Source: an uncultured Pseudohongiella sp. (GTDB lineage Bacteria; Pseudomonadota; Gammaproteobacteria; Pseudomonadales; Pseudohongiellaceae). From it: 64,000 bases of DNA. Below are positions 1-64,000 of the stretch, one piece after another; position 1 is the stretch's first letter; every line of letters starts with the position of its first letter. The notes beneath the pieces are model-generated. The model was not told the origin of the DNA. It saw nothing but the letters and a program-made list of their open reading frames with translations, and made no database searches. The DNA lies in the NCBI GenBank assembly GCA_951812965.1, contig OX638341.1:1-64000 (forward strand), in the 5' to 3' direction. The translations under genes were made by a program, and so were the position numbers.

Positions 1-952
1 CAAATTCGAGGCTCGATCGTTCGCTATATTCCGTTTGGCTTATGGTCAGAGGATCGAGTTCGGTAAACTGACTAAGGAAGTGGGCCATGCTCTCATAGTT
101 GTAGGTTCCGGATTCGAAAATGTGAGAGTAGCTGGCATGCACGAGCAGCTTCGCGTCGCTGTCTACGTCAAACACTCTGGTGGTGATGTTCTTCGCCTGC
201 CACCAGTCCCGCTCCTCCTGACCGTTCATTGTGCTGTCCTGGTCATCGGGAGTTTGCTGCTCGTCCTCAATCTCGTAGGCAATGATCTGGTAGCCGAGTT
301 CGATTGCCAAGCGAACGACTTCCGCGAACACAACGTCGTTCACGTAGTATCCCGTCTGCGGAATCGGATAACCGCGGGTATTGACTGGATCCCCGTTCCA
401 GCCAGCCTCAATGGCAAAATACCGAAATCCCTGCTCCGCGAGCGGCGCCAGCAGTTCCATCGTCAACAGTCTGTCGGTCGATGCATGGTGTCGCTCGTTC
501 ACCATGACGATGCGGTGATCCCGCGCTCTCTCGATCACATATTCCGCCGCCGGAATGCTCGTGACCGGCGACGGGAAATCCTGATCTGGATCCATGTACG
601 ATAGAGCAGTCGCATGATTGCCGACGAACGATTCCAACTCTGCACGCATATTTTGATACCAACCGAAATTCGGCTCGGGTCTGCAAGTATCTTCGAGCGC
701 GCGGTATCGACCAAGCGAGAACCACACGCTCGTATCGTAGTTTTCCGTAGCCAATCTTCTCAGCGCACTGGTCTCGCATTGGGAATCAGCTTCAGTCTGT
801 GCGAGTGCGCCGGTCGCCATGGCCAACAATAATGGAATCGCCCAAAGCTTCTTCAGCGACTCTCCGATGCCGCGAGGCGGCCGGCAAGAGCGCTGGCGAA
901 TGCCTTCGAGATCGCACCGTCGACGATATGCTTGTTCGTTGACTACTTGCAT
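1..952 (-). CDS. Exported EreA/ChaN-like protein, copy 1 (3' end outside window)
   Basis: This is the most downstream of four tandem paralogs; it is open from 952 to the window edge, so the C-terminus is missing. The family mark is a V-N-E-R-H-H motif followed by a helix and a strand ending A-I-E-A, which resembles the E/H motif of the erythromycin-esterase/ChaN/TraB (Tiki) fold. Activity and substrate are unknown. A signal-peptide-like segment (KLWAIPLLLAMATGALAQ) suggests export. The ATG at 952 has a strong ribosome site (AAAGGAG, 7 nt away) but puts about 34 Arg-rich residues before the signal segment, and no ATG sits at the usual start. The N-terminal half resembles copies 2 and 3, whereas the part after GWNGDP resembles copy 4, so the gene is a mosaic. 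Confidence 0.8.
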   Translation of the reverse strand, partial: MQVVNEQAYRRRCDLEGIRQRSCRPPRGIGESLKKLWAIPLLLAMATGALAQTEADSQCETSALRRLATENYDTSVWFSLGRYRALEDTCRPEPNFGWYQNMRAELESFVGNHATALSYMDPDQDFPSPVTSIPAAEYVIERARDHRIVMVNERHHASTDRLLTMELLAPLAEQGFRYFAIEAGWNGDPVNTRGYPIPQTGYYVNDVVFAEVVRLAIELGYQIIAYEIEDEQQTPDDQDSTMNGQEERDWWQAKNITTRVFDVDSDAKLLVHASYSHIFESGTYNYESMAHFLSQFTELDPLTISQTEYSERSSLEF

Positions 953-981
953 CGTATTGCTCCTTTAACGTAACGGGCGCT

Positions 982-2262
982 TCAGGGTTCCGGAACGGTC
1001 AGGTTTCTCGTCGCCAAGGTACTTCGATCCAATCCCATCACATCGACCACGATATCCTTACCCGCGGGAAGGTAAAGCGTCGTGCTCTCCGCGCTGGTGA
1101 TTTCAACCCGATCCAGGGGTACTTCGTCGGCGAAACCGGCCCTTATCGCTTCCACAATGCAAACCCGCGCCGCGCACTCCGGCGTGGCAAAGTTTATCGC
1201 CTGCCTGCGGCCGCCCATGCTCATCCAGGTCGGTCTGCCATCGACATATCGGGTGGAAATTCCGAAAACAGCGAGATCAACAGAGTCATCGGGTGGGCTC
1301 GGCTGACCTTCGGAATCGACAAGTACGACCGCTTCTTCGCCGAGCAGGCCGAGTTCTCTGGCCCTTTTCCGCAACGGATGCTCAAATTTGGGTCGTGAGC
1401 GTTCACTGTAAACCGTTTGATCTACGGCCAGCAGATCGAATCCAGTAGATTCGCGGAGGAAACGGGCCATGGTCGGCCACTCTTCGGTCGAGGAATCGCG
1501 GATGTGAGAGTAGCCGGCGTGCACGAACAGCTTCGCGTCGGCGTCGATGTCGAACACCCTGTTGACGATGTTCTTCGCCTGCACCCAGTCCCGCCTTCCA
1601 AAACTGCTTGTTACGCTGGCTGGTATATTCGTGGAAGTTTCCTGCCCTTGCTCACTCTCGTAGGCAATGATCTGGTAGCCGAGTTCGATTGCCAAGCGAA
1701 CGACTTCCGCGAACACAACGTCGTTCACGTAGTATCCCGTCTGCGGAATCGGATAACCGCGAGCATTGACGGGATCCCCGCTCCAGACAGCCTCAATGGC
1801 AAAATACCGGAATCCCTGCTCCGCGAGCGGCGCCAGCAGTTCCATCGTCAACAGTCTGTCGGTCGACACATGGTGTCGCTCGTTCACCATGACGATGCGG
1901 TGATCCCGCGCCCTCTCGATCACATATTCCGCCGCCGGAATGCTCGTGACCGGCGACGCGAAATCCCGGTCTGGATCCATGTACGATAGAGCAGTCGCAT
2001 GATTGCCGACGAACGATTCCAACTCTGCACGTATACCTTCATACCAACCGGAATTCGACTCGGGTCTGCAAGAATCTTCGAGCGCGCGGTATCGACCAAG
2101 CGAGAACCACACGCTCGTACTCCAGTTTTCCCCAGCCAATCTTCTCAGCGCACTGTTCTCGCATTGGGAATCAGCTTCAGTCTGCGCGGGCGCGCCGGTC
2201 GCCATGGCCATCAACAATGGAACCGCCCAAAGCTTTTTCAGCAACGCCTTAGCCTCTGACAT
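982..2262 (-). CDS. Exported EreA/ChaN-like protein, copy 2
   Basis: A 426-residue exported protein with an N-terminal signal segment (residues about 8-26, ending APAQ). The core motif N127-E128-R129-H130-H131 and the following A-I-E-A strand resemble the metal or catalytic E/H motif of the EreA/ChaN/TraB superfamily. That assignment rests on motif recognition only. The start is the ATG followed by SEAKALL, with GGAG 8 nt upstream, shared with copy 4. The C-terminal 150 residues are nearly identical to copy 3. It is transcribed with copies 3 and 4 upstream and copy 1 only 29 nt downstream, so the four genes probably form one transcript. The substrate cannot be inferred. Confidence 0.85.
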   Translation of the reverse strand: MSEAKALLKKLWAVPLLMAMATGAPAQTEADSQCENSALRRLAGENWSTSVWFSLGRYRALEDSCRPESNSGWYEGIRAELESFVGNHATALSYMDPDRDFASPVTSIPAAEYVIERARDHRIVMVNERHHVSTDRLLTMELLAPLAEQGFRYFAIEAVWSGDPVNARGYPIPQTGYYVNDVVFAEVVRLAIELGYQIIAYESEQGQETSTNIPASVTSSFGRRDWVQAKNIVNRVFDIDADAKLFVHAGYSHIRDSSTEEWPTMARFLRESTGFDLLAVDQTVYSERSRPKFEHPLRKRARELGLLGEEAVVLVDSEGQPSPPDDSVDLAVFGISTRYVDGRPTWMSMGGRRQAINFATPECAARVCIVEAIRAGFADEVPLDRVEITSAESTTLYLPAGKDIVVDVMGLDRSTLATRNLTVPEP

Positions 2263-2290
2263 CTCATAGTCTCCTTCAATTCACCAGTAT

Positions 2291-2410
2291 TTAAACCGCC
2301 CCACGCCCGATCAGTAGCTCTTCGATGCCGCGAGGCGGCCGGCAAGAGCGCTGGCGAATGCCTTCGAGATCGCACCGTCGACGATATGCTTGTTCGTTGA
2401 CTACTTGCAT
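2291..2410 (-). CDS. Possible 39-residue leader ORF, remnant of duplicated 5' segment
   Basis: In the 172-nt gap between copies 3 and 2 lies a short frame beginning MQVVNEQAYRRRC with a strong ribosome site (AAAGGAG, 7 nt). It ends TAA before the start of copy 2. The same leader with the same ribosome site is fused in frame to copies 1 and 3. In the other frame the stretch still encodes the tail AISKAFASALAG..SY, which also ends the small frame upstream of copy 4. It is best read as a duplication scar that may be translated. Confidence 0.35.
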   Translation of the reverse strand: MQVVNEQAYRRRCDLEGIRQRSCRPPRGIEELLIGRGAV

Positions 2411-2434
2411 CGTATTGCTCCTTTAACGGGCGCT

Positions 2435-3820
2435 TCAGGGTTCCGGAACGGTCAGGTTTCTCGTCGCCAAGGTGCTTCGATCCAATCCCATCACATCGAC
2501 CACGATATCCTTACCCGCGGGAAGGTAAAGCGTCGTGCTCTCCGCGCTGGTGATTTCAACCCGATCCAGGGGTACTTCGTCGGCGAAACCGGCCCTTCTC
2601 GCTTCCACAATGCAAACCCGCGCCGCGCACTCCGGCGTGGCAAAGTTTATCGCCTGCCTGCGGCCGCCCATGCTCATCCAGGTCGGTCTACCATCGGCAT
2701 ACCGGGTGGAAATGCCGAAAACAACGAGATCGACAGAGTCATTGGGTGGGCTCGGCTGACCTTCGGAATCGACAAGTACGACCGCTTCTCCGCCGAGCAG
2801 GCCGAGTTCCCTGGCCCTTGTCCGCAACGGATGCTCAACTTCGGATCGTGAGCGTTCACTGTAAACCGTTTGATCGACGGCCAGCAGATCGAATCCAGTA
2901 GATTCGCGGAGGAAACGGGCCATGGTCGGCCAGACTTCGGTCGAGGATTCGCGGATGTGATCGTAGCCGGCTTGCACGAGCAGCTTCGCGTCGGCGTCGA
3001 TGTCGAACACCCTGTTGACGATGTTCTTCGCCTGCACCCAGTCCCGCCTTGCAAAACTGCTTGTTACGCTGGCTGGTATATTCGTGGAAGTTTCCTGCCC
3101 TTGCTCTCTCTCGTAGGCAATGATCTGGTAGCCGAGTTCGATTGCCAAGCGAACGACTTCCGCGAACACAACGTCGTTCACGTAGTATCCCGTCTGCGGA
3201 ATCGGATAACCGCGAGAATTGACAGGATCCCCGCTCCAGACAGTCTCAATGGCAAAATACCGGAATCCCTGCTCCGCGAGCGGCGCCAGCAGTTCCATCG
3301 TCAACAGTCTGTCGGTCGATGCATGGTGTCGCTCGTTCACCATGACGATGCGGTGATCCCGCGCCCTCTCCACTACATATTCTGCCGCCGCTACGCTCGT
3401 GACCGGCGACGGAAAATCCTGGAACGAATTTTGGCGGCTGTAAGGTTCTGGATCTACATACGATAGAGCAGTCGCGTGATTGCCGATGAACGATTCCAAC
3501 TGTGCGAGGAAGTACCAATAGCCTTCGCCACCAGTATCCCAAACAGATCCGCAAGTGTCTTCGAGTTCGCGGAATCGGTCAAGCGAGAACCATACGCTCG
3601 TATCGTAGTTTTCCGTAGCAATTCTATACAGAGCATTTTTCTCGCATTGGGAGTCGGCTTCGATCTGTGCGAGCGCGCCAGTCGCCACGGCCAACAATAA
3701 TGGAACCGCCCAAAGCTTCATCAGCGACTCTCCGATGCCGCGTGGCGGCCGGCAAGAGCGCTGGCGAATGCCTTCGCGATCGCGCCGTCGACGATATGTT
3801 TGTTCGTTGACTACTTGCAT
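2435..3820 (-). CDS. Exported EreA/ChaN-like protein, copy 3, with fused leader
   Basis: The body matches copy 2, including the NERHH motif and a matching C-terminus. Two starts are credible. The ATG at 3820 has an AAAGGGGC site and adds an Arg-rich leader (MQVVNEQTYRRRR...). The ATG at 3721 has GGAGAG 6 nt upstream and begins directly with a clean signal peptide (MKLWAVPLLLAVATGALAQ); it gives 428 residues and may be the functional start. Relative to copies 2 and 4, about 70 nt of 5' sequence are missing, which joins the leader to the signal peptide. Copy 1 shares this junction. Function as for copy 2: unknown hydrolase-like or uptake-like role in the envelope. Confidence 0.82.
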   Translation of the reverse strand: MQVVNEQTYRRRRDREGIRQRSCRPPRGIGESLMKLWAVPLLLAVATGALAQIEADSQCEKNALYRIATENYDTSVWFSLDRFRELEDTCGSVWDTGGEGYWYFLAQLESFIGNHATALSYVDPEPYSRQNSFQDFPSPVTSVAAAEYVVERARDHRIVMVNERHHASTDRLLTMELLAPLAEQGFRYFAIETVWSGDPVNSRGYPIPQTGYYVNDVVFAEVVRLAIELGYQIIAYEREQGQETSTNIPASVTSSFARRDWVQAKNIVNRVFDIDADAKLLVQAGYDHIRESSTEVWPTMARFLRESTGFDLLAVDQTVYSERSRSEVEHPLRTRARELGLLGGEAVVLVDSEGQPSPPNDSVDLVVFGISTRYADGRPTWMSMGGRRQAINFATPECAARVCIVEARRAGFADEVPLDRVEITSAESTTLYLPAGKDIVVDVMGLDRSTLATRNLTVPEP

Positions 3821-3844
3821 CGTATTGCCCCTTTAACGGGCGCT

Positions 3845-5155
3845 TCAGGGTTCCGGAACAGTCAGATTTCTCGTCGCCAAGGTGCTTCGATCCAATCCCA
3901 TCACATCGATCACAACGTCCTCGCCCGGGGAAAGGTAAAGCGTCGTGCGCTCGGCGCTGGTGACTTCAACCCGGTCCAGGGGCACTTCATCGGCGAAACC
4001 GTCTCTTCGCGCTTCTACTACGCATACCCGCGCCGCACATTCCGGCGTGTCGAAGTCGATCGCCTGCCTGCTGCCGCCCATGCTCATCCAGGTTGGCCTG
4101 CCATTGGCGTAGCGGGTGGTAATACCGAAGACCGCGAGATCGACAGCTTCGTGGGGTCGGACCGGCTCACCTTCTGAATCGATCAGTATGATGGCCTCTT
4201 CGTCGAGCAGGCCCAACTTTCTGGCCCTTGTCCGCAGCGGATGCTCAAGTTCGGGACTCCCGCGTTCGCTGAATATCGTTTGCTCTATGGTCAGCGGATC
4301 GAGTCCGGTAAATTGACGGAGGAAGTAGGCCATGGGCGTTAAGGTGTCGGTCTTCGATTCCCGAAGATGACCATAGCCAACGTGAACGAGTGCCTTTGCG
4401 TCGCTGTCGATGTCGAACACCCTGGTAGTGAGGTTTTTCGCCTGCCACCATTCCCGCGGATCCTGAGGGTCCACGCCAATCGCTGGATCCGCAATATTTC
4501 TTTGCTCGTCCTCTATTTCGTAAGCAATGATCTGGTAGCCAAGCTCGATCGCCGAGCGAACGACTTCCGCGAACACAACGTCGTTCACATAGTAGCCTGT
4601 ATCTGGAATCGGATAGCCTCGTGCATTGATGGGATCCCCATTCCAGCCGGCCTCGATTGCAAGATAGCGGAATCCCTGCTCTGCGAGTGGCGCCAGCAAT
4701 TCCATGGTCAACAGCCTGTCGGACGATGCATGGTGTCGTTCATTCACCATGACGATGCGATGATCCCGTGCCTTCTCTACTGCATAAGCGACCGCCGGAA
4801 CGCTCGTGGCCGAGGACGGGAAATCCTGGAGCGTATTTTCGCGGAGATCTTGATTCTCATCCGTGTACGAAAATACAGTCGCATGATTACCAACGAACGA
4901 CTCCAATTGTGCAAGGTAATTCCAATAGGAGTAGGAACTTGATCCAATCCCGCATGCATCTTCGAGCTCACGGAGCCGGCCAAGCGAAACCCACACGCTC
5001 GTCTCGAACACATTTTCCGTAGCCAATCTGTAGAGTGCGGCGGGCTCGCATTCGGCTTCGGTTTCGGTTTCGGTCTGTGCGAGCGCACCGGCCGCCATAA
5101 CCAGTAATAGTGGAACCACCCAAAGCCATTTCAGTGACAACTTAACTTCTGACAT
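3845..5155 (-). CDS. Exported EreA/ChaN-like protein, copy 4 (first in transcript)
   Basis: The first gene of the tandem array in transcription order, 436 residues. The signal peptide covers roughly residues 8-27 (LKWLWVVPLLLVMAAGALAQ). It is followed by a Glu/Thr-rich stretch and the conserved NERHH core. It is the most divergent copy (GWNGDP, IEDEQ, WWQAKN and PLTIEQT signatures), and copy 1 shares these in its second half. The start ATG-TCA-GAA has GGAG upstream, as in copy 2. Because only this copy has unrelated, non-duplicated DNA upstream, it is likely the ancestral position from which the array expanded. Biochemical role unknown. Confidence 0.85.
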   Translation of the reverse strand: MSEVKLSLKWLWVVPLLLVMAAGALAQTETETEAECEPAALYRLATENVFETSVWVSLGRLRELEDACGIGSSSYSYWNYLAQLESFVGNHATVFSYTDENQDLRENTLQDFPSSATSVPAVAYAVEKARDHRIVMVNERHHASSDRLLTMELLAPLAEQGFRYLAIEAGWNGDPINARGYPIPDTGYYVNDVVFAEVVRSAIELGYQIIAYEIEDEQRNIADPAIGVDPQDPREWWQAKNLTTRVFDIDSDAKALVHVGYGHLRESKTDTLTPMAYFLRQFTGLDPLTIEQTIFSERGSPELEHPLRTRARKLGLLDEEAIILIDSEGEPVRPHEAVDLAVFGITTRYANGRPTWMSMGGSRQAIDFDTPECAARVCVVEARRDGFADEVPLDRVEVTSAERTTLYLSPGEDVVIDVMGLDRSTLATRNLTVPEP

Positions 5156-5203
5156 CTCCTAGTCTCCTTCAATTCACCAGTATTTGAACCGCCCCACGCC
5201 CGA

Positions 5204-5404
5204 TCAGTAGCTCTCCGTTGCAGCGAAGCTGCCGGCAAGAGCGCTGGCGAACGCCTTCGAGATCGCGTCGTTGACGACAGGATCCATCCACAACCATTGT
5301 CCGTCCTGATTGCACTCAGGGAACCAACAAGGTCCGTCTACATCGACAATCAAATCCAGACTTCCAGTGAACAGTCCTGGGGTATCGAGAAATTTCCTGA
5401 CCAA
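5204..5404 (-). CDS. Small unassigned ORF upstream of the EreA-like array
   Basis: A 66-codon frame (TTG start) containing two Cys (GPCWFPEC) and ending AISKAFASALAG..ESY. The frame is in fact open back to the stop codon of the S9 peptidase gene at 5483, so it could be a decayed gene, a readthrough extension or a start-less fragment. No ribosome site is clear. Its last 20 or so codons recur, degraded, ahead of the other array copies, so it marks the left edge of the duplicated unit. I recognise no family. Confidence 0.3.
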   Translation of the reverse strand: MVRKFLDTPGLFTGSLDLIVDVDGPCWFPECNQDGQWLWMDPVVNDAISKAFASALAGSFAATESY

Positions 5405-5482
5405 ATTGACACGCAGCGCCGCGGCGCCGATCTTGAGGAGTTTCAGCCGGCGTATGACGCCGGCATCAACGAAGAAATTATC

Positions 5483-7477
5483 TTAACCGTTACTGCTTTC
5501 GGGCTGCATGGCGCAGTCCTGCCGCAGAAAGTCGGTCATCGACTGGTACAGTTTGATCTGATGATCGAAGAACAGCGTGTTGCTGAAGTGATCCGCGCCT
5601 TCCAGTTCCACGAACTTGAAGTTCTTGCCGTGCTCCTCCAGCCGCCTGCGGTAATTGGTCGCATGCTCCCGCGGCACGCGCTGGTCCACGCTGCCGTGGA
5701 TCAACAGCATCGGGACGTTGACCTGGTCCGCCACTTCGATCGGCGAAATACTGTCGTCCCACATTCGTAGCTGCTCATCGCGCTGAGCGCCCCGCAGCGC
5801 CCAGCGGTAGTAGTTGACCTGCAGGTTGTTGTCGGTTACGGCGGCGGCGGCGATTACGCAACGATAGATTTGCGGAGACCGCGTCGCGGCCATCACCGCG
5901 GCGTAGCCGCCGTAAGACCAGCCGAACATGGCCATGCGGTCCTTATCCGCCAGCCCCTCCTCGACCAGGTGCAATGCGCCGTCGTCCTTGTCGTCCTGCA
6001 TTTTACGGCCGCCCTGGCCGCCTTCCACGAAAGCGGTGGTGTAAAAGTCCATGCCGTAACCATGCGAGCCCCGATATTGCGGCTGCAATACCAGATAGCC
6101 GTTATTGGCCAGCATTTGCGCCCATTCGTCGTAAATGACGAACTCTTGCACGAAGGGGCCGCCGTGAGGCATCACCACCAGCGGGAACGGCGGCTGCCCC
6201 GACGGTATCGTGAGGAACGCCGGAATCGTTCTGCCGTCGCGCGCCTTATAGGTGATGTAGCGCAGATCGGCGAGATTCTCGCTTTCCAGCAAGGGCTGGG
6301 TACTGCCGACCGTCTGCAATTGTCCGTTGTGCAGCAGATAATAGGTGCCGGGATCGCGCGGCCCCATATTGCGGATAACCATGGTATCGCCAGCGCGCGA
6401 CCGGCTGACGACGTTTAGCAAGTGCGCGTGGGGGATCAGGCCCTCCAACTGCTGGTACATGGCCCCCTCGGTCTCGTCGAAGTATTCGTAATGCACCTTG
6501 TCCGTGAAATAGGAAACCGCCGTCGCCTGTCCCGGATAAGTCCAGAAGTTGCTGTGCCGGCGAATACCGAGAACATCGACGTCGTTGCGCCGGTAGATCA
6601 GCTCGCCGAACTTTCGGTTGGCCATGTCGTAAGACCACAATCCAAGCTTGTCATGGCCGTTGTGGGCCAGCATCAGCGCATGATCCGGCGCGGCATCGTC
6701 CTGTTCGAGCACACCCACGAATGTCGACTCGAAATCGTCCTCGTTGATGCGGTAAAACTCCTGCCAGGACGATTCTTCCGGCCGGCGGAAGTACAGCACG
6801 AAGTCGCGCGTGGCGATATCGTATCCGCGCGCCAGCCAGGGATTGCCGGCGGCGTCGAAAGTGATGTTGCCGACGGAAGTCTTGCCCCGGATCAAAAGTC
6901 TTTTGGAGCCCCTGTCAAGATCGAATTCCCAGTAGGCGCGAGGCCGAAACGCCGCTGACACCCTGGAGCCGGGACCGTCGCCGCCGCCCTCGGCGAAAGA
7001 AATGATCACCTTGTTCGGCTGGTCCGGCAACAGATTCTCGATCGCCGGGCCGACTTCGTCGAATCGGCGAATCTGCTGCCGCTCCACGTCCAGCAACGCG
7101 ATCCTCGACTCGTAGACGCCTCGATTGAAGCCCTCGATTCTGTCCCGCACCCTTTGACGCAGGGAAAATATCAGCTTCTTGTCGCTAACCCAGAAAAAAT
7201 TGGTAATTTCCATCGGGTCGGCATTGAGCCGGAACGGCTCCTTGCCGAGGTCGGCGGTTTCATAGATTTCGATGATAGGGTCACCGTCTTTCGACGGAAT
7301 CTTCATCAATCCCAGATATTTGCCGTCCGGCGACACCTGGACGTTGTTAATTACTTCACGCAGCGCCCAGTAATCCAGCGGATAGGGCTCGGGCGCCTGG
7401 GCGTTGGCGCTGGCGCTGGCGCTGGCGCCAATCATCGCCGCCGAAATCAGGAACAGAAACTTTCGGAATAACCGCAT
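5483..7477 (-). CDS. Exported S9-family prolyl oligopeptidase-like peptidase
   Basis: A serine peptidase of the acylaminoacyl/dipeptidyl peptidase (S9) type. The start at 7477 (AGGTG 6 nt upstream) gives 664 residues beginning with a signal peptide (MRLFRKFLFLISAAMIGASA). The N-terminal two thirds should form the beta-propeller. The C-terminal alpha/beta hydrolase carries the nucleophile in GWSYGG (Ser about 521), the acid in GSVDQRVP (Asp about 598) and the His in GADHFSN (about 630). It probably cleaves small peptides in the periplasm. It follows the TonB receptor on the same strand with a 101-nt gap, so both may serve uptake and breakdown of peptides. Substrate specificity, for example for proline, is not readable from the sequence. 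Confidence 0.92.
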   Translation of the reverse strand: MRLFRKFLFLISAAMIGASASASANAQAPEPYPLDYWALREVINNVQVSPDGKYLGLMKIPSKDGDPIIEIYETADLGKEPFRLNADPMEITNFFWVSDKKLIFSLRQRVRDRIEGFNRGVYESRIALLDVERQQIRRFDEVGPAIENLLPDQPNKVIISFAEGGGDGPGSRVSAAFRPRAYWEFDLDRGSKRLLIRGKTSVGNITFDAAGNPWLARGYDIATRDFVLYFRRPEESSWQEFYRINEDDFESTFVGVLEQDDAAPDHALMLAHNGHDKLGLWSYDMANRKFGELIYRRNDVDVLGIRRHSNFWTYPGQATAVSYFTDKVHYEYFDETEGAMYQQLEGLIPHAHLLNVVSRSRAGDTMVIRNMGPRDPGTYYLLHNGQLQTVGSTQPLLESENLADLRYITYKARDGRTIPAFLTIPSGQPPFPLVVMPHGGPFVQEFVIYDEWAQMLANNGYLVLQPQYRGSHGYGMDFYTTAFVEGGQGGRKMQDDKDDGALHLVEEGLADKDRMAMFGWSYGGYAAVMAATRSPQIYRCVIAAAAVTDNNLQVNYYRWALRGAQRDEQLRMWDDSISPIEVADQVNVPMLLIHGSVDQRVPREHATNYRRRLEEHGKNFKFVELEGADHFSNTLFFDHQIKLYQSMTDFLRQDCAMQPESSNG

Positions 7478-7527
7478 TGTCATCACCTGCCTGTCGTTAG
7501 TTACACCGTTCGTGCTGCCGACGACCG

Positions 7528-7551
7528 CCGCCCCCCGGCGCCGGGGGGCGG
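7528..7551. repeat. 24-bp perfect GC palindrome in receptor-peptidase gap
   Basis: Twelve bases pair with the next twelve without a loop (arms CCGCCCCCCGGC and GCCGGGGGGCGG). It lies between the TonB receptor stop and the S9 peptidase start. No T-run follows on the minus strand, so it is not a classic terminator. It may stabilise or attenuate the message. Confidence 0.6.
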
Positions 7552-7578
7552 GCAATCGCTAGCGAATTTCAATTCTAC

Positions 7579-10500
7579 TCAACTGTCGCCGCCGAAGCTA
7601 ACCTCGAAGTCCAGGAAGATCGACCTGCCACGCAGATCGTAGCCTCTACCTAAAGGAGTATTATTTATCGTCGTACCTACCTCGCTGGCGTCAACCTGCG
7701 GCGGCCATTCGTCGAACACGTTACGAATGCCCAGGCCGGCGCTCCAGCGATCGGCGCTGTAATATAGCGACATATTGTTAAGGAAATAAACGCCCCCATC
7801 GCCCCAGTCGCGGCAGGAAACATCGCCATAGTCCGGTCCCAGGCAGGTATCCGCGAAAACACCGCTGCTGGAGTAGATGTCGCCGTATTCGTCCACGCCA
7901 GGCAAAAACTGGTGGACGTGGCGTCGGAACCGGGTTTCCCAGGTTAGACGCCATCGATCGTACTCGAAGCGCGCCAGCATTTGCGCAGTCCAGTCGGGAA
8001 AGCCCCACAGGCCTTGTTCATCGAATTCGTCCAAGCTGCCGTCGTCATTGGTGAACTTGAAGTTACGCTCCAGACCGCGGTTGGCGACGACATCGACGCC
8101 GACATTGATCGGGCGTTCGAAAACCGTCCAGGTGTCGTTGAAAGCGACATTGACATCGACGCCTCGGGCCCGCTCCTGATCGCGATTGAGAAAAGCTCTG
8201 TCAACCAGAGTTATCCGCGGATCGGTGGGATCCGAAAAATCCCGGCTGATGCGGTCACAAAAGGTGCTCGAGCCGGTCTCGGAGAAATAGCAATCGTTGA
8301 TGATGAACTGGATGCCGGGTTCGATGATCGTGTTGGTCACTTCGATCTCGTAGTAAGTCGCGCTGACCGACAAGTTGAAAGCGTTGGTAAACGGTTGATC
8401 CCAGGCGAAGCCCGCAGTCCAGGATTCCGACTCCTCGGGATTCAGTGTCAGCGAGCCGCCCTCCGAAGCTTCGATGCTGAAGTTATTGAAACCGTTGTTG
8501 TTGGCCAGAGTTGGATCGACGCCGTTGGCGCGGCAATTATCCAGCAACTCCTGTTCGCGTTCGTCGGCGTCCGGATCGTAGTTGCCGTCCAGTTCGCCAA
8601 GCGCGGCCGCGGGCACATAGCAGGGATCGTTGGCAGTGAAGAACCCGGTAAGGCCAGCCAGGTAAAGCTCGCGCAGGTTGGGCGCGCGGAACGCGGTGCC
8701 GTAGGTTCCGCGCAGCAGCAGGGAATTGAAGGGTCGGTAGCCCACCTTGACCGCTTCGGTCAAGTTGTTGCCGTAAATCTCGTCATTGGTGAGACGAGCG
8801 GACAGGTTGACGGTCAGTTCCTCGGCCAGCGTCATGCCGCCCAGCAGCGGCAACTCAATCTCGGCGAAAGCTTCCGTGGTGTCTTTCTGGCCGACCGCGC
8901 CGCCGTCCACGAAGAAGCCCCACAACAATCCGTCGCGAGCTACGGCATCGGGTATGGAGTCGATAGCGTCGCGCCGCAACTCGACGCCGAAGCCGAGGGC
9001 TACATCGCCGGCCGGCAGTTCGAAGACGTTCCCAGTCGCATACATGGATGCGATGGTCTGCTCGTAGACGGTGTCGAAATCACGGCTGTCGATCAGATAG
9101 TCGAACTCCTGCTGGGTCGCGAATTCGCCGACGGTGTCGCCGATCGGGTACAAGCTGGGCGCGAACATGTTGACCGGCACGCAGCCGGGAGCGACATCGG
9201 CGATCAGTTCTTCTCCCAGATCGTTCTCGCAGGGCGTATTGGTGCTGGAGTAAACGCCCAGCGCCAGATTCAGGCGATCTTCGCGAATGCCTTTCCGATA
9301 CGACTGACCGGACGACTTGGAGTAACTGACAAAACCGTCGAAACTCCAGTTGGAAACCGAACCAAAGTTGATAGCCGGCAGATCGCCGCGCAGACCGAAC
9401 ACCAGACGCAGTTGATCGGTATCGACGCGCGTGTTGTCGCGATCGCCGCGAACCGCTACCACCGGTATCGTTGGCAGCGGGCCCGAAGCGCCTCCCAGCA
9501 AGCCAAAAGCCTCCGGCGTGCAAGACTCCACCGGAAGACCGAAGCAGTTGGCGTCTTCCAGGTAGAAATTCACGAAATCCTCGATATAGTTGGGATTCGA
9601 AATCAAGGCGTCCTGCGCAAGACCGCAATCGACGCCATTCGGCTGATTGGGATTGCACAGGTTGAACGGATTGCCGGCCGGCACATCGGGGAAAATCTGC
9701 AGCCCTCCCGTCTGATCCGAGAAGAAATTCCGCGTGGTGTAGAGGGCTTCGTAATACGGCGTCAGGTTGGCTTCCCCATCCAGCGTGTATTCACCATAGG
9801 ACATGAAGGTTGTGGTGTCGAAAGCCGGGAACAAATCCGATGACTGGGTGGACGGTGAAGCATTCAGATTGTAATCGCCGAAATTGATATCCGAGATACC
9901 GTCGCCGTTGGCGTCGATGGGGAATGTCCCCCAGGGCGAACTGGACTCGGAGAAGTTATTCCAGATGCCGTTGGAAGTTCCCGGCGTATGATAGATGCTG
10001 CCGACGCGCAGATCCGGTATGAACAGCCTGCCGCCGATGCCGGCCAGCGCGCAGCCGCGCAAATCCATGCCCAGCATGGTGCTGTACCAGAGATCTTCGG
10101 TGCGTATCTGGCCGTTCTGGTCGATTTCATATTCCACTTCGCACTTGTCGGTCCACGGACGATCCCGCAGCGCGACGCGTTTGGTGTCCGAGTGCTCGAT
10201 GCCGACGCCGACGAAACCGCGGTCGAAATTGCGCCCCCAGCTCATGGTCAAAGTGTTGTTCTCGCCGTTGCCGTGCTCGGGAATGGTGCTGAATAGGTCT
10301 AATTCGAGACCATCGAAATCTTTCCGCAGAATGATGTTGGCAACCCCGGCGATGGCGTCCGATCCGTATACCGAGGACGCGCCGTCCAGCAACAGATCGT
10401 ACTGCTGCACCAGCGATGCCGGTATGGTGTTCAGATCGGGCACGGAGGGCGCTCCCTCCACGCCTCCCGGCGCCAGGCGGCGACCGTTTACCAGCGCCAG

Positions 10501-10953
10501 CGTGCGCCCCGCGCCGAGACCGCGCAGGCTGACCGTGGACGCTCCCGGGCCGTTGTCGAGCACGAAGCCGCCGAAAGTCAGATCGATCTGCTGTCCCGTG
10601 GCGGCGGTGCTTTCCTGCAAGATGTCCGCGGCGTTGGTCAGGCCGACCTCGCGCGAAAGCTGACCGGAAATGATCTGCAGCGGCGAAACGCTGCTAAAGG
10701 TGTCGCGCCTTAGCCGGGAGCCGGTGATCACGATCTGCTCCAATTGTTGCAGTTGTTCTCCTCCCCCGGCGTCGTCCTCCGCGGAAGAAGCGATAGTCTG
10801 GCTATCGACCTCCTCGAGATCCGGCGCGGGCGCATCGTCCTGCGCCCAGCCGATCGCCGGGAAGGCCCCGAAAATAACCAGGACCGCCGCGGCCAGCAAT
10901 GTGGACGCGATGCCATTCTGAAAATGCTTCATTCGAGCAGTTGTTCCAATCAT
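7579..10953 (-). CDS. Large TonB-dependent outer membrane receptor
   Basis: A 1124-residue receptor. The signal peptide ends near AIGWAQ and is followed by an acidic linker. The plug begins with the TonB box-like QIVITGSRL and contains the typical VNGRRLAP and DGASSVYGSDAIAGVVN-like elements. A long barrel follows and ends in Phe-rich strands. The many paired Cys and Asp/Asn-rich loops are like receptors for peptides or complex substrates in Alteromonadales and Xanthomonadales. The start ATG has GAGGAG 8 nt upstream. It is divergent from the GntR regulator and preceded by an AT-rich palindrome matching those at the hydroxyproline genes, so its ligand may be a hydroxyproline-containing peptide. 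That ligand is inference. Confidence 0.93.
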   Translation of the reverse strand: MIGTTARMKHFQNGIASTLLAAAVLVIFGAFPAIGWAQDDAPAPDLEEVDSQTIASSAEDDAGGGEQLQQLEQIVITGSRLRRDTFSSVSPLQIISGQLSREVGLTNAADILQESTAATGQQIDLTFGGFVLDNGPGASTVSLRGLGAGRTLALVNGRRLAPGGVEGAPSVPDLNTIPASLVQQYDLLLDGASSVYGSDAIAGVANIILRKDFDGLELDLFSTIPEHGNGENNTLTMSWGRNFDRGFVGVGIEHSDTKRVALRDRPWTDKCEVEYEIDQNGQIRTEDLWYSTMLGMDLRGCALAGIGGRLFIPDLRVGSIYHTPGTSNGIWNNFSESSSPWGTFPIDANGDGISDINFGDYNLNASPSTQSSDLFPAFDTTTFMSYGEYTLDGEANLTPYYEALYTTRNFFSDQTGGLQIFPDVPAGNPFNLCNPNQPNGVDCGLAQDALISNPNYIEDFVNFYLEDANCFGLPVESCTPEAFGLLGGASGPLPTIPVVAVRGDRDNTRVDTDQLRLVFGLRGDLPAINFGSVSNWSFDGFVSYSKSSGQSYRKGIREDRLNLALGVYSSTNTPCENDLGEELIADVAPGCVPVNMFAPSLYPIGDTVGEFATQQEFDYLIDSRDFDTVYEQTIASMYATGNVFELPAGDVALGFGVELRRDAIDSIPDAVARDGLLWGFFVDGGAVGQKDTTEAFAEIELPLLGGMTLAEELTVNLSARLTNDEIYGNNLTEAVKVGYRPFNSLLLRGTYGTAFRAPNLRELYLAGLTGFFTANDPCYVPAAALGELDGNYDPDADEREQELLDNCRANGVDPTLANNNGFNNFSIEASEGGSLTLNPEESESWTAGFAWDQPFTNAFNLSVSATYYEIEVTNTIIEPGIQFIINDCYFSETGSSTFCDRISRDFSDPTDPRITLVDRAFLNRDQERARGVDVNVAFNDTWTVFERPINVGVDVVANRGLERNFKFTNDDGSLDEFDEQGLWGFPDWTAQMLARFEYDRWRLTWETRFRRHVHQFLPGVDEYGDIYSSSGVFADTCLGPDYGDVSCRDWGDGGVYFLNNMSLYYSADRWSAGLGIRNVFDEWPPQVDASEVGTTINNTPLGRGYDLRGRSIFLDFEVSFGGDS

Positions 10954-11083
10954 TTGGATTTCTCCTCAATAATATTTATAGTCCGACCGACTTCCAGGAG
11001 GACTCTCCTCACCGGGAGAACGCCGCGCAATCTTTCTTGTGTGCAATGCAAAAACTCCGACCGCTTCACTCACGACCATTTGG

Positions 11084-11100
11084 AAATATATAATATATAA
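11084..11100. promoter_or_regulatory. Putative GntR operator O1
   Basis: AAATATATAATATATAA matches the left arm and centre of the palindrome at 13827-13845 (14 of 17 positions) and lies 130 nt upstream of the TonB receptor start. Binding by the adjacent GntR regulator is inferred from proximity and recurrence. Confidence 0.5.
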
Positions 11101-11193
11101 TCTATAGTATGTCAAATAATGAATCAAGAAAGAAAATATTGCAATCTCGTAACAAAAGAAACCCGGAGTTGGCTGACATGCGCGGAAACTGTC

Positions 11194-11222
11194 TTGACGA
11201 CCGAATGTGCCGCGGCTGTAAA
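11194..11222 (+). promoter_or_regulatory. Possible sigma70 promoter for the GntR gene
   Basis: TTGACG, a 17-nt spacer and TGTAAA (5/6 and 4/6 matches to consensus) point toward the regulator 237 nt downstream. This is a visual match only. Confidence 0.35.
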
Positions 11223-11458
11223 CGAATCGCCGGCCCGGCATGTGCCGCGGCGAAATATGCATATTCGCTTTGCCGGCAAGCGAGAAACCGGGCACTGGCG
11301 GTGTAGACCGCGCTCACGCACTCATCGCCGGAGTCGATAACTACCTTGTAATGAACGCCTGAATCGAGTTAATACAGGTATTGATGGCGGCGGGGCCGAC
11401 AATTACCTGATTGAAAGGAAGCGCTGGCGAAATTAAGTTGACAAAAGGAGTAACCGGC

Positions 11459-12115
11459 ATGTTGAAACCGAAACGACCGTTGACGCTCGCGCAGAGCGTC
11501 GCGGACCACCTCCGCGAAAAGATTCTCAAACGCGAGATAATGGGGGGTGAACCGCTTCGTCAGGAAGCGATCGCCAACTCTCTCGACACCAGTATCATTC
11601 CCGTGCGCGAAGCGCTGCGACAGCTTGAAGCGGAGGGCCTGGTCGAGTTACACACCCACCGGGGCGCCGTGGCGACAAAGCTCAGTCTGGAGCAGGCCCT
11701 GGAGTGGATTCACTTGCGGCGTCTGATCGAAACGGACCTGATCGGCAAAGCGATGGACAACATGACCGTGGAACATATCGCCAAAGCCGAGAGAATACTG
11801 GGTGAGTTTGACCAGGATCTTGATGTCGGACGCAATATCCATCGCTGGAGCGATTACAACTGGAAGTTCCATTCCGCCCTCTACGATGCGGCCAATCGGC
11901 CGGAGACCATGAAAGTTCTGGCTATGCTGCACAACAAGTGCGACCGCTATATCCGCTTGCAGCTCCTGGGCGGCGATCACGTCGACCGTGCGGAAAAGGA
12001 GCACGCGGAACTGATCCAGTTGTGCCGGAACGGAGAGAAACGCGCCGCCAAGGCGCTGATGTACCGGCACATCGTCGGAGTCGAGGAAGACCTGGTTGAG
12101 CAACTCGGAATCTAG
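11459..12115 (+). CDS. GntR-family regulator with FCD effector domain
   Basis: A 218-residue transcription factor. Residues about 5-70 form the winged helix-turn-helix (SVADHLREKILK, then IIPVREALRQLEAEGLVEL). The rest is an all-helical FCD domain with the expected metal or ligand residues spread through WSDYNWKFHSALYDAA and the H-A-E-L-I region. FCD members usually bind small organic or amino acids and act as repressors. The start at 11459 is preceded by AAAGGAG at 8 nt; the upstream TTG extension has no comparable site. It sits between the TonB receptor and the hydroxyproline-type enzymes. Three AT-rich palindromes at the surrounding promoters are plausible operators. Confidence 0.92.
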   Translation: MLKPKRPLTLAQSVADHLREKILKREIMGGEPLRQEAIANSLDTSIIPVREALRQLEAEGLVELHTHRGAVATKLSLEQALEWIHLRRLIETDLIGKAMDNMTVEHIAKAERILGEFDQDLDVGRNIHRWSDYNWKFHSALYDAANRPETMKVLAMLHNKCDRYIRLQLLGGDHVDRAEKEHAELIQLCRNGEKRAAKALMYRHIVGVEEDLVEQLGI

Positions 12116-12126
12116 TGTCGTATCGA

Positions 12127-13761
12127 TTACCAGTTTTGAGCGGGCACAGTCTCGATCGGCATGGGCCCTTCCGGAATGCCCAACTTCTCTTTTCGGGCGC
12201 GGACCATATCGCGAATTTCCCCCAACAGCTCCGGAACGTCGTAGACGATGCCATCCTTTATGGTATAGCGAATGCCTCCAATGCGCTCAACTTCGCGGGT
12301 CTCATCATTCAATCTGATCGTCCCGGAGCCGAACAGGACGTGAAGATTGGCCAACGGATTTTCCTCGACCACGACGAAGTCCGCTTTCTTCCCGACCTGG
12401 ATTGAGCCGACCTCGTCCTCTACTCCGATCACTTCCGCGCCCACCATAGTCGCCGCATGGATCACCTCCAGCGGCGTAAATCCGGCCTCGCGCAGCAGAT
12501 GCATCTCCATAATGTAGCCGAACCCATACAAGTTGTAGATGTAGCCGGAATCGGAACCGACCGATACCTTGCCGCCACGGTTCTTGTATTCGTTGACGAA
12601 CGCCATCCACAGGCGATAGTTCTCCTTCCACTCGATCTCATCTTCCAACGTCCAGTAGAACCAGTAAGATCCGTGAGCGTCGCGATTAGGACGGTAGAAT
12701 TCCCATAATTCGGGCAACGTGTATTTCTCGTGCCATTTCGCCCGGCTCATGCGCATGAAATCGCGGCTGGTCAAGTATGCGGTGAACGTCGGCGAAAGGG
12801 CAAAGTCGCGATCCAGCAGGGTTTGCATGACCTCGGTCCACTTCTCGCTGCCTGGTTTCGCCGCCTGCTTCCACAGCCGTCCGGCTTCGCCGAAGCGGTG
12901 CTGCTCGTTCTGGTAAACGTAGTCATTCGGATAGTGCTGCAAGCTTCTGTCCACGAACATCGCCTCGGGCAAGCCATACCAATGCTCCATCGACCGCAGC
13001 CCCCATTCCGAGGTGTCCAGCACATTGGCGTGGTTTACCGCTAGCTGGGCGTGGTGCATGGTCGAATTGAGGCCGAGCTGTTTCGCCTCATCAAGCGCGG
13101 CGATCATAATCTCTTCAGGCGCGCCAAAGAATTTTACTCCCGTCGCGCCCATGCGTTGGATATCCCGAATTCGCTCCCTGGCCTGCTCCGGCGTATTGAT
13201 GACGCCTGCTTCCGATGCGTTGAAAGCCGGGTACACCTCGATGCGCGGGCCAGTGATCGCGTTTGCGTCGAGCTGTTCGGCGATATCGACTTCCCAGGGC
13301 GTGCCATGTTCTCCGCTAACGGTGCGGCCGCTGGTAACGCCATGGGCCAGCCATAGCTTGAGGATGTAATCGGGCGGCACGTTCTGACCGGACTGCCGCG
13401 AATGAATGTGAAGATGCGTGTCGATGAAACCGGGAAGCACATACATGCCGGAAAGATCAAGCTCGCGGCCCCCGTTCAATGGCGGGCGTTCATCCGGATC
13501 AATCTCGAGTTGCGGGAAACCGACCACGGCAATTTCGACGATGCGATCGTTCTCAACCACGATATCCACCGGGCCCTGAGCAGGAGCGCCCGTGCCATCG
13601 ATCATGTAGAGGCCACGCAAAACCAGTCGCTGGAATGGACCTTCGCCTTCGTCACGTTCCGGGATGGTGACCGTATCTTCCTGCCCGAACCCGGCGCTCA
13701 TCGCGAACAGAGTCAAAGCCAGACCGGCGGCGGCCGCTTGCAATCCAATCCTGATTCTCAT
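12127..13761 (-). CDS. Exported amidohydrolase, imidazolonepropionase/prolidase-like
   Basis: A 544-residue member of the metal-dependent amidohydrolase superfamily with an N-terminal signal peptide (LQAAAAGLALTLFAMSAGFG). The TIM-barrel metal site begins with DTHLHIH (HxH). Later His residues lie in TMHHAQLAVNHAN and SMEHWYG, and the terminal Asp lies in VGSDSG. Related exported enzymes include cyclic imide/hydantoin-like hydrolases and Xaa-Pro dipeptidases of this superfamily. Given its neighbours, release of proline or hydroxyproline from a dipeptide is a reasonable guess, no more. The start ATG at 13761 has GGAG about 8 nt upstream. It is convergent with the GntR gene (11-nt gap), and its promoter carries a 19-bp perfect palindrome. 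Confidence 0.88.
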   Translation of the reverse strand: MRIRIGLQAAAAGLALTLFAMSAGFGQEDTVTIPERDEGEGPFQRLVLRGLYMIDGTGAPAQGPVDIVVENDRIVEIAVVGFPQLEIDPDERPPLNGGRELDLSGMYVLPGFIDTHLHIHSRQSGQNVPPDYILKLWLAHGVTSGRTVSGEHGTPWEVDIAEQLDANAITGPRIEVYPAFNASEAGVINTPEQARERIRDIQRMGATGVKFFGAPEEIMIAALDEAKQLGLNSTMHHAQLAVNHANVLDTSEWGLRSMEHWYGLPEAMFVDRSLQHYPNDYVYQNEQHRFGEAGRLWKQAAKPGSEKWTEVMQTLLDRDFALSPTFTAYLTSRDFMRMSRAKWHEKYTLPELWEFYRPNRDAHGSYWFYWTLEDEIEWKENYRLWMAFVNEYKNRGGKVSVGSDSGYIYNLYGFGYIMEMHLLREAGFTPLEVIHAATMVGAEVIGVEDEVGSIQVGKKADFVVVEENPLANLHVLFGSGTIRLNDETREVERIGGIRYTIKDGIVYDVPELLGEIRDMVRARKEKLGIPEGPMPIETVPAQNW

Positions 13762-13826
13762 TGCACTCACTCCTGTCATGCCGGACGCGCTGGGCGGTCG
13801 GCGATCACTGACTCATTACTATCGAG

Positions 13827-13845
13827 AAAATATATCATATATTTT
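13827..13845. promoter_or_regulatory. Putative GntR operator O2, perfect 19-bp palindrome
   Basis: AAAATATATCATATATTTT has two 9-bp arms around a central C. It overlaps the stop codon of the racemase-fold gene and precedes the amidohydrolase start by 66 nt. The core matches the sites at 11084 and 14962. Confidence 0.6.
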
Positions 13846-14935
13846 TTTCAATTCGAACACTGTCAGTGGCCAGCCAGACTGGCGAGCGCCCGGTCTCGCG
13901 CCCCAACGCTGGCCAGGTATCGTTGAGGCGGTAGCCGGCCGGCCAGGGATCCCCCGGATCCAGAATCAGTTGCCGCTTGTCGGTAATCCAGGCCCGCCCC
14001 GTAATGGAAGGCCGGATAGCGGGTTTGCTTCCCACTCGCAGCTCCTCTTCCACGCAAGCCCTGAATTCCGAGCCGATGATTGAGCGACCCGTCAGGGTCT
14101 CGCCAACCTGTATCTCTCCCCGGGCATGGAGTACCGCAAGGCGCGCGGACAACCCGGTGCCGGTCGGCGAGCGGTCAACCTTTCCCGGACGAATGACAAC
14201 GGCGTTCTTTCCCGTCAGACGGCCGGACTCCCTGGTTACCGGCCGCGTGAACTGGCAAAACGACACTCGATCAATTTCGGGATTGCGGGGATGCCTGAAT
14301 CCGAACTGTTCGTTGGCGGCGTTGGTGATTGAGATACCGGTCTCGCACAGCTCCCGCGCTTCGGCGGGAACGAGCTCGAACCCGAGACTGTCCGCCTCGA
14401 CGATGACAAAAGTATCGCCGCCATAGGCAGTGTCGACCCGGATCGTACCTATATCCGGTATTTCCAGTTCGGCATCGAGGCGATCCACGAACGAAGGTAT
14501 ATTGTGGATAGTAACGCTCTCGACTTTCCCGGCGCTGCATTGGGCGCGCACCCGTACCAGACCGCCCGGCGCCTCCAGAACGAATCGCGTCTCGGGCTCC
14601 CGCATTGGAATAATCCCGGTTTCCAGCACGACCGTGGCCACGCAAATCGAATTCGAGCCGGACATCGGCGGCGTGTCTTCGGGTTCCATGGTAATGCAAC
14701 CTATGGCCGCGCCGGGAGTCTTCGCGGGGACCAGCAGATTCGCATGCCGGAATACGCCACCTCTGGGCTCATTCAGTACAAAATTGCGCAGCGAATTATC
14801 CCGCTCTATCCAGCGCGCCTGCGCCCAGAGCGAATCTCCCGGCGGCGGGGCGACGCCACCGACAATTACATCGCCGATCTCGCCTTCCGCATGGCAGCCG
14901 ATAATCTCGATGACCTTGCCTGGTTCAATGCTCAT
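13835..14935 (-). CDS. Proline racemase-superfamily enzyme with Ser/Thr catalytic positions
   Basis: A 366-residue cytoplasmic protein of the proline racemase/hydroxyproline epimerase fold. Recognisable parts are [19 protein letters not shown] and SIIGSEF. The first catalytic motif, normally MCGHN/G, reads PMSGSNSIC (Ser), and the second, normally SPCGTG, reads DRSPTGTG (Thr). A Thr at the second site is known in trans-3-hydroxy-L-proline dehydratases, which keep Cys at the first; loss of both Cys makes classical two-base racemisation unlikely. Dehydratase-type or other chemistry on a hydroxyproline or related amino acid is inferred. It is divergent from a Cys/Cys epimerase gene across a shared operator-like palindrome. 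The ATG start has a GAGAG site. Confidence 0.88.
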
Positions 14936-14961
14936 GCCAAATTTCTCTCATCGCAGTTTCC

Positions 14962-14985
14962 ATATACAAATCATATATTGTATAT
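14962..14985. promoter_or_regulatory. Putative GntR operator O3 between divergent epimerase-family genes
   Basis: Arms ATATACAA and TTGTATAT are perfect complements separated by eight AT-rich bases. The centre (AAATCATATATT) matches the palindrome at 13827 in 11 of 12 positions. It lies 27 nt upstream of one start and about 66 nt upstream of the other, so one regulator could control both. Confidence 0.6.
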
Positions 14986-15051
14986 TCTTATCAAGCTACG
15001 CAACCCCAATGAGAAATTATTCTGGACATCCCGGTCAAACATACCCTTGAC

Positions 15052-16062
15052 GTGATCGATTCACACACCGGGGGCGAACCGACGCGAGTGGTCGTTGCCG
15101 GCGGTCCGAATCTTTGCAAAAGCGCCTTGGCGGCGCAACTCGCGGTGCTTCGCGACCAGCACGACTGGTTGCGGTCGTCGATCGTAAACGAGCCGCGGGG
15201 TTCCGATTTTCTGGTAGGAGCGCTACTGTGCCAGCCTGTGAACCCGGCAAGCATGGGCGGCGCGATCTTTTTCAACAACGTCGGTTACCTCGGCATGTGC
15301 GGCCACGGGACGATTGGCCTTGCGGTCACGCTGGCGTTCCTTGGCCGGCTCGGCACTGGCGTACATCGTCTCGAAACGCCGCCCGGGGAGATTTCGGTCA
15401 GGCTGCATGACAGCAACCGCGTGACCGTAAGCAATCTGCCGAGCTATCGATACCGTCGCGGGCAATCGCTATGCACGCCTGAATTTGGGGAAGTGCGCGG
15501 CGACATAGCTTGGGGGGGCAACTGGTTTTTCCTCGTCTCCGACCATGGTCAGCGGCTGGAGTACGACAATGTCGGCAGGCTGACCGATTTCACCCGCGTT
15601 ATCCGCCGGGAACTGGATCGCCAGGGCATACGCGGACCAGGCGGCGAGCTGATCGACCACGTTGAGTTGTTCGGTCCTGCCTCGAAAAGCTCGGGCGCGG
15701 ACAGCCGCAACTTCGTGCTGTGCCCAGGCGGTGTTTACGACCGCTCGCCTTGCGGCACCGGCACCAGCGCCAAGGTAGCCTGCCTGATTGAGGATGGCGA
15801 GCTCGCGCCGGGGGAAGTGTGGCGGCAGGAAAGCATTACCGGATCGGTTTTCGAGGTCCGCGCAATCCTGCGGGACCGCCAGATCGTTCCGGAGATAACC
15901 GGAACCGCCTACGTTACCGGACAAAGCACGCTTTGGCTCGATTCTTCGGACCCCTTCCGTTACGGAATCGGCTCATCCAGCAAGGAATGGATTTCGACGA
16001 TTGCCGACAACGGGCCGAAGATTCAACATCGGACTTTATCCGCAAATCAAGATTGGAGATAA
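15052..16062 (+). CDS. 4-hydroxyproline 2-epimerase-type enzyme
   Basis: A member of the proline racemase family with both catalytic Cys: GMCGHGTIG and DRSPCGTGTSAK. The signature IDSHTGGEPTRVV and AWGGNWFFLVSD are typical of trans-4-hydroxy-L-proline epimerases, which convert it to cis-4-hydroxy-D-proline in the cytoplasm. The D-product would be the substrate of the DadA-like oxidase two genes downstream. The start is uncertain. GTG 15052 lies inside the conserved N-terminus and has no ribosome site. The frame is open back to 15013 with only ATT, CTG or ATC as alternatives, and an ATG at 15009 is in another frame. The gene stops 2 nt before the DUF885 start, so the two are translationally close. 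Confidence 0.9.
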   Translation: MIDSHTGGEPTRVVVAGGPNLCKSALAAQLAVLRDQHDWLRSSIVNEPRGSDFLVGALLCQPVNPASMGGAIFFNNVGYLGMCGHGTIGLAVTLAFLGRLGTGVHRLETPPGEISVRLHDSNRVTVSNLPSYRYRRGQSLCTPEFGEVRGDIAWGGNWFFLVSDHGQRLEYDNVGRLTDFTRVIRRELDRQGIRGPGGELIDHVELFGPASKSSGADSRNFVLCPGGVYDRSPCGTGTSAKVACLIEDGELAPGEVWRQESITGSVFEVRAILRDRQIVPEITGTAYVTGQSTLWLDSSDPFRYGIGSSSKEWISTIADNGPKIQHRTLSANQDWR

Positions 16063-16064
16063 AC

Positions 16065-17912
16065 ATGTTGCAACCGCAATTATCCGCCATCGGTATTCTC
16101 GTCTCGGTCCTGTTGCTGTCGTGCGCGCCGTCGGACAGCCAGCAGCCGCGAAGCTCGAACGTCACCGCTCCGGCCGACGCGATGTCGCCGGCGCTGCATG
16201 CGCTGTTCGAAGAAGAGTGGCGCAGCCGGCTGGCGCGAGATCCTTTATTCGCCAGCAGCCAGGGAGTCACGGACTACAACGACCGTTTGCCCGATGTCTC
16301 GCCAGCCGCGCAGCAGCGGCATCTGGACGAGGACAGAATTTTCCTGGAACGCCTCGCCGGTATGGATCGGGCAGCCTTGTCAGCCAGTGACCGCACGAAT
16401 TATGAACTGTTTGAATTTGTCGTCGGACATCGAGCGACACTGGCGGAGTACCGCCCCTACCGGATTCCCATCCTCAGCGATGCCGGTTTTCACATGAGCG
16501 TCCAGCGCATGTACGAATCAATGCCGTTCCGGACGGTTGACGACTATGAACGGTATCTGTCGCGGTTGCGAGCTATCGATGGCTATTTCGAGCAGAATAT
16601 CGCCAACATGCGTGACGGGATTGCCACCGGATTCACTCAGCCCAGGGCAATTCTGGAGGGCATCCTGCCTTCGATCTCCGGCTCGATCGTCGAAGACCCG
16701 CAAGAAAGTATCTTTTATACGCCGTTTCGCAGCCTGCCGGAGCATTTCGACGATGCTACCGTCGAGCGGCTGCGCGATGCGGGCGGCCGCGCCATCGCCG
16801 GGACTGTCATCCCCGCCTACCGGCAGTTCCTGACGTTCTTCACGGATGAGTACATTCCAGGCGCGCGAGAAACACTGGGAGCCTCATCGCTGGAGGACGG
16901 CGGCGCTTACTATGAGGATCTGACGCGTTTCTTCACCACGCGGGAGGACTCGACTCCGGATGCCATTCACGATCTGGGGCTGAGTGAAGTCGCGCGAATT
17001 CGCGCGGAAATGGAGGACATAATCCGCCAGGTAGAGTTCAATGGCACGTTCGCGGACTTCATCGAGTATTTGCGCGCCGATCCACAATTCTATGTCGACG
17101 ATCCGCGGCAATTGTTGAAGGAGGCCTCGTACATCGCCAAGAAAATCGACGGCCAGATGCCGGCCTTTTTCCGCACCTTGCCAAGAATGCCCTACGGAGT
17201 TCAGCCCGTTCCCGATGACATAGCGCCTAACTACACCACCGGCCGCTACTGGGGCGCGCCCACCGGAGGCCGCCGCGGCGGCTACTATATGGTCAATACC
17301 TACGCGCTGGATAAACGCCCGCTCTATACACTGGCGGCACTGACAGCGCACGAAGGCGTGCCGGGCCACCACCACCAAAACGCGCTGCGCGATGAAATCG
17401 AAGGCATTCCGGACTTTCGCCGTGCGTTCTATCCGCATGCGTTTGGCGAAGGTTGGGGTCTGTATAGCGAAAAACTCGGGATCGAGATGGATATCTACGA
17501 AACCCCCTACGATCATTTCGGGCGTCTGAGCTACGAGATGTGGCGCGCGGTGCGCCTGGTAGTCGATACCGGAATTCACTACCAGGGATGGAGCCGCGAA
17601 CAGGCACAGGATTTCCTGGCGGATAACTCCGCATTGTCGTTGCACAACGTCCGCACCGAAATCGACCGCTACATTTCCTGGCCCGGTCAGGCGCTGGCCT
17701 ACAAAATCGGCGAATTGACGATACTTGAGCTTCGTGACCGCGCTGAGCGGGAACTGGGCGAACGCTTCGACATCAGGGATTTCCACGATGCCGTACTGTT
17801 GTCCGGAGGAGTTCCGATGGACATGCTGGAACGCGAGATCGAGCGATACATCGAGCGCGCCGGCGCCGAACAGGAAGCGGTGGATCAACGCCAGGCGACG
17901 CGGCCGCGGTAA
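16065..17912 (+). CDS. DUF885 lipoprotein, probable metallopeptidase
   Basis: A 615-residue protein starting at the ATG with GGAG 6 nt upstream. A lipobox (LLLSC, Cys20) predicts a membrane-anchored periplasmic lipoprotein. The C-terminal half has HEGVPGHHHQ near residue 429 and GEGWGLYSEKLG shortly after, the HExxH-like and downstream Glu motifs of the DUF885 family, which resembles gluzincin metallopeptidases. It likely trims peptides in the periplasm. It is tightly coupled to the upstream epimerase gene and followed 70 nt later by the DadA-like oxidase. This fits a route in which imported peptides are cut and the released hydroxyproline is catabolised. The peptide substrate is inferred. 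Confidence 0.9.
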   Translation: MLQPQLSAIGILVSVLLLSCAPSDSQQPRSSNVTAPADAMSPALHALFEEEWRSRLARDPLFASSQGVTDYNDRLPDVSPAAQQRHLDEDRIFLERLAGMDRAALSASDRTNYELFEFVVGHRATLAEYRPYRIPILSDAGFHMSVQRMYESMPFRTVDDYERYLSRLRAIDGYFEQNIANMRDGIATGFTQPRAILEGILPSISGSIVEDPQESIFYTPFRSLPEHFDDATVERLRDAGGRAIAGTVIPAYRQFLTFFTDEYIPGARETLGASSLEDGGAYYEDLTRFFTTREDSTPDAIHDLGLSEVARIRAEMEDIIRQVEFNGTFADFIEYLRADPQFYVDDPRQLLKEASYIAKKIDGQMPAFFRTLPRMPYGVQPVPDDIAPNYTTGRYWGAPTGGRRGGYYMVNTYALDKRPLYTLAALTAHEGVPGHHHQNALRDEIEGIPDFRRAFYPHAFGEGWGLYSEKLGIEMDIYETPYDHFGRLSYEMWRAVRLVVDTGIHYQGWSREQAQDFLADNSALSLHNVRTEIDRYISWPGQALAYKIGELTILELRDRAERELGERFDIRDFHDAVLLSGGVPMDMLEREIERYIERAGAEQEAVDQRQATRPR

Positions 17913-17982
17913 TGGCGCCGGCCACGAGCAATAGCCGCCGGCCGGAAGGCCGCATCGGCGACCTGACTGGCGGAAATCGCAA

Positions 17983-19254
17983 ATGCCTGAAGCGAAAGAC
18001 AGCAACCTGAGCGGGAGCCAGCAAAAGATTGTGGTCATCGGCGCCGGCATTATCGGCGTCGCTATCGCCCGCCGGCTTGTTCGCGAGCACGAACAGGTCC
18101 TGCTGGTAGATCCGCTCGCGCCAGGATTCGGGGCTTCTTTCGGCAATGCCGGTCACATTGCCACCGAGCAAATATTCCCCCTGGCTTCGCCGGAAACAAT
18201 TCGCAGCGCGCCCGGATTATTGTTCGGAAAGAACGCGCCCTTGCTTATCCGTCGTGAATACGCGCTAAAAATTGCGCCGTGGCTGCTGAAGTTTGTCTGG
18301 GCTTCGCGGCCGTCCGCGTTCCGAACCGGCACCCAGGCCTTGATGTCGTTGCAAGAGCGATCCCTGATTTCAATTCAGGCGCTTTGCGCGGATGAGGAAT
18401 TTTCGGATCTGCTGCATATTCGTGGCCATATGATAGTGACCGAATCGAAACGATCGTCGCGGGCACTGGATGCGAAGCGCCTTTTGCTGGATCGCCATGG
18501 CATGGAATCCACCTGGCTGACGCCCGATGAAGTCGTGCAGCGGTCACCGCATTTGACAAGCAGAGTCGCTGGCGCGCTACTGCTGCCCCGTACCGGGCAT
18601 GTAGTAAATCCGCATCGCCTCTGCACGAGACTGCATGATTGCTATCGGGAAGCCGGGGGCGCGACGCTGCGCTCGCGTATCCTGAACGTCAAGACGCTCG
18701 GCGACGGCAGTTTTGAGTTGCAAGGCAGCGCCGGCAGGATTGCAGCGCGCAAGGTAATCCTGGCAGCCGGCGCCTGGTCTGGGCCTTTGGCTCGACAGCT
18801 TGGCTGCGCTGTCCCGCTGGAGGCCGAGCGCGGTTACCATATAACCGCGGAAGGCGCGCGAAGTATCGGCGTCATACCCATTGAGTCATACGAGCGCAGG
18901 ACCATCATGACATCGATGGAATGCGGCTTGAGAATTACCGGATTCGTTGAGTTTGGCGGTCTCGACCTGCCCCCGAATCCCCGCCTCCTCGAACAACTCA
19001 AGCGACACCTCCGGGAACTGGCGCCAAAACTCGATCTGGGAACGCTTACGGAGTGGATGGGATTCCGGCCTTCACTGCCGGACCACCTGCCGGTCATTGG
19101 CGCGGCGCCGGCCAACCCAAACGCGATTTTTGCATTCGGGCACCAGCATCTTGGCTTGACATTGGCGGGAGTCACGGCGGATGCCGTGGCTGCTCTGGTT
19201 GCCGGGACGACTCCGCCGATAGATCTCAGGCCATTCCGGCCGGACCGGTTTTGA
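17983..19254 (+). CDS. FAD-dependent D-amino-acid (D-hydroxyproline) dehydrogenase, DadA-like
   Basis: A 423-residue DAO/DadA-fold flavoprotein. The dinucleotide-binding motif is VVIGAGIIGVAIARRL near residues 16-31. Further FAD-contact elements are GASFGNAGHIA, the AAGAWSG strand and the C-terminal FGHQHLGLTLAG. DadA relatives oxidise D-amino acids to imino acids and pass electrons to the respiratory chain; in hydroxyproline clusters such an enzyme oxidises cis-4-hydroxy-D-proline. The position right after an epimerase supports that role. The downstream deaminase and 2-oxoglutarate semialdehyde dehydrogenase of the known pathway are not in the window. No signal peptide, so cytoplasmic or peripheral on the inner membrane. 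Confidence 0.9.
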   Translation: MPEAKDSNLSGSQQKIVVIGAGIIGVAIARRLVREHEQVLLVDPLAPGFGASFGNAGHIATEQIFPLASPETIRSAPGLLFGKNAPLLIRREYALKIAPWLLKFVWASRPSAFRTGTQALMSLQERSLISIQALCADEEFSDLLHIRGHMIVTESKRSSRALDAKRLLLDRHGMESTWLTPDEVVQRSPHLTSRVAGALLLPRTGHVVNPHRLCTRLHDCYREAGGATLRSRILNVKTLGDGSFELQGSAGRIAARKVILAAGAWSGPLARQLGCAVPLEAERGYHITAEGARSIGVIPIESYERRTIMTSMECGLRITGFVEFGGLDLPPNPRLLEQLKRHLRELAPKLDLGTLTEWMGFRPSLPDHLPVIGAAPANPNAIFAFGHQHLGLTLAGVTADAVAALVAGTTPPIDLRPFRPDRF

Positions 19255-19409
19255 TGTGGCCGGTGAGGGCGCGGATTTCACCGTCGATTCGCGTTGGAAT
19301 CGACCTTTCGCCTCCCCATTTCTTCGCATAGGATAAGGCTTCAGCTTGACAACGGGATGTCGAATCGACAGAATTCGCCGCCTTTCCGGCATACCGCGCA
19401 AGACTTCTT

Positions 19410-19486
19410 GGCTATGTAGCTCAGTTGGTTAGAGCACGGCACTCATAATGCCGGGGTCGCTGGTTCAAATCCAGCCATAGCCACCA
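19410..19486 (+). tRNA. tRNA-Met (CAT), elongator
   Basis: A 77-nt cloverleaf with encoded CCA. The acceptor arms are GGCTATG and CATAGCC, the D-arm is AGCTCAGTTGGTTAGAGC, the anticodon CAT lies at 19444-19446, and the T-arm contains GGTTCAAATCC. Its overall resemblance to the E. coli elongator tRNA-Met is high, and it lacks the initiator features. Its last 22 bases overlap, on the opposite strand, the end of the APS kinase-sulfotransferase gene. Confidence 0.96.
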
Positions 19487-20877
19487 TTTCCCTCGGCGGC
19501 CAACGCCTCGTGCACTTCATCGAGATTCAGCACGAGATCGGTATTTTTCCTGATGACCTTGACCATCATGGTGGCGAGGTCGGCCTGGGGCAATTCAAGG
19601 AAGTCCAGCACTTTCTCCAGGGCGGCGGAGCGGGATTCACAAAGCTCCTCATAGGTCACATGCAGGCATGGGTGGTCCTTGAACAACTCGAAGGCGGTTT
19701 CGTACCTTTGCCGGTCTTCTCGTACATAGGCAATGAAATCGGGGATATCGATCGCAAACGGGCTCAACTTCGGTCTTTGGCTGCTTGAGCGAATTGAGAA
19801 TACCCCCGATTGTTTCGTCATCTGCAAGGATACGTACTTGTCGAGGATATTCCTCCGTTGCAGATGGATGATCTTGATGTCCGTGTCGGCGGCGAGAAGT
19901 TCGCGGAACGGCTTGTACGCCTCGGCCAGCGATTCCTCCAGTTTTAACTTGAAACCGACGCTTTGATGTCCCGCGAGATTGAAGCAGACGTCATAAAGAT
20001 ACGCCTCGGGATGTTCTTGCCGGTACCCCCGCAGCCATTCGTCGATATCGGTTCCCTGCCGGCGCAGTTCATGATACGGGCCCGCCGATTCATGGGGCGC
20101 GGCCAGAATTTCGCCATGGCACAGCACTCGCGGATGCGAGTTCAGCAAGGTGCTCAACATCGAACTGCCGCTGCGGGCGGTGCAACTGATCATGAACTTG
20201 TCGTTGCGTTTTTGCTTGCGTTCGCCGGCGGGCTGCGGCGGGTGGTCCTGCCGCGGCGCGTTCCTGCGCAGAAAATCCAGAATTTCCTTTACAGCTTTGT
20301 CCACGGATAAATGTTCAGTGTCGACCCGTAAATCGGGCTTGAGCGGTTCTTCGTAGGGAGAATCGATGCCCGTGAAATCCGGCAACTCGCCCTTGCGCGC
20401 CCGCGCGTAAAGTCCCTTCGGGTCGCGCGACTCGCAGACCTTCAATGGCGCGTCTATGAAAATTTCGAAAAATTCGCCTTCCGGGACGAGCGAGCGCGCC
20501 ATTTCCCGTTGCGAGCGAAGCGGCGAAATCAGCGCGGCGATGACGATCAGACCGGCGTCGACCATGACCTGGGCCACTTCCGCTACCCGGCGAATATTTT
20601 CCACCCGGTCCTCCAGCGTAAAGCCAAGGTCGCGATTGAGGCCGTGGCGCAGATTGTCGCCATCAAGCAGATATGTGTGCTTGCCCGCGGCCTGGATTTC
20701 CTGTTCCAGACGGCTGGCGATGGTCGATTTGCCGGCGCCCGACAATCCGGTAAGCCAGATGATCATCGGCCATTGCGCCAGGCTGCGCGACCGCTCCGCC
20801 TTGCCGACCCGGGTTTTCTGCCAGGTCACGTTGGCGCCGGGGCGCCCTGATTGATTTTCCGGATTGTCTCCCCGCAT
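19465..20877 (-). CDS. APS kinase-sulfotransferase fusion
   Basis: A 470-residue two-domain protein. Residues about 15-210 are an adenylylsulfate kinase (CysC) with the P-loop GLSGAGKST, DGDNLRHGLN and the lid region GLYARARKGELPDFTGIDSPYE-like, which makes PAPS from APS. After a charged linker, residues from about 233 form a sulfotransferase with the 5'-phosphosulfate loop TARSGSSML and IHLQRRN. One polypeptide could therefore make PAPS and hand it to an acceptor, so far unknown. The start at 20877 has AAGGG upstream. It lies 60 nt after the semialdehyde dehydrogenase. The last eight codons (GNGGYGWI) are the antisense of the tRNA 3' end, so the native C-terminus may have been altered. Confidence 0.92.
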   Translation of the reverse strand: MRGDNPENQSGRPGANVTWQKTRVGKAERSRSLAQWPMIIWLTGLSGAGKSTIASRLEQEIQAAGKHTYLLDGDNLRHGLNRDLGFTLEDRVENIRRVAEVAQVMVDAGLIVIAALISPLRSQREMARSLVPEGEFFEIFIDAPLKVCESRDPKGLYARARKGELPDFTGIDSPYEEPLKPDLRVDTEHLSVDKAVKEILDFLRRNAPRQDHPPQPAGERKQKRNDKFMISCTARSGSSMLSTLLNSHPRVLCHGEILAAPHESAGPYHELRRQGTDIDEWLRGYRQEHPEAYLYDVCFNLAGHQSVGFKLKLEESLAEAYKPFRELLAADTDIKIIHLQRRNILDKYVSLQMTKQSGVFSIRSSSQRPKLSPFAIDIPDFIAYVREDRQRYETAFELFKDHPCLHVTYEELCESRSAALEKVLDFLELPQADLATMMVKVIRKNTDLVLNLDEVHEALAAEGNGGYGWI

Positions 20878-20937
20878 TTTCCCTTCGCCTAAAAATCGCC
20901 AGCGGATTCTACCCCAAATGATCCGCTCCTGACGCAA

Positions 20938-22452
20938 TCAGGAAGGAAAGGAGAATTGCGGCCCTGAGGGGTCGTCGTCCTTGCGCCGCAGCCAGCGTTG
21001 GGTCATGGTCTTGCGCCGGGTGTAGAAGCGAACGGCGTCCGGGCCGTAGGCGTAGTGGTCGCCGAACAGCGAACGCTTCCAGCCGCCGAAGGACTGACTC
21101 GCGACGGGCACCGGCAAGGCCACATTGATGCCGACCATGCCGATCCTTACATGGTTCGAAAAGTTCCGCGCCGCTTCGCCGTCACGGGTAAACAGCGCGG
21201 CGCCGTTGCCGTATTCGTGGTCGTTGACCAATCCGATGGCCTGATCGAAATTCTCCGCCCGGACAACGCACAACACCGGGCCGAAAATTTCGTCGCGATA
21301 GATCGTCATTTCCGGCTGCACCCGGTCGAACAGGCAGGCGCCGAGGAAGAAGCCCCCTTCATTGCCGGGCACTGTCAGATCGCGGCCGTCCACGGCAAGT
21401 TCAGCGCCTTGCTCAAGACCCTGGCCGATGTAGCCGTGAATGCGCTCAAGACTCTCCTTCGAAACCAGCGGTCCCATGTCATTGCTGTTGTCGGCCCCGG
21501 GGCCGACCTTCAAGTCAGCGATTCGCTTCTGCAGCAGGTCGACAAGCTGATTTCCCGTTTCCTCGCCTACGGTCACCGCGACCGAAATCGCCATGCAGCG
21601 CTGGCCGCAGGAACCGTACGCGGCGCCCATGAGCGCGTCCGCGGCGGCTTCGAGATCGGCGTCCGGCAGGACTAAGGCATGATTCTTGGCCCCGCCCAGT
21701 GCCTGTACACGCTTGCCCGCGGCGGTGGCGCGGCGGTAGATCGACTCGGCAACCGGAGTGGAGCCGACAAAGCTCACCGCCTGTACGCGTTGGTCATCAA
21801 GCAATGCCTCCACGGCCTCGCGGCCGCCGTTAATGACGTTGAAGACGCCGTCGGGCAGCCCGGCTTCCTGCAACAGCTTCGCGATCAGCAAGGAGGCGCC
21901 GGGGTCGCGCTCGGAGGGCTTCAACACGAATGCATTGCCGCAGCAGATCGCCAGCGGGTACATCCACATGGGCACCATGACGGGGAAATTGAACGGGGTA
22001 ATGCCGGCGACCACACCCAGCGGCTGCAATTCCGACCAACTGTCGATGCCCGGGCCCGCTTCCCGCGAGTGTTCGCCCTTGAGCAATTCGGCAATGCCGC
22101 AGGCGTATTCGACCACTTCGATGCCGCGCTGCAATTCGCCGCGGGCATCGTTCAGCACCTTGCCATGCTCATTGGTAACGATCCGGCAAATGTCGTCGGC
22201 GCGCCGTTCCAGCAATTCGCGGAAGCGGAACATGATGCGAGCGCGCCTCTGCGGTGGAGTCGCGGCCCAGTCCGGCGCCGCCGCGCTAGCCGCGGCTACG
22301 GCCTGCTCCACCGTGGCCCGGTCGGCCATGCGCACCCGGCCCGCGGCGACTCCGGTGGCCGGATCGAACACATCCTGCATGCCGCCCGATCCGGCGATTT
22401 CCTGGCCGGCTATGTAGTGTTCAACTACGGGTAATGACTCAGTCGATCTCAT
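20938..22452 (-). CDS. mmsA: CoA-acylating (methyl)malonate-semialdehyde dehydrogenase
   Basis: A 504-residue aldehyde dehydrogenase of the MmsA/IolA type. Conserved parts are TPFNFPVMVPMWMYPLA, FVGSTPVAESIY, the catalytic Cys in SCGQRCMAIS and EIFGPVL near the C-terminus. Family members convert malonate or methylmalonate semialdehyde to acetyl- or propionyl-CoA with NAD and CoA. The ATG at 22452 overlaps the end of the upstream aminotransferase by 14 nt, which sets the start and implies translational coupling. With the aminotransferase it would complete beta-alanine to acetyl-CoA. Valine or inositol catabolism is an alternative, but no genes for those are nearby. Confidence 0.93.
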   Translation of the reverse strand: MRSTESLPVVEHYIAGQEIAGSGGMQDVFDPATGVAAGRVRMADRATVEQAVAAASAAAPDWAATPPQRRARIMFRFRELLERRADDICRIVTNEHGKVLNDARGELQRGIEVVEYACGIAELLKGEHSREAGPGIDSWSELQPLGVVAGITPFNFPVMVPMWMYPLAICCGNAFVLKPSERDPGASLLIAKLLQEAGLPDGVFNVINGGREAVEALLDDQRVQAVSFVGSTPVAESIYRRATAAGKRVQALGGAKNHALVLPDADLEAAADALMGAAYGSCGQRCMAISVAVTVGEETGNQLVDLLQKRIADLKVGPGADNSNDMGPLVSKESLERIHGYIGQGLEQGAELAVDGRDLTVPGNEGGFFLGACLFDRVQPEMTIYRDEIFGPVLCVVRAENFDQAIGLVNDHEYGNGAALFTRDGEAARNFSNHVRIGMVGINVALPVPVASQSFGGWKRSLFGDHYAYGPDAVRFYTRRKTMTQRWLRRKDDDPSGPQFSFPS

Positions 22453-23755
22453 CAAGGCTTTCCCCGAGCGCGTTGACCAGAGCGGTGATCTGTTCCGGTG
22501 TCGAGACAAAAGGCGGCGCCAACTGGATCGTGTCGCCGCCCCAGCGAACGTAGAATCCTTTCTCCATGCACTTGAGTCCAAGCTGGAAAGGCCGACGCAT
22601 CGGCTCGCCGGGATGGTGGACAATGCTGACGCCCGCCGCCAGGCCGTAATTGCGGATATCGGCAACGAGTGGGTGTCCTTTCAAATCATGAACTTCCTTT
22701 TCCAGCACCGGCGCCAGTTTGCGCACACTTGCCGGGAGATCTTCATTGACCAGCAGATCGAGCGCAGCGACTCCGGCCGCGCAGGCGACGGGATGGGCCG
22801 AATAGGTATAGCCGTGCGGAAACTCGACCATGTAGTCCGGGCCGCCGTGTTCCATGAAAGTTTCGTAAATATCGCCCCGCACAACCGCGGCGCCCATGGG
22901 AATGGCGCCATTGGTGACCTGCTTGGCCAGCGCCATGATGTCGGGCGTGACGCCGAATTCCTCCGCGCCGGTATAGGAACCCATGCGCCCGAGGCCGGTG
23001 ATGACCTCGTCGAATATGAGCAGAATATCGTGCTCGTCGCAGATTTCCCGCAATCGGTTCAGGTAGCCCTTCGGCGGCGGAATCACCCCGGCCGTTCCGG
23101 ACATGGGCTCGACGATTACCGCCGCGATATTGCTTGCATCGTGCAATACGATCAGGTCGAGCACTTCTTCGGCAAGATGGGCGCCCGATTCGGGCATGCC
23201 CCGGCTGAAGCGGTTCTCCTCGGTCATGGTGTGGGAAATATGGTCCGCGGCCACGGTTGGTCCGAACAACTTTCGATTGAAACCGATGCCGCCCACGGCG
23301 ACGCCGCCGAAATTTACCCCGTGATATCCCTTGTGACGGCCGATAAAGCGGGTCTTGCCCGAATGACCCTTGAGCGCCCACCAGGCGCGGGCGATCTTCA
23401 AGGCGGTATCGACGGTTTCCGAACCGGAATCCGTGAAGAACACATAGTCGAGCCCGTCGGGGGTAAGATCCACCAGCTTGTTCGCCAGTTGGAAGGAAAG
23501 CGGGTGTCCATACTGAAACCCGGGCGAATAATCGAGTTCGGCAAGCTGGCGGCTGACTGCGCTGACGATTTCGCGCCGGGCATGCCCCGCGCCGCAAGTC
23601 CACAAGCCGGACAGGCCGTCGAAGATCCTCCGCCCGTCCACGTCGAAGTAATAGACCCCCTGGGCCGACTGCAACAGTCGCGGGTTGTCCTTGAATTGCC
23701 GGTTGCCGGAAAACGGCATCCAGTGGGCTTCGAGTTCGTCCCGATTCAGCTTCAT
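22439..23755 (-). CDS. Class III omega-aminotransferase, beta-alanine:pyruvate type
   Basis: A 438-residue PLP enzyme. Visible motifs are the N-terminal HWMPFSGNRQFK, SGSETVDTALKIARA, IFDEVITGLGRMG (cofactor Asp) and ALAKQVTNG with the Schiff-base Lys. The N-terminal signature is typical of beta-alanine--pyruvate aminotransferases. The product, malonate semialdehyde, is the substrate of the overlapping downstream dehydrogenase. A taurine or other omega-amine donor cannot be excluded, especially as a sulfur-transfer gene ends the operon. The start ATG has GAGG upstream and follows the symporter stop by 10 nt. Confidence 0.92.
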   Translation of the reverse strand: MKLNRDELEAHWMPFSGNRQFKDNPRLLQSAQGVYYFDVDGRRIFDGLSGLWTCGAGHARREIVSAVSRQLAELDYSPGFQYGHPLSFQLANKLVDLTPDGLDYVFFTDSGSETVDTALKIARAWWALKGHSGKTRFIGRHKGYHGVNFGGVAVGGIGFNRKLFGPTVAADHISHTMTEENRFSRGMPESGAHLAEEVLDLIVLHDASNIAAVIVEPMSGTAGVIPPPKGYLNRLREICDEHDILLIFDEVITGLGRMGSYTGAEEFGVTPDIMALAKQVTNGAIPMGAAVVRGDIYETFMEHGGPDYMVEFPHGYTYSAHPVACAAGVAALDLLVNEDLPASVRKLAPVLEKEVHDLKGHPLVADIRNYGLAAGVSIVHHPGEPMRRPFQLGLKCMEKGFYVRWGGDTIQLAPPFVSTPEQITALVNALGESLDEID

Positions 23756-23765
23756 GTCAGTCGCC

Positions 23766-25346
23766 TCATTTTACGGTTACGGGCCGGCCCGGCGGTTCGT
23801 CCATATCGCGCGGCACGGTCAGCGAATCGAGTTCGGAACGGTATTCCCGCTCCAGCGATTCCGAAGGCCAGAGCAGCGCCACGATCCAACCCACCAGCAA
23901 GGCGCACAGGAAGGAAGGCGGCATGGTTTCCAGCGCTACGAAATATTCGCCCACGCCATCGAGTTCCTGCAAGACAAATTTGCTGATTATGGTCATCGAG
24001 AATCCCGCCACCATCGAAGCGATGGCCCCGCGTTCGGTGAACTTCGACCAGAAAAGAGACAGGATGATCATCGGACAAAAGGTCGCCGCAATACCCGACC
24101 AGCCGAAAATTACGAACCAGAAAATTGTCCGTTCCGGCGAAAGTAACGAGACCGTGACTGCCAGACCGAGAGCCAGCAGCGCCATTACCAGGGTCACCTT
24201 GCGGCAAAGTCCGGCGGCATCAGCGTCGGCCAGGCCTGGATTGATTACGCGCGCATAAAGATCATGCGTCAGCGAACCCGCGGCCATGACGAGCAGGGAG
24301 GATACCGTGGACATGATCGCGGCCAGCACCGCGGCGACGTAAAGGCCTACGACCCAGGGCGGAAATGTGTATTCGACCATTTCCGGCAAAACGTCCTGGG
24401 CGCCATTGCCCAGGACCACGTCCGGTTGCGCTCCGGCCTCGGTAAACAGGTAGCGTCCGAGAATGCCGATGCTGACGGCGCTGAAGCCTGCCAGAAAGGT
24501 GAAGAGCAGCGCAACCCATTTGCCGCGATGAATCTGGTCGTCGCTGCGGATAGCGATCAGCCGCACGAAAACCTGTGGAGAACCGAGAAATCCCAGGCCG
24601 ATGAGCCCCATGCCCAGGATCAGGAAGAAACTCATCAGGGAGGGTCCGCCCGCGCCCCAGAAACTGACCAGGCCCGGGTCGATCGCTTGCAGGCCGGTGT
24701 AGATCGCATCGGAACTGCTCAGGGAAAAGTAGGCCACCAGCGGCAACAATACCAGGCAAAGCAACATGACCGAACCCTGAAACATGTCGGTCCAGGCGGC
24801 GGCGAGAAACCCGCCGGCGATGCAATAGGCGGCTACTACCACGAATCCGACAATGGCGCCGGTGAAATAGTTCCAATCCAGAAAGGATACAAAAGCCGAG
24901 CCGGTGGCGTCGATCTGCGCCGAAATATATATGAGTACGAAGAAACACAGGGAAATCGCTGAAATCACGCGCAAGGTCTGCGTGGATGACTTGAAGCGGC
25001 TTACCAGATAGTCGATGACTGTCAAAGATTCGTATTTGTCCGTGAGCTGTTTGAATCGCGGCGCCATGAGGAACCAGGCAACGCTGACGCCGATCACTTC
25101 GCCGACGACGATCCAGTACGCCGAAAAGCCCACCATGGCGCCCATGCCGGTGACGCCTAGCAAAAGCCAGGCGGATTCGCCGGTGGCCTGGGCCGAAAAG
25201 GCCGCAACCCAGAAACCGAGGCGCTTGCCGCCGACCACGAAGTCGCTCATGTTGCGAATGCGGCGCGAGGCTAGCCAGCCGAGCGTGACGAGCACGCCGA
25301 AATACAAGGTGATCATCGCGTATTTTTCGAACATGAGCGCGTCCAT
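23766..25346 (-). CDS. Sodium:solute symporter (SSS family)
   Basis: A 526-residue inner-membrane transporter with about 13 hydrophobic helices, PutP-like. Recognisable parts are FVVGGKRLGFWVAAFSAQATGESAWLL at the first broken helix and the conserved AGGFLAAAWTDMFQG region. It is first in the operon with the aminotransferase and dehydrogenase, so beta-alanine or a similar amino compound is the likely cargo. Proline is an alternative given the PutP resemblance and the hydroxyproline genes 5 kb away. The start ATG lacks a strong ribosome site; an in-frame ATG four codons later is possible. Confidence 0.9.
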   Translation of the reverse strand: MDALMFEKYAMITLYFGVLVTLGWLASRRIRNMSDFVVGGKRLGFWVAAFSAQATGESAWLLLGVTGMGAMVGFSAYWIVVGEVIGVSVAWFLMAPRFKQLTDKYESLTVIDYLVSRFKSSTQTLRVISAISLCFFVLIYISAQIDATGSAFVSFLDWNYFTGAIVGFVVVAAYCIAGGFLAAAWTDMFQGSVMLLCLVLLPLVAYFSLSSSDAIYTGLQAIDPGLVSFWGAGGPSLMSFFLILGMGLIGLGFLGSPQVFVRLIAIRSDDQIHRGKWVALLFTFLAGFSAVSIGILGRYLFTEAGAQPDVVLGNGAQDVLPEMVEYTFPPWVVGLYVAAVLAAIMSTVSSLLVMAAGSLTHDLYARVINPGLADADAAGLCRKVTLVMALLALGLAVTVSLLSPERTIFWFVIFGWSGIAATFCPMIILSLFWSKFTERGAIASMVAGFSMTIISKFVLQELDGVGEYFVALETMPPSFLCALLVGWIVALLWPSESLEREYRSELDSLTVPRDMDEPPGRPVTVK

Positions 25347-25380
25347 TACCGGAGTTGGCCTGATGATAACCCCTGCCCCC

Positions 25381-25600
25381 GGCCGTCACCAACACAGACC
25401 TGCAGGGGGTGTCCCATGATCGCTGCCGGCCGTCACCAATACAGACCTGTAGGGGGTGTCCCATGATCGCTGCCGGCCGTCACCAACACAGACCTGCAGG
25501 GGGTCTCCCATGATCGCTGCCGGCCGTCACCAATACAGACCTGTAGGGGGTGTCCCATGATCGCTGCCGGCCGTCACCAATACAGACCTGTAGGGGCGAG
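25381..25600. repeat. 47-bp tandem repeat array, about 4.7 units
   Basis: Units start at 25381, 25428, 25475, 25522 and 25569 (GGCCGTCACCAA...). Units 1 and 3 read AACACAGACCTGCAG, while 2, 4 and 5 read AATACAGACCTGTAG, so a two-unit block seems to have been copied. The array lies upstream of the symporter gene and runs into a REP-like element. Confidence 0.9.
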
Positions 25601-25668
25601 GCATGCCTCGCCCGCGAATAACCCCGATACTGTGCAAGATTCGCGGGCGACGCATGCGTCGCCCCTAC
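25590..25668. repeat. REP-like inverted pair 1
   Basis: Two palindromes, GGGCGAGGCATGCCTCGCCC and GGGCGACGCATGCGTCGCCC, face each other around a 19-nt loop, with complementary inner arms CCCGCGAAT and ATTCGCGGG. The whole 79 nt can fold on itself. The base change in one palindrome is compensated within it. Confidence 0.85.
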
Positions 25669-25684
25669 CGAACCGGCACAGTGA

Positions 25685-25709
25685 ATTGCAAATGAGAATG
25701 GTTTGCAAT
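25685..25709. promoter_or_regulatory. Putative Fur box
   Basis: Perfect arms ATTGCAAA and TTTGCAAT flank TGAGAATGG, giving a GCAAATGAGAAT core typical of Fur sites before iron-regulated TonB receptors. It lies 46 nt upstream of the receptor start. Confidence 0.6.
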
Positions 25710-25755
25710 AGTATGCGCGCCATTTCCGAACACGCGCCTTGCGAGTCAACCATTC

Positions 25756-27798
25756 ATGAATCATGGAATTCTCTTCGGCCCGCTGATTCTGACGCTCGCG
25801 GCATTTCAGGCCGTGGCAGCGCCTCAGGAAGAGGAACAATCGATTCAGGAAGTCGTCGTTTTCGGCCGGGCGCAACAGCAGATCGGGAGCGCGCGTTCGG
25901 CCTCCGAAGGCCAGGTCGGCTACGCCGATATTCGCCTCCCGCCATTGTTGCGCGTGGGTGAAATGGCCGAGGTCGTACCCGGCATGGTGGCGACCCAGCA
26001 TTCCGGCACGGGCAAGGCGAATCAATACTACCTGCGCGGCCTGAACCTCGACCACGGCAGCGACTTTGCGGCGCATATCGACGGCGTTCCGCTCAACATG
26101 CGCACTCACGGACACGGCCAGGGATATCTCGACCTGAATTTTCTCATTCCGGAACTGGTGGAGACGTCGACCTACAGCAAAGGACCCTATTTTTCGAGCG
26201 AGGGTGATTTCGCTTCCGCCGGCAGCGTCGAATTTTCCCTGTACGAGCGGCTTCCCGAATCCGTCATGCAATTGACCGCTGGAGAACACGGCTACCGCAA
26301 CGGCTTGCTTGCCGGCAGCGCCGACATCGGCGCGGGCGTACTCACCGGCGCCGCGGACGTCAATTTCTACGGCGGTCCCTGGGATCATCACGAGGATCTG
26401 GAGCAATACAAGTTCTACTTGAGCTACGCCTTCGACCTCGCCGGCGGCAGGGCGCGCGTCGCCGCCCAGGGCTACGACGGTGACTGGCACGCCACCGACC
26501 AGATTCCCTTGCGCGCCGTCAACTCGGGCCTGATCAGCCGGCTCGGCTCGATTGACGAGGATATCGGCGGAGGCACGAAACGCTATTCTCTGAGCGGCGA
26601 CGTGGACTTCGGCAACTGGCGCGCCGGCGCCTACGGAATCGATTACGATTTCTCGCTGTTCCACAATTTCACTTTTCTGCTCGACGACCCGGATGCAGGC
26701 GATGAATTCGAGCAAACCGATAATCGCAAAGTCTGGGGAGCGTGGGTCGACGGCAGCGTCTCGGGACAGTTTCTGAACCTGCAAGCCACCTGGCGCTGGG
26801 GTGCGGACCTGCGTTTTGACGCCATCGACGAGGTCGGCCTGTACAAGACCGCCGGCAGACAGCGGCTCGCCGCAAACCGGAAAGATGCCGTGGACGAGTT
26901 GTCACTGGGCGCTTTCGGGGAAGCCGAGATTTTCCTGACCGAGCGCCTGCGCAGCAATATCGGCCTGCGCGCCGATCATTACGACTTCGACGTTACCGCC
27001 CTGCAATCCGAACACAGCGGAACCGGCAACGCCGCCCTGGTCAATCCCAAGTTAAACCTGGCTTATCGGCTGACCGACAATCTCGAAGCCTACGCAAGCT
27101 GGGGCCGGGGTTTTCATTCCAACGACGTGCGCGGAGCGACTTTCCGGGAAATACTGGAAGACGGCACGCCCGGTGTCACTCAGGAAGTACTGCCCCGGTC
27201 CGAGGGAGCTGAACTTGGTCTGCGTTACGAAGTCGGAGAGGCCTTTAACGCCACCTTCGTTGCTTTCAGTCTCGACATCGATTCCGAACTCTCATTCGTC
27301 GGAGACTCCGGCGCAACCGAACCCAAGGGCGCCTCGGAGCGCAGCGGAATCGAATTCAACTCGTTCTGGCAGGCGAACGGTTGGCTCTCCCTCTATGGCA
27401 CCTACACCTGGACCGATGCCGCGTTCAAACTCGATGAGGGCGGCGGGACTCATGTGCCGGGCGCCAGCGATCAAACTTTCGTATTCGGGGCCAACGCGTT
27501 GTGGAACAATGGCTTCAGCGCCTCGATCAAGGCGCGCTATCTCGGCGATGCGCCGCTGATAGAGGACAACTCGGTGCGTTCGGAAGATTCCTGGCTGACA
27601 CTCGCGGGCGTGGCGTATCGCACCGGCGCTCTGGAATTCAAGCTGGAAGCCTTCAATCCCTTCGATTCGGATGACGCCGACATTTCCTATTTCTATGCCT
27701 CACGGCTGCCCGGCGAACCTCCCGGCGGCATTGAGGACATCCATTTCCGCCCATTGGAGCCGCGCAGCATCCGCGCCAGCGTCGCCTTGCGCTTCTGA
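25756..27798 (+). CDS. TonB-dependent receptor, probably iron-regulated
   Basis: A 680-residue receptor with a signal peptide (LILTLAAFQAVA). Next come the TonB box-like EEQSIQEVVVFG, a plug with YYLRGLNLDHGSDFAAHIDGVPLN and a beta-barrel ending in S-V-A-L-R-F, the expected terminal Phe. The repeated HGHGQG and GPWDHHED His-rich loops suggest metal or metal-chelate contact. A Fur-box-like palindrome just upstream supports iron or metal regulation. The actual ligand is unknown, and no siderophore or periplasmic transport genes are near. It is followed by an amidohydrolase on the same strand. This is the clearest iron-type receptor of the three in the window. Confidence 0.93.
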   Translation: MNHGILFGPLILTLAAFQAVAAPQEEEQSIQEVVVFGRAQQQIGSARSASEGQVGYADIRLPPLLRVGEMAEVVPGMVATQHSGTGKANQYYLRGLNLDHGSDFAAHIDGVPLNMRTHGHGQGYLDLNFLIPELVETSTYSKGPYFSSEGDFASAGSVEFSLYERLPESVMQLTAGEHGYRNGLLAGSADIGAGVLTGAADVNFYGGPWDHHEDLEQYKFYLSYAFDLAGGRARVAAQGYDGDWHATDQIPLRAVNSGLISRLGSIDEDIGGGTKRYSLSGDVDFGNWRAGAYGIDYDFSLFHNFTFLLDDPDAGDEFEQTDNRKVWGAWVDGSVSGQFLNLQATWRWGADLRFDAIDEVGLYKTAGRQRLAANRKDAVDELSLGAFGEAEIFLTERLRSNIGLRADHYDFDVTALQSEHSGTGNAALVNPKLNLAYRLTDNLEAYASWGRGFHSNDVRGATFREILEDGTPGVTQEVLPRSEGAELGLRYEVGEAFNATFVAFSLDIDSELSFVGDSGATEPKGASERSGIEFNSFWQANGWLSLYGTYTWTDAAFKLDEGGGTHVPGASDQTFVFGANALWNNGFSASIKARYLGDAPLIEDNSVRSEDSWLTLAGVAYRTGALEFKLEAFNPFDSDDADISYFYASRLPGEPPGGIEDIHFRPLEPRSIRASVALRF

Positions 27799-27865
27799 AT
27801 TTTGCTCCCGCCGTATTCCGGCGATATAGTTGCTGCATTGCATCCATTTTCTCGGGAGTCGTTCC

Positions 27866-29560
27866 ATGGCGCGCATATCCAGAAGAAAGTTTCTCGGTTC
27901 CAGTACAGCCCTCGCGGTCGCGGGCATCGGTCTGCCGACCCGGGAAATTCTCGCCCAGCAGTCCCCGGACGGCACCGCAGCGCCGGATTACATCGTAGTT
28001 AACGCCAGGGTATTCACCCAGGACGATTCGCAGCCGCGGGCCGAAGCCTTCGCGGTCAAGGGCGACCGCTTTGTGGCGGTGGGCTCGAACGAGGACATCC
28101 GCAATCTGGCCGGGCCGCGCACAGAAATCGTCGATGTCGAAGATATGACCGTGGCGCCGGGTTTCATCGACGCCCATTCGCATCCCTCGGGCGCGGGCGT
28201 CAACGAACTCGTGCAGGTAAACGCCGACCGGCGCTCGATTGCCGAAATCCAGCAGGCTCTCGTGGGACGGGCGGCCGTCACTCCGCAAGGCGAATGGGTG
28301 CGCGCGTTCAAGTACGACGACACCAAGCTCGCCGAAGGGCGGCCGATCAACCGTTTCGATATCGATGAAGTCGTGCCAGACCATCCGGTGGTGGTCGGCC
28401 ACCGCGGCGGCCATACCGGTGTCTATAACAGCCTGGCGCTGGCCCTGGCCGGAGTGACGGCGGAAACTCCGGACCCCGACGGCGGCAGGTTTTTCCGCGA
28501 TGCGGACGGCGTGCTGACCGGCCTGGTGGCGGAACGGGCGCGCTATATCTTCAATGAACTGATCCAGTCCGATTCGACTCGTGAACAGCGCCGCGACGGC
28601 GTCAAGCTGATTTCCGAACTGATGACCGCCGCGGGTCTTACGTCGGTGCATCAGACCGGCTCCGGTCGCGACGACCTGATCGCCTATCAGGACGCCCGCG
28701 ACGAAGGCGGACTGCGCTTCCGCATGTATCTGTTTCCGCGCGGCGAGCTTTACGGAGACCTGGTCAATGCGGGCGTACGCACCGGTTTCGGCGACGAAGT
28801 GCTACGCATCGGCGCGGTGAAATACAGCGCCGACGGCTCGGCTTCCGAGCGCACCATGTACATGAGCACGCCTTATGAAGGCCGGCCCGACGATTACGGC
28901 ATTCTTACCATGTCCCAGGAGGATATTCACGAGGCCGTGGAAGACGCCCACCGCAACGGTTGGCAGATCGGCATTCACGCCAATGGCGATCTGACTATCG
29001 CCATGGTGCTCAACGCCTACGAGCGGGTGCAGAACCTGTGGCCGCGCACCGACCCACGCCATCGCATCGAACATTGCTCGCTGGTGAACCCCACCTTGCT
29101 CGAGCGCATCCGCGACCTTGGTGTGATCCCCGCGCCCTTTTACACTTATGTCCATTACCACGGCAACAAGTGGGTCGACTATGGCGAGGAGAAAATGCGC
29201 AACATGTTCGCGCACAAGTCCTTCCTGGACTACGGCATTCACGTGGCGCCGGCTTCTGATTACACGCCCGGCCCCTACGAGCCGATGATGGCGCTGCAAA
29301 GCATGGTCACGCGGACGGATTTCGACGGCCGTGTCTGGGGGCCGAATCAGCGCATAACGATCGACCAGGCGCTTCGCATCTGCACTATGGGCGGCGCTTA
29401 CGCTTCCTTCGAGGAAAATCTCAAGGGCAGCGTTACCGCGGGTAAACTCGCCGACTTCGTCGTGCTCGCTGAGGACCCCCACGACGTCGACCCGGATCGC
29501 CTCAAGGAGATCCAGATCGTCCGCACAGTTGTCGGCGGCGCCGCGATGTATGAGGCTTGA
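27866..29560 (+). CDS. Tat-exported amidohydrolase, YtcJ-like
   Basis: A 564-residue amidohydrolase_3-type metalloenzyme. The start at 27866 has GGGAG 8 nt upstream and produces a twin-arginine signal (SRRKFLGSSTALAVAG), so it is probably exported folded. The metal motif is FIDAHSHPSG, with downstream His in GIHANGD and RIEHCSL and the Asp in ASDYTPGP. YtcJ relatives hydrolyse N-acyl or cyclic amides; the native substrate is unknown. It follows the Fur-box receptor by 67 nt, possibly one transcript. Confidence 0.9.
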   Translation: MARISRRKFLGSSTALAVAGIGLPTREILAQQSPDGTAAPDYIVVNARVFTQDDSQPRAEAFAVKGDRFVAVGSNEDIRNLAGPRTEIVDVEDMTVAPGFIDAHSHPSGAGVNELVQVNADRRSIAEIQQALVGRAAVTPQGEWVRAFKYDDTKLAEGRPINRFDIDEVVPDHPVVVGHRGGHTGVYNSLALALAGVTAETPDPDGGRFFRDADGVLTGLVAERARYIFNELIQSDSTREQRRDGVKLISELMTAAGLTSVHQTGSGRDDLIAYQDARDEGGLRFRMYLFPRGELYGDLVNAGVRTGFGDEVLRIGAVKYSADGSASERTMYMSTPYEGRPDDYGILTMSQEDIHEAVEDAHRNGWQIGIHANGDLTIAMVLNAYERVQNLWPRTDPRHRIEHCSLVNPTLLERIRDLGVIPAPFYTYVHYHGNKWVDYGEEKMRNMFAHKSFLDYGIHVAPASDYTPGPYEPMMALQSMVTRTDFDGRVWGPNQRITIDQALRICTMGGAYASFEENLKGSVTAGKLADFVVLAEDPHDVDPDRLKEIQIVRTVVGGAAMYEA

Positions 29561-29591
29561 TGTTGGGAACAGATGCGCTGCACGGTCTGAT

Positions 29592-29702
29592 GTAGGGGCG
29601 ACGCATGCGTCGCCGGTGCATGGGGACCGCACAATTTCCAGGCATCCGCGGGCGATGCATGCCTCGCCCCTACAGTGCGAGCGGCACATGCATCGCCCCT
29701 GC
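29592..29702. repeat. REP-like cluster 2 (three half elements)
   Basis: A GGGGCGACGCATGCGTCGCC half faces a degenerate GGGCGATGCATGCCTCGCCCC half about 60 nt away. A third, shorter half ends at 29702. It fills the gap between the amidohydrolase and the NHL gene. Confidence 0.8.
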
Positions 29703-29765
29703 AACTGAGGCGTGCTAACCTCGGACCTCTCGCACTTTTTCGCAAAACCGGAACAGGAGTTAATG

Positions 29766-30866
29766 ATGAGAAAAACGCTTCGTCCCTTGAGCCTGGCCAT
29801 TGCCGCCGGCCTGATTTCAGTTTCCGCCTACGGACAGTCACAGTCCGATGTGACCGACCCGGCCGCGAACAACTTGCCCAACCCCGCGCCCATCGTCATC
29901 AAGGAATGGGTAACCCTGCCCGACGACCGTGAATGGGGCTCGACGGCGGGTGTGGATATCGGCCCCGACGGCCATGTCTGGGCATATGACCGTTGCGGCG
30001 GCTTCGCCCTCGCCGGCGGCTGCGACGACAATCCCGTGGATCCGATACTCAAGATCGACCGCGACACCGGCGAAGTGCTCACCAGTTTCGGCGCCGGCCT
30101 GTTCGTGCTGCCCCATGGCATCCATGTCGACGACGAGGGAAACGTGTGGGTAACCGACTCCCAGGGTAACGAGGCAGGCACCAAGGGCCACCAGGTATTC
30201 AAGTTCAGCCCCGAAGGCGAAGTGCTGATGACGCTCGGCATCGCCGGCCAGCCCGGTTCCGGCCTGGGCCAGCTCAACGAACCCTGCGACGTGCTCGTCG
30301 CGCCCAACGGCGATATCTTTGTTTCCGACGGGCATAGCGGCCAAAACGAAGATCCCCCGCCCGGCTCCACGGCGCGGATCATGAAGTTCGACAGCGAAGG
30401 GAATTTCATCATGGAATGGGGCGAGATCGGTTCGAACCAGGGACAGTTCCGCACCCCGCATGGAATAGAGATGGATTCCCAGGGCCGCCTGTTCATCGCC
30501 GACCGGGGCAACCATCGCATCGAGATCTACGACCAGGACGGCAACTACCTGGATTCCTACTACCAGTTCAGCCGCATCAGCGGATTGTTCATCGATGACG
30601 ACGACAATCTGTACGCCATCGATTCCGAGTCCAGCCCGACCCGCCATGCGGACTGGCGCACCGGCGTCCGCATCGGTCACGCCAGCCGTGACGAAGTGAC
30701 GGCTTTCGTGCCGCCGCATTACGCCATCGACGGCCGCTGGGAAGGCGCCATGGGCGAAGGCGTGGCGGTGGATGGCGACGGCAACATCTACAGCGCCGAG
30801 GGCCCGATATCCCGGCCCACCGCCGGTTCCGGCCTGACCAAGTTCGTCGCACGAGGGAATCTGTAA
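29766..30866 (+). CDS. Exported NHL-repeat six-bladed beta-propeller protein
   Basis: A 366-residue exported protein with a signal peptide (LRPLSLAIAAGLISVSAYG). Repeated blades carry D-x-x-G-x-V/I-W/F/Y-V-x-D motifs, such as VDDEGNVWVTDSQGN, APNGDIFVSDGHSG and DSQGRLFIADRGNHRI. These are the NHL pattern also seen in peptidylglycine alpha-amidating lyases. His and Tyr residues compatible with a lyase centre are present, but an enzymatic role is not shown. Two adjacent ATGs follow AGGAG; the second (29766, 6 nt) is better spaced. It sits between two REP-like clusters and may be transcribed alone. Confidence 0.88.
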   Translation: MRKTLRPLSLAIAAGLISVSAYGQSQSDVTDPAANNLPNPAPIVIKEWVTLPDDREWGSTAGVDIGPDGHVWAYDRCGGFALAGGCDDNPVDPILKIDRDTGEVLTSFGAGLFVLPHGIHVDDEGNVWVTDSQGNEAGTKGHQVFKFSPEGEVLMTLGIAGQPGSGLGQLNEPCDVLVAPNGDIFVSDGHSGQNEDPPPGSTARIMKFDSEGNFIMEWGEIGSNQGQFRTPHGIEMDSQGRLFIADRGNHRIEIYDQDGNYLDSYYQFSRISGLFIDDDDNLYAIDSESSPTRHADWRTGVRIGHASRDEVTAFVPPHYAIDGRWEGAMGEGVAVDGDGNIYSAEGPISRPTAGSGLTKFVARGNL

Positions 30867-30929
30867 GATTTGGAGCCAACTAGTGGCTTCGACTCGCCGC
30901 TGGCTGGCCGAATGTGTCCATTCATACGT

Positions 30930-31014
30930 GGGGCGAATGCGCTGCACAGTCTGGTATGGGGCGAATTCGCTGTACATTCTGGTATGGGGGCGAATTCGCT
31001 GCACATTCTGGTGT
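30930..31014. repeat. 28-bp degenerate tandem repeat, three units
   Basis: Units at 30930, 30958 and 30986 follow the pattern GGGGCGAATTCGCTG then ACATTCTGGTAT. They lead directly into the REP-like element at 31013, whose left edge matches the unit start. Confidence 0.8.
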
Positions 31015-31094
31015 AGGGGCGAGGCATGCCTCGCCCGTGCGTGGAGTCTGTGCTTTTTTCAAGCATCCCCGGGCGAGGCATGCCTCGCCCCTAC
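31013..31094. repeat. REP-like inverted pair 3
   Basis: Two GGGCGAGGCATGCCTCGCCC palindromes face each other over 82 nt, with outer GTAGG and CCTAC. It ends 15 nt before the YciI start codon. Confidence 0.85.
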
Positions 31095-31109
31095 ATTGAG
31101 TACCAATCA

Positions 31110-31400
31110 ATGCAATACATGGTTACGGCTTATGATGGAACTGACCCCGAAGCGCCTGACCGCCGCAAGGCGGTCAGGCCGGCCCACATCGACGGCGTCA
31201 GGGAACTGAAGGCCGCCGGCAATCTCATCGCCGGCGGCGCGATATTGAACGAAAAAGGCGAAATGATCGGCTCGACCTTGTATGTCGAATTCGAAACCCG
31301 GGAAGAGTTGAACGAATGGCTTAACCGGGACCCTTACGTCAGCGGCGGCGTCTGGCAGGACATCACCGTGACCCCCATCCGGCTGGCCAACCTGGACTGA
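31110..31400 (+). CDS. YciI-like protein
   Basis: A 96-residue YciI-family protein (ferredoxin-like alpha/beta fold). The N-terminus YMVTAYDGTDPEAPDRRKAVRPAH carries the conserved Asp/His of the family, followed by GAILNEKGEMIGS. Function is unknown; relatives are small cytoplasmic proteins with possible dehydratase or stress roles. The start ATG at 31110 is chosen by homology length. No good ribosome site is visible, and the REP-like hairpin ends just upstream. It is convergent with the RND pump gene, with a 7-nt gap. Confidence 0.85.
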   Translation: MQYMVTAYDGTDPEAPDRRKAVRPAHIDGVRELKAAGNLIAGGAILNEKGEMIGSTLYVEFETREELNEWLNRDPYVSGGVWQDITVTPIRLANLD

Positions 31401-31407
31401 GTACGAA

Positions 31408-34400
31408 TCAATTCTGGTAAGCCAGCTTCCTTTCCTCTTTCGTGTCCGTGTGGCCGATCAGGTCATGCAGGATCAGGTACAGGCTTGGCACCAGGAACAG
31501 CGTGATGATGGTGGCGAACAGCACGCCGAAGGCGAGCGATATCGCCATGGGCACGATGAAGAAGGTGGTCGGATTCGCTGAGAAGATCAGCGGCACCAGG
31601 CCGAAGAAGGTCGTGATCGAGGTGAGGATGATCGGTCGGAAGCGCAATTCTCCGGCCTTGGCGACGGCGTTCACCATGCCCATGCCGTCGGCGCGCAGCC
31701 GGTTTACCGTAACCACGAGCACCAGGCTTGCGTTCACAACTACCCCACTGAGCGCGATGATGCCGAGCAGGGAGAAGAACACCAGGTCGGCCCCCATGAT
31801 GTAATGGCCGCAGATCGCGCCGATGGCGCCGAAGGGAATCACGCTCATGATGACCAGCGGCTGCAGGTAGGATTTCAACGGAATCGCCAGCAGGCTGAAA
31901 ATGATCAGCAAGGCCAGTGGCACCAGGTTCAGGATCTCGGCGATGGATTCGAGTTGCCGCTCGCCTTCGCCGCCGAGCACCATGGCCACGTCGAGATTTC
32001 GCTCCCAATCCCGAGCAAATCTGGCAGTCATCTCGGCGCGGATTTCATCCGGTGTCACCACGGTGCGGTCGACATCGGCGCGCACGGTGATGATGCGCCT
32101 GCCGTTCTGACGAAAGATCGATGAATAGCTGTTGCCCAGGGTGAAATCGGCAACACTGAGAAACGGCACTTCGGCGCCGGTTGGAGTGCGGATCATCAGG
32201 GATTCAAGATTGCCCAGCGAGCGGCGTTCCTCCAGCGGATAACGCACCATCACACGAATGTCATCGGTGCCGCGCTGGATACGCTGGGATTCGGCGCCAT
32301 AGAAGGCTTGCCGAACCTGCATGGCGATATCGTTCAAGGTCAGGCCAAGGGTCTTGCCGCGTTCGAGTATGCTGATCTGTACTTCCTGCTTGCCCGCGCG
32401 GAAAGAATCGGTAATGTCGAACACGCCGGGATACCTGGCGAGTTCTTCCTTCAACTGATTCGATGCGATCTGCAGGTTTTCCTCGATGCGGCCTTCAAGA
32501 CGGAAATTGAGCGCGTCTCCCGCCGAGAAAACATCGGACACGAATGTGAGTTCGAGCGCGTCTGGTATGGTGCCGACCTTGTCCCGCCAGCGGTCGCGGA
32601 TGTTTTCAGAGCTGATCCGGCCCCGCTCGAAGAATGGCGCCAGATAGATGACGACTTCCGCGATATTGCTTGCGCCCACGCTTGGCGCACTGCCGGCGCT
32701 GCCCGGCCCGCCCCGCGGCGCCCTGCCGCCGACGATTGTCATGATGTTGTAGACCGCGCTTTCCGTGGCGCGCGGCGCATCGCCCTGCTCCTGCAAGAGG
32801 TCGAGTTCGGCCTCCACTTCCCCGGCGAGTTCGATCGCCGCGGCCTCGACCCGGTTGATCGCGTCCTGGGTCACCTGTACGGGTACGCCAGGAGGCATTT
32901 CTACGGAGGCGAACAGAACATCGCCTTCGACCGCGGGCATGAACTGGAATATGACTCTGCCGCTGAGCAACAGCGCGGTAGTGATCAGGATGACGCCGGT
33001 GGCGAGCGCCCAGGAAACGTAACGGAACTCGAGCACGCGCTTGAGCGCGCGCCGGTAGCCGTGTTCGGCAAAGTATTCCATGCCGTATGCGATCTTGCCC
33101 TGGAATGCCTGCCACTTGCGCACAATCGCGCTTTTCTCGAGAAAATAGCCCTCGGTCCGGCGATGGCTGATATGTCCCGGGAGAATCAATTGGGACTCCA
33201 CCAGGCTGGCGATCAGGCAGAATACGACGACACCGCCGATGGCGTTGAAAAACGACCCCATCTGCCCGCCGAGCAGCAGAATCGGCAGAAACGCGGCTAT
33301 CGTGGTCAACACGCCGAAAATTACGGGCACGGAAACTTCCAGCGTGCCTTCGATGGCCGCCTCCTCCTTGGAGAAGCCGCGCCGTTCGAAGGCGTGAATC
33401 CTTTCCCCCACAACGATGGCGTCGTCGACCACTATTCCGAGCACCAGAATAAATCCCATTACCGTCAGCGAGCTGATGGTCAGGTCTGTGGCGGGAAACA
33501 TCGCCAGCGCCCCCGAGATGGCGATGGGGATGCCGGCGGCGACCCAGATTGCGACCTTGAAACGCAGAAACAGCGCAAGGATGACGAGCACGAACATCAG
33601 GCCGGTATAGGCATTGCGGGCCACGGTCCCGATCCGGTCCTGGGTTGCGACCGCTGCGTCCATCAATACTTCAAGGCGCACGCCTTGCGGCAAATCAGCG
33701 ACGTTCTCGTCCATCCAGCCGCGCACCTGCCGCGCCGACCGCACGATGTCTTCCTCGCCCACTCGCAGCACGTCGATGATCGCCGCGTTGACGCCGTCGA
33801 TGCGAGCGTCGAGATAACCTTCCTCGAAGTCGTCCTGCACCGTGGCGATATCGCCGAGGCGCAACTGCGTGCCGTCGGGATAAGAGCGGACGACGATGTC
33901 GCGATATTCATCGCCGTTGTAAACCTGGCCCTTGGTGCGCAGCAGGATCTCGCCGGAGTCGGCGCGGATCGTGCCACCCGGCAGGTCGAGCGAGGCCTGA
34001 TCGATGGCGCGGGAAACCTGGTCGAGGGTCAGCCCGTACTGGCGCAAGGTGTATTCAGAGACTTCGATGGAAATTTCGAGCGGCCGCAAATATTCGATAT
34101 TGACGATTGAAATCTCGTCCAGATCGACGAGATCGTTGCGGACATCCTCGGCGACGTTTTTCAGGAAGTGGTCGTCGGCATCGGATACCAGCGCAATGGT
34201 CATCACGTTGCCGCTGCTGCTGAAAGCGCGCACGATAGGTTTTTCGGTTTCCGCCGGAAAAGTTGTGATCGCGTCGACCTTCCCCTTGACGTCGTTCAGG
34301 GAACGGTTGAGGTCGGCATCGCTGGTCAACTCCACCGTCGCGTCGCAGCCGCCTTCGCGAGCCGTCGTGGTCAGGCGCTGCATGCCTTCGGTGCCTTCGA

Positions 34401-34614
34401 GGGCTTCCTCGATGCGAAGGCATACGCCGGTCTCGGATTCCTCGGGCGTGGCGCCGAGGTAGGGAACGCTTACCTGAATTACGCCGATATCGATGTCGGG
34501 AAATTCTTCCTGATTCAGATTCAGGTAGGAGATCAGGCCGCCGACGAGGAAAATCCACATCAGCAAGTTGGATGCCACGGGATTCTTGACGAACCAGCTT
34601 ATGGGGGTGCGCAC
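31408..34614 (-). CDS. RND-family efflux transporter (AcrB/HAE1 type)
   Basis: A 1068-residue inner-membrane RND permease. The N-terminus ISWFVKNPVASNLLMWIFLVGG is the first helix. The proton-relay Asp pair lies in GIVVDDAIVVGE in TM4. Two large periplasmic loops and a second helix set near the C-terminus (LVFFSLLGIIALSGVVVNASLV) complete the two repeats. It exports hydrophobic or toxic compounds with the adaptor encoded 38 nt upstream. No outer membrane factor gene is present nearby, so it likely uses a TolC encoded elsewhere. The sequence does not reveal the substrate. Confidence 0.95.
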   Translation of the reverse strand: MRTPISWFVKNPVASNLLMWIFLVGGLISYLNLNQEEFPDIDIGVIQVSVPYLGATPEESETGVCLRIEEALEGTEGMQRLTTTAREGGCDATVELTSDADLNRSLNDVKGKVDAITTFPAETEKPIVRAFSSSGNVMTIALVSDADDHFLKNVAEDVRNDLVDLDEISIVNIEYLRPLEISIEVSEYTLRQYGLTLDQVSRAIDQASLDLPGGTIRADSGEILLRTKGQVYNGDEYRDIVVRSYPDGTQLRLGDIATVQDDFEEGYLDARIDGVNAAIIDVLRVGEEDIVRSARQVRGWMDENVADLPQGVRLEVLMDAAVATQDRIGTVARNAYTGLMFVLVILALFLRFKVAIWVAAGIPIAISGALAMFPATDLTISSLTVMGFILVLGIVVDDAIVVGERIHAFERRGFSKEEAAIEGTLEVSVPVIFGVLTTIAAFLPILLLGGQMGSFFNAIGGVVVFCLIASLVESQLILPGHISHRRTEGYFLEKSAIVRKWQAFQGKIAYGMEYFAEHGYRRALKRVLEFRYVSWALATGVILITTALLLSGRVIFQFMPAVEGDVLFASVEMPPGVPVQVTQDAINRVEAAAIELAGEVEAELDLLQEQGDAPRATESAVYNIMTIVGGRAPRGGPGSAGSAPSVGASNIAEVVIYLAPFFERGRISSENIRDRWRDKVGTIPDALELTFVSDVFSAGDALNFRLEGRIEENLQIASNQLKEELARYPGVFDITDSFRAGKQEVQISILERGKTLGLTLNDIAMQVRQAFYGAESQRIQRGTDDIRVMVRYPLEERRSLGNLESLMIRTPTGAEVPFLSVADFTLGNSYSSIFRQNGRRIITVRADVDRTVVTPDEIRAEMTARFARDWERNLDVAMVLGGEGERQLESIAEILNLVPLALLIIFSLLAIPLKSYLQPLVIMSVIPFGAIGAICGHYIMGADLVFFSLLGIIALSGVVVNASLVLVVTVNRLRADGMGMVNAVAKAGELRFRPIILTSITTFFGLVPLIFSANPTTFFIVPMAISLAFGVLFATIITLFLVPSLYLILHDLIGHTDTKEERKLAYQN

Positions 34615-34652
34615 GAGCTATCTCTCCCGCGATTCTTAGGCTGGCCGGCGGC

Positions 34653-35804
34653 TCAGATGATTTCCCGCACGGGTTGTACGGCCATACCGTTGACCACGGC
34701 CTGGATCGGCGAAATGCATACGATTTCACCCGGCTCGAGCCCGCCGCTGATCAGTACGCGATGTTCCTCGAAGCGGTAGATTTCGACTTCGCGGTAGTAC
34801 ATCTTGTTTTCGGCGTCTACCACGAGCACCTGGTTGTTGTTACGCATCACGGCGCGCGGCAAGGCGATAATTTCTTCGATCTCGCGGCCGCGAATGGTCG
34901 CTTCGACAAACAGGCCGATGGGCAGGGAAATGGTTTTAGTGTCCCCTTCCGGGGGCTGCGTCACGCGGACGATGGCTTGCACGGTATTGCTGTCGGAATC
35001 GATGGCTGCTTCGGTGCGCACCATGCGCCCGAACCAGGTGTGTCTTTGCCCGCCGTACATGCCTTCCAGCCGCACCACGGGAGCTACCCGGCGTTCGAGT
35101 TCACCGCGGAAATCCAACGGCACGTCGAGAAAGCCCAATTGGCGAATGGCCAGCGGCAGGCGCACCTCCACTTCATTGGCGTCGAACATTATGGCGATGT
35201 TCTGGGCGCGGTTGGCGTATTGACCGAGTTCGACTTCGCGTGAGCCGACGACGGCGTCGAACGGCGCCCGCACTTCGGTCCGCTCAAGATCGAGCCGAGA
35301 CTGCCTGAGTTGGGTTTCGATCTCGCTTATGCGCGCAGCGGTGACATTGGCCTGGCGCTCGGCGTTCTGAATTTGCGATTCGCTCACCAGGCGGCGCACG
35401 CCAAGCTCGCGCAGGCGTTCGTATTCGGCGCGGGCGTGAGATTCTTCCGCTTTGGCCTGTTCCAGCGAGGCTTCGCTGCGCGCGAGCGCGATTTCGTAGT
35501 CGCTGCTTTCGAGCCGTAACAGGGGCTCGCCTTCGGTGACATATCCGCCCGCTTCGAGCTTGGGCGAAATCCAGGCCACTGTGCCGGCAACCGGAGCGGA
35601 CAAATTGACGGTGCGCGCCGCCTGTACCTTGCCCTGGGATTCGACGAACAACTGTACAGGCTCGGAGTCCACCTCCATTACCCGCACGGCCACCGGGATG
35701 ATTTCGGGGGAGGACTCATCGAGTTCGGTAGGGTTGAACACCAGCCAGGAGGCCAACAGCACGCAGCCCGCCAATATCCCTACCGGAAGCAATACTCGTA
35801 TCAT
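34653..35804 (-). CDS. RND periplasmic adaptor (membrane fusion protein)
   Basis: A 383-residue adaptor. A single N-terminal hydrophobic helix (VLLPVGILAGCVLLASWLVF) anchors it. A barrel-sandwich (lipoyl-like) domain (VNLSAPVAGTVAWISPKLEAGG) is split by a coiled-coil hairpin (residues about 100-165, rich in Ala, Glu, Arg) and followed by a beta-barrel part (VRAPFDAVVGSREVELGQYAN). It bridges the pump to an outer membrane channel. It is in the same transcript as the pump, adaptor first. Confidence 0.94.
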   Translation of the reverse strand: MIRVLLPVGILAGCVLLASWLVFNPTELDESSPEIIPVAVRVMEVDSEPVQLFVESQGKVQAARTVNLSAPVAGTVAWISPKLEAGGYVTEGEPLLRLESSDYEIALARSEASLEQAKAEESHARAEYERLRELGVRRLVSESQIQNAERQANVTAARISEIETQLRQSRLDLERTEVRAPFDAVVGSREVELGQYANRAQNIAIMFDANEVEVRLPLAIRQLGFLDVPLDFRGELERRVAPVVRLEGMYGGQRHTWFGRMVRTEAAIDSDSNTVQAIVRVTQPPEGDTKTISLPIGLFVEATIRGREIEEIIALPRAVMRNNNQVLVVDAENKMYYREVEIYRFEEHRVLISGGLEPGEIVCISPIQAVVNGMAVQPVREII

Positions 35805-35960
35805 TTGGTCACCACCGGTCGTTATTCCCTTCGTCCATAAGAATTTCGTTCGTTACCTGAGGTATACGCACGAAACGCCGATTTCGGTTGTATCGGCCTG
35901 GAACAGATAACTATAGGGGCGACTGCGCGAGAGTCCAGTAATGAATTGTTACAAAACGAC

Positions 35961-37064
35961 TCACTTCACCTCGCCGGGCAAGTGAAACCGCATGTGCAGA
36001 CCGCTTTGTGGCTGTCCGCGGCCATTTTCGAGGGCCGGGCGAAAATGTAAATCGTAAGCGGCCTCACGGACGAGATTTCTGAATTGTTCTGTACCCGAAT
36101 CCGTTGCTGCAACGACGTTCACCGCGCGCACGTCTCCCTTGGCGGAAAGGCGAAAACGCAGGTCGAACGGTTCAAAAGTTTCCCTGGCCGCATTCAGGGA
36201 TTCGATCGGCAGCGGCGCCCTAACGGTAGGCACCGACGCATCCCAGGCAAAATAAGGCGCCTGTCGGGCCGGATCATCCGCATGCAACCTCGCAGCGAGT
36301 TCTGCTTCCTGATTCTCTATGGCTTCTTCCAGAGTCAGATAGAACCGGTTGACGGGAATCAATTGCGGACGGCCGAAAAACGCCTCGATCCGTACTTCCG
36401 GAATGCCGGCCTGGCGCATTAATTCCTGAGCCTGGCGATAGTTTGCGAACGGAGTGCCCCAGTCCTGCAGCAATTGAAAGTCCGCTCGATAAATCAGCGC
36501 CATCGCCTGGGCTTCCGGATTACCCGCGTTTTCAAAGATTTCGGCCATTTCGGTAAATTTGCGCGTTGCCTCTTTCATGAAGGTTTTGCGAAGGTCTCGA
36601 ACGCTGCGCGCGGACCCGGCCTGGGTCCAGTATGAATTAGTCCCGATATTGGGTGCAGTCAGCTTTTTCCCACCACCCTCATTGGCCATTTTCCGCAATT
36701 CGTGATAGCTGACTCGCTCGTCGTCGGACGCCAGGATACCGGCCAGCCGGTAACGGTCCATTGCGGTGAGATACAGCCAGGGGGCCATCTTCGGGTCATT
36801 TTCGCCGTACTGGTCTGCCGCAGCGTATTCGAGTTGATCGACAAGCTTGCTGGCCTTCAGATAGTCCGGGATACTCTGCGGCGACCCGTCCGGCGTAGCT
36901 CCCGTGAGATACGTGAAAATCTGTGCCGCCTTTTCTTGCCGGGAGACGTCCGACAGTCGCTCATCAGCCGCCAAACCAGGTGTTGTCCAGGTCAGGGAAC
37001 ACGCGGCGGACATCACAATCGCGGCCAATGCCGCCGGGAGTGTCTTGTAACCTGAAATGGTCAT
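35961..37064 (-). CDS. Exported protein with TonB-C-like end, paralog 3 of 3
   Basis: A 367-residue exported protein. The ATG at 37064 has AGGG upstream and gives a signal-like segment (PAALAAIVMSAACSLTW). A GTG at 37112 overlapping the previous stop would also work. The middle is helical and TPR-like (DPKMAPWLYLTAMDRYRLAGIL; AMALIYRADFQLLQDWG). The last 90 residues (LRFRLSAKGDVRAVNVVA ... DLHFRPALENGRGQ) resemble the TonB C-terminal domain, which binds receptor TonB boxes. Whether these proteins energise receptors is unknown, since no ExbBD genes are present. It is last of three overlapping paralogous genes. Confidence 0.78.
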   Translation of the reverse strand: MTISGYKTLPAALAAIVMSAACSLTWTTPGLAADERLSDVSRQEKAAQIFTYLTGATPDGSPQSIPDYLKASKLVDQLEYAAADQYGENDPKMAPWLYLTAMDRYRLAGILASDDERVSYHELRKMANEGGGKKLTAPNIGTNSYWTQAGSARSVRDLRKTFMKEATRKFTEMAEIFENAGNPEAQAMALIYRADFQLLQDWGTPFANYRQAQELMRQAGIPEVRIEAFFGRPQLIPVNRFYLTLEEAIENQEAELAARLHADDPARQAPYFAWDASVPTVRAPLPIESLNAARETFEPFDLRFRLSAKGDVRAVNVVAATDSGTEQFRNLVREAAYDLHFRPALENGRGQPQSGLHMRFHLPGEVK

Positions 37065-37108
37065 TTCAATGGCCCTTGAAATCTGCACCGGAATCCAACA
37101 TTTCCTGC

Positions 37109-38524
37109 TCACTCCACTTCGGCTGTCTCGACGCTGCCGCGCGGGATCAGTACGCGAATGTGCACATCGTTCACTCGCCGGCGGCGGTTGCCTTCCATGA
37201 CGGGGCGAAAGCGCAGTTCTTCCGCCGTGCGACGCAGCCGGAACCGGACATCATTATTTTTGGGTGTAAATGCCAGCACGTCAACGTGCGGTACAAAACC
37301 GACGCTGTTGATATTTATGTCAAGTTCGGCCTCGTAATAGCTCGGGTCTTCATTCCAGAAAACATTTTCGGAGATGGGGGATTTCAAATTCGGAACCGAC
37401 TCGCTCCAGGCCGTGAATTGCGCCACATGGACGAAATCTTCATTGCCGGGGCTCCAGCGGGACAGGTCGGCGTCCTGTTGTGCGATCGCTTCCTCCAGAG
37501 TCGGATGAAAACGGGTATAGGGGATTTGTTGCGGATGGCTGAAAAACAATGAGATTCGCTCTTCGGCCACTCCCGCCCGACGCAACAACTCCCGGGCATC
37601 CCGGTACTTTCCCCAGGCGCTTGCCCAGTTCATCAGCAAGTGAAAATCAGCCTCGTAGATCGTGGCCATGGCCTGCGCTTCGACGTCTCCGGCAGCTTCC
37701 ATTACGTCGGTTATCTTCTCGATGGTCTCCTGGGCTTCCGGGATAAAGCGCCCGCCTCCCCATCTTCCGGCAGTTTGCGAAGCACTGGCGCCGCCGGTGG
37801 CCCTGCCGACGGCCCAGAGCGCATCCGCGCCTTCGCGCCATGCCAACTCCTCTCTGGCGACGGCGCGAACCGCCCGTTCGGAATTCAGCAGCCCTAGCAG
37901 GTGATACTTGTTCATGTATACGCGATACAACCAGGGCACAATGGCCGGATCGCCCTCATCGAATACATCGTCAAGCAGAATCTCAAGCTCATCGAACAGT
38001 TCGTGAGCCTCGTAGAAGCTTTCAATGCGCTGTTTGTGGGTTCGCCCCGCACCGCCGGTCTTGTGCCAGTAAGCTTGCAGTTCGATTGCTTTCAGCAGCG
38101 CAACAGGGTCTCCCTGGGTGGCGGTCACAACACGCAATTGACGAAGAAAATCGCTGACTGCTTCACGGTCCCCCGCTTCCACTCCGATCAGGACCATCTC
38201 TTTCAGCAAGGGAATCAATTCCGCGCCTTCCGGGCCGTGATTGATTCGCATCAGTTCCAACTGGTGTTCCTGCAACGCGGCGACCCGTTCGTATTCGGAC
38301 CGCTCGCGCAGCAACATGACCATGGCCTGAAGCGGTTCGATCAGGGATAGATCGGTGGGGCCCCGAGTGGATTCCAGTTCCGTAAGCAGGTTTTCCTGCT
38401 CCAGCATTTGCGCAAGCCATTCCTCGTCCGCGGCGGCAAGGCCGGACGTTGCCCAAAGCGCCGCCCATATGGCAAAAATCGCCGCGCGCAGACTGTTGGA
38501 GACTGCAATCGCACTGACACGCAT
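37109..38524 (-). CDS. Exported protein with TonB-C-like end, paralog 2 of 3
   Basis: A 471-residue paralog of its two neighbours. A signal-like hydrophobic segment (AAIFAIWAALWATSGLAA) is followed by helices with the shared LSLIEPLQAMVMLLRERSEYERVAALQEHQLELMR-like pattern, which suggests TPR repeats. A C-terminal beta-rich segment (NNDVRFRLRRTAEELRFRPVMEGNRR) is TonB-C-like. The start is unsure: ATG 38524 or 38545, or a TTG at 38569 that overlaps the previous stop. The conserved FFxxPQxxPxxRFxPTLEEAIxxQ motif occurs in all three. No family name is recognised beyond the end domain. Confidence 0.78.
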   Translation of the reverse strand: MRVSAIAVSNSLRAAIFAIWAALWATSGLAAADEEWLAQMLEQENLLTELESTRGPTDLSLIEPLQAMVMLLRERSEYERVAALQEHQLELMRINHGPEGAELIPLLKEMVLIGVEAGDREAVSDFLRQLRVVTATQGDPVALLKAIELQAYWHKTGGAGRTHKQRIESFYEAHELFDELEILLDDVFDEGDPAIVPWLYRVYMNKYHLLGLLNSERAVRAVAREELAWREGADALWAVGRATGGASASQTAGRWGGGRFIPEAQETIEKITDVMEAAGDVEAQAMATIYEADFHLLMNWASAWGKYRDARELLRRAGVAEERISLFFSHPQQIPYTRFHPTLEEAIAQQDADLSRWSPGNEDFVHVAQFTAWSESVPNLKSPISENVFWNEDPSYYEAELDININSVGFVPHVDVLAFTPKNNDVRFRLRRTAEELRFRPVMEGNRRRRVNDVHIRVLIPRGSVETAEVE

Positions 38525-38565
38525 ATTGCCGGGAACTGAGTCCATTTGGGATCGCTGCGCGGCGT

Positions 38566-39990
38566 TCAATCGTCTCTGCGCGGGAGCAGAAAACGCATCT
38601 GCACGTCGCGCAGGCGCTGGCCGCGGCCTTCCTCCATGGGCGGACGGAAGCGCAGTTCGCGCGCGGCGTTTCGCGCCAGGCGGCGGGACCGGCGGTCATC
38701 GGGTTCGGCGGCGAGTATGTCAACTCCGGAAACGCCGCCGCGGCTGTTGATGCGGAATTCGAGATCGACCTTGTGATAGTCGTTCTCGACCGCCCAGAAA
38801 GCGGTGTCGGATACTGGTTCGCGCACGTTGGGCGCGGCTTGGTCCCAGGCGGTGAACGGCGCCACGTAGATCGCATCTTCCTGTTCGGGCCGCCATGACG
38901 CCAGTTCGGCATCCTGGTGCGCGATCGCTTCCTCCAGCGTGGGATAGAAGCGGCTAACCGGCAGCAGTTGCGGGCGGCCAAAGAACAAGTCAATGCGCTC
39001 GGCGGGAATGCCTGCTTCCAGCAGCATCTCCTGCGCGTCCCGGTAACGGCTGAAGGCCGTGCCCCGATTCATCAGCAATTGGAAGTCCGAACGATAAATT
39101 ATGGCCATGGCTTGCGCTTCGAGATTCCCCTCCGCCTCGTAGATGTCGGCCATGTCGTCGATCTTGCCGATGCCCTGGCGCAAGTAGAGTTCGCCTACCA
39201 GATCGCCTTCTTCGATGACGGGTGTCACCGTGCTCGACCAGAGCGGATTAATGGAAAAACCCCGCGCGGAAGTGCGAAGTCTCGTCGCGCCGTCATGCCT
39301 GACGAGTTCGCGGATCGTGGGTCCACTCGCCCCGTCTTCGGAATTCAGCAAGCCGACGAGTTGGTATGCATTCATGGCGCTTGAATAGAGCCAGGGAACC
39401 ATGGCCGGGTCGTCTTCGCCGTAGAGTTCCTCGGCTGCGTCTTCAAGATCCTCGATCAACTCCCGGGCCTCGAAGAAATTTATCGCCCGCCGGCGGCTGC
39501 CTTCGCCGGCGCCTCCTGTCAGGTACCAGTGAGCCAATGTGTTGATCGCCCGCAGCAGGACTTCGGGATCCTCGTCGTTGGCGCTCACATTGCGGATCAT
39601 TTGCAGGTTGTCCGTGACTTCGTCGAATTCGCCGATGGCGATCCTGGTCAGCACCATGTCTTCCAGCAAGGGAATCAATTGCGGATTTTCCAGGCCGAGA
39701 TTGGTGCGCATCAAGGCGAGCTGGCGCTCCTGCAATTCGGCGATGCGCTCGTAATCGGATTGCTCTTCCAGCAGCCGGATCATGGCTTGCAAGGGTTCGA
39801 TTAGGGAAGAATCGAAGGGGCCGTTGAGGGATTCAAGTTCCGCCAGTGCTTCTTCCTGGGACTGCATCTGCTCGACCCAGCCGGAGTCTTCGGCCGCGTT
39901 GAGGCCGGCAGCGGAAATTGCCAACCCTGCCACGCAAATCGAAAGCCAAAGCCGCTTTGCCGACGCCTGTATCAGATCAGCGTACTTCAT
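38566..39990 (-). CDS. Exported protein with TonB-C-like end, paralog 1 of 3
   Basis: First of the triplet, 474 residues, with a clear ATG and signal peptide (LWLSICVAGLAISAAGLNA). It has helical TPR-like repeats up to about residue 330, the shared FFGRPQLLPVSRFYPTLEEAI motif, then a TonB-C-like end (LEFRINSRGGVSGVDILAA ... ELRFRPPMEEGRGQ). The tandem triplet arose by duplication, and the stop of each gene overlaps an alternative start of the next. It is divergent from the DUF4159 gene with a 74-nt gap. Its role is unknown; an envelope scaffold or receptor partner is possible. Confidence 0.8.
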   Translation of the reverse strand: MKYADLIQASAKRLWLSICVAGLAISAAGLNAAEDSGWVEQMQSQEEALAELESLNGPFDSSLIEPLQAMIRLLEEQSDYERIAELQERQLALMRTNLGLENPQLIPLLEDMVLTRIAIGEFDEVTDNLQMIRNVSANDEDPEVLLRAINTLAHWYLTGGAGEGSRRRAINFFEARELIEDLEDAAEELYGEDDPAMVPWLYSSAMNAYQLVGLLNSEDGASGPTIRELVRHDGATRLRTSARGFSINPLWSSTVTPVIEEGDLVGELYLRQGIGKIDDMADIYEAEGNLEAQAMAIIYRSDFQLLMNRGTAFSRYRDAQEMLLEAGIPAERIDLFFGRPQLLPVSRFYPTLEEAIAHQDAELASWRPEQEDAIYVAPFTAWDQAAPNVREPVSDTAFWAVENDYHKVDLEFRINSRGGVSGVDILAAEPDDRRSRRLARNAARELRFRPPMEEGRGQRLRDVQMRFLLPRRDD

Positions 39991-40064
39991 GCGTTCACAA
40001 TAACTTGATCTCTCGATTCTGTCGATACAAACTGTCCGGTCAGGATGGCGTTCCAGGTTCGTCC

Positions 40065-40832
40065 ATGTATCGATTGCTCGCCCTCACCATAGCCTCGCTG
40101 ACCCTGTTCGCGGGCAATGCCGCCGCCCAGGCCCGGCTCGGGGTCGACAATGCCGATCTGTACGACATCGCCGGGGAATTCGCCTTCGTCCGCATCCAGT
40201 ATGACAGCTATTACGACGGCGGCTGGTACGGCGGCCCCTGGCTGACCGATTTTCCCGCCTCGGACGAGAATTTCCTGCGCGGCGTGGCGCGGCTGACCAA
40301 TGTTCGCGTCATGAGCGAACCCATCGTCCTGCGCTTCGACGATGAGGAAATCTTCGATTACCCGTTTCTATACGCGCTCGAAATGGGCCGCAACGGGGGC
40401 CTGTCCCTGTCGCCGCGGGAAATCGAGAACCTGCGCGAGTATCTGCTGCGCGGCGGCTTCCTGCTGATCGACGATTTCTGGGGCGAACGCCAGTGGGATG
40501 CTTTCTATCAGGATTTTTCGCTGCTTTTTCCGGATCGGGAACTGGTTGAATTACCACCCAACCATGAGATTTTCCGCACTTTTTTCGACATCGACGGCCC
40601 GCAGATGATTCCGGGCCGCGGCGGGCGCCAGGGGTTCGGCCAGGCTGGCATCGATGTGGCCAGCAATCACGCGGTTCTCGACGATCACGGCCGGGTCATG
40701 GTGCTGATCAACTGGAATTCGGACATGGGAGATGGCTGGGAGCACACCTACGACCAGTGGTACCCCACGCGCTTCGCCAACGCGGCCTACCAACTGGGCA
40801 TCAATTACCTGATTTACTCATTGACTCACTGA
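40065..40832 (+). CDS. Exported DUF4159-domain protein
   Basis: A 255-residue protein with a signal peptide (LLALTIASLTLFAGNAAAQ). The DUF4159 domain shows FAFVRIQYDS, FLYALEMGRNGGLSLSPREIENLREYLLRGGFLLIDDFWG and a late DDHGRVMVLINWNSDMGDGWEH. The fold is related to glutamine-amidotransferase-like/ThuA-like sheets. Function is unknown. The stop is followed within 2 nt by a REP-like palindrome that could act in 3'-end formation. Confidence 0.88.
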   Translation: MYRLLALTIASLTLFAGNAAAQARLGVDNADLYDIAGEFAFVRIQYDSYYDGGWYGGPWLTDFPASDENFLRGVARLTNVRVMSEPIVLRFDDEEIFDYPFLYALEMGRNGGLSLSPREIENLREYLLRGGFLLIDDFWGERQWDAFYQDFSLLFPDRELVELPPNHEIFRTFFDIDGPQMIPGRGGRQGFGQAGIDVASNHAVLDDHGRVMVLINWNSDMGDGWEHTYDQWYPTRFANAAYQLGINYLIYSLTH

Positions 40833-40833
40833 T

Positions 40834-40947
40834 GCGGGCGAGGCATGCCTCGCCCCTACAGTGTCCATCAGAAATTCAGGGGCGGCCGCCACAGGGCAAA
40901 TGCCATCCGGGAGGTTCGGGCTACTGTAGGGGCGACGCATGCGTCGC
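40834..40947. repeat. REP-like halves 4, in outward order
   Basis: One half (GGGCGAGGCATGCCTCGCCC then CTACAG) and a second (CTGTAGGGGCGACGCATGCG, TCGC) are arranged with their CTAC/GTAG ends toward each other. This is opposite to the other pairs. Confidence 0.75.
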
Positions 40948-40975
40948 ACGCTTGTTGCCGACTGGTTCGAACAGG

Positions 40976-41971
40976 CTAATCCTCGCCCAAGAGCTCCAGT
41001 CGACGGGCGCCGGCGAGGATGCCTTCGAGGCCGTAATTGCCTTCGTGACAGGCATATTCGTAGGGCATGGTGTCAGTGTCGTTGAAGACGATCTGGCCTC
41101 CCCATTCCTGCGTGTAGTACACCGGGTCGTTGACGCTGAACTCGAACAGGATCTGGTCGTCGGCGATGCGTGTCAGGCGCTCGACGATCCTGCCCTGCTC
41201 CGTGATCGGCGCTGCATTTTGCGGTGCCTGAAGCGGATGCAGATTGACCGTTTCGATTACCAGCGTGTCGCCATCCCAGTTCGCCACCGAATCTCCGAAC
41301 CAGGGTGCGTGTTCTTCGGGACGGCGGTGTTCGCCGCCGATGGGAATGATGCGAACGTCATGCACCATTTCAACAAGAATCGTCAGATAGTCGTCGGTTT
41401 GCACGATCTGGTAGAGATTGTTGTACAACACGTTGTTCATCAGCGGGCCGCCGGTTCCGCCGAATCCGATGATGCAGCGCTCGCCTAGAGAGCGGCCTTC
41501 AGGTCCGTGATTGCCGGAAAATTGCGCGCGGTAGTCTCGGCGTAGCTGATTGCCCTGCTCGGAAAAGGGAATGCGTCCGTTCTCGGGGTACGTGATCCAG
41601 GAAGTGCGGGCCTGGCCATCGATTACGCCGAAACGCGAGCCGGGATCGACCCAGAAGGCGTTGTAGCCGCGGCCCCTGGCCAGATCGGTGCCGTCGGGCA
41701 ACTGACCTTGCACCTGGCCGTCATCGGTGGCCTGCCGCACATTCTGATGGTTGTTCGCGGTGACTTCTTCCAATTGTTCACCCGGAATCACCAGGCCGAA
41801 ATCCTCGTAATTCGCCGCACGCTGCAAGGTCGTCAGCGAAGCGTTTGTCCAGAAACCCTGGAAATCCGGGTGACCGGAGGGCGTACGCGGCGGTTCATAC
41901 CCGTCCTGGGCCATTGCGGCGGCACTCGACAGCGCGAGCGCGATAAATGAAATTCTGGCAACAGCCTGCAT
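40976..41971 (-). CDS. Exported protein of unknown function, paralog of 59041 gene
   Basis: A 331-residue exported protein. The start ATG at 41971 has GGGAG 6 nt upstream and a signal peptide (ARISFIALALSSAAAMAQ). Conserved blocks are RTPSGHPDFQGFWTNAS, YNAFWVDPG, GERCIIGF, LYNNLYQIVQTDDYLTILVEMVHDVRII, WDGDTLVIETVN and the C-terminal YEYACHEGNYGLEGILAGAR. The same blocks occur in the gene at 59041. The family is common in soil and marine bacteria but has no assigned role; it is often near exported redox or TonB genes. The lone CHEGN motif is not a heme site. Confidence 0.85.
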   Translation of the reverse strand: MQAVARISFIALALSSAAAMAQDGYEPPRTPSGHPDFQGFWTNASLTTLQRAANYEDFGLVIPGEQLEEVTANNHQNVRQATDDGQVQGQLPDGTDLARGRGYNAFWVDPGSRFGVIDGQARTSWITYPENGRIPFSEQGNQLRRDYRAQFSGNHGPEGRSLGERCIIGFGGTGGPLMNNVLYNNLYQIVQTDDYLTILVEMVHDVRIIPIGGEHRRPEEHAPWFGDSVANWDGDTLVIETVNLHPLQAPQNAAPITEQGRIVERLTRIADDQILFEFSVNDPVYYTQEWGGQIVFNDTDTMPYEYACHEGNYGLEGILAGARRLELLGED

Positions 41972-42109
41972 GATCAACTCCCTCGCTTATGGAGAACTCA
42001 AACTCGGAGAAACTTTCACGAAAGCTAAATCACGGGTCAGCAATAATCAAGGGTGGACTGCTGAAGACTGATGTCCCATCGTTTTCTCTTCAGTCCGGGC
42101 CTTTGCCTC

Positions 42110-42502
42110 TCAGGCTTCCAGGGTGTTCAGGTCCTGACAATCAAGAAGGGCTCGGTCGCTGGTCACCAGGGTCAGGCCTAGAATCCTGGCAGATGCCGCA
42201 ATAAACCGATCGGCAGGGTCTTGATGCGGCAAAATTATCCGGCGGCTTGCCATGGCAATTTCGATGGAAACGGGAATCTCATGCACCGAGCTGCCGTCCA
42301 GCGCCTGCCGTATCCAGCTAGTGGCATTCGGGCGTAGCGCAAGTCTGCCTTTTTCCGCGAGCAGCATTACCTCCCAGCAACTGATTGCGGAAAGATGCGT
42401 ATTGGCATCGGGTGAAGCGAGAACCGTAAGCGTTTTTGCGGAAATACGCTCCGGCGAAAGCAAGCCCCAGAGCCAGACATGTGTATCAAGCAACAAATTC
42501 AC
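42110..42502 (-). CDS. PIN-domain ribonuclease toxin (VapC-like)
   Basis: A 130-residue PIN protein with the acidic metal site: LLLDTHVWLW (Asp6), SCWEVMLL (Glu), DPADRFIAA and TSDRALL. PIN toxins cleave RNA, often tRNA. The GTG start follows the antitoxin stop by 32 nt. It forms a type II module with the Phd/YefM-like gene upstream. Downstream is about 130 nt of non-coding DNA. Confidence 0.9.
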   Translation of the reverse strand: MNLLLDTHVWLWGLLSPERISAKTLTVLASPDANTHLSAISCWEVMLLAEKGRLALRPNATSWIRQALDGSSVHEIPVSIEIAMASRRIILPHQDPADRFIAASARILGLTLVTSDRALLDCQDLNTLEA

Positions 42503-42534
42503 GGCTCAGGCGGATGCTCCAGAGATTCCCGGAG

Positions 42535-42771
42535 TCAACGCAGCGCTTCCCAGTCTTCTGGTTTGGCGGCCGGCGCCACGATGTCGCCGAGGATTTCACC
42601 GGTTTCTTTCATACTGCCGACCCAGTCGGGGTTGCGGGATGTCGGCGGTGGGAAAATTTGCGCCACAGGCTTGCCGAACCGGGTTACGAGCAAAGGGGTC
42701 TTCGACTTGCCGACCTTTGCCAACACGGCAATGCACTTGGCCTTGAATTCGGAAATTTTCATCTGTTCCAT
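42535..42771 (-). CDS. Phd/YefM-like antitoxin
   Basis: A 78-residue antitoxin. The N-terminal MKISEFKAKCIAVLAKVGKSKTPLLVTRFGKPVAQI is the Phd/YefM DNA-binding fold, and the C-terminal tail would wrap the toxin. The order antitoxin-toxin on one strand is standard. The true start may be the ATG three codons in (42762). Confidence 0.88.
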   Translation of the reverse strand: MEQMKISEFKAKCIAVLAKVGKSKTPLLVTRFGKPVAQIFPPPTSRNPDWVGSMKETGEILGDIVAPAAKPEDWEALR

Positions 42772-43064
42772 GCCGCCAAGCTAACATGGTCCAAAAATGT
42801 AGTCAATTTTTTGCGCGAACTGTCAAAGCAATTCAGCAATGTCCGGCATCCGCTCCGGATGGGTGTCCCACTAATTTTTCCATACTGTGTGCGGTTTCGC
42901 ACACGATCTCGTAGGGGCGAGGCATGCCTCGCCCGGGGGCGTTGCACGGAATCTGGGCCATCCACGGGCGAGGCATGCCTCGCCCCTACAGTCTCACATG
43001 TATCTGAACCTACACGTAGTGACGGATCCCGGATGGGTGTCCCATCTTTTGCGGATGTGTGAAA
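42772..43064. other. REP-like pair and 16-bp direct repeats between TA module and methyltransferase
   Basis: About 290 nt without a gene. CCGGATGGGTGTCCCA occurs near 42858 and again near 43030, flanking the REP-like pair at 42911-42989. The right flank also carries the inverted form of the ATGTGAGAC extension seen at 50937 and 60067. Confidence 0.6.
42911..42989. repeat. REP-like inverted pair 5
   Basis: Two GGGCGAGGCATGCCTCGCCC palindromes with GTAGG and CCTAC ends face each other over 79 nt, the same size as pair 1. Confidence 0.88.
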
Positions 43065-44231
43065 ATGCGCGGCCTTATGAGCGCGAACCTGTCCGATTTC
43101 CAGCGATCGCTGGCGCATGAATGCCTGGGCATGCTGCAAGGGCATGTGGAAATTCCGCGTGTCAACGATCAGCGTTTGCTCGATCATGTCGTGGGCGCGG
43201 ACGGTAGCGAGGAAGGATTCCTGTCCGGAGGATTTCTTACCGCAGTCGGGCTGATGTCAGCGTTGCATTTGGCCGGCAGGCCGATTTCCTCCTTTGGGCG
43301 AATTCTCGATTTCGGCTGCGGATCGGGCCGGGTCACCCACTGGCTGCGGCACCTCGCGGACAACGCCGAACTGACGGGCGCCGACATTAATCCCGAGGCG
43401 ATCGCCTGGTGCAGGGAAAATCTCGATTTCGGGGCAAACTTTATCCATAACGGCGCAAGTCCGCCGCTGCCCCTGGCTGCCGAAAGCGCCGACCTGATTT
43501 ACGGTGTTTCGGTTCTGACGCATCTGGACGAGGATCTTCAGTTTCAGTGGCTGCGGGAATTGCACAGGGTTGCCGCGCCCGGCGCAGTCGTCGTGTTAAC
43601 GGTTCACACGGATTACCGTGCCGTAAGAACGCTTTCACCATCGGATTTTGCAAAATATCGCAGGCGCGGATTCTTCTATCAGCGCGCCGCCAGCGACGAC
43701 AAGACCGTGGCAGGATTGCCGGACTTTTACCAGGTCGCATTCCATACCGAAAATTACATCGCCAGGAAATGGACGCGGCTGTTTGAACCCCTTTTGTCTG
43801 TCTCCCACGGGCCGTTCTGGTCGCAGCAAGCGATCGTGTTGCAGAAAAGGGACAGGACCCGGCCACGGCTATCAAGGCCGCGATGGAAGCATGTGAAACT
43901 GCCCCTGGGGGGAATTGACACTCCGGGATTCGGCCTGCAACCGGAAGGCGCAACCCAGCATGTAGCGGGCTGGGCATTGGCTCCGGATTCCAGCGACCCG
44001 CTTGACTTGCGTATGTGGGTGGATGGAAATCTGGCCGAGATGGCCTGTATAGAAGTAGAACGGGACGATGTGCAAGCCGCATTTCCGGACATCCCTTATG
44101 CCGGAAACGCGGGTTTCATGCTCAATGTCGACCTGCCGGAAAACGACCACGGATTTCACGTGATCTGGTTTACCGCCGGCGATTCTCCGGTGCCGGTAAG
44201 CGCGACCTGTGTGGCGCGCTTGTTGGGGTGA
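43065..44231 (+). CDS. SAM-dependent methyltransferase
   Basis: A 388-residue protein. The Rossmann-type methyltransferase spans about residues 70-190: motif I RILDFGCGSGRV, the acidic ADINPEA strand, then LIYGVSVLTHLDEDLQFQWL and VVLTVHTD. The C-terminal 140 residues are an extra, probably beta-rich, domain of unknown role. The substrate is not readable. Starts at 43059 (GTG), 43065 and 43077 (ATG) are all possible. It is convergent with the DUF305 gene, with a REP-like palindrome in the 57-nt gap. Confidence 0.85.
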   Translation: MRGLMSANLSDFQRSLAHECLGMLQGHVEIPRVNDQRLLDHVVGADGSEEGFLSGGFLTAVGLMSALHLAGRPISSFGRILDFGCGSGRVTHWLRHLADNAELTGADINPEAIAWCRENLDFGANFIHNGASPPLPLAAESADLIYGVSVLTHLDEDLQFQWLRELHRVAAPGAVVVLTVHTDYRAVRTLSPSDFAKYRRRGFFYQRAASDDKTVAGLPDFYQVAFHTENYIARKWTRLFEPLLSVSHGPFWSQQAIVLQKRDRTRPRLSRPRWKHVKLPLGGIDTPGFGLQPEGATQHVAGWALAPDSSDPLDLRMWVDGNLAEMACIEVERDDVQAAFPDIPYAGNAGFMLNVDLPENDHGFHVIWFTAGDSPVPVSATCVARLLG

Positions 44232-44266
44232 GGGATTCCTGCCTCCGACCTAGTGCCGAACCTCAG

Positions 44267-44292
44267 GCGGGCGAGGCATGCCTCGCCCCTAC
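44267..44292. repeat. REP-like single palindrome 6
   Basis: One GGGCGAGGCATGCCTCGCCC palindrome with a CTAC end lies between two convergent genes. Its terminal CTA is the complement of the TAG stop of the DUF305 gene. Confidence 0.85.
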
Positions 44293-46775
44293 AAGCGGTC
44301 GGCTATTCCCGTCAGCGTGTCTGCCAGCGCCGCCAGCCGGCTGCCCTCGGCGCCGGAAGCCGAGGTCGAGGCTGACTCGTATTCCCCCGCCAGGTCTTCC
44401 AGCCGATCGGCCAAGTCATTGTCGCCTGCGCCGCCGCCGATTGCGTCCTGCGCCTCGTCGAGCGCCTCGCTCAGATCATTCTGCTGCCCGTCGGACAGCG
44501 TTTCGCTGCGCGCCAACTGGTCGAGATAGGCGCGGGCGACCACGGGTTCCGCCGGCCAGCGGAACATGGTCTGCTGCTGGGCGTTGAAGGTCACCGTGCC
44601 ATGAGGCAGCGATGCTGCCGCGATCTCGTTCTCGCTCAACAGATCGCTGGGCTGCAATTGCATCACGTCGAGGCCGCGGGCGATTTCGGTGCCGTAGATG
44701 TAGCCGTTGTACCAGTAGGTCGACCAATAGCCCCCTGTGATCAATTCTTCCTCGTCGATCGGCCCGCGGTCGAAAAAGGCGATCTCCACTGGATTCTCGG
44801 AATCGGTGAAATCGACCACGGAAACGCCGCCCTGGTACCAGGCCTGGACGAAAATGTCGCGGCCGGGCACCGGCACCAGCGAGCCGTTATGGGCTACGCA
44901 ATTCTCGGTTTCGGTCTGTGGCGCCGCCATCTTGTAGTGGCTGCGAAATTCCATCTGGCTGTCGACGATGTCGTAGATCGCATCGGCGCCCCAGTTCAGC
45001 GGGTCCGAAGCGCGGCAACGGGGCCGGCCGCCGCCGCCCCATTCATCGGTGAAGATGACCTTGCTGCCGTCGTTGTTGAAAGTAGCCGAATGCCAGTAGG
45101 CGAAGCCGGGGTCGATGACTTCGTCGATCCGTTCCGGATTCGCCGGATCGGATATGTCGAGCAGGATGCCGTTGCCCGAACAGGCTCCTGCCGCCAGCCC
45201 GATTTCGGGAAAGGCGGTGATGTCGTGGCACTGGTTGGTGTTGCGCGTATTCTGTGTATCGGGGCCGTGATCTCCTCCTTCCCAGAGCCCTGCGGCGACG
45301 CCGGTTTCGGGGTCGGAAAAAATGAACGGACGATTGACGATTGCGGCCTCGCCAGGGGTATCTACCGGAATCTGGATCACGTCGATGCGATACAGTGCCG
45401 AATCCGGGTTCTCGAACGGTGATTCGTCGGCACAGCCGGCGAGTTCCTCTTCATCCCGGACAAAACTCGTTCCCGAACCATAGACATAGATATTGCCGTC
45501 GTCATCGGGGTCGGTGACCACGGTATGCGTATGCGAGCCGCGGCAGGTCTGCACCGCGCCCACTTGCACCGGCAGGCGGAAATCGCTCACGTCGAAAATG
45601 CGGATGCCGCGGAAACGCTCCTCGCTTTCGGGTTCGGCGACGCCTTGCAGGCCGCAGTCGAGCCGGCCCCGGGTCTGTTCTACCGACATGATCAGCAGAT
45701 CGCCGACGATGGAAACATCGCCCTGCCCGCCGGGGCACACTACCGAGCTGAGCAATTGCGGCATGGTCGGATTACTGATGTCGTAGGCGTTGTAGCCGTG
45801 ATAATTGCCGGCGACGAGTACGTTGCCGGTGAACACCAGGTCGGTATTGCCGAAATTGAGCAGGGAGGGACGCGGTTCGGAATTCTCATCCTCTTCCTCG
45901 TCTTCCGCCAGCGGCGTTTCCTGAACGTCCTGGCCGGCTGCCGGATCGCTTACTTCCTCGGGTTCGGCATCGTCCTGGGCGTCCGGGTCGGGCGCCAGGG
46001 TTTCCTCGTCGCGATCCTCGCGGTTGGGCAGGCCACTGGGATTGGCCGGGTCGAAGAAGCCTTCCGGCTTGGGCAGCGACGCGACCAGACGCATGTTCAG
46101 CGCGGCTTCGCCGGCGTCACGGAAGCCGGGAGTCAGCGCCACTCTCGGGTCGGGCGAGAAGCCGGACAGCATGGTAATCATGCGCTCGATCTCGCTGGTC
46201 TGGTCGGAGGTGACGTCGGTGGTGAAGCGATACAACTCGGAGTCCTGCGCCGAACCCGGCTGGTCGAGCAGGTTCTCCACCATCGCCAGCGCGCCTTCGT
46301 GATGGTCGATCATGAAATTCAGAAACAGCGAATCGAATTCGAATCCTTCGGCCGCATCGAGTTGCTCCATTTCCTCCGGTGAAAGCATTCCCGGCATGAG
46401 ATCGTAATCGGGATCGTGATGCGCGTCCTCGGCAGGCGCATCGAAATCGCGGTCTTCGAGCCAGCCGGCCATCATGGAAATCTCGTCTTCCTGGGACAGC
46501 GAAATGCGCTCGGCGAGCGCTTCCACCGCCTCGCGGTTGCTGCGGTCATCCACCAGGGCGCTCATTTCCATGGCCTGACGGTGGTGCGAAATCATGCCTT
46601 GCATGAATCGCACGTCAGCCTCGGAAAATCGGAGGCCGGCTAGGTCGGACGCCTCTTCCGCGCTGATCTGGCGGCTGGGCTGGCCGGGCAGGCCGGGCTG
46701 AATGATGGGAACCTGGGCTATGGCTGGAATGCTGACGGCCAGAATCAGAGCGGCCAGCAGGAAACGGAATGTCAT
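44289..46775 (-). CDS. Exported DUF305-LVIVD propeller fusion
   Basis: An 828-residue exported protein. The start at 46775 has GGAG 8 nt upstream and a signal peptide (LLAALILAVSIPAIAQ). Two DUF305-type four-helix parts carry FMQGMISHHRQAMEMSAL and FMIDHHEGALAMVENLL, His/Met-rich motifs proposed to bind copper. A very acidic linker (residues about 255-315) leads to a beta-propeller with LVIVD-like repeats (NYHGYNAYDISNPTMPQ, IRIFDVSDFRLPVQVG, WHSATFNNDGSKVIFTDEWGGG). A helical C-terminal tail ends at a TAG inside a REP-like element. A periplasmic metal or stress role is possible; the combination is not one I can assign to a known pathway. Confidence 0.85.
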   Translation of the reverse strand: MTFRFLLAALILAVSIPAIAQVPIIQPGLPGQPSRQISAEEASDLAGLRFSEADVRFMQGMISHHRQAMEMSALVDDRSNREAVEALAERISLSQEDEISMMAGWLEDRDFDAPAEDAHHDPDYDLMPGMLSPEEMEQLDAAEGFEFDSLFLNFMIDHHEGALAMVENLLDQPGSAQDSELYRFTTDVTSDQTSEIERMITMLSGFSPDPRVALTPGFRDAGEAALNMRLVASLPKPEGFFDPANPSGLPNREDRDEETLAPDPDAQDDAEPEEVSDPAAGQDVQETPLAEDEEEDENSEPRPSLLNFGNTDLVFTGNVLVAGNYHGYNAYDISNPTMPQLLSSVVCPGGQGDVSIVGDLLIMSVEQTRGRLDCGLQGVAEPESEERFRGIRIFDVSDFRLPVQVGAVQTCRGSHTHTVVTDPDDDGNIYVYGSGTSFVRDEEELAGCADESPFENPDSALYRIDVIQIPVDTPGEAAIVNRPFIFSDPETGVAAGLWEGGDHGPDTQNTRNTNQCHDITAFPEIGLAAGACSGNGILLDISDPANPERIDEVIDPGFAYWHSATFNNDGSKVIFTDEWGGGGRPRCRASDPLNWGADAIYDIVDSQMEFRSHYKMAAPQTETENCVAHNGSLVPVPGRDIFVQAWYQGGVSVVDFTDSENPVEIAFFDRGPIDEEELITGGYWSTYWYNGYIYGTEIARGLDVMQLQPSDLLSENEIAAASLPHGTVTFNAQQQTMFRWPAEPVVARAYLDQLARSETLSDGQQNDLSEALDEAQDAIGGGAGDNDLADRLEDLAGEYESASTSASGAEGSRLAALADTLTGIADRL

Positions 46776-46861
46776 CGATTTTACTCCAATCTCGATTGTG
46801 CTTGAACGAACGCGAAGCATACGGGATTAAGGCGTCCAGCTAAAGCGATCAATCAGTTTTT

Positions 46862-47950
46862 TCAGTGAATTCGGCGCAGCAGAACCCAGCCGAGAATCGC
46901 GCAGAACAGAATCGGCGCGGCGGCGGCGAGCAGGGGCGACAACCCGAACAGCAAGCTTACCGGCTCAGCCACGCGTTGCGCGATGGTGAAGACCAGGCCC
47001 ACCGAAAGCGCCACGAACACCCGGTACCCCATGGTCGACTCGCGCAGCGGACCGAAGACGAAGAACACCGCTATCAGCACCAGCACCAGCGTGGACAACG
47101 GCTGCAGGAGTTTCTTCCAGAAGGCGAGGAAATGCGCGCCGCTGTCGAGTCCTTCCGCGGCCAGAAAGCCGGCCATGCGATACAGCCCCGAGATCGACTG
47201 CTGATCCGGTTCGACGAGCAATACGCCGAGCAGGTCCGGCGACAGGTCCACCCGCCATTCCTGTTCGGCCTCGCTTCCGGTGGCCACTCGATCGTTTTCG
47301 AGCTCGCTTTCGCGCACATCCCGCAGACGCCAATACGGCTCAGCCGCATCGGTCACGTATACCGCGGTTTCGGCAAAACTCGCCGACAATAATTGCCGGC
47401 CACCGTCGGTCCGATATCGGCTCACGCCGATGAGCGAGGCGCCATCGGGGCTGATGGCGTTGATGTGAACGAACTCGTCACCGGTCTTGTACCAGGCGCC
47501 CTGTTCGAAATCCGCGGCGCCGCCGGCGCTGCGCAAGGCCGCGCGAGTGCTTTGCGCCTCAAGTTCGAGCGGCGGCGCGACATATTCTCCGAGCAGCAGG
47601 CCGAGCAGCATGATCGCCAAAGTCGGCTTGAGTACGGCATAAACGATCCGTCCGACTGAAACGCCTGCGCTTTGCATGACCACGAGCTCGTTGCTCGAGG
47701 CAAGGATGCCAAGCCCGATCAGGGCCCCGCCGAGGGCGGCGAAGGGCAACAGTTCATGGATGCTTGCCGGCGCGGTCCAGAGAACGAAGACAAGTGCGTC
47801 CAGAGTCGAATATCCCTCGTTGGTGTCCTGCATCTGGTCGATCAGGGAGAATGTCATGTCCAGGCAAAAGATGACGCCGATCGCACCGGCAGTCGCCAGG
47901 ATCATCGAATTGCGCAGGAGACGGTCGAGGCGCTTCATGTATGCTGTCAT
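46862..47950 (-). CDS. lptG: LPS export ABC permease LptG
   Basis: A 362-residue inner-membrane permease of the YjgP/YjgQ type. TM helices are at both ends, with a periplasmic beta-jellyroll (about residues 130-270) between them. SNELVVMQSAGVSVGRI is the conserved coupling-helix region. With LptF and the ATPase LptB (not here) it extracts lipopolysaccharide to the Lpt bridge. The start ATG overlaps the lptF stop by four bases (ATGA); a second ATG lies four codons on. Confidence 0.93.
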   Translation of the reverse strand: MTAYMKRLDRLLRNSMILATAGAIGVIFCLDMTFSLIDQMQDTNEGYSTLDALVFVLWTAPASIHELLPFAALGGALIGLGILASSNELVVMQSAGVSVGRIVYAVLKPTLAIMLLGLLLGEYVAPPLELEAQSTRAALRSAGGAADFEQGAWYKTGDEFVHINAISPDGASLIGVSRYRTDGGRQLLSASFAETAVYVTDAAEPYWRLRDVRESELENDRVATGSEAEQEWRVDLSPDLLGVLLVEPDQQSISGLYRMAGFLAAEGLDSGAHFLAFWKKLLQPLSTLVLVLIAVFFVFGPLRESTMGYRVFVALSVGLVFTIAQRVAEPVSLLFGLSPLLAAAAPILFCAILGWVLLRRIH

Positions 47951-49038
47951 GCGCGCCGCCTCCCGGACATGCGGCTCTGGCGTATCGCAATCAGTCCCAG
48001 GGCGAGAAAAACTGCGTGAACCAGCCAGAACGCGTATGGAGAACCGCCGTCTTCCACGGCGTCGCGGCAGAATTCGAGCAGGGCGAAATAGACGACGTAC
48101 AGGAACGCCGCGGGCACGAGCTTGATGTATCGGCCCTGGCGCGGCTGTACCCGGCTCATGGGCACCGCGAGTACACCGAGAACGGGAGCGAGCATGATCA
48201 GCGCCAACCGCCATTGCAACTCGCCCGCGTGAACCGCGTCGGACGAGCCGAGCAGATCCACGGTCGCAATCGTCGACTGTTCCAGAGCTTCCTCGAATTC
48301 CGCGGGCTGCGGCAAGAGGATCGACTGGGTATCGAAGCGGCCCACACTGAATTCGGCGCTACCCGGCGCGCCGTCGTATTGGGCAACGTTTTCCATACGC
48401 ATGAAGCGGGCGCCGGTCGCCTCGTCAATTATCGGACGGGCGCTTTCAGCGAAGACGATAACCGGTGCGGCGCCGGACTCCGCGCCTTCTCCGGAAACCG
48501 CCACGAAGACGTTTTGCAGTTCGCGCCCTCCGGCATCGGAATTGCGCGTGCGCTCGGTCCAGGTGACACGGCCGCCGTCGCTGAAACTGCGGAACTGCCC
48601 CGCCACGATCAGGTCTAGTTCAGTCAACTCTTCCTGGCCCTGGACGATGGCTTCGGCATGACGCATGCCCCAGGGCGCCGCACCGAGACTCAACACGCCC
48701 ATGAGCGCCATGACCACTGCCGCGATGCCAAGAGTAATCCGCGTCAGGCGAGTCTGGCCGATGCCGGCGCCCATGAGGCTGACCATCTCGTTCTCGGCGT
48801 ACATGCGGCCATAAGACAAGACTATGCCAAGCAGCAGGGCGAGAGGCAGGATGACAAGGAGAAACTCCGGCAGGCGATAAAGCATGATCAGAAAGAGGGC
48901 GTCCGCCGCCTTCTGCCCGCTCGCGGCCTCGCCGAGATATTGCATGAATCGCGAGATTACGGCGACGGCAAGCAATATCAGTGCGACCACGGCGGTCGCC
49001 TGCAACACCTGTCTCGCGAGATAACGGAAAACGATCAA
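47947..49038 (-). CDS. lptF: LPS export ABC permease LptF
   Basis: A 363-residue partner of LptG. The N-terminus IVFRYLARQVLQATAVVALILLAVAVISRF is the first helix, AENEMVSLMGAGIGQTRL the coupling-helix motif, and RVQPRQGRYIKLVPAAFLYVVYF a late helix. The start is a TTG without a strong ribosome site. lptFG are usually autonomous, but here an acyl-CoA dehydrogenase gene lies 44 nt upstream on the same strand. Confidence 0.93.
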   Translation of the reverse strand: MIVFRYLARQVLQATAVVALILLAVAVISRFMQYLGEAASGQKAADALFLIMLYRLPEFLLVILPLALLLGIVLSYGRMYAENEMVSLMGAGIGQTRLTRITLGIAAVVMALMGVLSLGAAPWGMRHAEAIVQGQEELTELDLIVAGQFRSFSDGGRVTWTERTRNSDAGGRELQNVFVAVSGEGAESGAAPVIVFAESARPIIDEATGARFMRMENVAQYDGAPGSAEFSVGRFDTQSILLPQPAEFEEALEQSTIATVDLLGSSDAVHAGELQWRLALIMLAPVLGVLAVPMSRVQPRQGRYIKLVPAAFLYVVYFALLEFCRDAVEDGGSPYAFWLVHAVFLALGLIAIRQSRMSGRRRA

Positions 49039-49082
49039 GGGACTGCCCCGCCGGCATCTCCTGTACGGTCAGAGTAACGCCT

Positions 49083-50840
49083 TCAGATGCCGAGCGCCAT
49101 GTCGGCAAGCCATTGATCCGGCAGGGAGGCGCGGCGCGCGGCGCTGTAGTGCGCGCCTGCGCGGGGGAGTATCTGGGCGGCGAAGAAATTGCAGATGCGA
49201 ATGCGCGACTGGTGGAAATGGGGATCCTGCTCCATGGCCGCTTCGGCGGCCAGCGCCGCCTTGAGCAGCAGCCAGGCGCCGATCAGCGTGCCGCAGCCCA
49301 TGAGAAAATTGACCGCGGCGGCGGCCCTGGTTTCATCGCTTTCCTGCAACAGCCATTGGGTCAATTCCTGTGCTTGTGACAGGCTTTCGCCGACGAATCC
49401 CGCCGCTTCGGCGAGCCGGTCGGACTGTGCCGCCAGGGCGCAGGTTTCCCTTGCTTCCAGCAACAACCGCGACAGTTCCGCGCCACCGTCGCGTTGCATC
49501 TTGCGGCCGATAAAGTCGTTCGCGTGGATGGTGGTCGTGCCCTCGTAAATGGTCGTGATCCTGGCGTCGCGGACGATTTGCGCCGCGCCGGTTTCCTCGA
49601 CGTATCCCATGCCGCCATGTACCTGCATGCACATGGACGCGACATCCTGGGCGATTTCGGTATTCCAGCCCTTGGCGACCGGAATCAGGAGTTCGAATCT
49701 GGCCCTGGCTCTGACGCCTTCGGCACCGGTCATCGAGCGATCGAGGGCGCCGGCGGCCGAATAACTGATTGCGCGGGCGGCCTCGGTCATGGATTTCATG
49801 AACATGATCATGCGGCGCACGTCCGGGTGGTGAATGATGGCGCCGTCGCGCCGGCCGGGCGGCCTCCCCTGGACTCTTTCGGCGGCGAACGCGACGGCTT
49901 TCTGTGTTGCCAGCTCGCTCAGGCCGACGCCTTCCAGGCCGACATGCAATCTCGCGCTGTTCATCATCGTGAACATGTAGGACAAACCCTTGTTCTCCTC
50001 GCCGATCAGCCAACCAATGGCACCCTTCCCCGCCTCGCCGTAGACCATGGCGCAAGTGGCGCTGCCATGGATGCCCATTTTCTTTTCCAGCGCGATGGGT
50101 CCGAGATCATTGCGCTCGCCGGGAGCGTCGTTCTCCCCGGGCACATATTTCGGCACCAGAAACAGGGAGATACCTTGTACACCCTCGGGCGCTCCCTCGA
50201 TTCGGGCGAGTACGAGATGGATGATGTTTTCCGCCATCTCGTGGTCTCCCCACGAGATGAAAATCTTTTGCCCAAAAATTCGATAATGATCGCCTGCGGG
50301 AACCGCCCGTGTGCGAACCGCCGCCAGGTCGGAACCCGCCTGGGGTTCGGTGAGATTCATGGTGCCGGTCCATCGACCGCTCACCATGTTTTCCAGGTAT
50401 CTCTCCTGCAATTCCGCATCGCTGTGGGTTTCGAGCGTTTCGATGGCAGCCATGCTGAGGATGGGACAGATGGAAAAGCTGAGATTGGCGGCCGCCCACA
50501 TTTCGGAAACCGCGCTGTTGATGGCGTGAGGCAGGCCCATCCCGCCGAAGCGTGTACTTGCGGAACAGGCGTTCCAGCCGCCTTCGGCGAATTGCCGGTA
50601 GGCCTCGGCGAAACCTGCGGTTTCGCGAACCTGGCCATCGACGATGCGCGGCGGATCGGCTTCACCGGCGGCGTTCAGCGGCGCAATCACATTTTCGGCC
50701 AGTTTCGCGGCCTCTTCCAGAATGGCGGGCACGAGTTCCGGGCTGGCTTCCTCGAAAGGGGCTTTGCCGCAGACTTCCTCCACTCCCGCTAGTTCTCGCA
50801 GGAGAAACTGCATCTCCTTCAGTGGCGCCCTGTACGTCAT
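49083..50840 (-). CDS. Acyl-CoA dehydrogenase, DmdC/AcdA-like long form
   Basis: A 585-residue FAD acyl-CoA dehydrogenase of the group that includes 3-methylmercaptopropionyl-CoA dehydrogenase. Seen are GTMNLTEPQAGSDLAAVRTRA, KIFISWGDHEM, the substrate-base region ITTIYEGTTTIHANDFIGRK and the long C-terminal helical extension. It oxidises an acyl-CoA to the enoyl-CoA; chain preference is not clear. No other beta-oxidation or dmd genes are nearby, so a DMSP role is only a possibility. Confidence 0.9.
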   Translation of the reverse strand: MTYRAPLKEMQFLLRELAGVEEVCGKAPFEEASPELVPAILEEAAKLAENVIAPLNAAGEADPPRIVDGQVRETAGFAEAYRQFAEGGWNACSASTRFGGMGLPHAINSAVSEMWAAANLSFSICPILSMAAIETLETHSDAELQERYLENMVSGRWTGTMNLTEPQAGSDLAAVRTRAVPAGDHYRIFGQKIFISWGDHEMAENIIHLVLARIEGAPEGVQGISLFLVPKYVPGENDAPGERNDLGPIALEKKMGIHGSATCAMVYGEAGKGAIGWLIGEENKGLSYMFTMMNSARLHVGLEGVGLSELATQKAVAFAAERVQGRPPGRRDGAIIHHPDVRRMIMFMKSMTEAARAISYSAAGALDRSMTGAEGVRARARFELLIPVAKGWNTEIAQDVASMCMQVHGGMGYVEETGAAQIVRDARITTIYEGTTTIHANDFIGRKMQRDGGAELSRLLLEARETCALAAQSDRLAEAAGFVGESLSQAQELTQWLLQESDETRAAAAVNFLMGCGTLIGAWLLLKAALAAEAAMEQDPHFHQSRIRICNFFAAQILPRAGAHYSAARRASLPDQWLADMALGI

Positions 50841-50936
50841 GCCCGTCCCCCGTAGATTGGTCTAGTCTGAGCGGCCACAAGATTGCCGCATACCCGCATC
50901 AATATCAATCGACTTCATTGCCCGGCGACAGGGTAT

Positions 50937-51039
50937 GTGCAGATTCAAACAAATGTGAGACCGTAGGGGCGAGGCATGCCTCGCCCGCGAACGGCCCCAA
51001 AACCGTGCACCTGACGGGCGAGGCATGCCTCGCCCCTAC
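50937..51039. repeat. REP-like inverted pair 7 with extended flank
   Basis: The facing palindromes occupy 50963-51039. The left flank (GTGCAGATTCAAACAAATG then TGAGACC) is repeated before the element at 60094 and, inverted, after 42989. It is therefore part of the repeated unit. Confidence 0.85.
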
Positions 51040-51122
51040 ATGCTTAACCCGCATAGGGTAATGACATCTGCGCCCGAGAATGAGAGCATTCTGCCCGGCT
51101 TACGGAACATCGAGAGAGGAAA

Positions 51123-52214
51123 ATGAAGACACGAATCACCGAATTGCTCGGAATCGAGCACCCGATCATCCAGGGCGGCATGCATTTTGTCGGATTTGCA
51201 GAGCTCGCCGCGGCGGTATCAGACGCCGGCGGCCTCGGCATCATTACCGCGCTGACCCAGAAAACGCCCGCCGATCTCGCCAACGAAATCGCCCGGGCGC
51301 AGGACATGACCGACAAGCCCCTCGGCGTCAATCTGACCTTTCTGCCCACCGTCAAGGCGGTCGACTATCCGGCCATCGTCAAGGTCATCATCGACAGCGG
51401 CGTGAAGATCGTGGAAACCGCCGGCAACAACCCGCAGCAGGTCCTTCCTTATCTGCATGACGCGGGCGTCAAGGTGATTCACAAATGCACATCGGTGCGG
51501 CACGCGCTCAAGGCCCAGCGCATCGGCTGCGACGCCGCCAGCGTCGACGGCTTCGAATGCGGCGGCCATCCCGGCGAAGACGACATCCCCAACATGATCC
51601 TGCTGCCGCGCGCCGCGGACCAACTGGAAATCCCCTTCGTCGCTTCCGGCGGCCAGGCAGACGCACGCTCTCTCGTAGCCTCGCTGGCCATGGGCGCCGA
51701 CGGCATGAACATGGGCACCCGCTTCATGGCCACGAAGGAAGCGCCGATTCACGAAAACGTCAAACAGGCCATCGTCGAGGCCGACGAGCTACAAACCAGG
51801 CTGATCATGCGGCCGCTGCGCAATACCGAACGCGTACTGACCAACGCCGCGGTGGAAAAACTGCTGGAAAAGGAAAAGGAACTCGGCAGCGAAATCAGCT
51901 TCGAGGACATCATGGAAGAAGTCGTCGGCGTCTATCCCCGGGTCATGCTCGAAGGCGAAATGGACGCCGGCGCCTGGTCCTGCGGCATGGTGGCCGGACT
52001 CATCCACGACATCCCCACGGTGAAGGAACTCATCGACCGCATCATGACCGAAGCCGAACAAATCATCCGCGGGCGGCTGGAAGGCTTCCTGAGTTCCGCG
52101 CAAGTGGACGAATCGCTTCTCGGCGGGTTGAGAAGCGAACCGGAACAGGGCAAGAGTTCGTTTTATTTCGAGAATGTCAGGGAAAAAGCCGCTGAACCGT
52201 CGTTGCGGGATTGA
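51123..52214 (+). CDS. Nitronate monooxygenase-like NAD(P)H-dependent flavoprotein
   Basis: A 363-residue TIM-barrel FMN protein of the 2-nitropropane dioxygenase/enoyl reductase II group. It shows IEHPIIQGGMHFVGFAELAAAVSDAGGLG, KVIHKCTSVRHALKAQ, GFECGGHPG and the FMN-phosphate GADGMNMGTRFMAT. Such enzymes oxidise alkyl nitronates or reduce quinones or enoyl substrates; the exact one is unclear. The start has GAGAGAGG just upstream. The C-terminal extension after residue 300 is charged. Confidence 0.9.
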   Translation: MKTRITELLGIEHPIIQGGMHFVGFAELAAAVSDAGGLGIITALTQKTPADLANEIARAQDMTDKPLGVNLTFLPTVKAVDYPAIVKVIIDSGVKIVETAGNNPQQVLPYLHDAGVKVIHKCTSVRHALKAQRIGCDAASVDGFECGGHPGEDDIPNMILLPRAADQLEIPFVASGGQADARSLVASLAMGADGMNMGTRFMATKEAPIHENVKQAIVEADELQTRLIMRPLRNTERVLTNAAVEKLLEKEKELGSEISFEDIMEEVVGVYPRVMLEGEMDAGAWSCGMVAGLIHDIPTVKELIDRIMTEAEQIIRGRLEGFLSSAQVDESLLGGLRSEPEQGKSSFYFENVREKAAEPSLRD

Positions 52215-52317
52215 CACATCGAGTCAGGTAATTTTGGAGAATGCCTCTATCGCGGTGTGGCGTCGCGGGATGATCTTTTCTTTTTGGTGGCAATTGTCTG
52301 AAAATAGTAGTACTTTG

Positions 52318-52336
52318 ACTTCCACATATTGGAAGT
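52318..52336. promoter_or_regulatory. Palindrome over the ATPase start codon
   Basis: ACTTCCACATATTGGAAGT has perfect 7-bp arms around CATAT and covers the TTG start. It could be an operator or a translation-blocking hairpin. Confidence 0.4.
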
Positions 52337-53534
52337 TAGACTCCCGGAATTGTCAGAAATAGTCTATCCACGCGACTTGTCGGCATCGGTTCAACGCCAT
52401 GCCCGGCACTTCCCCGCCGTAATCGTCACCGGCGCGCGCCAGACCGGCAAGACAACCTTACTGACCCGGCTGTTTTCCGGTCATCACTACGTAAGTCTCG
52501 ACCTGCCCGCCGAAGCGCAACTTGCCGAGGAGGATCCGCAATCCTTTCTTGACAGGCATCCGGCGCCACTGTTGATCGACGAAGTGCAATACGCTCCCAA
52601 GCTGTTCCGCCATCTCAAAGTCGAGATCGACCGCAACCGTGAGGCAGCGGGACGCTATGTGCTCACCGGGTCGCAGAAACTCTCCCTCATGCGAGAAGTG
52701 TCTGACTCTCTGGCTGGCCGCTGCGGAGTTTTGGAACTTGAGGCGCTGTCGATCCATGAACTCGGAAGCGCCTTCGCGAAGCGGGAAGCGGAGGAAGGCA
52801 TTGCGGAGATTCTCGTCCGCGGCTTCATGCCTCAACTCTGGAAGGATCTCGCGTTGCGGCCGGCGGACTTCTTCCGCAGTTATCAGGCGACCTATCTCGA
52901 GCGCGATGTGCGCCAGATTCTGAACGTCACTTCCTTGCGCGACTTCGATCGATTCATGCGCGCTTGCGCGATACGGTCGGGCCAATTGCTGAACAAGTCC
53001 GAACTCGGCAAGGAAGTCGGCGTCAGTCACAAGACCGTCGATCAATGGCTGCACGTGCTGCAGGCCACGGATCAGATCAGCCTGCTCGAACCTTATTTCC
53101 AGAACATCGGCAAGCGACTCGTCAAGTCGCCCAAACTATATTTCAACGACGTTGGCCTGCTCTGTTTCCTGCTCGGTCACAATCGCGCCGTTGTCGCGCA
53201 GAGCTATCTCATCGGGGCGATATGGGAGACCTTGGTCTTCGGCGAATTGCGCAAATACATCGGCATAGAGGCGCCTGAAGCATCGTTGTGGTTTTATCGC
53301 GACCAGTCCAGGGAAATCGATTTCGTGATCGAGCGCGACGGCGAATTAACGCTCGCCGAAAGCAAATGGAAGGAACTGCCGTCACCGCGCGATGTCAGGC
53401 AGGCGCTTGCGGCGCAGTCATTGCTGCGTAACGCGAGATCTCCGGTCATGGTCTTTTGCCGCACGCGGCAAAGCCATCCCATAGGACCGGATTCGCTCGC
53501 GGTAAACGCCTTTCGGTTGCGCGAGCACGTGTGA
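52329..53534 (+). CDS. AAA ATPase with DUF4143 domain
   Basis: A 401-residue protein. The N-terminal P-loop ATPase has Walker A GARQTGKTTLL and Walker B PLLIDEVQYAP, then the sensor-like LTGSQKLSLM. The C-terminal DUF4143 part carries YLERDVRQILNV, a winged-helix-like stretch (LNKSELGKEVGVSHKTVDQWLHVL) and a restriction-fold-like end (SREIDFVIERDGELTLAESKW). Such solitary ATPases are widespread and highly transferable; their role is undefined. The start is TTG with no ribosome site, within a palindrome. The AT-rich leader differs from the neighbours. Confidence 0.88.
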   Translation: MEVRLPELSEIVYPRDLSASVQRHARHFPAVIVTGARQTGKTTLLTRLFSGHHYVSLDLPAEAQLAEEDPQSFLDRHPAPLLIDEVQYAPKLFRHLKVEIDRNREAAGRYVLTGSQKLSLMREVSDSLAGRCGVLELEALSIHELGSAFAKREAEEGIAEILVRGFMPQLWKDLALRPADFFRSYQATYLERDVRQILNVTSLRDFDRFMRACAIRSGQLLNKSELGKEVGVSHKTVDQWLHVLQATDQISLLEPYFQNIGKRLVKSPKLYFNDVGLLCFLLGHNRAVVAQSYLIGAIWETLVFGELRKYIGIEAPEASLWFYRDQSREIDFVIERDGELTLAESKWKELPSPRDVRQALAAQSLLRNARSPVMVFCRTRQSHPIGPDSLAVNAFRLREHV

Positions 53535-53585
53535 GCGAACCGGCTCGCGGCCGGCTGGAAGGGTTTCTCGCAGCGTGATTGCCGG

Positions 53586-55331
53586 TTATTCGGTCACATC
53601 CTCCAGATGCTGCCAGCGCATGTAGCCGATGAACATTTCATCCCAGCTTTGCGGACCCCAGTCGATTTCCTGGCCCGGATCCGGGTTGTACGGATTCTGG
53701 GTTGAATTGTCGAAAGCGCCGATGGCGACAATTTCGGTGCCCGCCGGCACGAACTTGCGCTCGAAATGGTGGCGCATCTGCCAGTTGAACTGGTAATTCG
53801 GCACCGAAAGCAATTCCTCGGTAGTGCCGTCCGGGTAGTTGGCGATGAACTTCATGCGCTTGCCGCGATAATGCATATGCGGCATGAGGCTGACTAGATA
53901 GGCGTCCTTGGGCACGACCGCCGATTCGCTGACTTCATGATCCTTTGCGTTAGCCGGTATCAGGAAGCGCCGGTTGAGCGCACGGTCTCCACTCATTCTT
54001 TCGATTTGCGGAATTTCGCCTTCCGGATAGAGATAGATGCCAAGTTCGCTCTGGTCGAACACTTCGCGGCCCGCGGTCGTGTAATGCAACTGGAAAGCTA
54101 CTTTCGAGCCGGCCCGCAGCAAGCCGCCGCGATTGGGTTCGAGCGTCGGCGAACGGCCGGGAACGTAGCCGGTCAGCCCGGCCATCGGCAAATCGCTGTC
54201 TTCGAGGCCGGCGAATTCATTGTCGCCCTCCTCCGGGCGTACGTTTTCCGCCGCGACTTCGGGCCGTACGACACGAGTAATCACGTGATGCAGGACGGCA
54301 TAGTCGCCGGGGGAGATTTCCGAGCCCTGGATCCAGACATCTTCTTCGATGGGTATGTCGGCGACGACGTTCAGGTAATCGACCACACCGGTGGGCGGAA
54401 TGTATTGCGGCGGAATTTGCACGATCACGTCAGGGTCGCGGCCAGGGGAGGCGCGCCACCTGGAATCAGGCCATTGCAGTTCCGCCAGAGGGTCGATGTC
54501 GCCGTCTTTCGGCGCTCCCGCGTCGACCCAATGCACCAGGGTCTGCATTTCATCTTCGCTCAGATTGGTCATGTCGACGATCGTTCCGATATGCGGATCG
54601 ATCTGTCCGGGCGGCATGCGTCTGGTCAGCAGCACTTCGCGAATCATCGGGCTCCAGCCCTGGACTACTTGATGGCTGTTCATGGCGAACGGCGCGATGC
54701 TGTTCTCGCGGTGGCATTCGGCGCAATTCTCGATGATGATCGGCGCGACGTCGTTCACATAGGATATGCCGCCGGCCTCGTGCCGGTCGCGCGCCTCGTA
54801 GGCGATCTCGCAACCCGTCGCCGGCATGGATTCGACGCTGACCGCAAGGCCGGCGGCTACATCCGCGAGCGCGGTTTCGAATCCGGCGCCCGCCGGGCCG
54901 CGATACAGCACGGTGAAGCTGGTTGGGTCGAGCAGCAAGGCTTCGCCCGAATGGATCAGGCCAAGGGCTTCGCCGACTACCTGGGCATCGTCCATAAGCA
55001 CCGGCAGATCGATGCCGAGTTCAGCCATTTCCGCCTTGACGAGATCGCGGTCGACGCCTTCGGCATTGAGCATCAGGAAGGGAATGTTCTGCCCGGAGAA
55101 GCGCTCGCCCAGCGCGGCGTATCCGGGCGCCGCGTCGCGCACCGCGGCGCAGCCGTTGGCCTGGGAAAGCAGGGCCACGGCCTTCATGTCGTCGTACCAG
55201 CTTAGCTGGTGAAAGGCGCCATGCTGGTCGAGCAGGGAAAAGTCGCCGAAGCGCTCAGTGGCCGAGGCAATCAATGGTAAGGCGGTAAGCACGGACAAGA
55301 TCAAGGATGGGACTGCGATGGTTCTGGTCAT
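53586..55331 (-). CDS. Exported redoxin / mono-heme / Cu-monooxygenase-like protein
   Basis: A 581-residue exported protein. The start at 55331 has GGAG 7 nt upstream, with a signal peptide (IAVPSLILSVLTALPLIASA). Residues about 25-180 are a thioredoxin-like redoxin with a single Cys (QANGCAAVRDAAP) instead of CxxC. A c-type heme site follows (NCAECHREN, later MPPGQ as possible ligand). The C-terminal 300 residues resemble type II Cu ascorbate-dependent monooxygenase domains (AVLHHVITR, FQLHYTTAG, LMPHMHYRGKRMKF). The combination recurs in exported proteins of unknown function. It is divergent from a TonB receptor. Confidence 0.87.
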   Translation of the reverse strand: MTRTIAVPSLILSVLTALPLIASATERFGDFSLLDQHGAFHQLSWYDDMKAVALLSQANGCAAVRDAAPGYAALGERFSGQNIPFLMLNAEGVDRDLVKAEMAELGIDLPVLMDDAQVVGEALGLIHSGEALLLDPTSFTVLYRGPAGAGFETALADVAAGLAVSVESMPATGCEIAYEARDRHEAGGISYVNDVAPIIIENCAECHRENSIAPFAMNSHQVVQGWSPMIREVLLTRRMPPGQIDPHIGTIVDMTNLSEDEMQTLVHWVDAGAPKDGDIDPLAELQWPDSRWRASPGRDPDVIVQIPPQYIPPTGVVDYLNVVADIPIEEDVWIQGSEISPGDYAVLHHVITRVVRPEVAAENVRPEEGDNEFAGLEDSDLPMAGLTGYVPGRSPTLEPNRGGLLRAGSKVAFQLHYTTAGREVFDQSELGIYLYPEGEIPQIERMSGDRALNRRFLIPANAKDHEVSESAVVPKDAYLVSLMPHMHYRGKRMKFIANYPDGTTEELLSVPNYQFNWQMRHHFERKFVPAGTEIVAIGAFDNSTQNPYNPDPGQEIDWGPQSWDEMFIGYMRWQHLEDVTE

Positions 55332-55676
55332 GAAGAAGCTCCGAAACACCGCCGGCCCGCGGCGACGTCGATAGTGGACAAATCCGTCTTCAACAACGCT
55401 CCAGCCGGCCGGAACCACTATCGCGCAAGTCAGGCAATCCCGGCTATTGGTCGAGCCTATGCCTGGACGCGAGAATTGTCAACGATGTCGGGGCGCTGTT
55501 GGATTAAATTCCTTGACTTCAAATATGCGCAGTGCTATTCGATTCATGTCGAAAAAAAACAATTTGCGTCTGCAAACGGCGCATCCCAATCCACCACACT
55601 CTTGGCCATAACAAAATAGGGAACTCAATAACGGAAGCAAACGACCATTAGCGCATCCAGAAAGGGGGTGTTCAGC
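55332..55676. other. Divergent promoter region, heme protein / TonB receptor
   Basis: A 345-nt region without a gene. TTGACT (55513), a 17-nt spacer and TATTCG make a weak promoter toward the receptor. An A-rich run (55551-55564) follows. No operator-like palindrome was seen. Confidence 0.4.
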
Positions 55677-58600
55677 ATGAAATGCTCTACCAGACCTTCG
55701 CGTACCAAACTTCTCACGGCCTGCATTATTGCAGGCCTCTACAGCGCTCCGGCGCTTTCCCAGGACGACGCCCCCGATATCGAAGAAGTTGTAGTTACGG
55801 GCTCCTTCATCCGCGGAGCGCCGCTGGATGCTCCCTCCCCGGTGCAGGTTGTCGACCGGGACAGCATCGAAGCCCAGGGCGCCGCCGTTATCTGGGACGT
55901 AATCAAGAACCTTGAGGTAAATTCCGGATCCTTCGCCGATAACGGTTCCGGCGAGGTTTACGGCACCGCCGGAACGGCCCAGGTAAATCTGCGCAATCTC
56001 GGCGAAAACTCCACTTTGACCCTGATCAACGGCAAACGCATGGTGCCGTCCGGGGCAACGACACGCAGCGGCGGCGAGTTCGTGGACATCAACTCCATCC
56101 CGCTGGTCATGACCGAGCGCCTTGAAGTACTGACCGACGGCGGTTCGGCGCTGTATGGCGCGGATGCCGTGGCGGGCGTGGTCAATGTCATCATGCGCAC
56201 CGAGTTCGAAGGCTTCGAGTTGTATAGCGACATCCAGAAAGTAGAGGATGCCAACGACGCCTACGACGCCACGGTCAGCGCGATCTGGGGCTGGACGAGC
56301 GCGGACCAGAACACTCACTTCGTCATTTCCGGCGAGCGCATGGAGAAGGACCCGATTCCTCTTACCGCCGCCGGTTTCTATAATCCTGAGACCATGCTGC
56401 TGACAGGACCGGTCAGCACTACAAGCTCCTTTTTCGCTTCCGGATTTTTCGGGGCGCAACTGAATCGGGATTACGTCAACCAGGAAGTGATTGACCTGAA
56501 TCAGGCGGAGGGAAGACGGTCAACCGTCTATACCGACCCGCTGTGTACCAGTGGACTGACCGACGCCAGCGGCAATCCTTTCTTCGTGGCAGGCCTGGAC
56601 CCGCGTCAGCGCGGCCGGCCCGGCCGGCGCAGCAGTTCCTGTGTCGTGGACGAAACCCAGTGGCGCATGGTGCAGTACGACCAGACACGCAACAGCGTAG
56701 CCGCTTCATTCGACCACACATTTGAAAACGGCACGGAGGTATACAGCTTTCTGCAATGGTCCGAGCAGGACACGATTCGCGCCGGCAGCGGATACCGCCA
56801 GTCCTTCGGCAGTTTCCTCATGCCCTCACAAGGCGCCTATCGGGAAGGCTCTCGCGGGCAGGCTTTCGAACTGGGGCATTTTGCGCCGCTGTTCGGCATG
56901 GAGCAGCCGGTCATTACCAACAACCCCGTGGACGCGATCAATGGCGGTCCCAACGTGGTATTCCGCTCCGGCGGCCGCTACAACATCCTGCGCACCGGTG
57001 GCGATGAAGACACCACGCGCACCGACACCGCCACCCTGCAATTGGGATTGCGCGGGGACTTCGAGTTGGGAGACAGGACGCTTGAATGGGATGTGAGCTA
57101 TTCCGGGGGTTACTCCAGTGTGGAAACCCAGCGCCGGGATTTCATCCGTGACCGGTTAAACCTTGCCGGCATGGGTCTGGGCGGCCCGAACTGTCAGCCG
57201 AACGGAGTGCGTGACTTCGATTTCCGGCATAACCAGGAAATGGGTCCCAATGGCTGGTCACCCTGGTATGACGGCTACTATCGCTACGTGTTCGAGGGCT
57301 ATTTCGTGCAGTTGCACGAAACCATGTCGCTGGGCCTGACCAGCAACAACCAGGGGCAAGGCGACTGCATGTTCTACAACTCGCTGCTGACGCAGTTTAC
57401 CGACCCAAGGCTGGGAAATTCGGATGAATTGATGGACTGGCTGACCACCATCCACAGCATGAAGGACAAGCGCAATAACCTGCAGGTTCTGGACGCGCTG
57501 GTAACCGGTGACCTGTTCGAAATGCGCGGCGGCACAGCGGCTTTCGCAGCCGGCGCCCAATACCGGCAGCGTTCGGCCGATTCCCAGGCCGCCGCGATCA
57601 ATATCCCGGGCATACAGGACGCGATTCTCGCCTTCGACGAAAACGGCAGGCCCAGTGAGTACGGCTACGTCAGCAACAACATGGGCGGTTCATCGAATTC
57701 GCTTGCTTACGAGCTCAGCCGGAACGTGAGAGCGGTTTACGGCGAACTCTCCCTGCCATTCTGGGAAAACGTGGAGAGCCAGGTCGCGGTGCGCTGGGAA
57801 GACTACGGCGGCAATATCGGCGCGGAAGTTTCGCCCAAGGTGGCGCTTAGCTGGCGCCCTGTAGAAACCCTGCTGCTGAGGACTTCATGGTCCCAATCCT
57901 TCCGCGCGCCCAATCCAGGAATTATCGGCGCCGGCCTCGACGCATCCTCGGTCTCCTTCCTCGACCCGCTGGACAACCAGATGGTGCGCGCGGGCCTGTT
58001 GCCGCCAACCAACGAGAATGCCGCGCTTGAGTCGTCCTATACCCTGGGCGGACCGGCGCCGAACGTCGGCAATGAATACGCCGACACCTACAGCGCAGGC
58101 TTCATCTGGACGCCCGATGGCGCCCTGGATGGCGTGAGCGTGCAATTCGATTTCTGGCGCTTCGAGGTCGAAGACAGGGTTCTGCCTGAAAACGCGAGTT
58201 CGGCGATCAAGCGGCAGGTCGCTGCGTTCAGCGAAGCAGCCGCGAGCCCGTCGAACTACGTTCTGAATTCCAGTCTCGACACTTCGTCCGGCGAGGAGTT
58301 ATATGCGCCATGCAATCCCACGGCGCTGGAATCCCAGTTCGGACGGGATTCGGACGAACGCCTCAATTGCGTAGTCGACCCAAGGCTCTACCAGGTTGAC
58401 GGAGTCGAGGAGTCGATTCCCAGCCCGAATCGCAACCTGATCCAGTTGAAGCTGGGCGCCATCAACGCCGGTGAGATTACCGCCGACGGCGTGGACGTCA
58501 CCCTGGGTTATCGCTGGGATACCGATATCGGCACTTTCAACAGCAGACTGAACTACACATTCGTACGCCAGTACTTGCTGAACAACGTTCCGGGGCTGGA

Positions 58601-59039
58601 TAACGGCCTGCTTGACATCGGCGTATACGACGCCGCGGGTACGACCGGTGACGGCAACCTGGTCCGCTCCCTGCCGGACCACAAGGGCAGCATGACCTTC
58701 AACTGGCGCAATGGCGCGCACGGCGTGAACCTGATCAACCGCTTCGTGGGCTCCTACTGGGATCTGACCTATGATCTGCGAATCGACGAGGTGAACCCGT
58801 TCGTGTCCGCGCTGATGAGCCGGGATATCGCCAGCTACTACGATCGCTGGGACGCCCAGTACAACTATACCCATTCCTGGGATAACGCGGACTGGGGCGT
58901 AACGCGCTTCACCTTCGGTATTCTGGATCTGCTGGACGCCGATGTTCCGGTGCGCGAGACCGGTAGCCTGGACTACGACGCCCAGGTCCATGACGGCCGC
59001 GGCCGCAGATTGTATGCACGGGTCAACTGGAGCTTCTGA
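55677..59039 (+). CDS. Large TonB-dependent receptor
   Basis: A 1120-residue receptor. The start at 55677 has GGGGG 8 nt upstream and a signal peptide (LLTACIIAGLYSAPALSQ). The TonB box/plug start is IEEVVVTGSFIRGAP, then VNLRNLGENSTLTLINGKRMVPSG and DGGSALYGADAVAGVVNV. The long barrel ends in LYARVNWSF with terminal Phe. It belongs to the same broad class as the receptor at 7579. It is followed 1 nt later by an exported DUF gene, then the selenoprotein-like redoxin. The ligand is unknown. Confidence 0.94.
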   Translation: MKCSTRPSRTKLLTACIIAGLYSAPALSQDDAPDIEEVVVTGSFIRGAPLDAPSPVQVVDRDSIEAQGAAVIWDVIKNLEVNSGSFADNGSGEVYGTAGTAQVNLRNLGENSTLTLINGKRMVPSGATTRSGGEFVDINSIPLVMTERLEVLTDGGSALYGADAVAGVVNVIMRTEFEGFELYSDIQKVEDANDAYDATVSAIWGWTSADQNTHFVISGERMEKDPIPLTAAGFYNPETMLLTGPVSTTSSFFASGFFGAQLNRDYVNQEVIDLNQAEGRRSTVYTDPLCTSGLTDASGNPFFVAGLDPRQRGRPGRRSSSCVVDETQWRMVQYDQTRNSVAASFDHTFENGTEVYSFLQWSEQDTIRAGSGYRQSFGSFLMPSQGAYREGSRGQAFELGHFAPLFGMEQPVITNNPVDAINGGPNVVFRSGGRYNILRTGGDEDTTRTDTATLQLGLRGDFELGDRTLEWDVSYSGGYSSVETQRRDFIRDRLNLAGMGLGGPNCQPNGVRDFDFRHNQEMGPNGWSPWYDGYYRYVFEGYFVQLHETMSLGLTSNNQGQGDCMFYNSLLTQFTDPRLGNSDELMDWLTTIHSMKDKRNNLQVLDALVTGDLFEMRGGTAAFAAGAQYRQRSADSQAAAINIPGIQDAILAFDENGRPSEYGYVSNNMGGSSNSLAYELSRNVRAVYGELSLPFWENVESQVAVRWEDYGGNIGAEVSPKVALSWRPVETLLLRTSWSQSFRAPNPGIIGAGLDASSVSFLDPLDNQMVRAGLLPPTNENAALESSYTLGGPAPNVGNEYADTYSAGFIWTPDGALDGVSVQFDFWRFEVEDRVLPENASSAIKRQVAAFSEAAASPSNYVLNSSLDTSSGEELYAPCNPTALESQFGRDSDERLNCVVDPRLYQVDGVEESIPSPNRNLIQLKLGAINAGEITADGVDVTLGYRWDTDIGTFNSRLNYTFVRQYLLNNVPGLDNGLLDIGVYDAAGTTGDGNLVRSLPDHKGSMTFNWRNGAHGVNLINRFVGSYWDLTYDLRIDEVNPFVSALMSRDIASYYDRWDAQYNYTHSWDNADWGVTRFTFGILDLLDADVPVRETGSLDYDAQVHDGRGRRLYARVNWSF

Positions 59040-59040
59040 T

Positions 59041-60042
59041 TTGAAGTTATCGCAGACTCTTGCAAGTGCATTGACCCTGCTGCTTGCCGCGGGACCGGCA
59101 AGTTCCGCCGATGATTGGGAGATGCCGCGCACGCCGGACGGCAGGCCCGATCTGCAAGGCATCTGGACCAACGCGACCCAGACCCCGCTGCAGCGGCCGG
59201 ACGAGTTCGGCGCGACCGGCTTCCTGACGCTGGAGCAGAAGGAAGCGCAGGAAGCCCGCTGGCGCCAGGTCATCGTCGACCGCGCCCAGCCCAGCGATCC
59301 TGATCGAGATGCGCCGCCGGTCGCCGACAGCCCGGGGGGTTACAACAACTTCTGGGTCGACCGCGGCACCGACGTGATCGAGATCAACGGCGAATATCGG
59401 ACGTCGATCATCATCGATCCCGAAGACGGTCAGATACCCTATCGGGAAGATGGCCGGGCCAGCAGCATGCTCGCCCGGCTTCGCGGCATGCCTGGAGTGC
59501 GCCCATTCGACGGGCCGGAATTGCGGCCGCTGGGCGAGCGCTGTCTGCTGGCCTTCGGTTCGAGTTCAGGGCCGCCGATGATGCCCGTCTTGTACAACAA
59601 CAACTATCAGATCGTGCAGACGGAAGACTACGTCATGATCATGGTGGAAATGGTGCACGATGCCCGCATCGTCCGCATGGACGATGAGCATGACGCCGAA
59701 TTCGCCAGGTGGATGGGGGATTCGGTGGGGCGCTGGGAAGGCGATACGCTGGTGGTCGAGACGGTTGGCATGCATCCGATGCAGTCGCGCTGGGGCTTTA
59801 CGGGCGACGTAACGGTAACGGAGCGCTTCGATCTGATCGGGCAGGACAAGATTCGCTACAACTTCACCGTGGATGACCCGAATGTCTACACGCGTCCCTG
59901 GACGGGCGAGGTGGCGATGAATCGGCGGCCACAGGGCGATCGCATATTCGAGTATGCCTGTCACGAAGGCAATTACGCTTTTCCGGGCATTCTCGGGGGC
60001 GCCAGAAGGCTCGAATTGCAGGGCAGTGAAGCCGACGACTGA
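59041..60042 (+). CDS. Exported protein of unknown function, paralog of 40976 gene
   Basis: A 333-residue exported protein. The TTG at 59041 has GGAG 8 nt upstream inside the receptor's last codons and starts a good signal peptide (LASALTLLLAAGPASSA). It shares MPRTPDGRPDLQGIWTNAT, LYNNNYQIVQTEDYVMIMVEMVHDARIV, WEGDTLVVETVGMHP and YEYACHEGNYAFPGILGGARR with the gene at 40976. It is translationally coupled to the TonB receptor, which suggests an outer-membrane or periplasmic partner role. Confidence 0.87.
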   Translation: MKLSQTLASALTLLLAAGPASSADDWEMPRTPDGRPDLQGIWTNATQTPLQRPDEFGATGFLTLEQKEAQEARWRQVIVDRAQPSDPDRDAPPVADSPGGYNNFWVDRGTDVIEINGEYRTSIIIDPEDGQIPYREDGRASSMLARLRGMPGVRPFDGPELRPLGERCLLAFGSSSGPPMMPVLYNNNYQIVQTEDYVMIMVEMVHDARIVRMDDEHDAEFARWMGDSVGRWEGDTLVVETVGMHPMQSRWGFTGDVTVTERFDLIGQDKIRYNFTVDDPNVYTRPWTGEVAMNRRPQGDRIFEYACHEGNYAFPGILGGARRLELQGSEADD

Positions 60043-60066
60043 AAATCAGACTGCCACTCATCGGAA

Positions 60067-60122
60067 TGTGCAGGTTCAAATATATGTGAGACCATAGGGG
60101 CGAGGCATGCCTCGCCCCTACC
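60067..60122. repeat. REP-like single element 8 with extended flank
   Basis: The flank GTGCAGGTTCAAATATATG then TGAGACC leads into one GGGCGAGGCATGCCTCGCCC-containing palindrome (60094-60122). The second half is missing compared with 50937. Confidence 0.85.
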
Positions 60123-60220
60123 GGTCCCGCACACGGAATTGACAGTATCTCCGGTAGTGTTACGAAACGCGCTGGCCATGGGAACGTTGTAAACGGCGCA
60201 AAGCAAATAGGGTACAGTTC

Positions 60221-61450
60221 ATGAATCAACGGTTGAGAACAGCAGCCGTGAGCGGAATGCTGGCTGCTCTGACAATTGGATTCCCGACCCTGGCTACGGC
60301 CCAGGAAAGGCAGCCGATCGACGTCCATGCGCTTGGCCCCCAGGTCGGCGATACCGTGCCCGACTTCCGCCTGCCGGACCAGAACGGTCAGATCCGGAAC
60401 CTCGCATCCATCCTTGGACCCAACGGGGCGATTCTGCTGTTTCACCGCTCGGCTGACTGGTGACCCTACTGCAAAGCGCAGCTCGTGGAGCTGCAGGAAC
60501 AGTTGGAAGAGCTACAGGCTCGAGGGCTCGGCGTGGCGGCGATCAGCTACGATAACGAAGCGGTGCTATCCGAGTTCGCCGAATTGCGCGGAATCACGTT
60601 TCCGCTGCTTGCCGATGACGATTCGAGCGTTATCACCGAATTCGGCATTCTCAATACACTTGCCTACGAGGCGCTCGAAGTAATCGGGCCCAGTCAGAGC
60701 GACCGTAGCGCGGCGGTTCTCGACCCGGCTTTCGAGCAGGATCTGCGGACCTACGTCACCGTCACCAGGGGAGTCGATTTCCACGTGGGGACGGCCCACC
60801 CCGGCACCTTCATGCTCGACGCGAGCGGCCGCGTCACCTCGCGCTACTTCGAGGAGTTCTACCGCGAGCGGAACAGCATCGCCAACATCCTGCTGAAGCG
60901 TGGCGAGGGATTGACTCCGATAGCGGCCGTGGAAGGATCGACCGCGCACCTGAACTTTACCGCTTACCCGAGCAATCCCTACGTTCAGCCTGGCAGCCGG
61001 ATCACCCTGGCGCTGGACGTGGAGCCCGGCGAAAACATGCACGTCTATGCGCCGGGCGCCGAGGAGAGAGGCTATCGGGTCATCTCCCTCAACTTGCGGC
61101 CCGTGCCCGACGTCCGCTTCGAGCCGGTGGAGTATCCCGCGTCGGAAATCTACCACTTCGAGCCCCTCGACGAACTCGTTCCCGTCTACATGCGCAAGTT
61201 CACCGTATTTCAGGACGTGGTCGTGGCGGCGACCGACGAAGCCGAGCAAGCGCTGGCCAAGTTGGATGCGCTGACGCTGGCCGGCACCTTCGACTACCAG
61301 GCCTGCGACGACGCGTTCTGTTATAACCCGGTTTCGATACCGATCTCGTTTACCCTCGACCTGCGCCTGCTCGACCGGTCGGGTCCCATGGAATCCTCCC
61401 CGTTGCGCGAACGTCTTCGCCGGGCGCGCGCGAACGCGGATCCGAACTGA
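60221..61450 (+). CDS. Probable selenoprotein: redoxin (UxxC) fused to DsbD-alpha-like domain
   Basis: A 409-residue exported redoxin if the in-frame UGA at 60461 is read as selenocysteine. The signal peptide (MLAALTIGFPTLATA) precedes GDTVPDFRLPDQNGQIRNLAS and LLFHRSADW-U81-PYC-KAQLVELQ; the Cys form of this motif (WCPYC) is standard in AhpC/TSA-like redoxins. The frame continues through GVAAISYDNEAVLSEFAEL and FMLDASGRVTSRYFEEFY. From about residue 245 it has a domain like the periplasmic DsbD N-terminus, with the Cys pair in YQACDDAFCYNPVSIP. It likely reduces peroxides or disulfides in the periplasm. Without recoding it would be a broken 80-residue fragment. AGGG lies 8 nt before the ATG. 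Confidence 0.85.
60478..60494 (+). promoter_or_regulatory. Putative bacterial SECIS hairpin
   Basis: GCAGCTC pairs perfectly with GAGCTGC around a GUG loop. The stem begins 14 nt and the loop 21 nt after the UGA at 60461-60463, in the range used by SelB in bacteria. An unpaired G in the tip is also expected. Confidence 0.75.
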
Positions 61451-61466
61451 AAGGACGAACCAAACC

Positions 61467-62438
61467 ATGAGCAAGTCGCTGTTTGTTGCGCTCCTGATGG
61501 GAATCCTGGTGATGCTGCGACCCGACGCAAGCGAAGCCCAGGCCCGCATACCGGGCTGGAACAGGGTTGCGCCGCCGGGAGGACATCAGAACGATCCCCA
61601 GTTGGTAAGAGCGACCGGCGGGCCGGTAGTACCGATATTCGAAGGATGGTTTCCAAATCCGGACGGCAGCTTTCAACTATGCTTCGGCTACTTCAATACG
61701 AACACCGAAACGGTGATCGATATACCCATTGGCCCGAACAATTACATCGAACCGGCGGAATATAACGGTTTGCAACCGACTCATTTCATGCCGCAACCCG
61801 ATGGGGGACGCCGCCACTATTGCGTGCTGAGCGTCACCGTCCCGGAAGATTGGGGCGACCGGGACGTACGCTGGACCCTGGTTGACGAATTGACCGGGCA
61901 AGAATTCAGCTCACCGGGCAGATTGGTCCATAGCACTTATCGGCACGATGAGCCTCTGCAGCCATCTCGCAAAAATAGTCCTCCAAAAGTTCGTCTTCAA
62001 GCGGAAGGCCCTGTCTCCGAAGGCCGATCCGGATTCGGCCGAGGCATGGTATCGGAGACGCTGGAAACCCGCGTTGGGGAGCCGCTTCAGTTGACCGCCA
62101 GAGTGCGCCGCGACAATCCCTATCGTGAATACGATGAGCGGGACATCCGGGTCAGATGGTTCAAGTATCAAGGCCCTGGCAGCGTCAGGTTTATTCCTGA
62201 CTGGAGTTCCTGGAAGGAAGAAGAGGTGGGCTGGATTGAGGCGTCGAGCTGGCTGGAATCCGATTTTGCCTATGGCGAGGAAACAACCGAGGCCGTATTC
62301 GGTATGCCAGGCGAATACATCGTCCAGGTGCAGGCATATAATGACGTCGGGCGGTCTCAATTCGAAACCCAGGACTTCGAGTTCTGGTGCTGCTGGACCA
62401 ACGCTTTTGTCAGGGTTAACGTGAGCAGGAACGAATAA
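61467..62438 (+). CDS. Exported protein of unknown function
   Basis: A 323-residue protein with a signal peptide (LFVALLMGILVML). It has beta-rich segments (FEGWFPNPDGSFQLCFGYFN; HYCVLSVTVPEDWGDRDVRWTLVD), a low-complexity middle, and a late immunoglobulin-like part (PGEYIVQVQAYNDVGRSQFETQDFEFWCCWTNAFVRV). I recognise no family. It lies 16 nt after the selenoprotein-like redoxin and before a heme/Cu-monooxygenase-like gene on the same strand, so it likely works with them in the envelope. Confidence 0.8.
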   Translation: MSKSLFVALLMGILVMLRPDASEAQARIPGWNRVAPPGGHQNDPQLVRATGGPVVPIFEGWFPNPDGSFQLCFGYFNTNTETVIDIPIGPNNYIEPAEYNGLQPTHFMPQPDGGRRHYCVLSVTVPEDWGDRDVRWTLVDELTGQEFSSPGRLVHSTYRHDEPLQPSRKNSPPKVRLQAEGPVSEGRSGFGRGMVSETLETRVGEPLQLTARVRRDNPYREYDERDIRVRWFKYQGPGSVRFIPDWSSWKEEEVGWIEASSWLESDFAYGEETTEAVFGMPGEYIVQVQAYNDVGRSQFETQDFEFWCCWTNAFVRVNVSRNE

Positions 62439-62540
62439 CGGCAAGAGTAAAGCGATATCCGATCACAGAGGGTCACAACGATGAATGCCTTGAGCGCAAG
62501 AATCACGAAGGAATCACGGAAAAGCAGTCTTGAGGGATCG

Positions 62541-64000
62541 ATGAAAAAGCTGATCGGAGCGGCTGTTCTCTTCAGCGTTTCGCAATACGGTCTGCAGGCG
62601 GCGGAGCCGGACCAGCCGCCGACTTTTTCGAACGAAGTATCGCGGATATTGCAAGAGAAGTGCCAGCGATGCCACCAGCCGGGCGGCATAGGTCCGATGC
62701 CGCTTGAGACATACGAGCAGGTGCGTGTGTGGGCGCCCCTGATCAGGGAAAACGTCCGCCGCCGCACCATGCCTCCATGGCATCTCGATCACACCATAGG
62801 CATTCAGGAATACAAGAACGACTTCTCTCTCAGCGATGAACAGATAGAAACACTGGTGGCCTGGGTCGATAGCGGTACGCCGGAAGGAGACCGGGCGGAC
62901 CTGCCGCCTCCGGTGGATTGGCCTAACTGGCTGGAATGGGAGCTTGAACCGGAGTTGGGAACGCCGGACATGGTGTTTGGATCGGGCCCCATAACAGTGC
63001 GCGCCGAGGGAGGCGACTTTTGGCCGTCGATTGACGTTGAATGGCCGGCATTGGAGAAACCGCGCTATTTGAAAGCCGCTGAAATACGCAACACCATCCA
63101 GGGTCGTGCAGCCTTGCACCACAATAATGTGCGACTGAATCTGGAAGAGGGCCCATCGGGCCGCGTGGTGGGGGCCGGCGCAGGCAAGCGTTGGGATTAT
63201 TTCGGAGAGGACACCGGTATCCTTTTCGAGACCGGTCCCGGTGTAGTCAATTTTGGCGCTCATTATTTCCCGATCGGCTTTGAATTCGAAGACAACATCG
63301 AAGTGGCGTTCTGGTTTCACCCGGAAGACGATCCGCCGGAAACTGTCGCCAGCGTCGAAATACATCATTTGATAGATCAATTCGACCCTGGTCAGCCGCG
63401 GGCCAGAGACATTCTCATTCCACCTCATGGTACGCAGACCATGTACCGCACCTGGGTGTTGGACGAGCCGGTCATGCTTAACAGTTTTCGCGGGCACATG
63501 CATTTGCATGGCATTGCCATGTCGATCGAAGTAGTTTGGCCCGGGCGCGTGAGGGACTACTATGGGCCAGGCGCGAACCGCCGTGACGTCATCGCGTCGA
63601 TCAACAACTACAATCACAACTGGCAAACGAGCTTTGTGTTCGATGACGACGCCCGGCCCATTCTCCCGGCCGGCACCGCAATCGTCATGCGAACGCATTT
63701 TGACAATACCGCGAACAATCCCCTGTCGATCGACCCGGACCAGTGGGTGGTGTTCGGCGGCAGAAGCGTGGACGCCATGTCGCACTTTCACGTCAGCGTA
63801 ACCTACCTCGAAGAGGAGGAGTATGACTCGCTGTTGTTGACACGGCTGGATCAGTTGGCGGAACGAAAGCGCAAGGACGGCGAATACGGCACTGCCCTGC
63901 TGGCGATTCATCCCGATGAGAGATCGCGGCTTGAATCGGGGGGCGATGGCGTAGCCGTGTCGAACCGTTCAACCGGCGCGGGGCAGTACTCGCAGCAATA
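62541..64000 (+). CDS. Exported mono-heme / Cu-monooxygenase-like protein (end at window edge)
   Basis: At least 486 residues. The ATG at 62541 has GAGGG 4 nt upstream and starts a signal peptide (LIGAAVLFSVSQYGLQA); an in-frame ATG at 62481 is an alternative. A c-type heme site (KCQRCHQPGG, then MPPWH) is followed by a region like the Cu type II monooxygenase fold (LHHNNVRLN, FGAHYFPIG, FRGHMHLHGIAMSI, MRTHFDN). It parallels the gene at 53586 but lacks its redoxin. The frame is open to the last base; the final two bases TA could begin a stop. Confidence 0.85.
   Translation, partial: MKKLIGAAVLFSVSQYGLQAAEPDQPPTFSNEVSRILQEKCQRCHQPGGIGPMPLETYEQVRVWAPLIRENVRRRTMPPWHLDHTIGIQEYKNDFSLSDEQIETLVAWVDSGTPEGDRADLPPPVDWPNWLEWELEPELGTPDMVFGSGPITVRAEGGDFWPSIDVEWPALEKPRYLKAAEIRNTIQGRAALHHNNVRLNLEEGPSGRVVGAGAGKRWDYFGEDTGILFETGPGVVNFGAHYFPIGFEFEDNIEVAFWFHPEDDPPETVASVEIHHLIDQFDPGQPRARDILIPPHGTQTMYRTWVLDEPVMLNSFRGHMHLHGIAMSIEVVWPGRVRDYYGPGANRRDVIASINNYNHNWQTSFVFDDDARPILPAGTAIVMRTHFDNTANNPLSIDPDQWVVFGGRSVDAMSHFHVSVTYLEEEEYDSLLLTRLDQLAERKRKDGEYGTALLAIHPDERSRLESGGDGVAVSNRSTGAGQYSQQ

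Follow-up and report, generated by a model that had tools for sequence, protein, structure and literature searches.

A predicted envelope selenoprotein of a Pseudohongiella species joins a UxxC redoxin to a DsbD-alpha-like domain

A gene of an uncultured Pseudohongiella sp. very probably encodes an exported selenocysteine (Sec) redoxin that is fused to a DsbD-alpha-like domain. It lies in the window analyzed here, a stretch of 64,000 nucleotides at the start of contig OX638341.1, and its features are listed in Table 1. Codon 81 is UGA, which is almost certainly read as Sec by SelB and the Sec-tRNA with the aid of a downstream hairpin.

Table 1. Features of the Sec redoxin gene, in positions of the window
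Feature	Positions	Strand	Basis
Selenoprotein gene, 409 codons, Sec codon 81 = TGA	60221..61450	+	ORF reading and relatives
Putative N-terminal signal peptide, residues ~1-27 (...LATA/QE)	60221..60301	+	Read by eye
Redoxin domain, AhpC-TSA (PF00578), residues 42-206, Prx/Trx fold	60344..60838	+	Profile and fold
In-frame TGA, selenocysteine U81, N-terminal residue of UxxC	60461..60463	+	TGA or Cys codon in every aligned family member
Partner cysteine C84 of UPYC	60470..60472	+	48/48 aligned members
Bacterial SECIS-like hairpin, GCAGCTC-GTG-GAGCTGC	60478..60494	+	Fold, covariation, absence in Cys homologs
DsbD-alpha-like immunoglobulin-fold domain, residues 236-384	60926..61372	+	PF11412 and PDB fold matches
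Second redox Cys pair, C362-x4-C367 (YQACDDAFC)	61304..61321	+	48/48 members

The frame opens with an ATG at 60221 and closes with a TGA at 61448-61450. An earlier note on this DNA had placed the internal TGA at the first Cys of a WCPYC-type motif, and reading of the frame agrees: the active-site motif is W80-U81-P82-Y83-C84, the second Cys is intact, and 328 open codons follow. If the TGA were a true stop or a nonsense mutation, the locus would be a pseudogene or two pieces, one of 80 aa and one restarting at the GTG at 60485. Standard ORF calling yields exactly these pieces (80 aa and 321 aa). However, the sequence downstream of the TGA evolves under coding selection. Compared with an 87% identical relative (L043), this region has 72 differences at third, 21 at first and 8 at second codon positions, and 60 codon changes are synonymous against 28 nonsynonymous. 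Together with the conserved TGA, the covarying hairpin confined to TGA forms and the complete Sec machinery of the genome, all described below, this persistence of selection makes a true stop very improbable.

The same genome contains two full-length paralogs of the window gene, at 1312541-1313671 (61% identical) and 945911-946996 (58%). It also contains a redoxin-only selenoprotein of 189 aa with the motif WUPYC (L026:1402-1968, at genome position 1156970). Each paralog and the short redoxin have a single TGA at the aligned place, giving four related Sec redoxins in one genome, three fusions and one redoxin-only protein. Among relatives of the redoxin-only protein, the TGA is kept in those of the same genus (L033, L038), whereas Cys is found in those from a different genus within the family (L032, L037, L040).

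When species genomes of bacteria and archaea were scanned, 80 loci were detected in Pseudomonadota, Acidobacteriota and Gemmatimonadota, plus one in a bin labelled Bifidobacterium. With the loci from a sampling of the order of the window's genome added, 95 family loci align at site 81, which leaves out three loci without alignment there. The codon is TGA in 73, TGC in 17 and TGT in 5; neither TAA, TAG nor the codon of any other residue was found in them. U81 thus aligns with Cys, as the earlier note had proposed to check. Its view that the position of the TGA is no accident is supported by the two genomic paralogs and by the TGA at the same codon in 73 family loci, which are spread over three phyla. 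L027 and L028, with ACG and ACT at this site, are distant redoxins and were placed outside the family.

In bacterial selenoprotein genes, a stem-loop with a G at the start of its loop is expected just 3' of the UGA. Such a hairpin, with 7 base pairs, follows the T of the TGA at a distance of 17 nt. Across 44 distinct Sec sequences, 97.4% of the stem cells are paired, and both sides have changed in 4 of the 7 pairs (22 cells). The covariation score was equalled in none of 500 shuffles, a test that is inflated by the relatedness of the sequences, and the signal was destroyed when the partner strand was slid. The peptide encoded by 22 Cys homologs is similar, but their sequences pair only at the shuffled level and gave no covariation signal. 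The full stem is present in 36 of the 44 Sec sequences and in 1 of the 22 Cys sequences (Fisher p ~9e-10). Because relatedness inflates the shuffle tests, this Sec/Cys contrast is the stronger argument for the hairpin. When a covariance model of the hairpin region was run against the genome, it gave strong matches at four sites only, one in each of the three fusion genes and one in the short redoxin, all of them genes with TGA. The folding energy of the single sequence is not exceptional (z -1.5 at best), and the evidence for the hairpin rests on covariation. The Rfam model SECIS_1 (RF00031) had no match in the genome, but it had none in any control genome either.

Sec machinery is complete in this genome, a single contig of 3,425,201 bases (3.43 Mb) that is 98.1% complete. 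The tRNA-Sec gene is located at 1859839-1859930 (65.8 bits, above the cut-off), and ARAGORN also reports a tRNA-SeC with a TCA anticodon in the genome. The genes selB (1871860-1873755, 339 bits), selA (1889045-1890433, 573 bits) and selD (1636572-1637468, 252 bits) were detected as well. The earlier note had made its reading depend on selA, selB, selC and selD, above all on selB and selC, and all four are present. Across the family, 19 of 21 genomes that carry the Sec form have selB, as against 2 of 17 that carry the Cys form; because these genomes are related to one another, the p-value of ~1e-6 is only indicative. The Cys-form genes L111 and L113 occur in genomes possessing selB, so the Cys form is not confined to genomes without the machinery.

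An open frame alone is silent on the residue inserted, and the UGA might be read through with a residue other than Sec, by near-cognate suppression or under a reassigned code. This is the least probable of the readings considered: other genes of the window end at TGA without extension and have normal ORFs, and the Cys replacement at the site, the hairpin and the co-occurrence with selB all fit Sec. A crude scan of the window for further genes with in-frame TGA gave weak, antisense-like candidates, none of them convincing. The selenoprotein reading is therefore strongly supported by the machinery, by a site occupied only by TGA or Cys codons, by the hairpin and by the selB co-occurrence.

The protein is predicted from its N-terminus to be exported to the periplasm. 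The putative signal peptide has a basic start, a hydrophobic core and an AxA-type end, and the N-termini are alike across the family. The redoxin domain matches PF00578 with 93.6 bits (cut-off 26, E 1.1e-26) and superposes on Bcp/AhpE peroxiredoxin structures with Z ~19 over ~150 residues (VIA-align). The profile for the C-terminal domain, PF11412 (DsbD_N), scores 25.5 bits (cut-off 25) when the domain is searched alone; in the whole protein its match at residues 257-371 is weak, at 22.1 bits, under the same cut-off. A DsbD_N match at E <= 0.01 was obtained in 47 of 48 members, and U/C81, C84, C362 and C367 are invariant in all 48. The membrane domain DsbD_TM had no match within the window protein.

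The AlphaFold2 model of the window protein has a mean pLDDT of 89.9, and the C-terminal domain folded alone reaches 94.9. A PDB sequence search with this domain alone gave no match, and the fold search was clear: the eleven best PDB folds are ScsB-N and DsbD-alpha entries (Z 12.9, 2.4 A and 123 residues for ScsB-N; Z 11.0-11.6 for nDsbD entries), with unrelated folds beginning at Z 8.6. Profile, fold and Cys invariance thus bear out the earlier proposal of a DsbD N-terminal-like domain with its own Cys pair. There is little doubt about the domain identities, a Prx/Trx-fold redoxin in which Sec81 and Cys84 would form a reversible selenenylsulfide, and a DsbD-alpha-like domain in which Cys362 and Cys367 would form a reversible disulfide.

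The most likely role of the window protein is that of an envelope reductase in which the DsbD-alpha-like domain would feed the Sec-Cys pair. By analogy with known systems, electrons of cytoplasmic thioredoxin would cross the membrane via the DsbD/ScsB-type transporter of the genome, which would reduce C362/C367; this pair would pass them within the same chain to U81/C84, where they would be spent on an oxidized substrate in the envelope. The full relay has somewhat better than an even chance of being correct; alternatively, each domain may have a reducing partner of its own, with no exchange between the two. One candidate feed of DsbD/ScsB type was found in the genome (L123); its open frame spans 888 aa or more and contains DsbD_N, DsbD_TM and Thioredoxin_7. 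It apparently has two DsbD_N-like domains (WQVCEVICIPG, WNVCDLICIPG) ahead of the membrane part (L123:49-2715). In characterized systems, the Trx-fold gamma domain hands electrons to nDsbD, which in turn passes them to partners of Trx fold, among them DsbC and CcmG (PMC7347389), and Caulobacter ScsB feeds an envelope peroxiredoxin via TlpA, the ScsB-TlpA-PprX pathway removing envelope peroxides (PMC5403849).

The active-site motif of the window protein is FHRSADWUPYC, in which S77, W80, U/C81 and C84 are invariant. Peroxiredoxins have the signature PxxxTxxC, and a Pro before a strand is found in thioredoxin-like reductases; proteins of Prx fold with UxxC can be either peroxidases or disulfide reductases. 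Set against PxxxTxxC, the Thr place is taken by U81 and the Pro place by S77, which leaves peroxidase activity uncertain; Pro194, just before a strand, is invariant. In this Pro and in the placement of UxxC, the protein is as close to thioredoxin-like disulfide reductases as to peroxidases. A peroxide and a protein disulfide are each possible substrates, either one at slightly under an even chance. Under the first, the protein may be mainly a thiol peroxidase, in which Sec81 would attack the peroxide, Cys84 would resolve, and the DsbD-alpha-like domain would serve for docking or for reduction. This has nearly an even chance: AhpC-TSA and AhpE/Bcp are the closest profile and fold matches and an ScsB-fed envelope peroxiredoxin exists in Caulobacter (PMC5403849), but the PxxxTxxC motif is not kept, and ResA-type disulfide oxidoreductases fit the sequence profile about equally.

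A function mainly as disulfide reductase of exported thiol proteins, for example apocytochromes c in the manner of CcmG/TlpA, is possible, if somewhat doubtful. It would fit the CxxC-type motif and the similarity to ResA/TlpA, and genes of secreted c-type cytochromes adjoin some copies: one lies at 62481-63998 of the window, and probable cytochrome genes, forming one cluster, are located downstream in L046, L047, L060 and L065. Against it, the neighbourhood varies across the family; none of the neighbours is shared by more than 9 loci, their position and strand vary, and they do not point to a substrate. The window also encodes, on the minus strand at 53586-55418, a protein of 610 aa with an N-terminal AhpC-TSA domain and a long C-terminal part without Pfam match, which clusters with the protein at 62481-63998.

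Known selenoproteins include the Prx-like thiol:disulfide oxidoreductase (PF00578, UxxC) and the Redoxin family protein (PF08534, UxxC) (PMC13188914, PMC9312934), and the GOS survey names 'Prx-like 1' and 'Prx-like 3' selenoproteins (PMC2398784). The window protein resembles the UxxC Prx-like selenoproteins in its Prx/Trx fold, in Sec as the first residue of UxxC, in its Cys homologs and in the SECIS-like hairpin; as in the Prx-like oxidoreductases, AhpC-TSA is above the Pfam cut-off and is combined with UxxC, here UPYC. It differs from them by its additional DsbD-alpha-like domain at the C-terminus, in which a Cys-x4-Cys pair is invariant. This domain shares the immunoglobulin fold and a redox Cys pair with nDsbD/DsbD-alpha and ScsB-N (Z 11.0-12.9 over 106-123 residues), although the Cys spacing is x4 instead of the x5 of E. 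coli nDsbD (C103/C109, PMC7347389), and its partner in the chain is a soluble Sec redoxin instead of the membrane domain of DsbD/ScsB. Like the Caulobacter ScsB-TlpA-PprX system (PMC5403849), the predicted pathway would take a DsbD/ScsB-type feed to a periplasmic Prx-like enzyme, but here a single chain holds both the donor-like and the catalytic domain, the latter with Sec as its catalytic residue. TsoB (NF045694, rhodanese/DsbD fusion-like) is likewise a selenoprotein tied to DsbD-type domains; unlike the window protein, it has UxxxxU (PMC13188914) and its profile spans the DsbD membrane part. NF045694 matched only the separate DsbD/ScsB protein of the genome, far under its cut-off. The SelL-related NF040769 reached 49 bits on the window protein, below its curated cut-off of 120, and none of the NCBIfam models matched the protein at its cut-off.

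More than 60 full-length Sec fusion members were found across Pseudomonadota, Acidobacteriota and Gemmatimonadota. The fusion, called uncommon in the earlier note, seems undescribed in the searchable literature, but it is not rare. Within the order of the window's genome, close full-length copies were found in 1 of 294 sampled genomes, the window's genome itself, and the distribution in that order is therefore patchy. A maximum-likelihood tree was built from 86 rows; on it, the Sec/Cys label takes four changes, compared with 17 when labels are shuffled. Two gammaproteobacterial genes, L043 and L044, form a group with the window gene, and next to this group stands a clade made up of genes from Acidobacteriota and Gemmatimonadota (join support 88/59). 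The two paralogs from the same genome sit apart, in a clade of 21 gammaproteobacterial rows. The tree, in which rooting and direction are not established, suggests a family history of transfer between phyla plus duplication. A Cys-form homolog from a bin labelled Bifidobacterium breve (L110) stands firmly among Acidobacteria in the tree and is probably a mis-binned contig. A second fusion of a Sec redoxin with DsbD_N was observed in other families of the same order (L034:1426-2655; L035:1420-2637, minus strand; L041:1426-2643), in which WUPPC replaces WUPYC and a signal peptide is not evident; DsbD_N was above the cut-off in both proteins scanned (33.1 and 32.4 bits).

Neither a description of a fusion of Sec redoxin and DsbD-alpha nor the string WUPYC was found in the searchable literature, outside of which lie supplements and most subscription papers. 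The fusion seems to be a new architecture inside the known group of UxxC Prx-like selenoproteins, although priority is not firm. Since standard gene calling splits the genes at the UGA and no NCBIfam model names the members, database annotation probably shows the family as fragments.

Tentatively, these proteins may represent a widespread, undescribed family of envelope selenoenzymes with their own DsbD-alpha feed, through which reducing power from a DsbD/ScsB transporter would reach selenium within one chain. If so, a selenium-dependent periplasmic reducing branch, with up to three copies in a single genome, would have been carried between Acidobacteriota, Gemmatimonadota and Pseudomonadota. 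As predicted here, the family takes selenium use into the envelope of cells in Acidobacteriota, Gemmatimonadota and gammaproteobacterial lineages. It also offers a putative donor and acceptor fused by nature, in both Sec and Cys forms, as material for asking why selenium is used, and one genome with four related Sec redoxins provides a setting for the same question.
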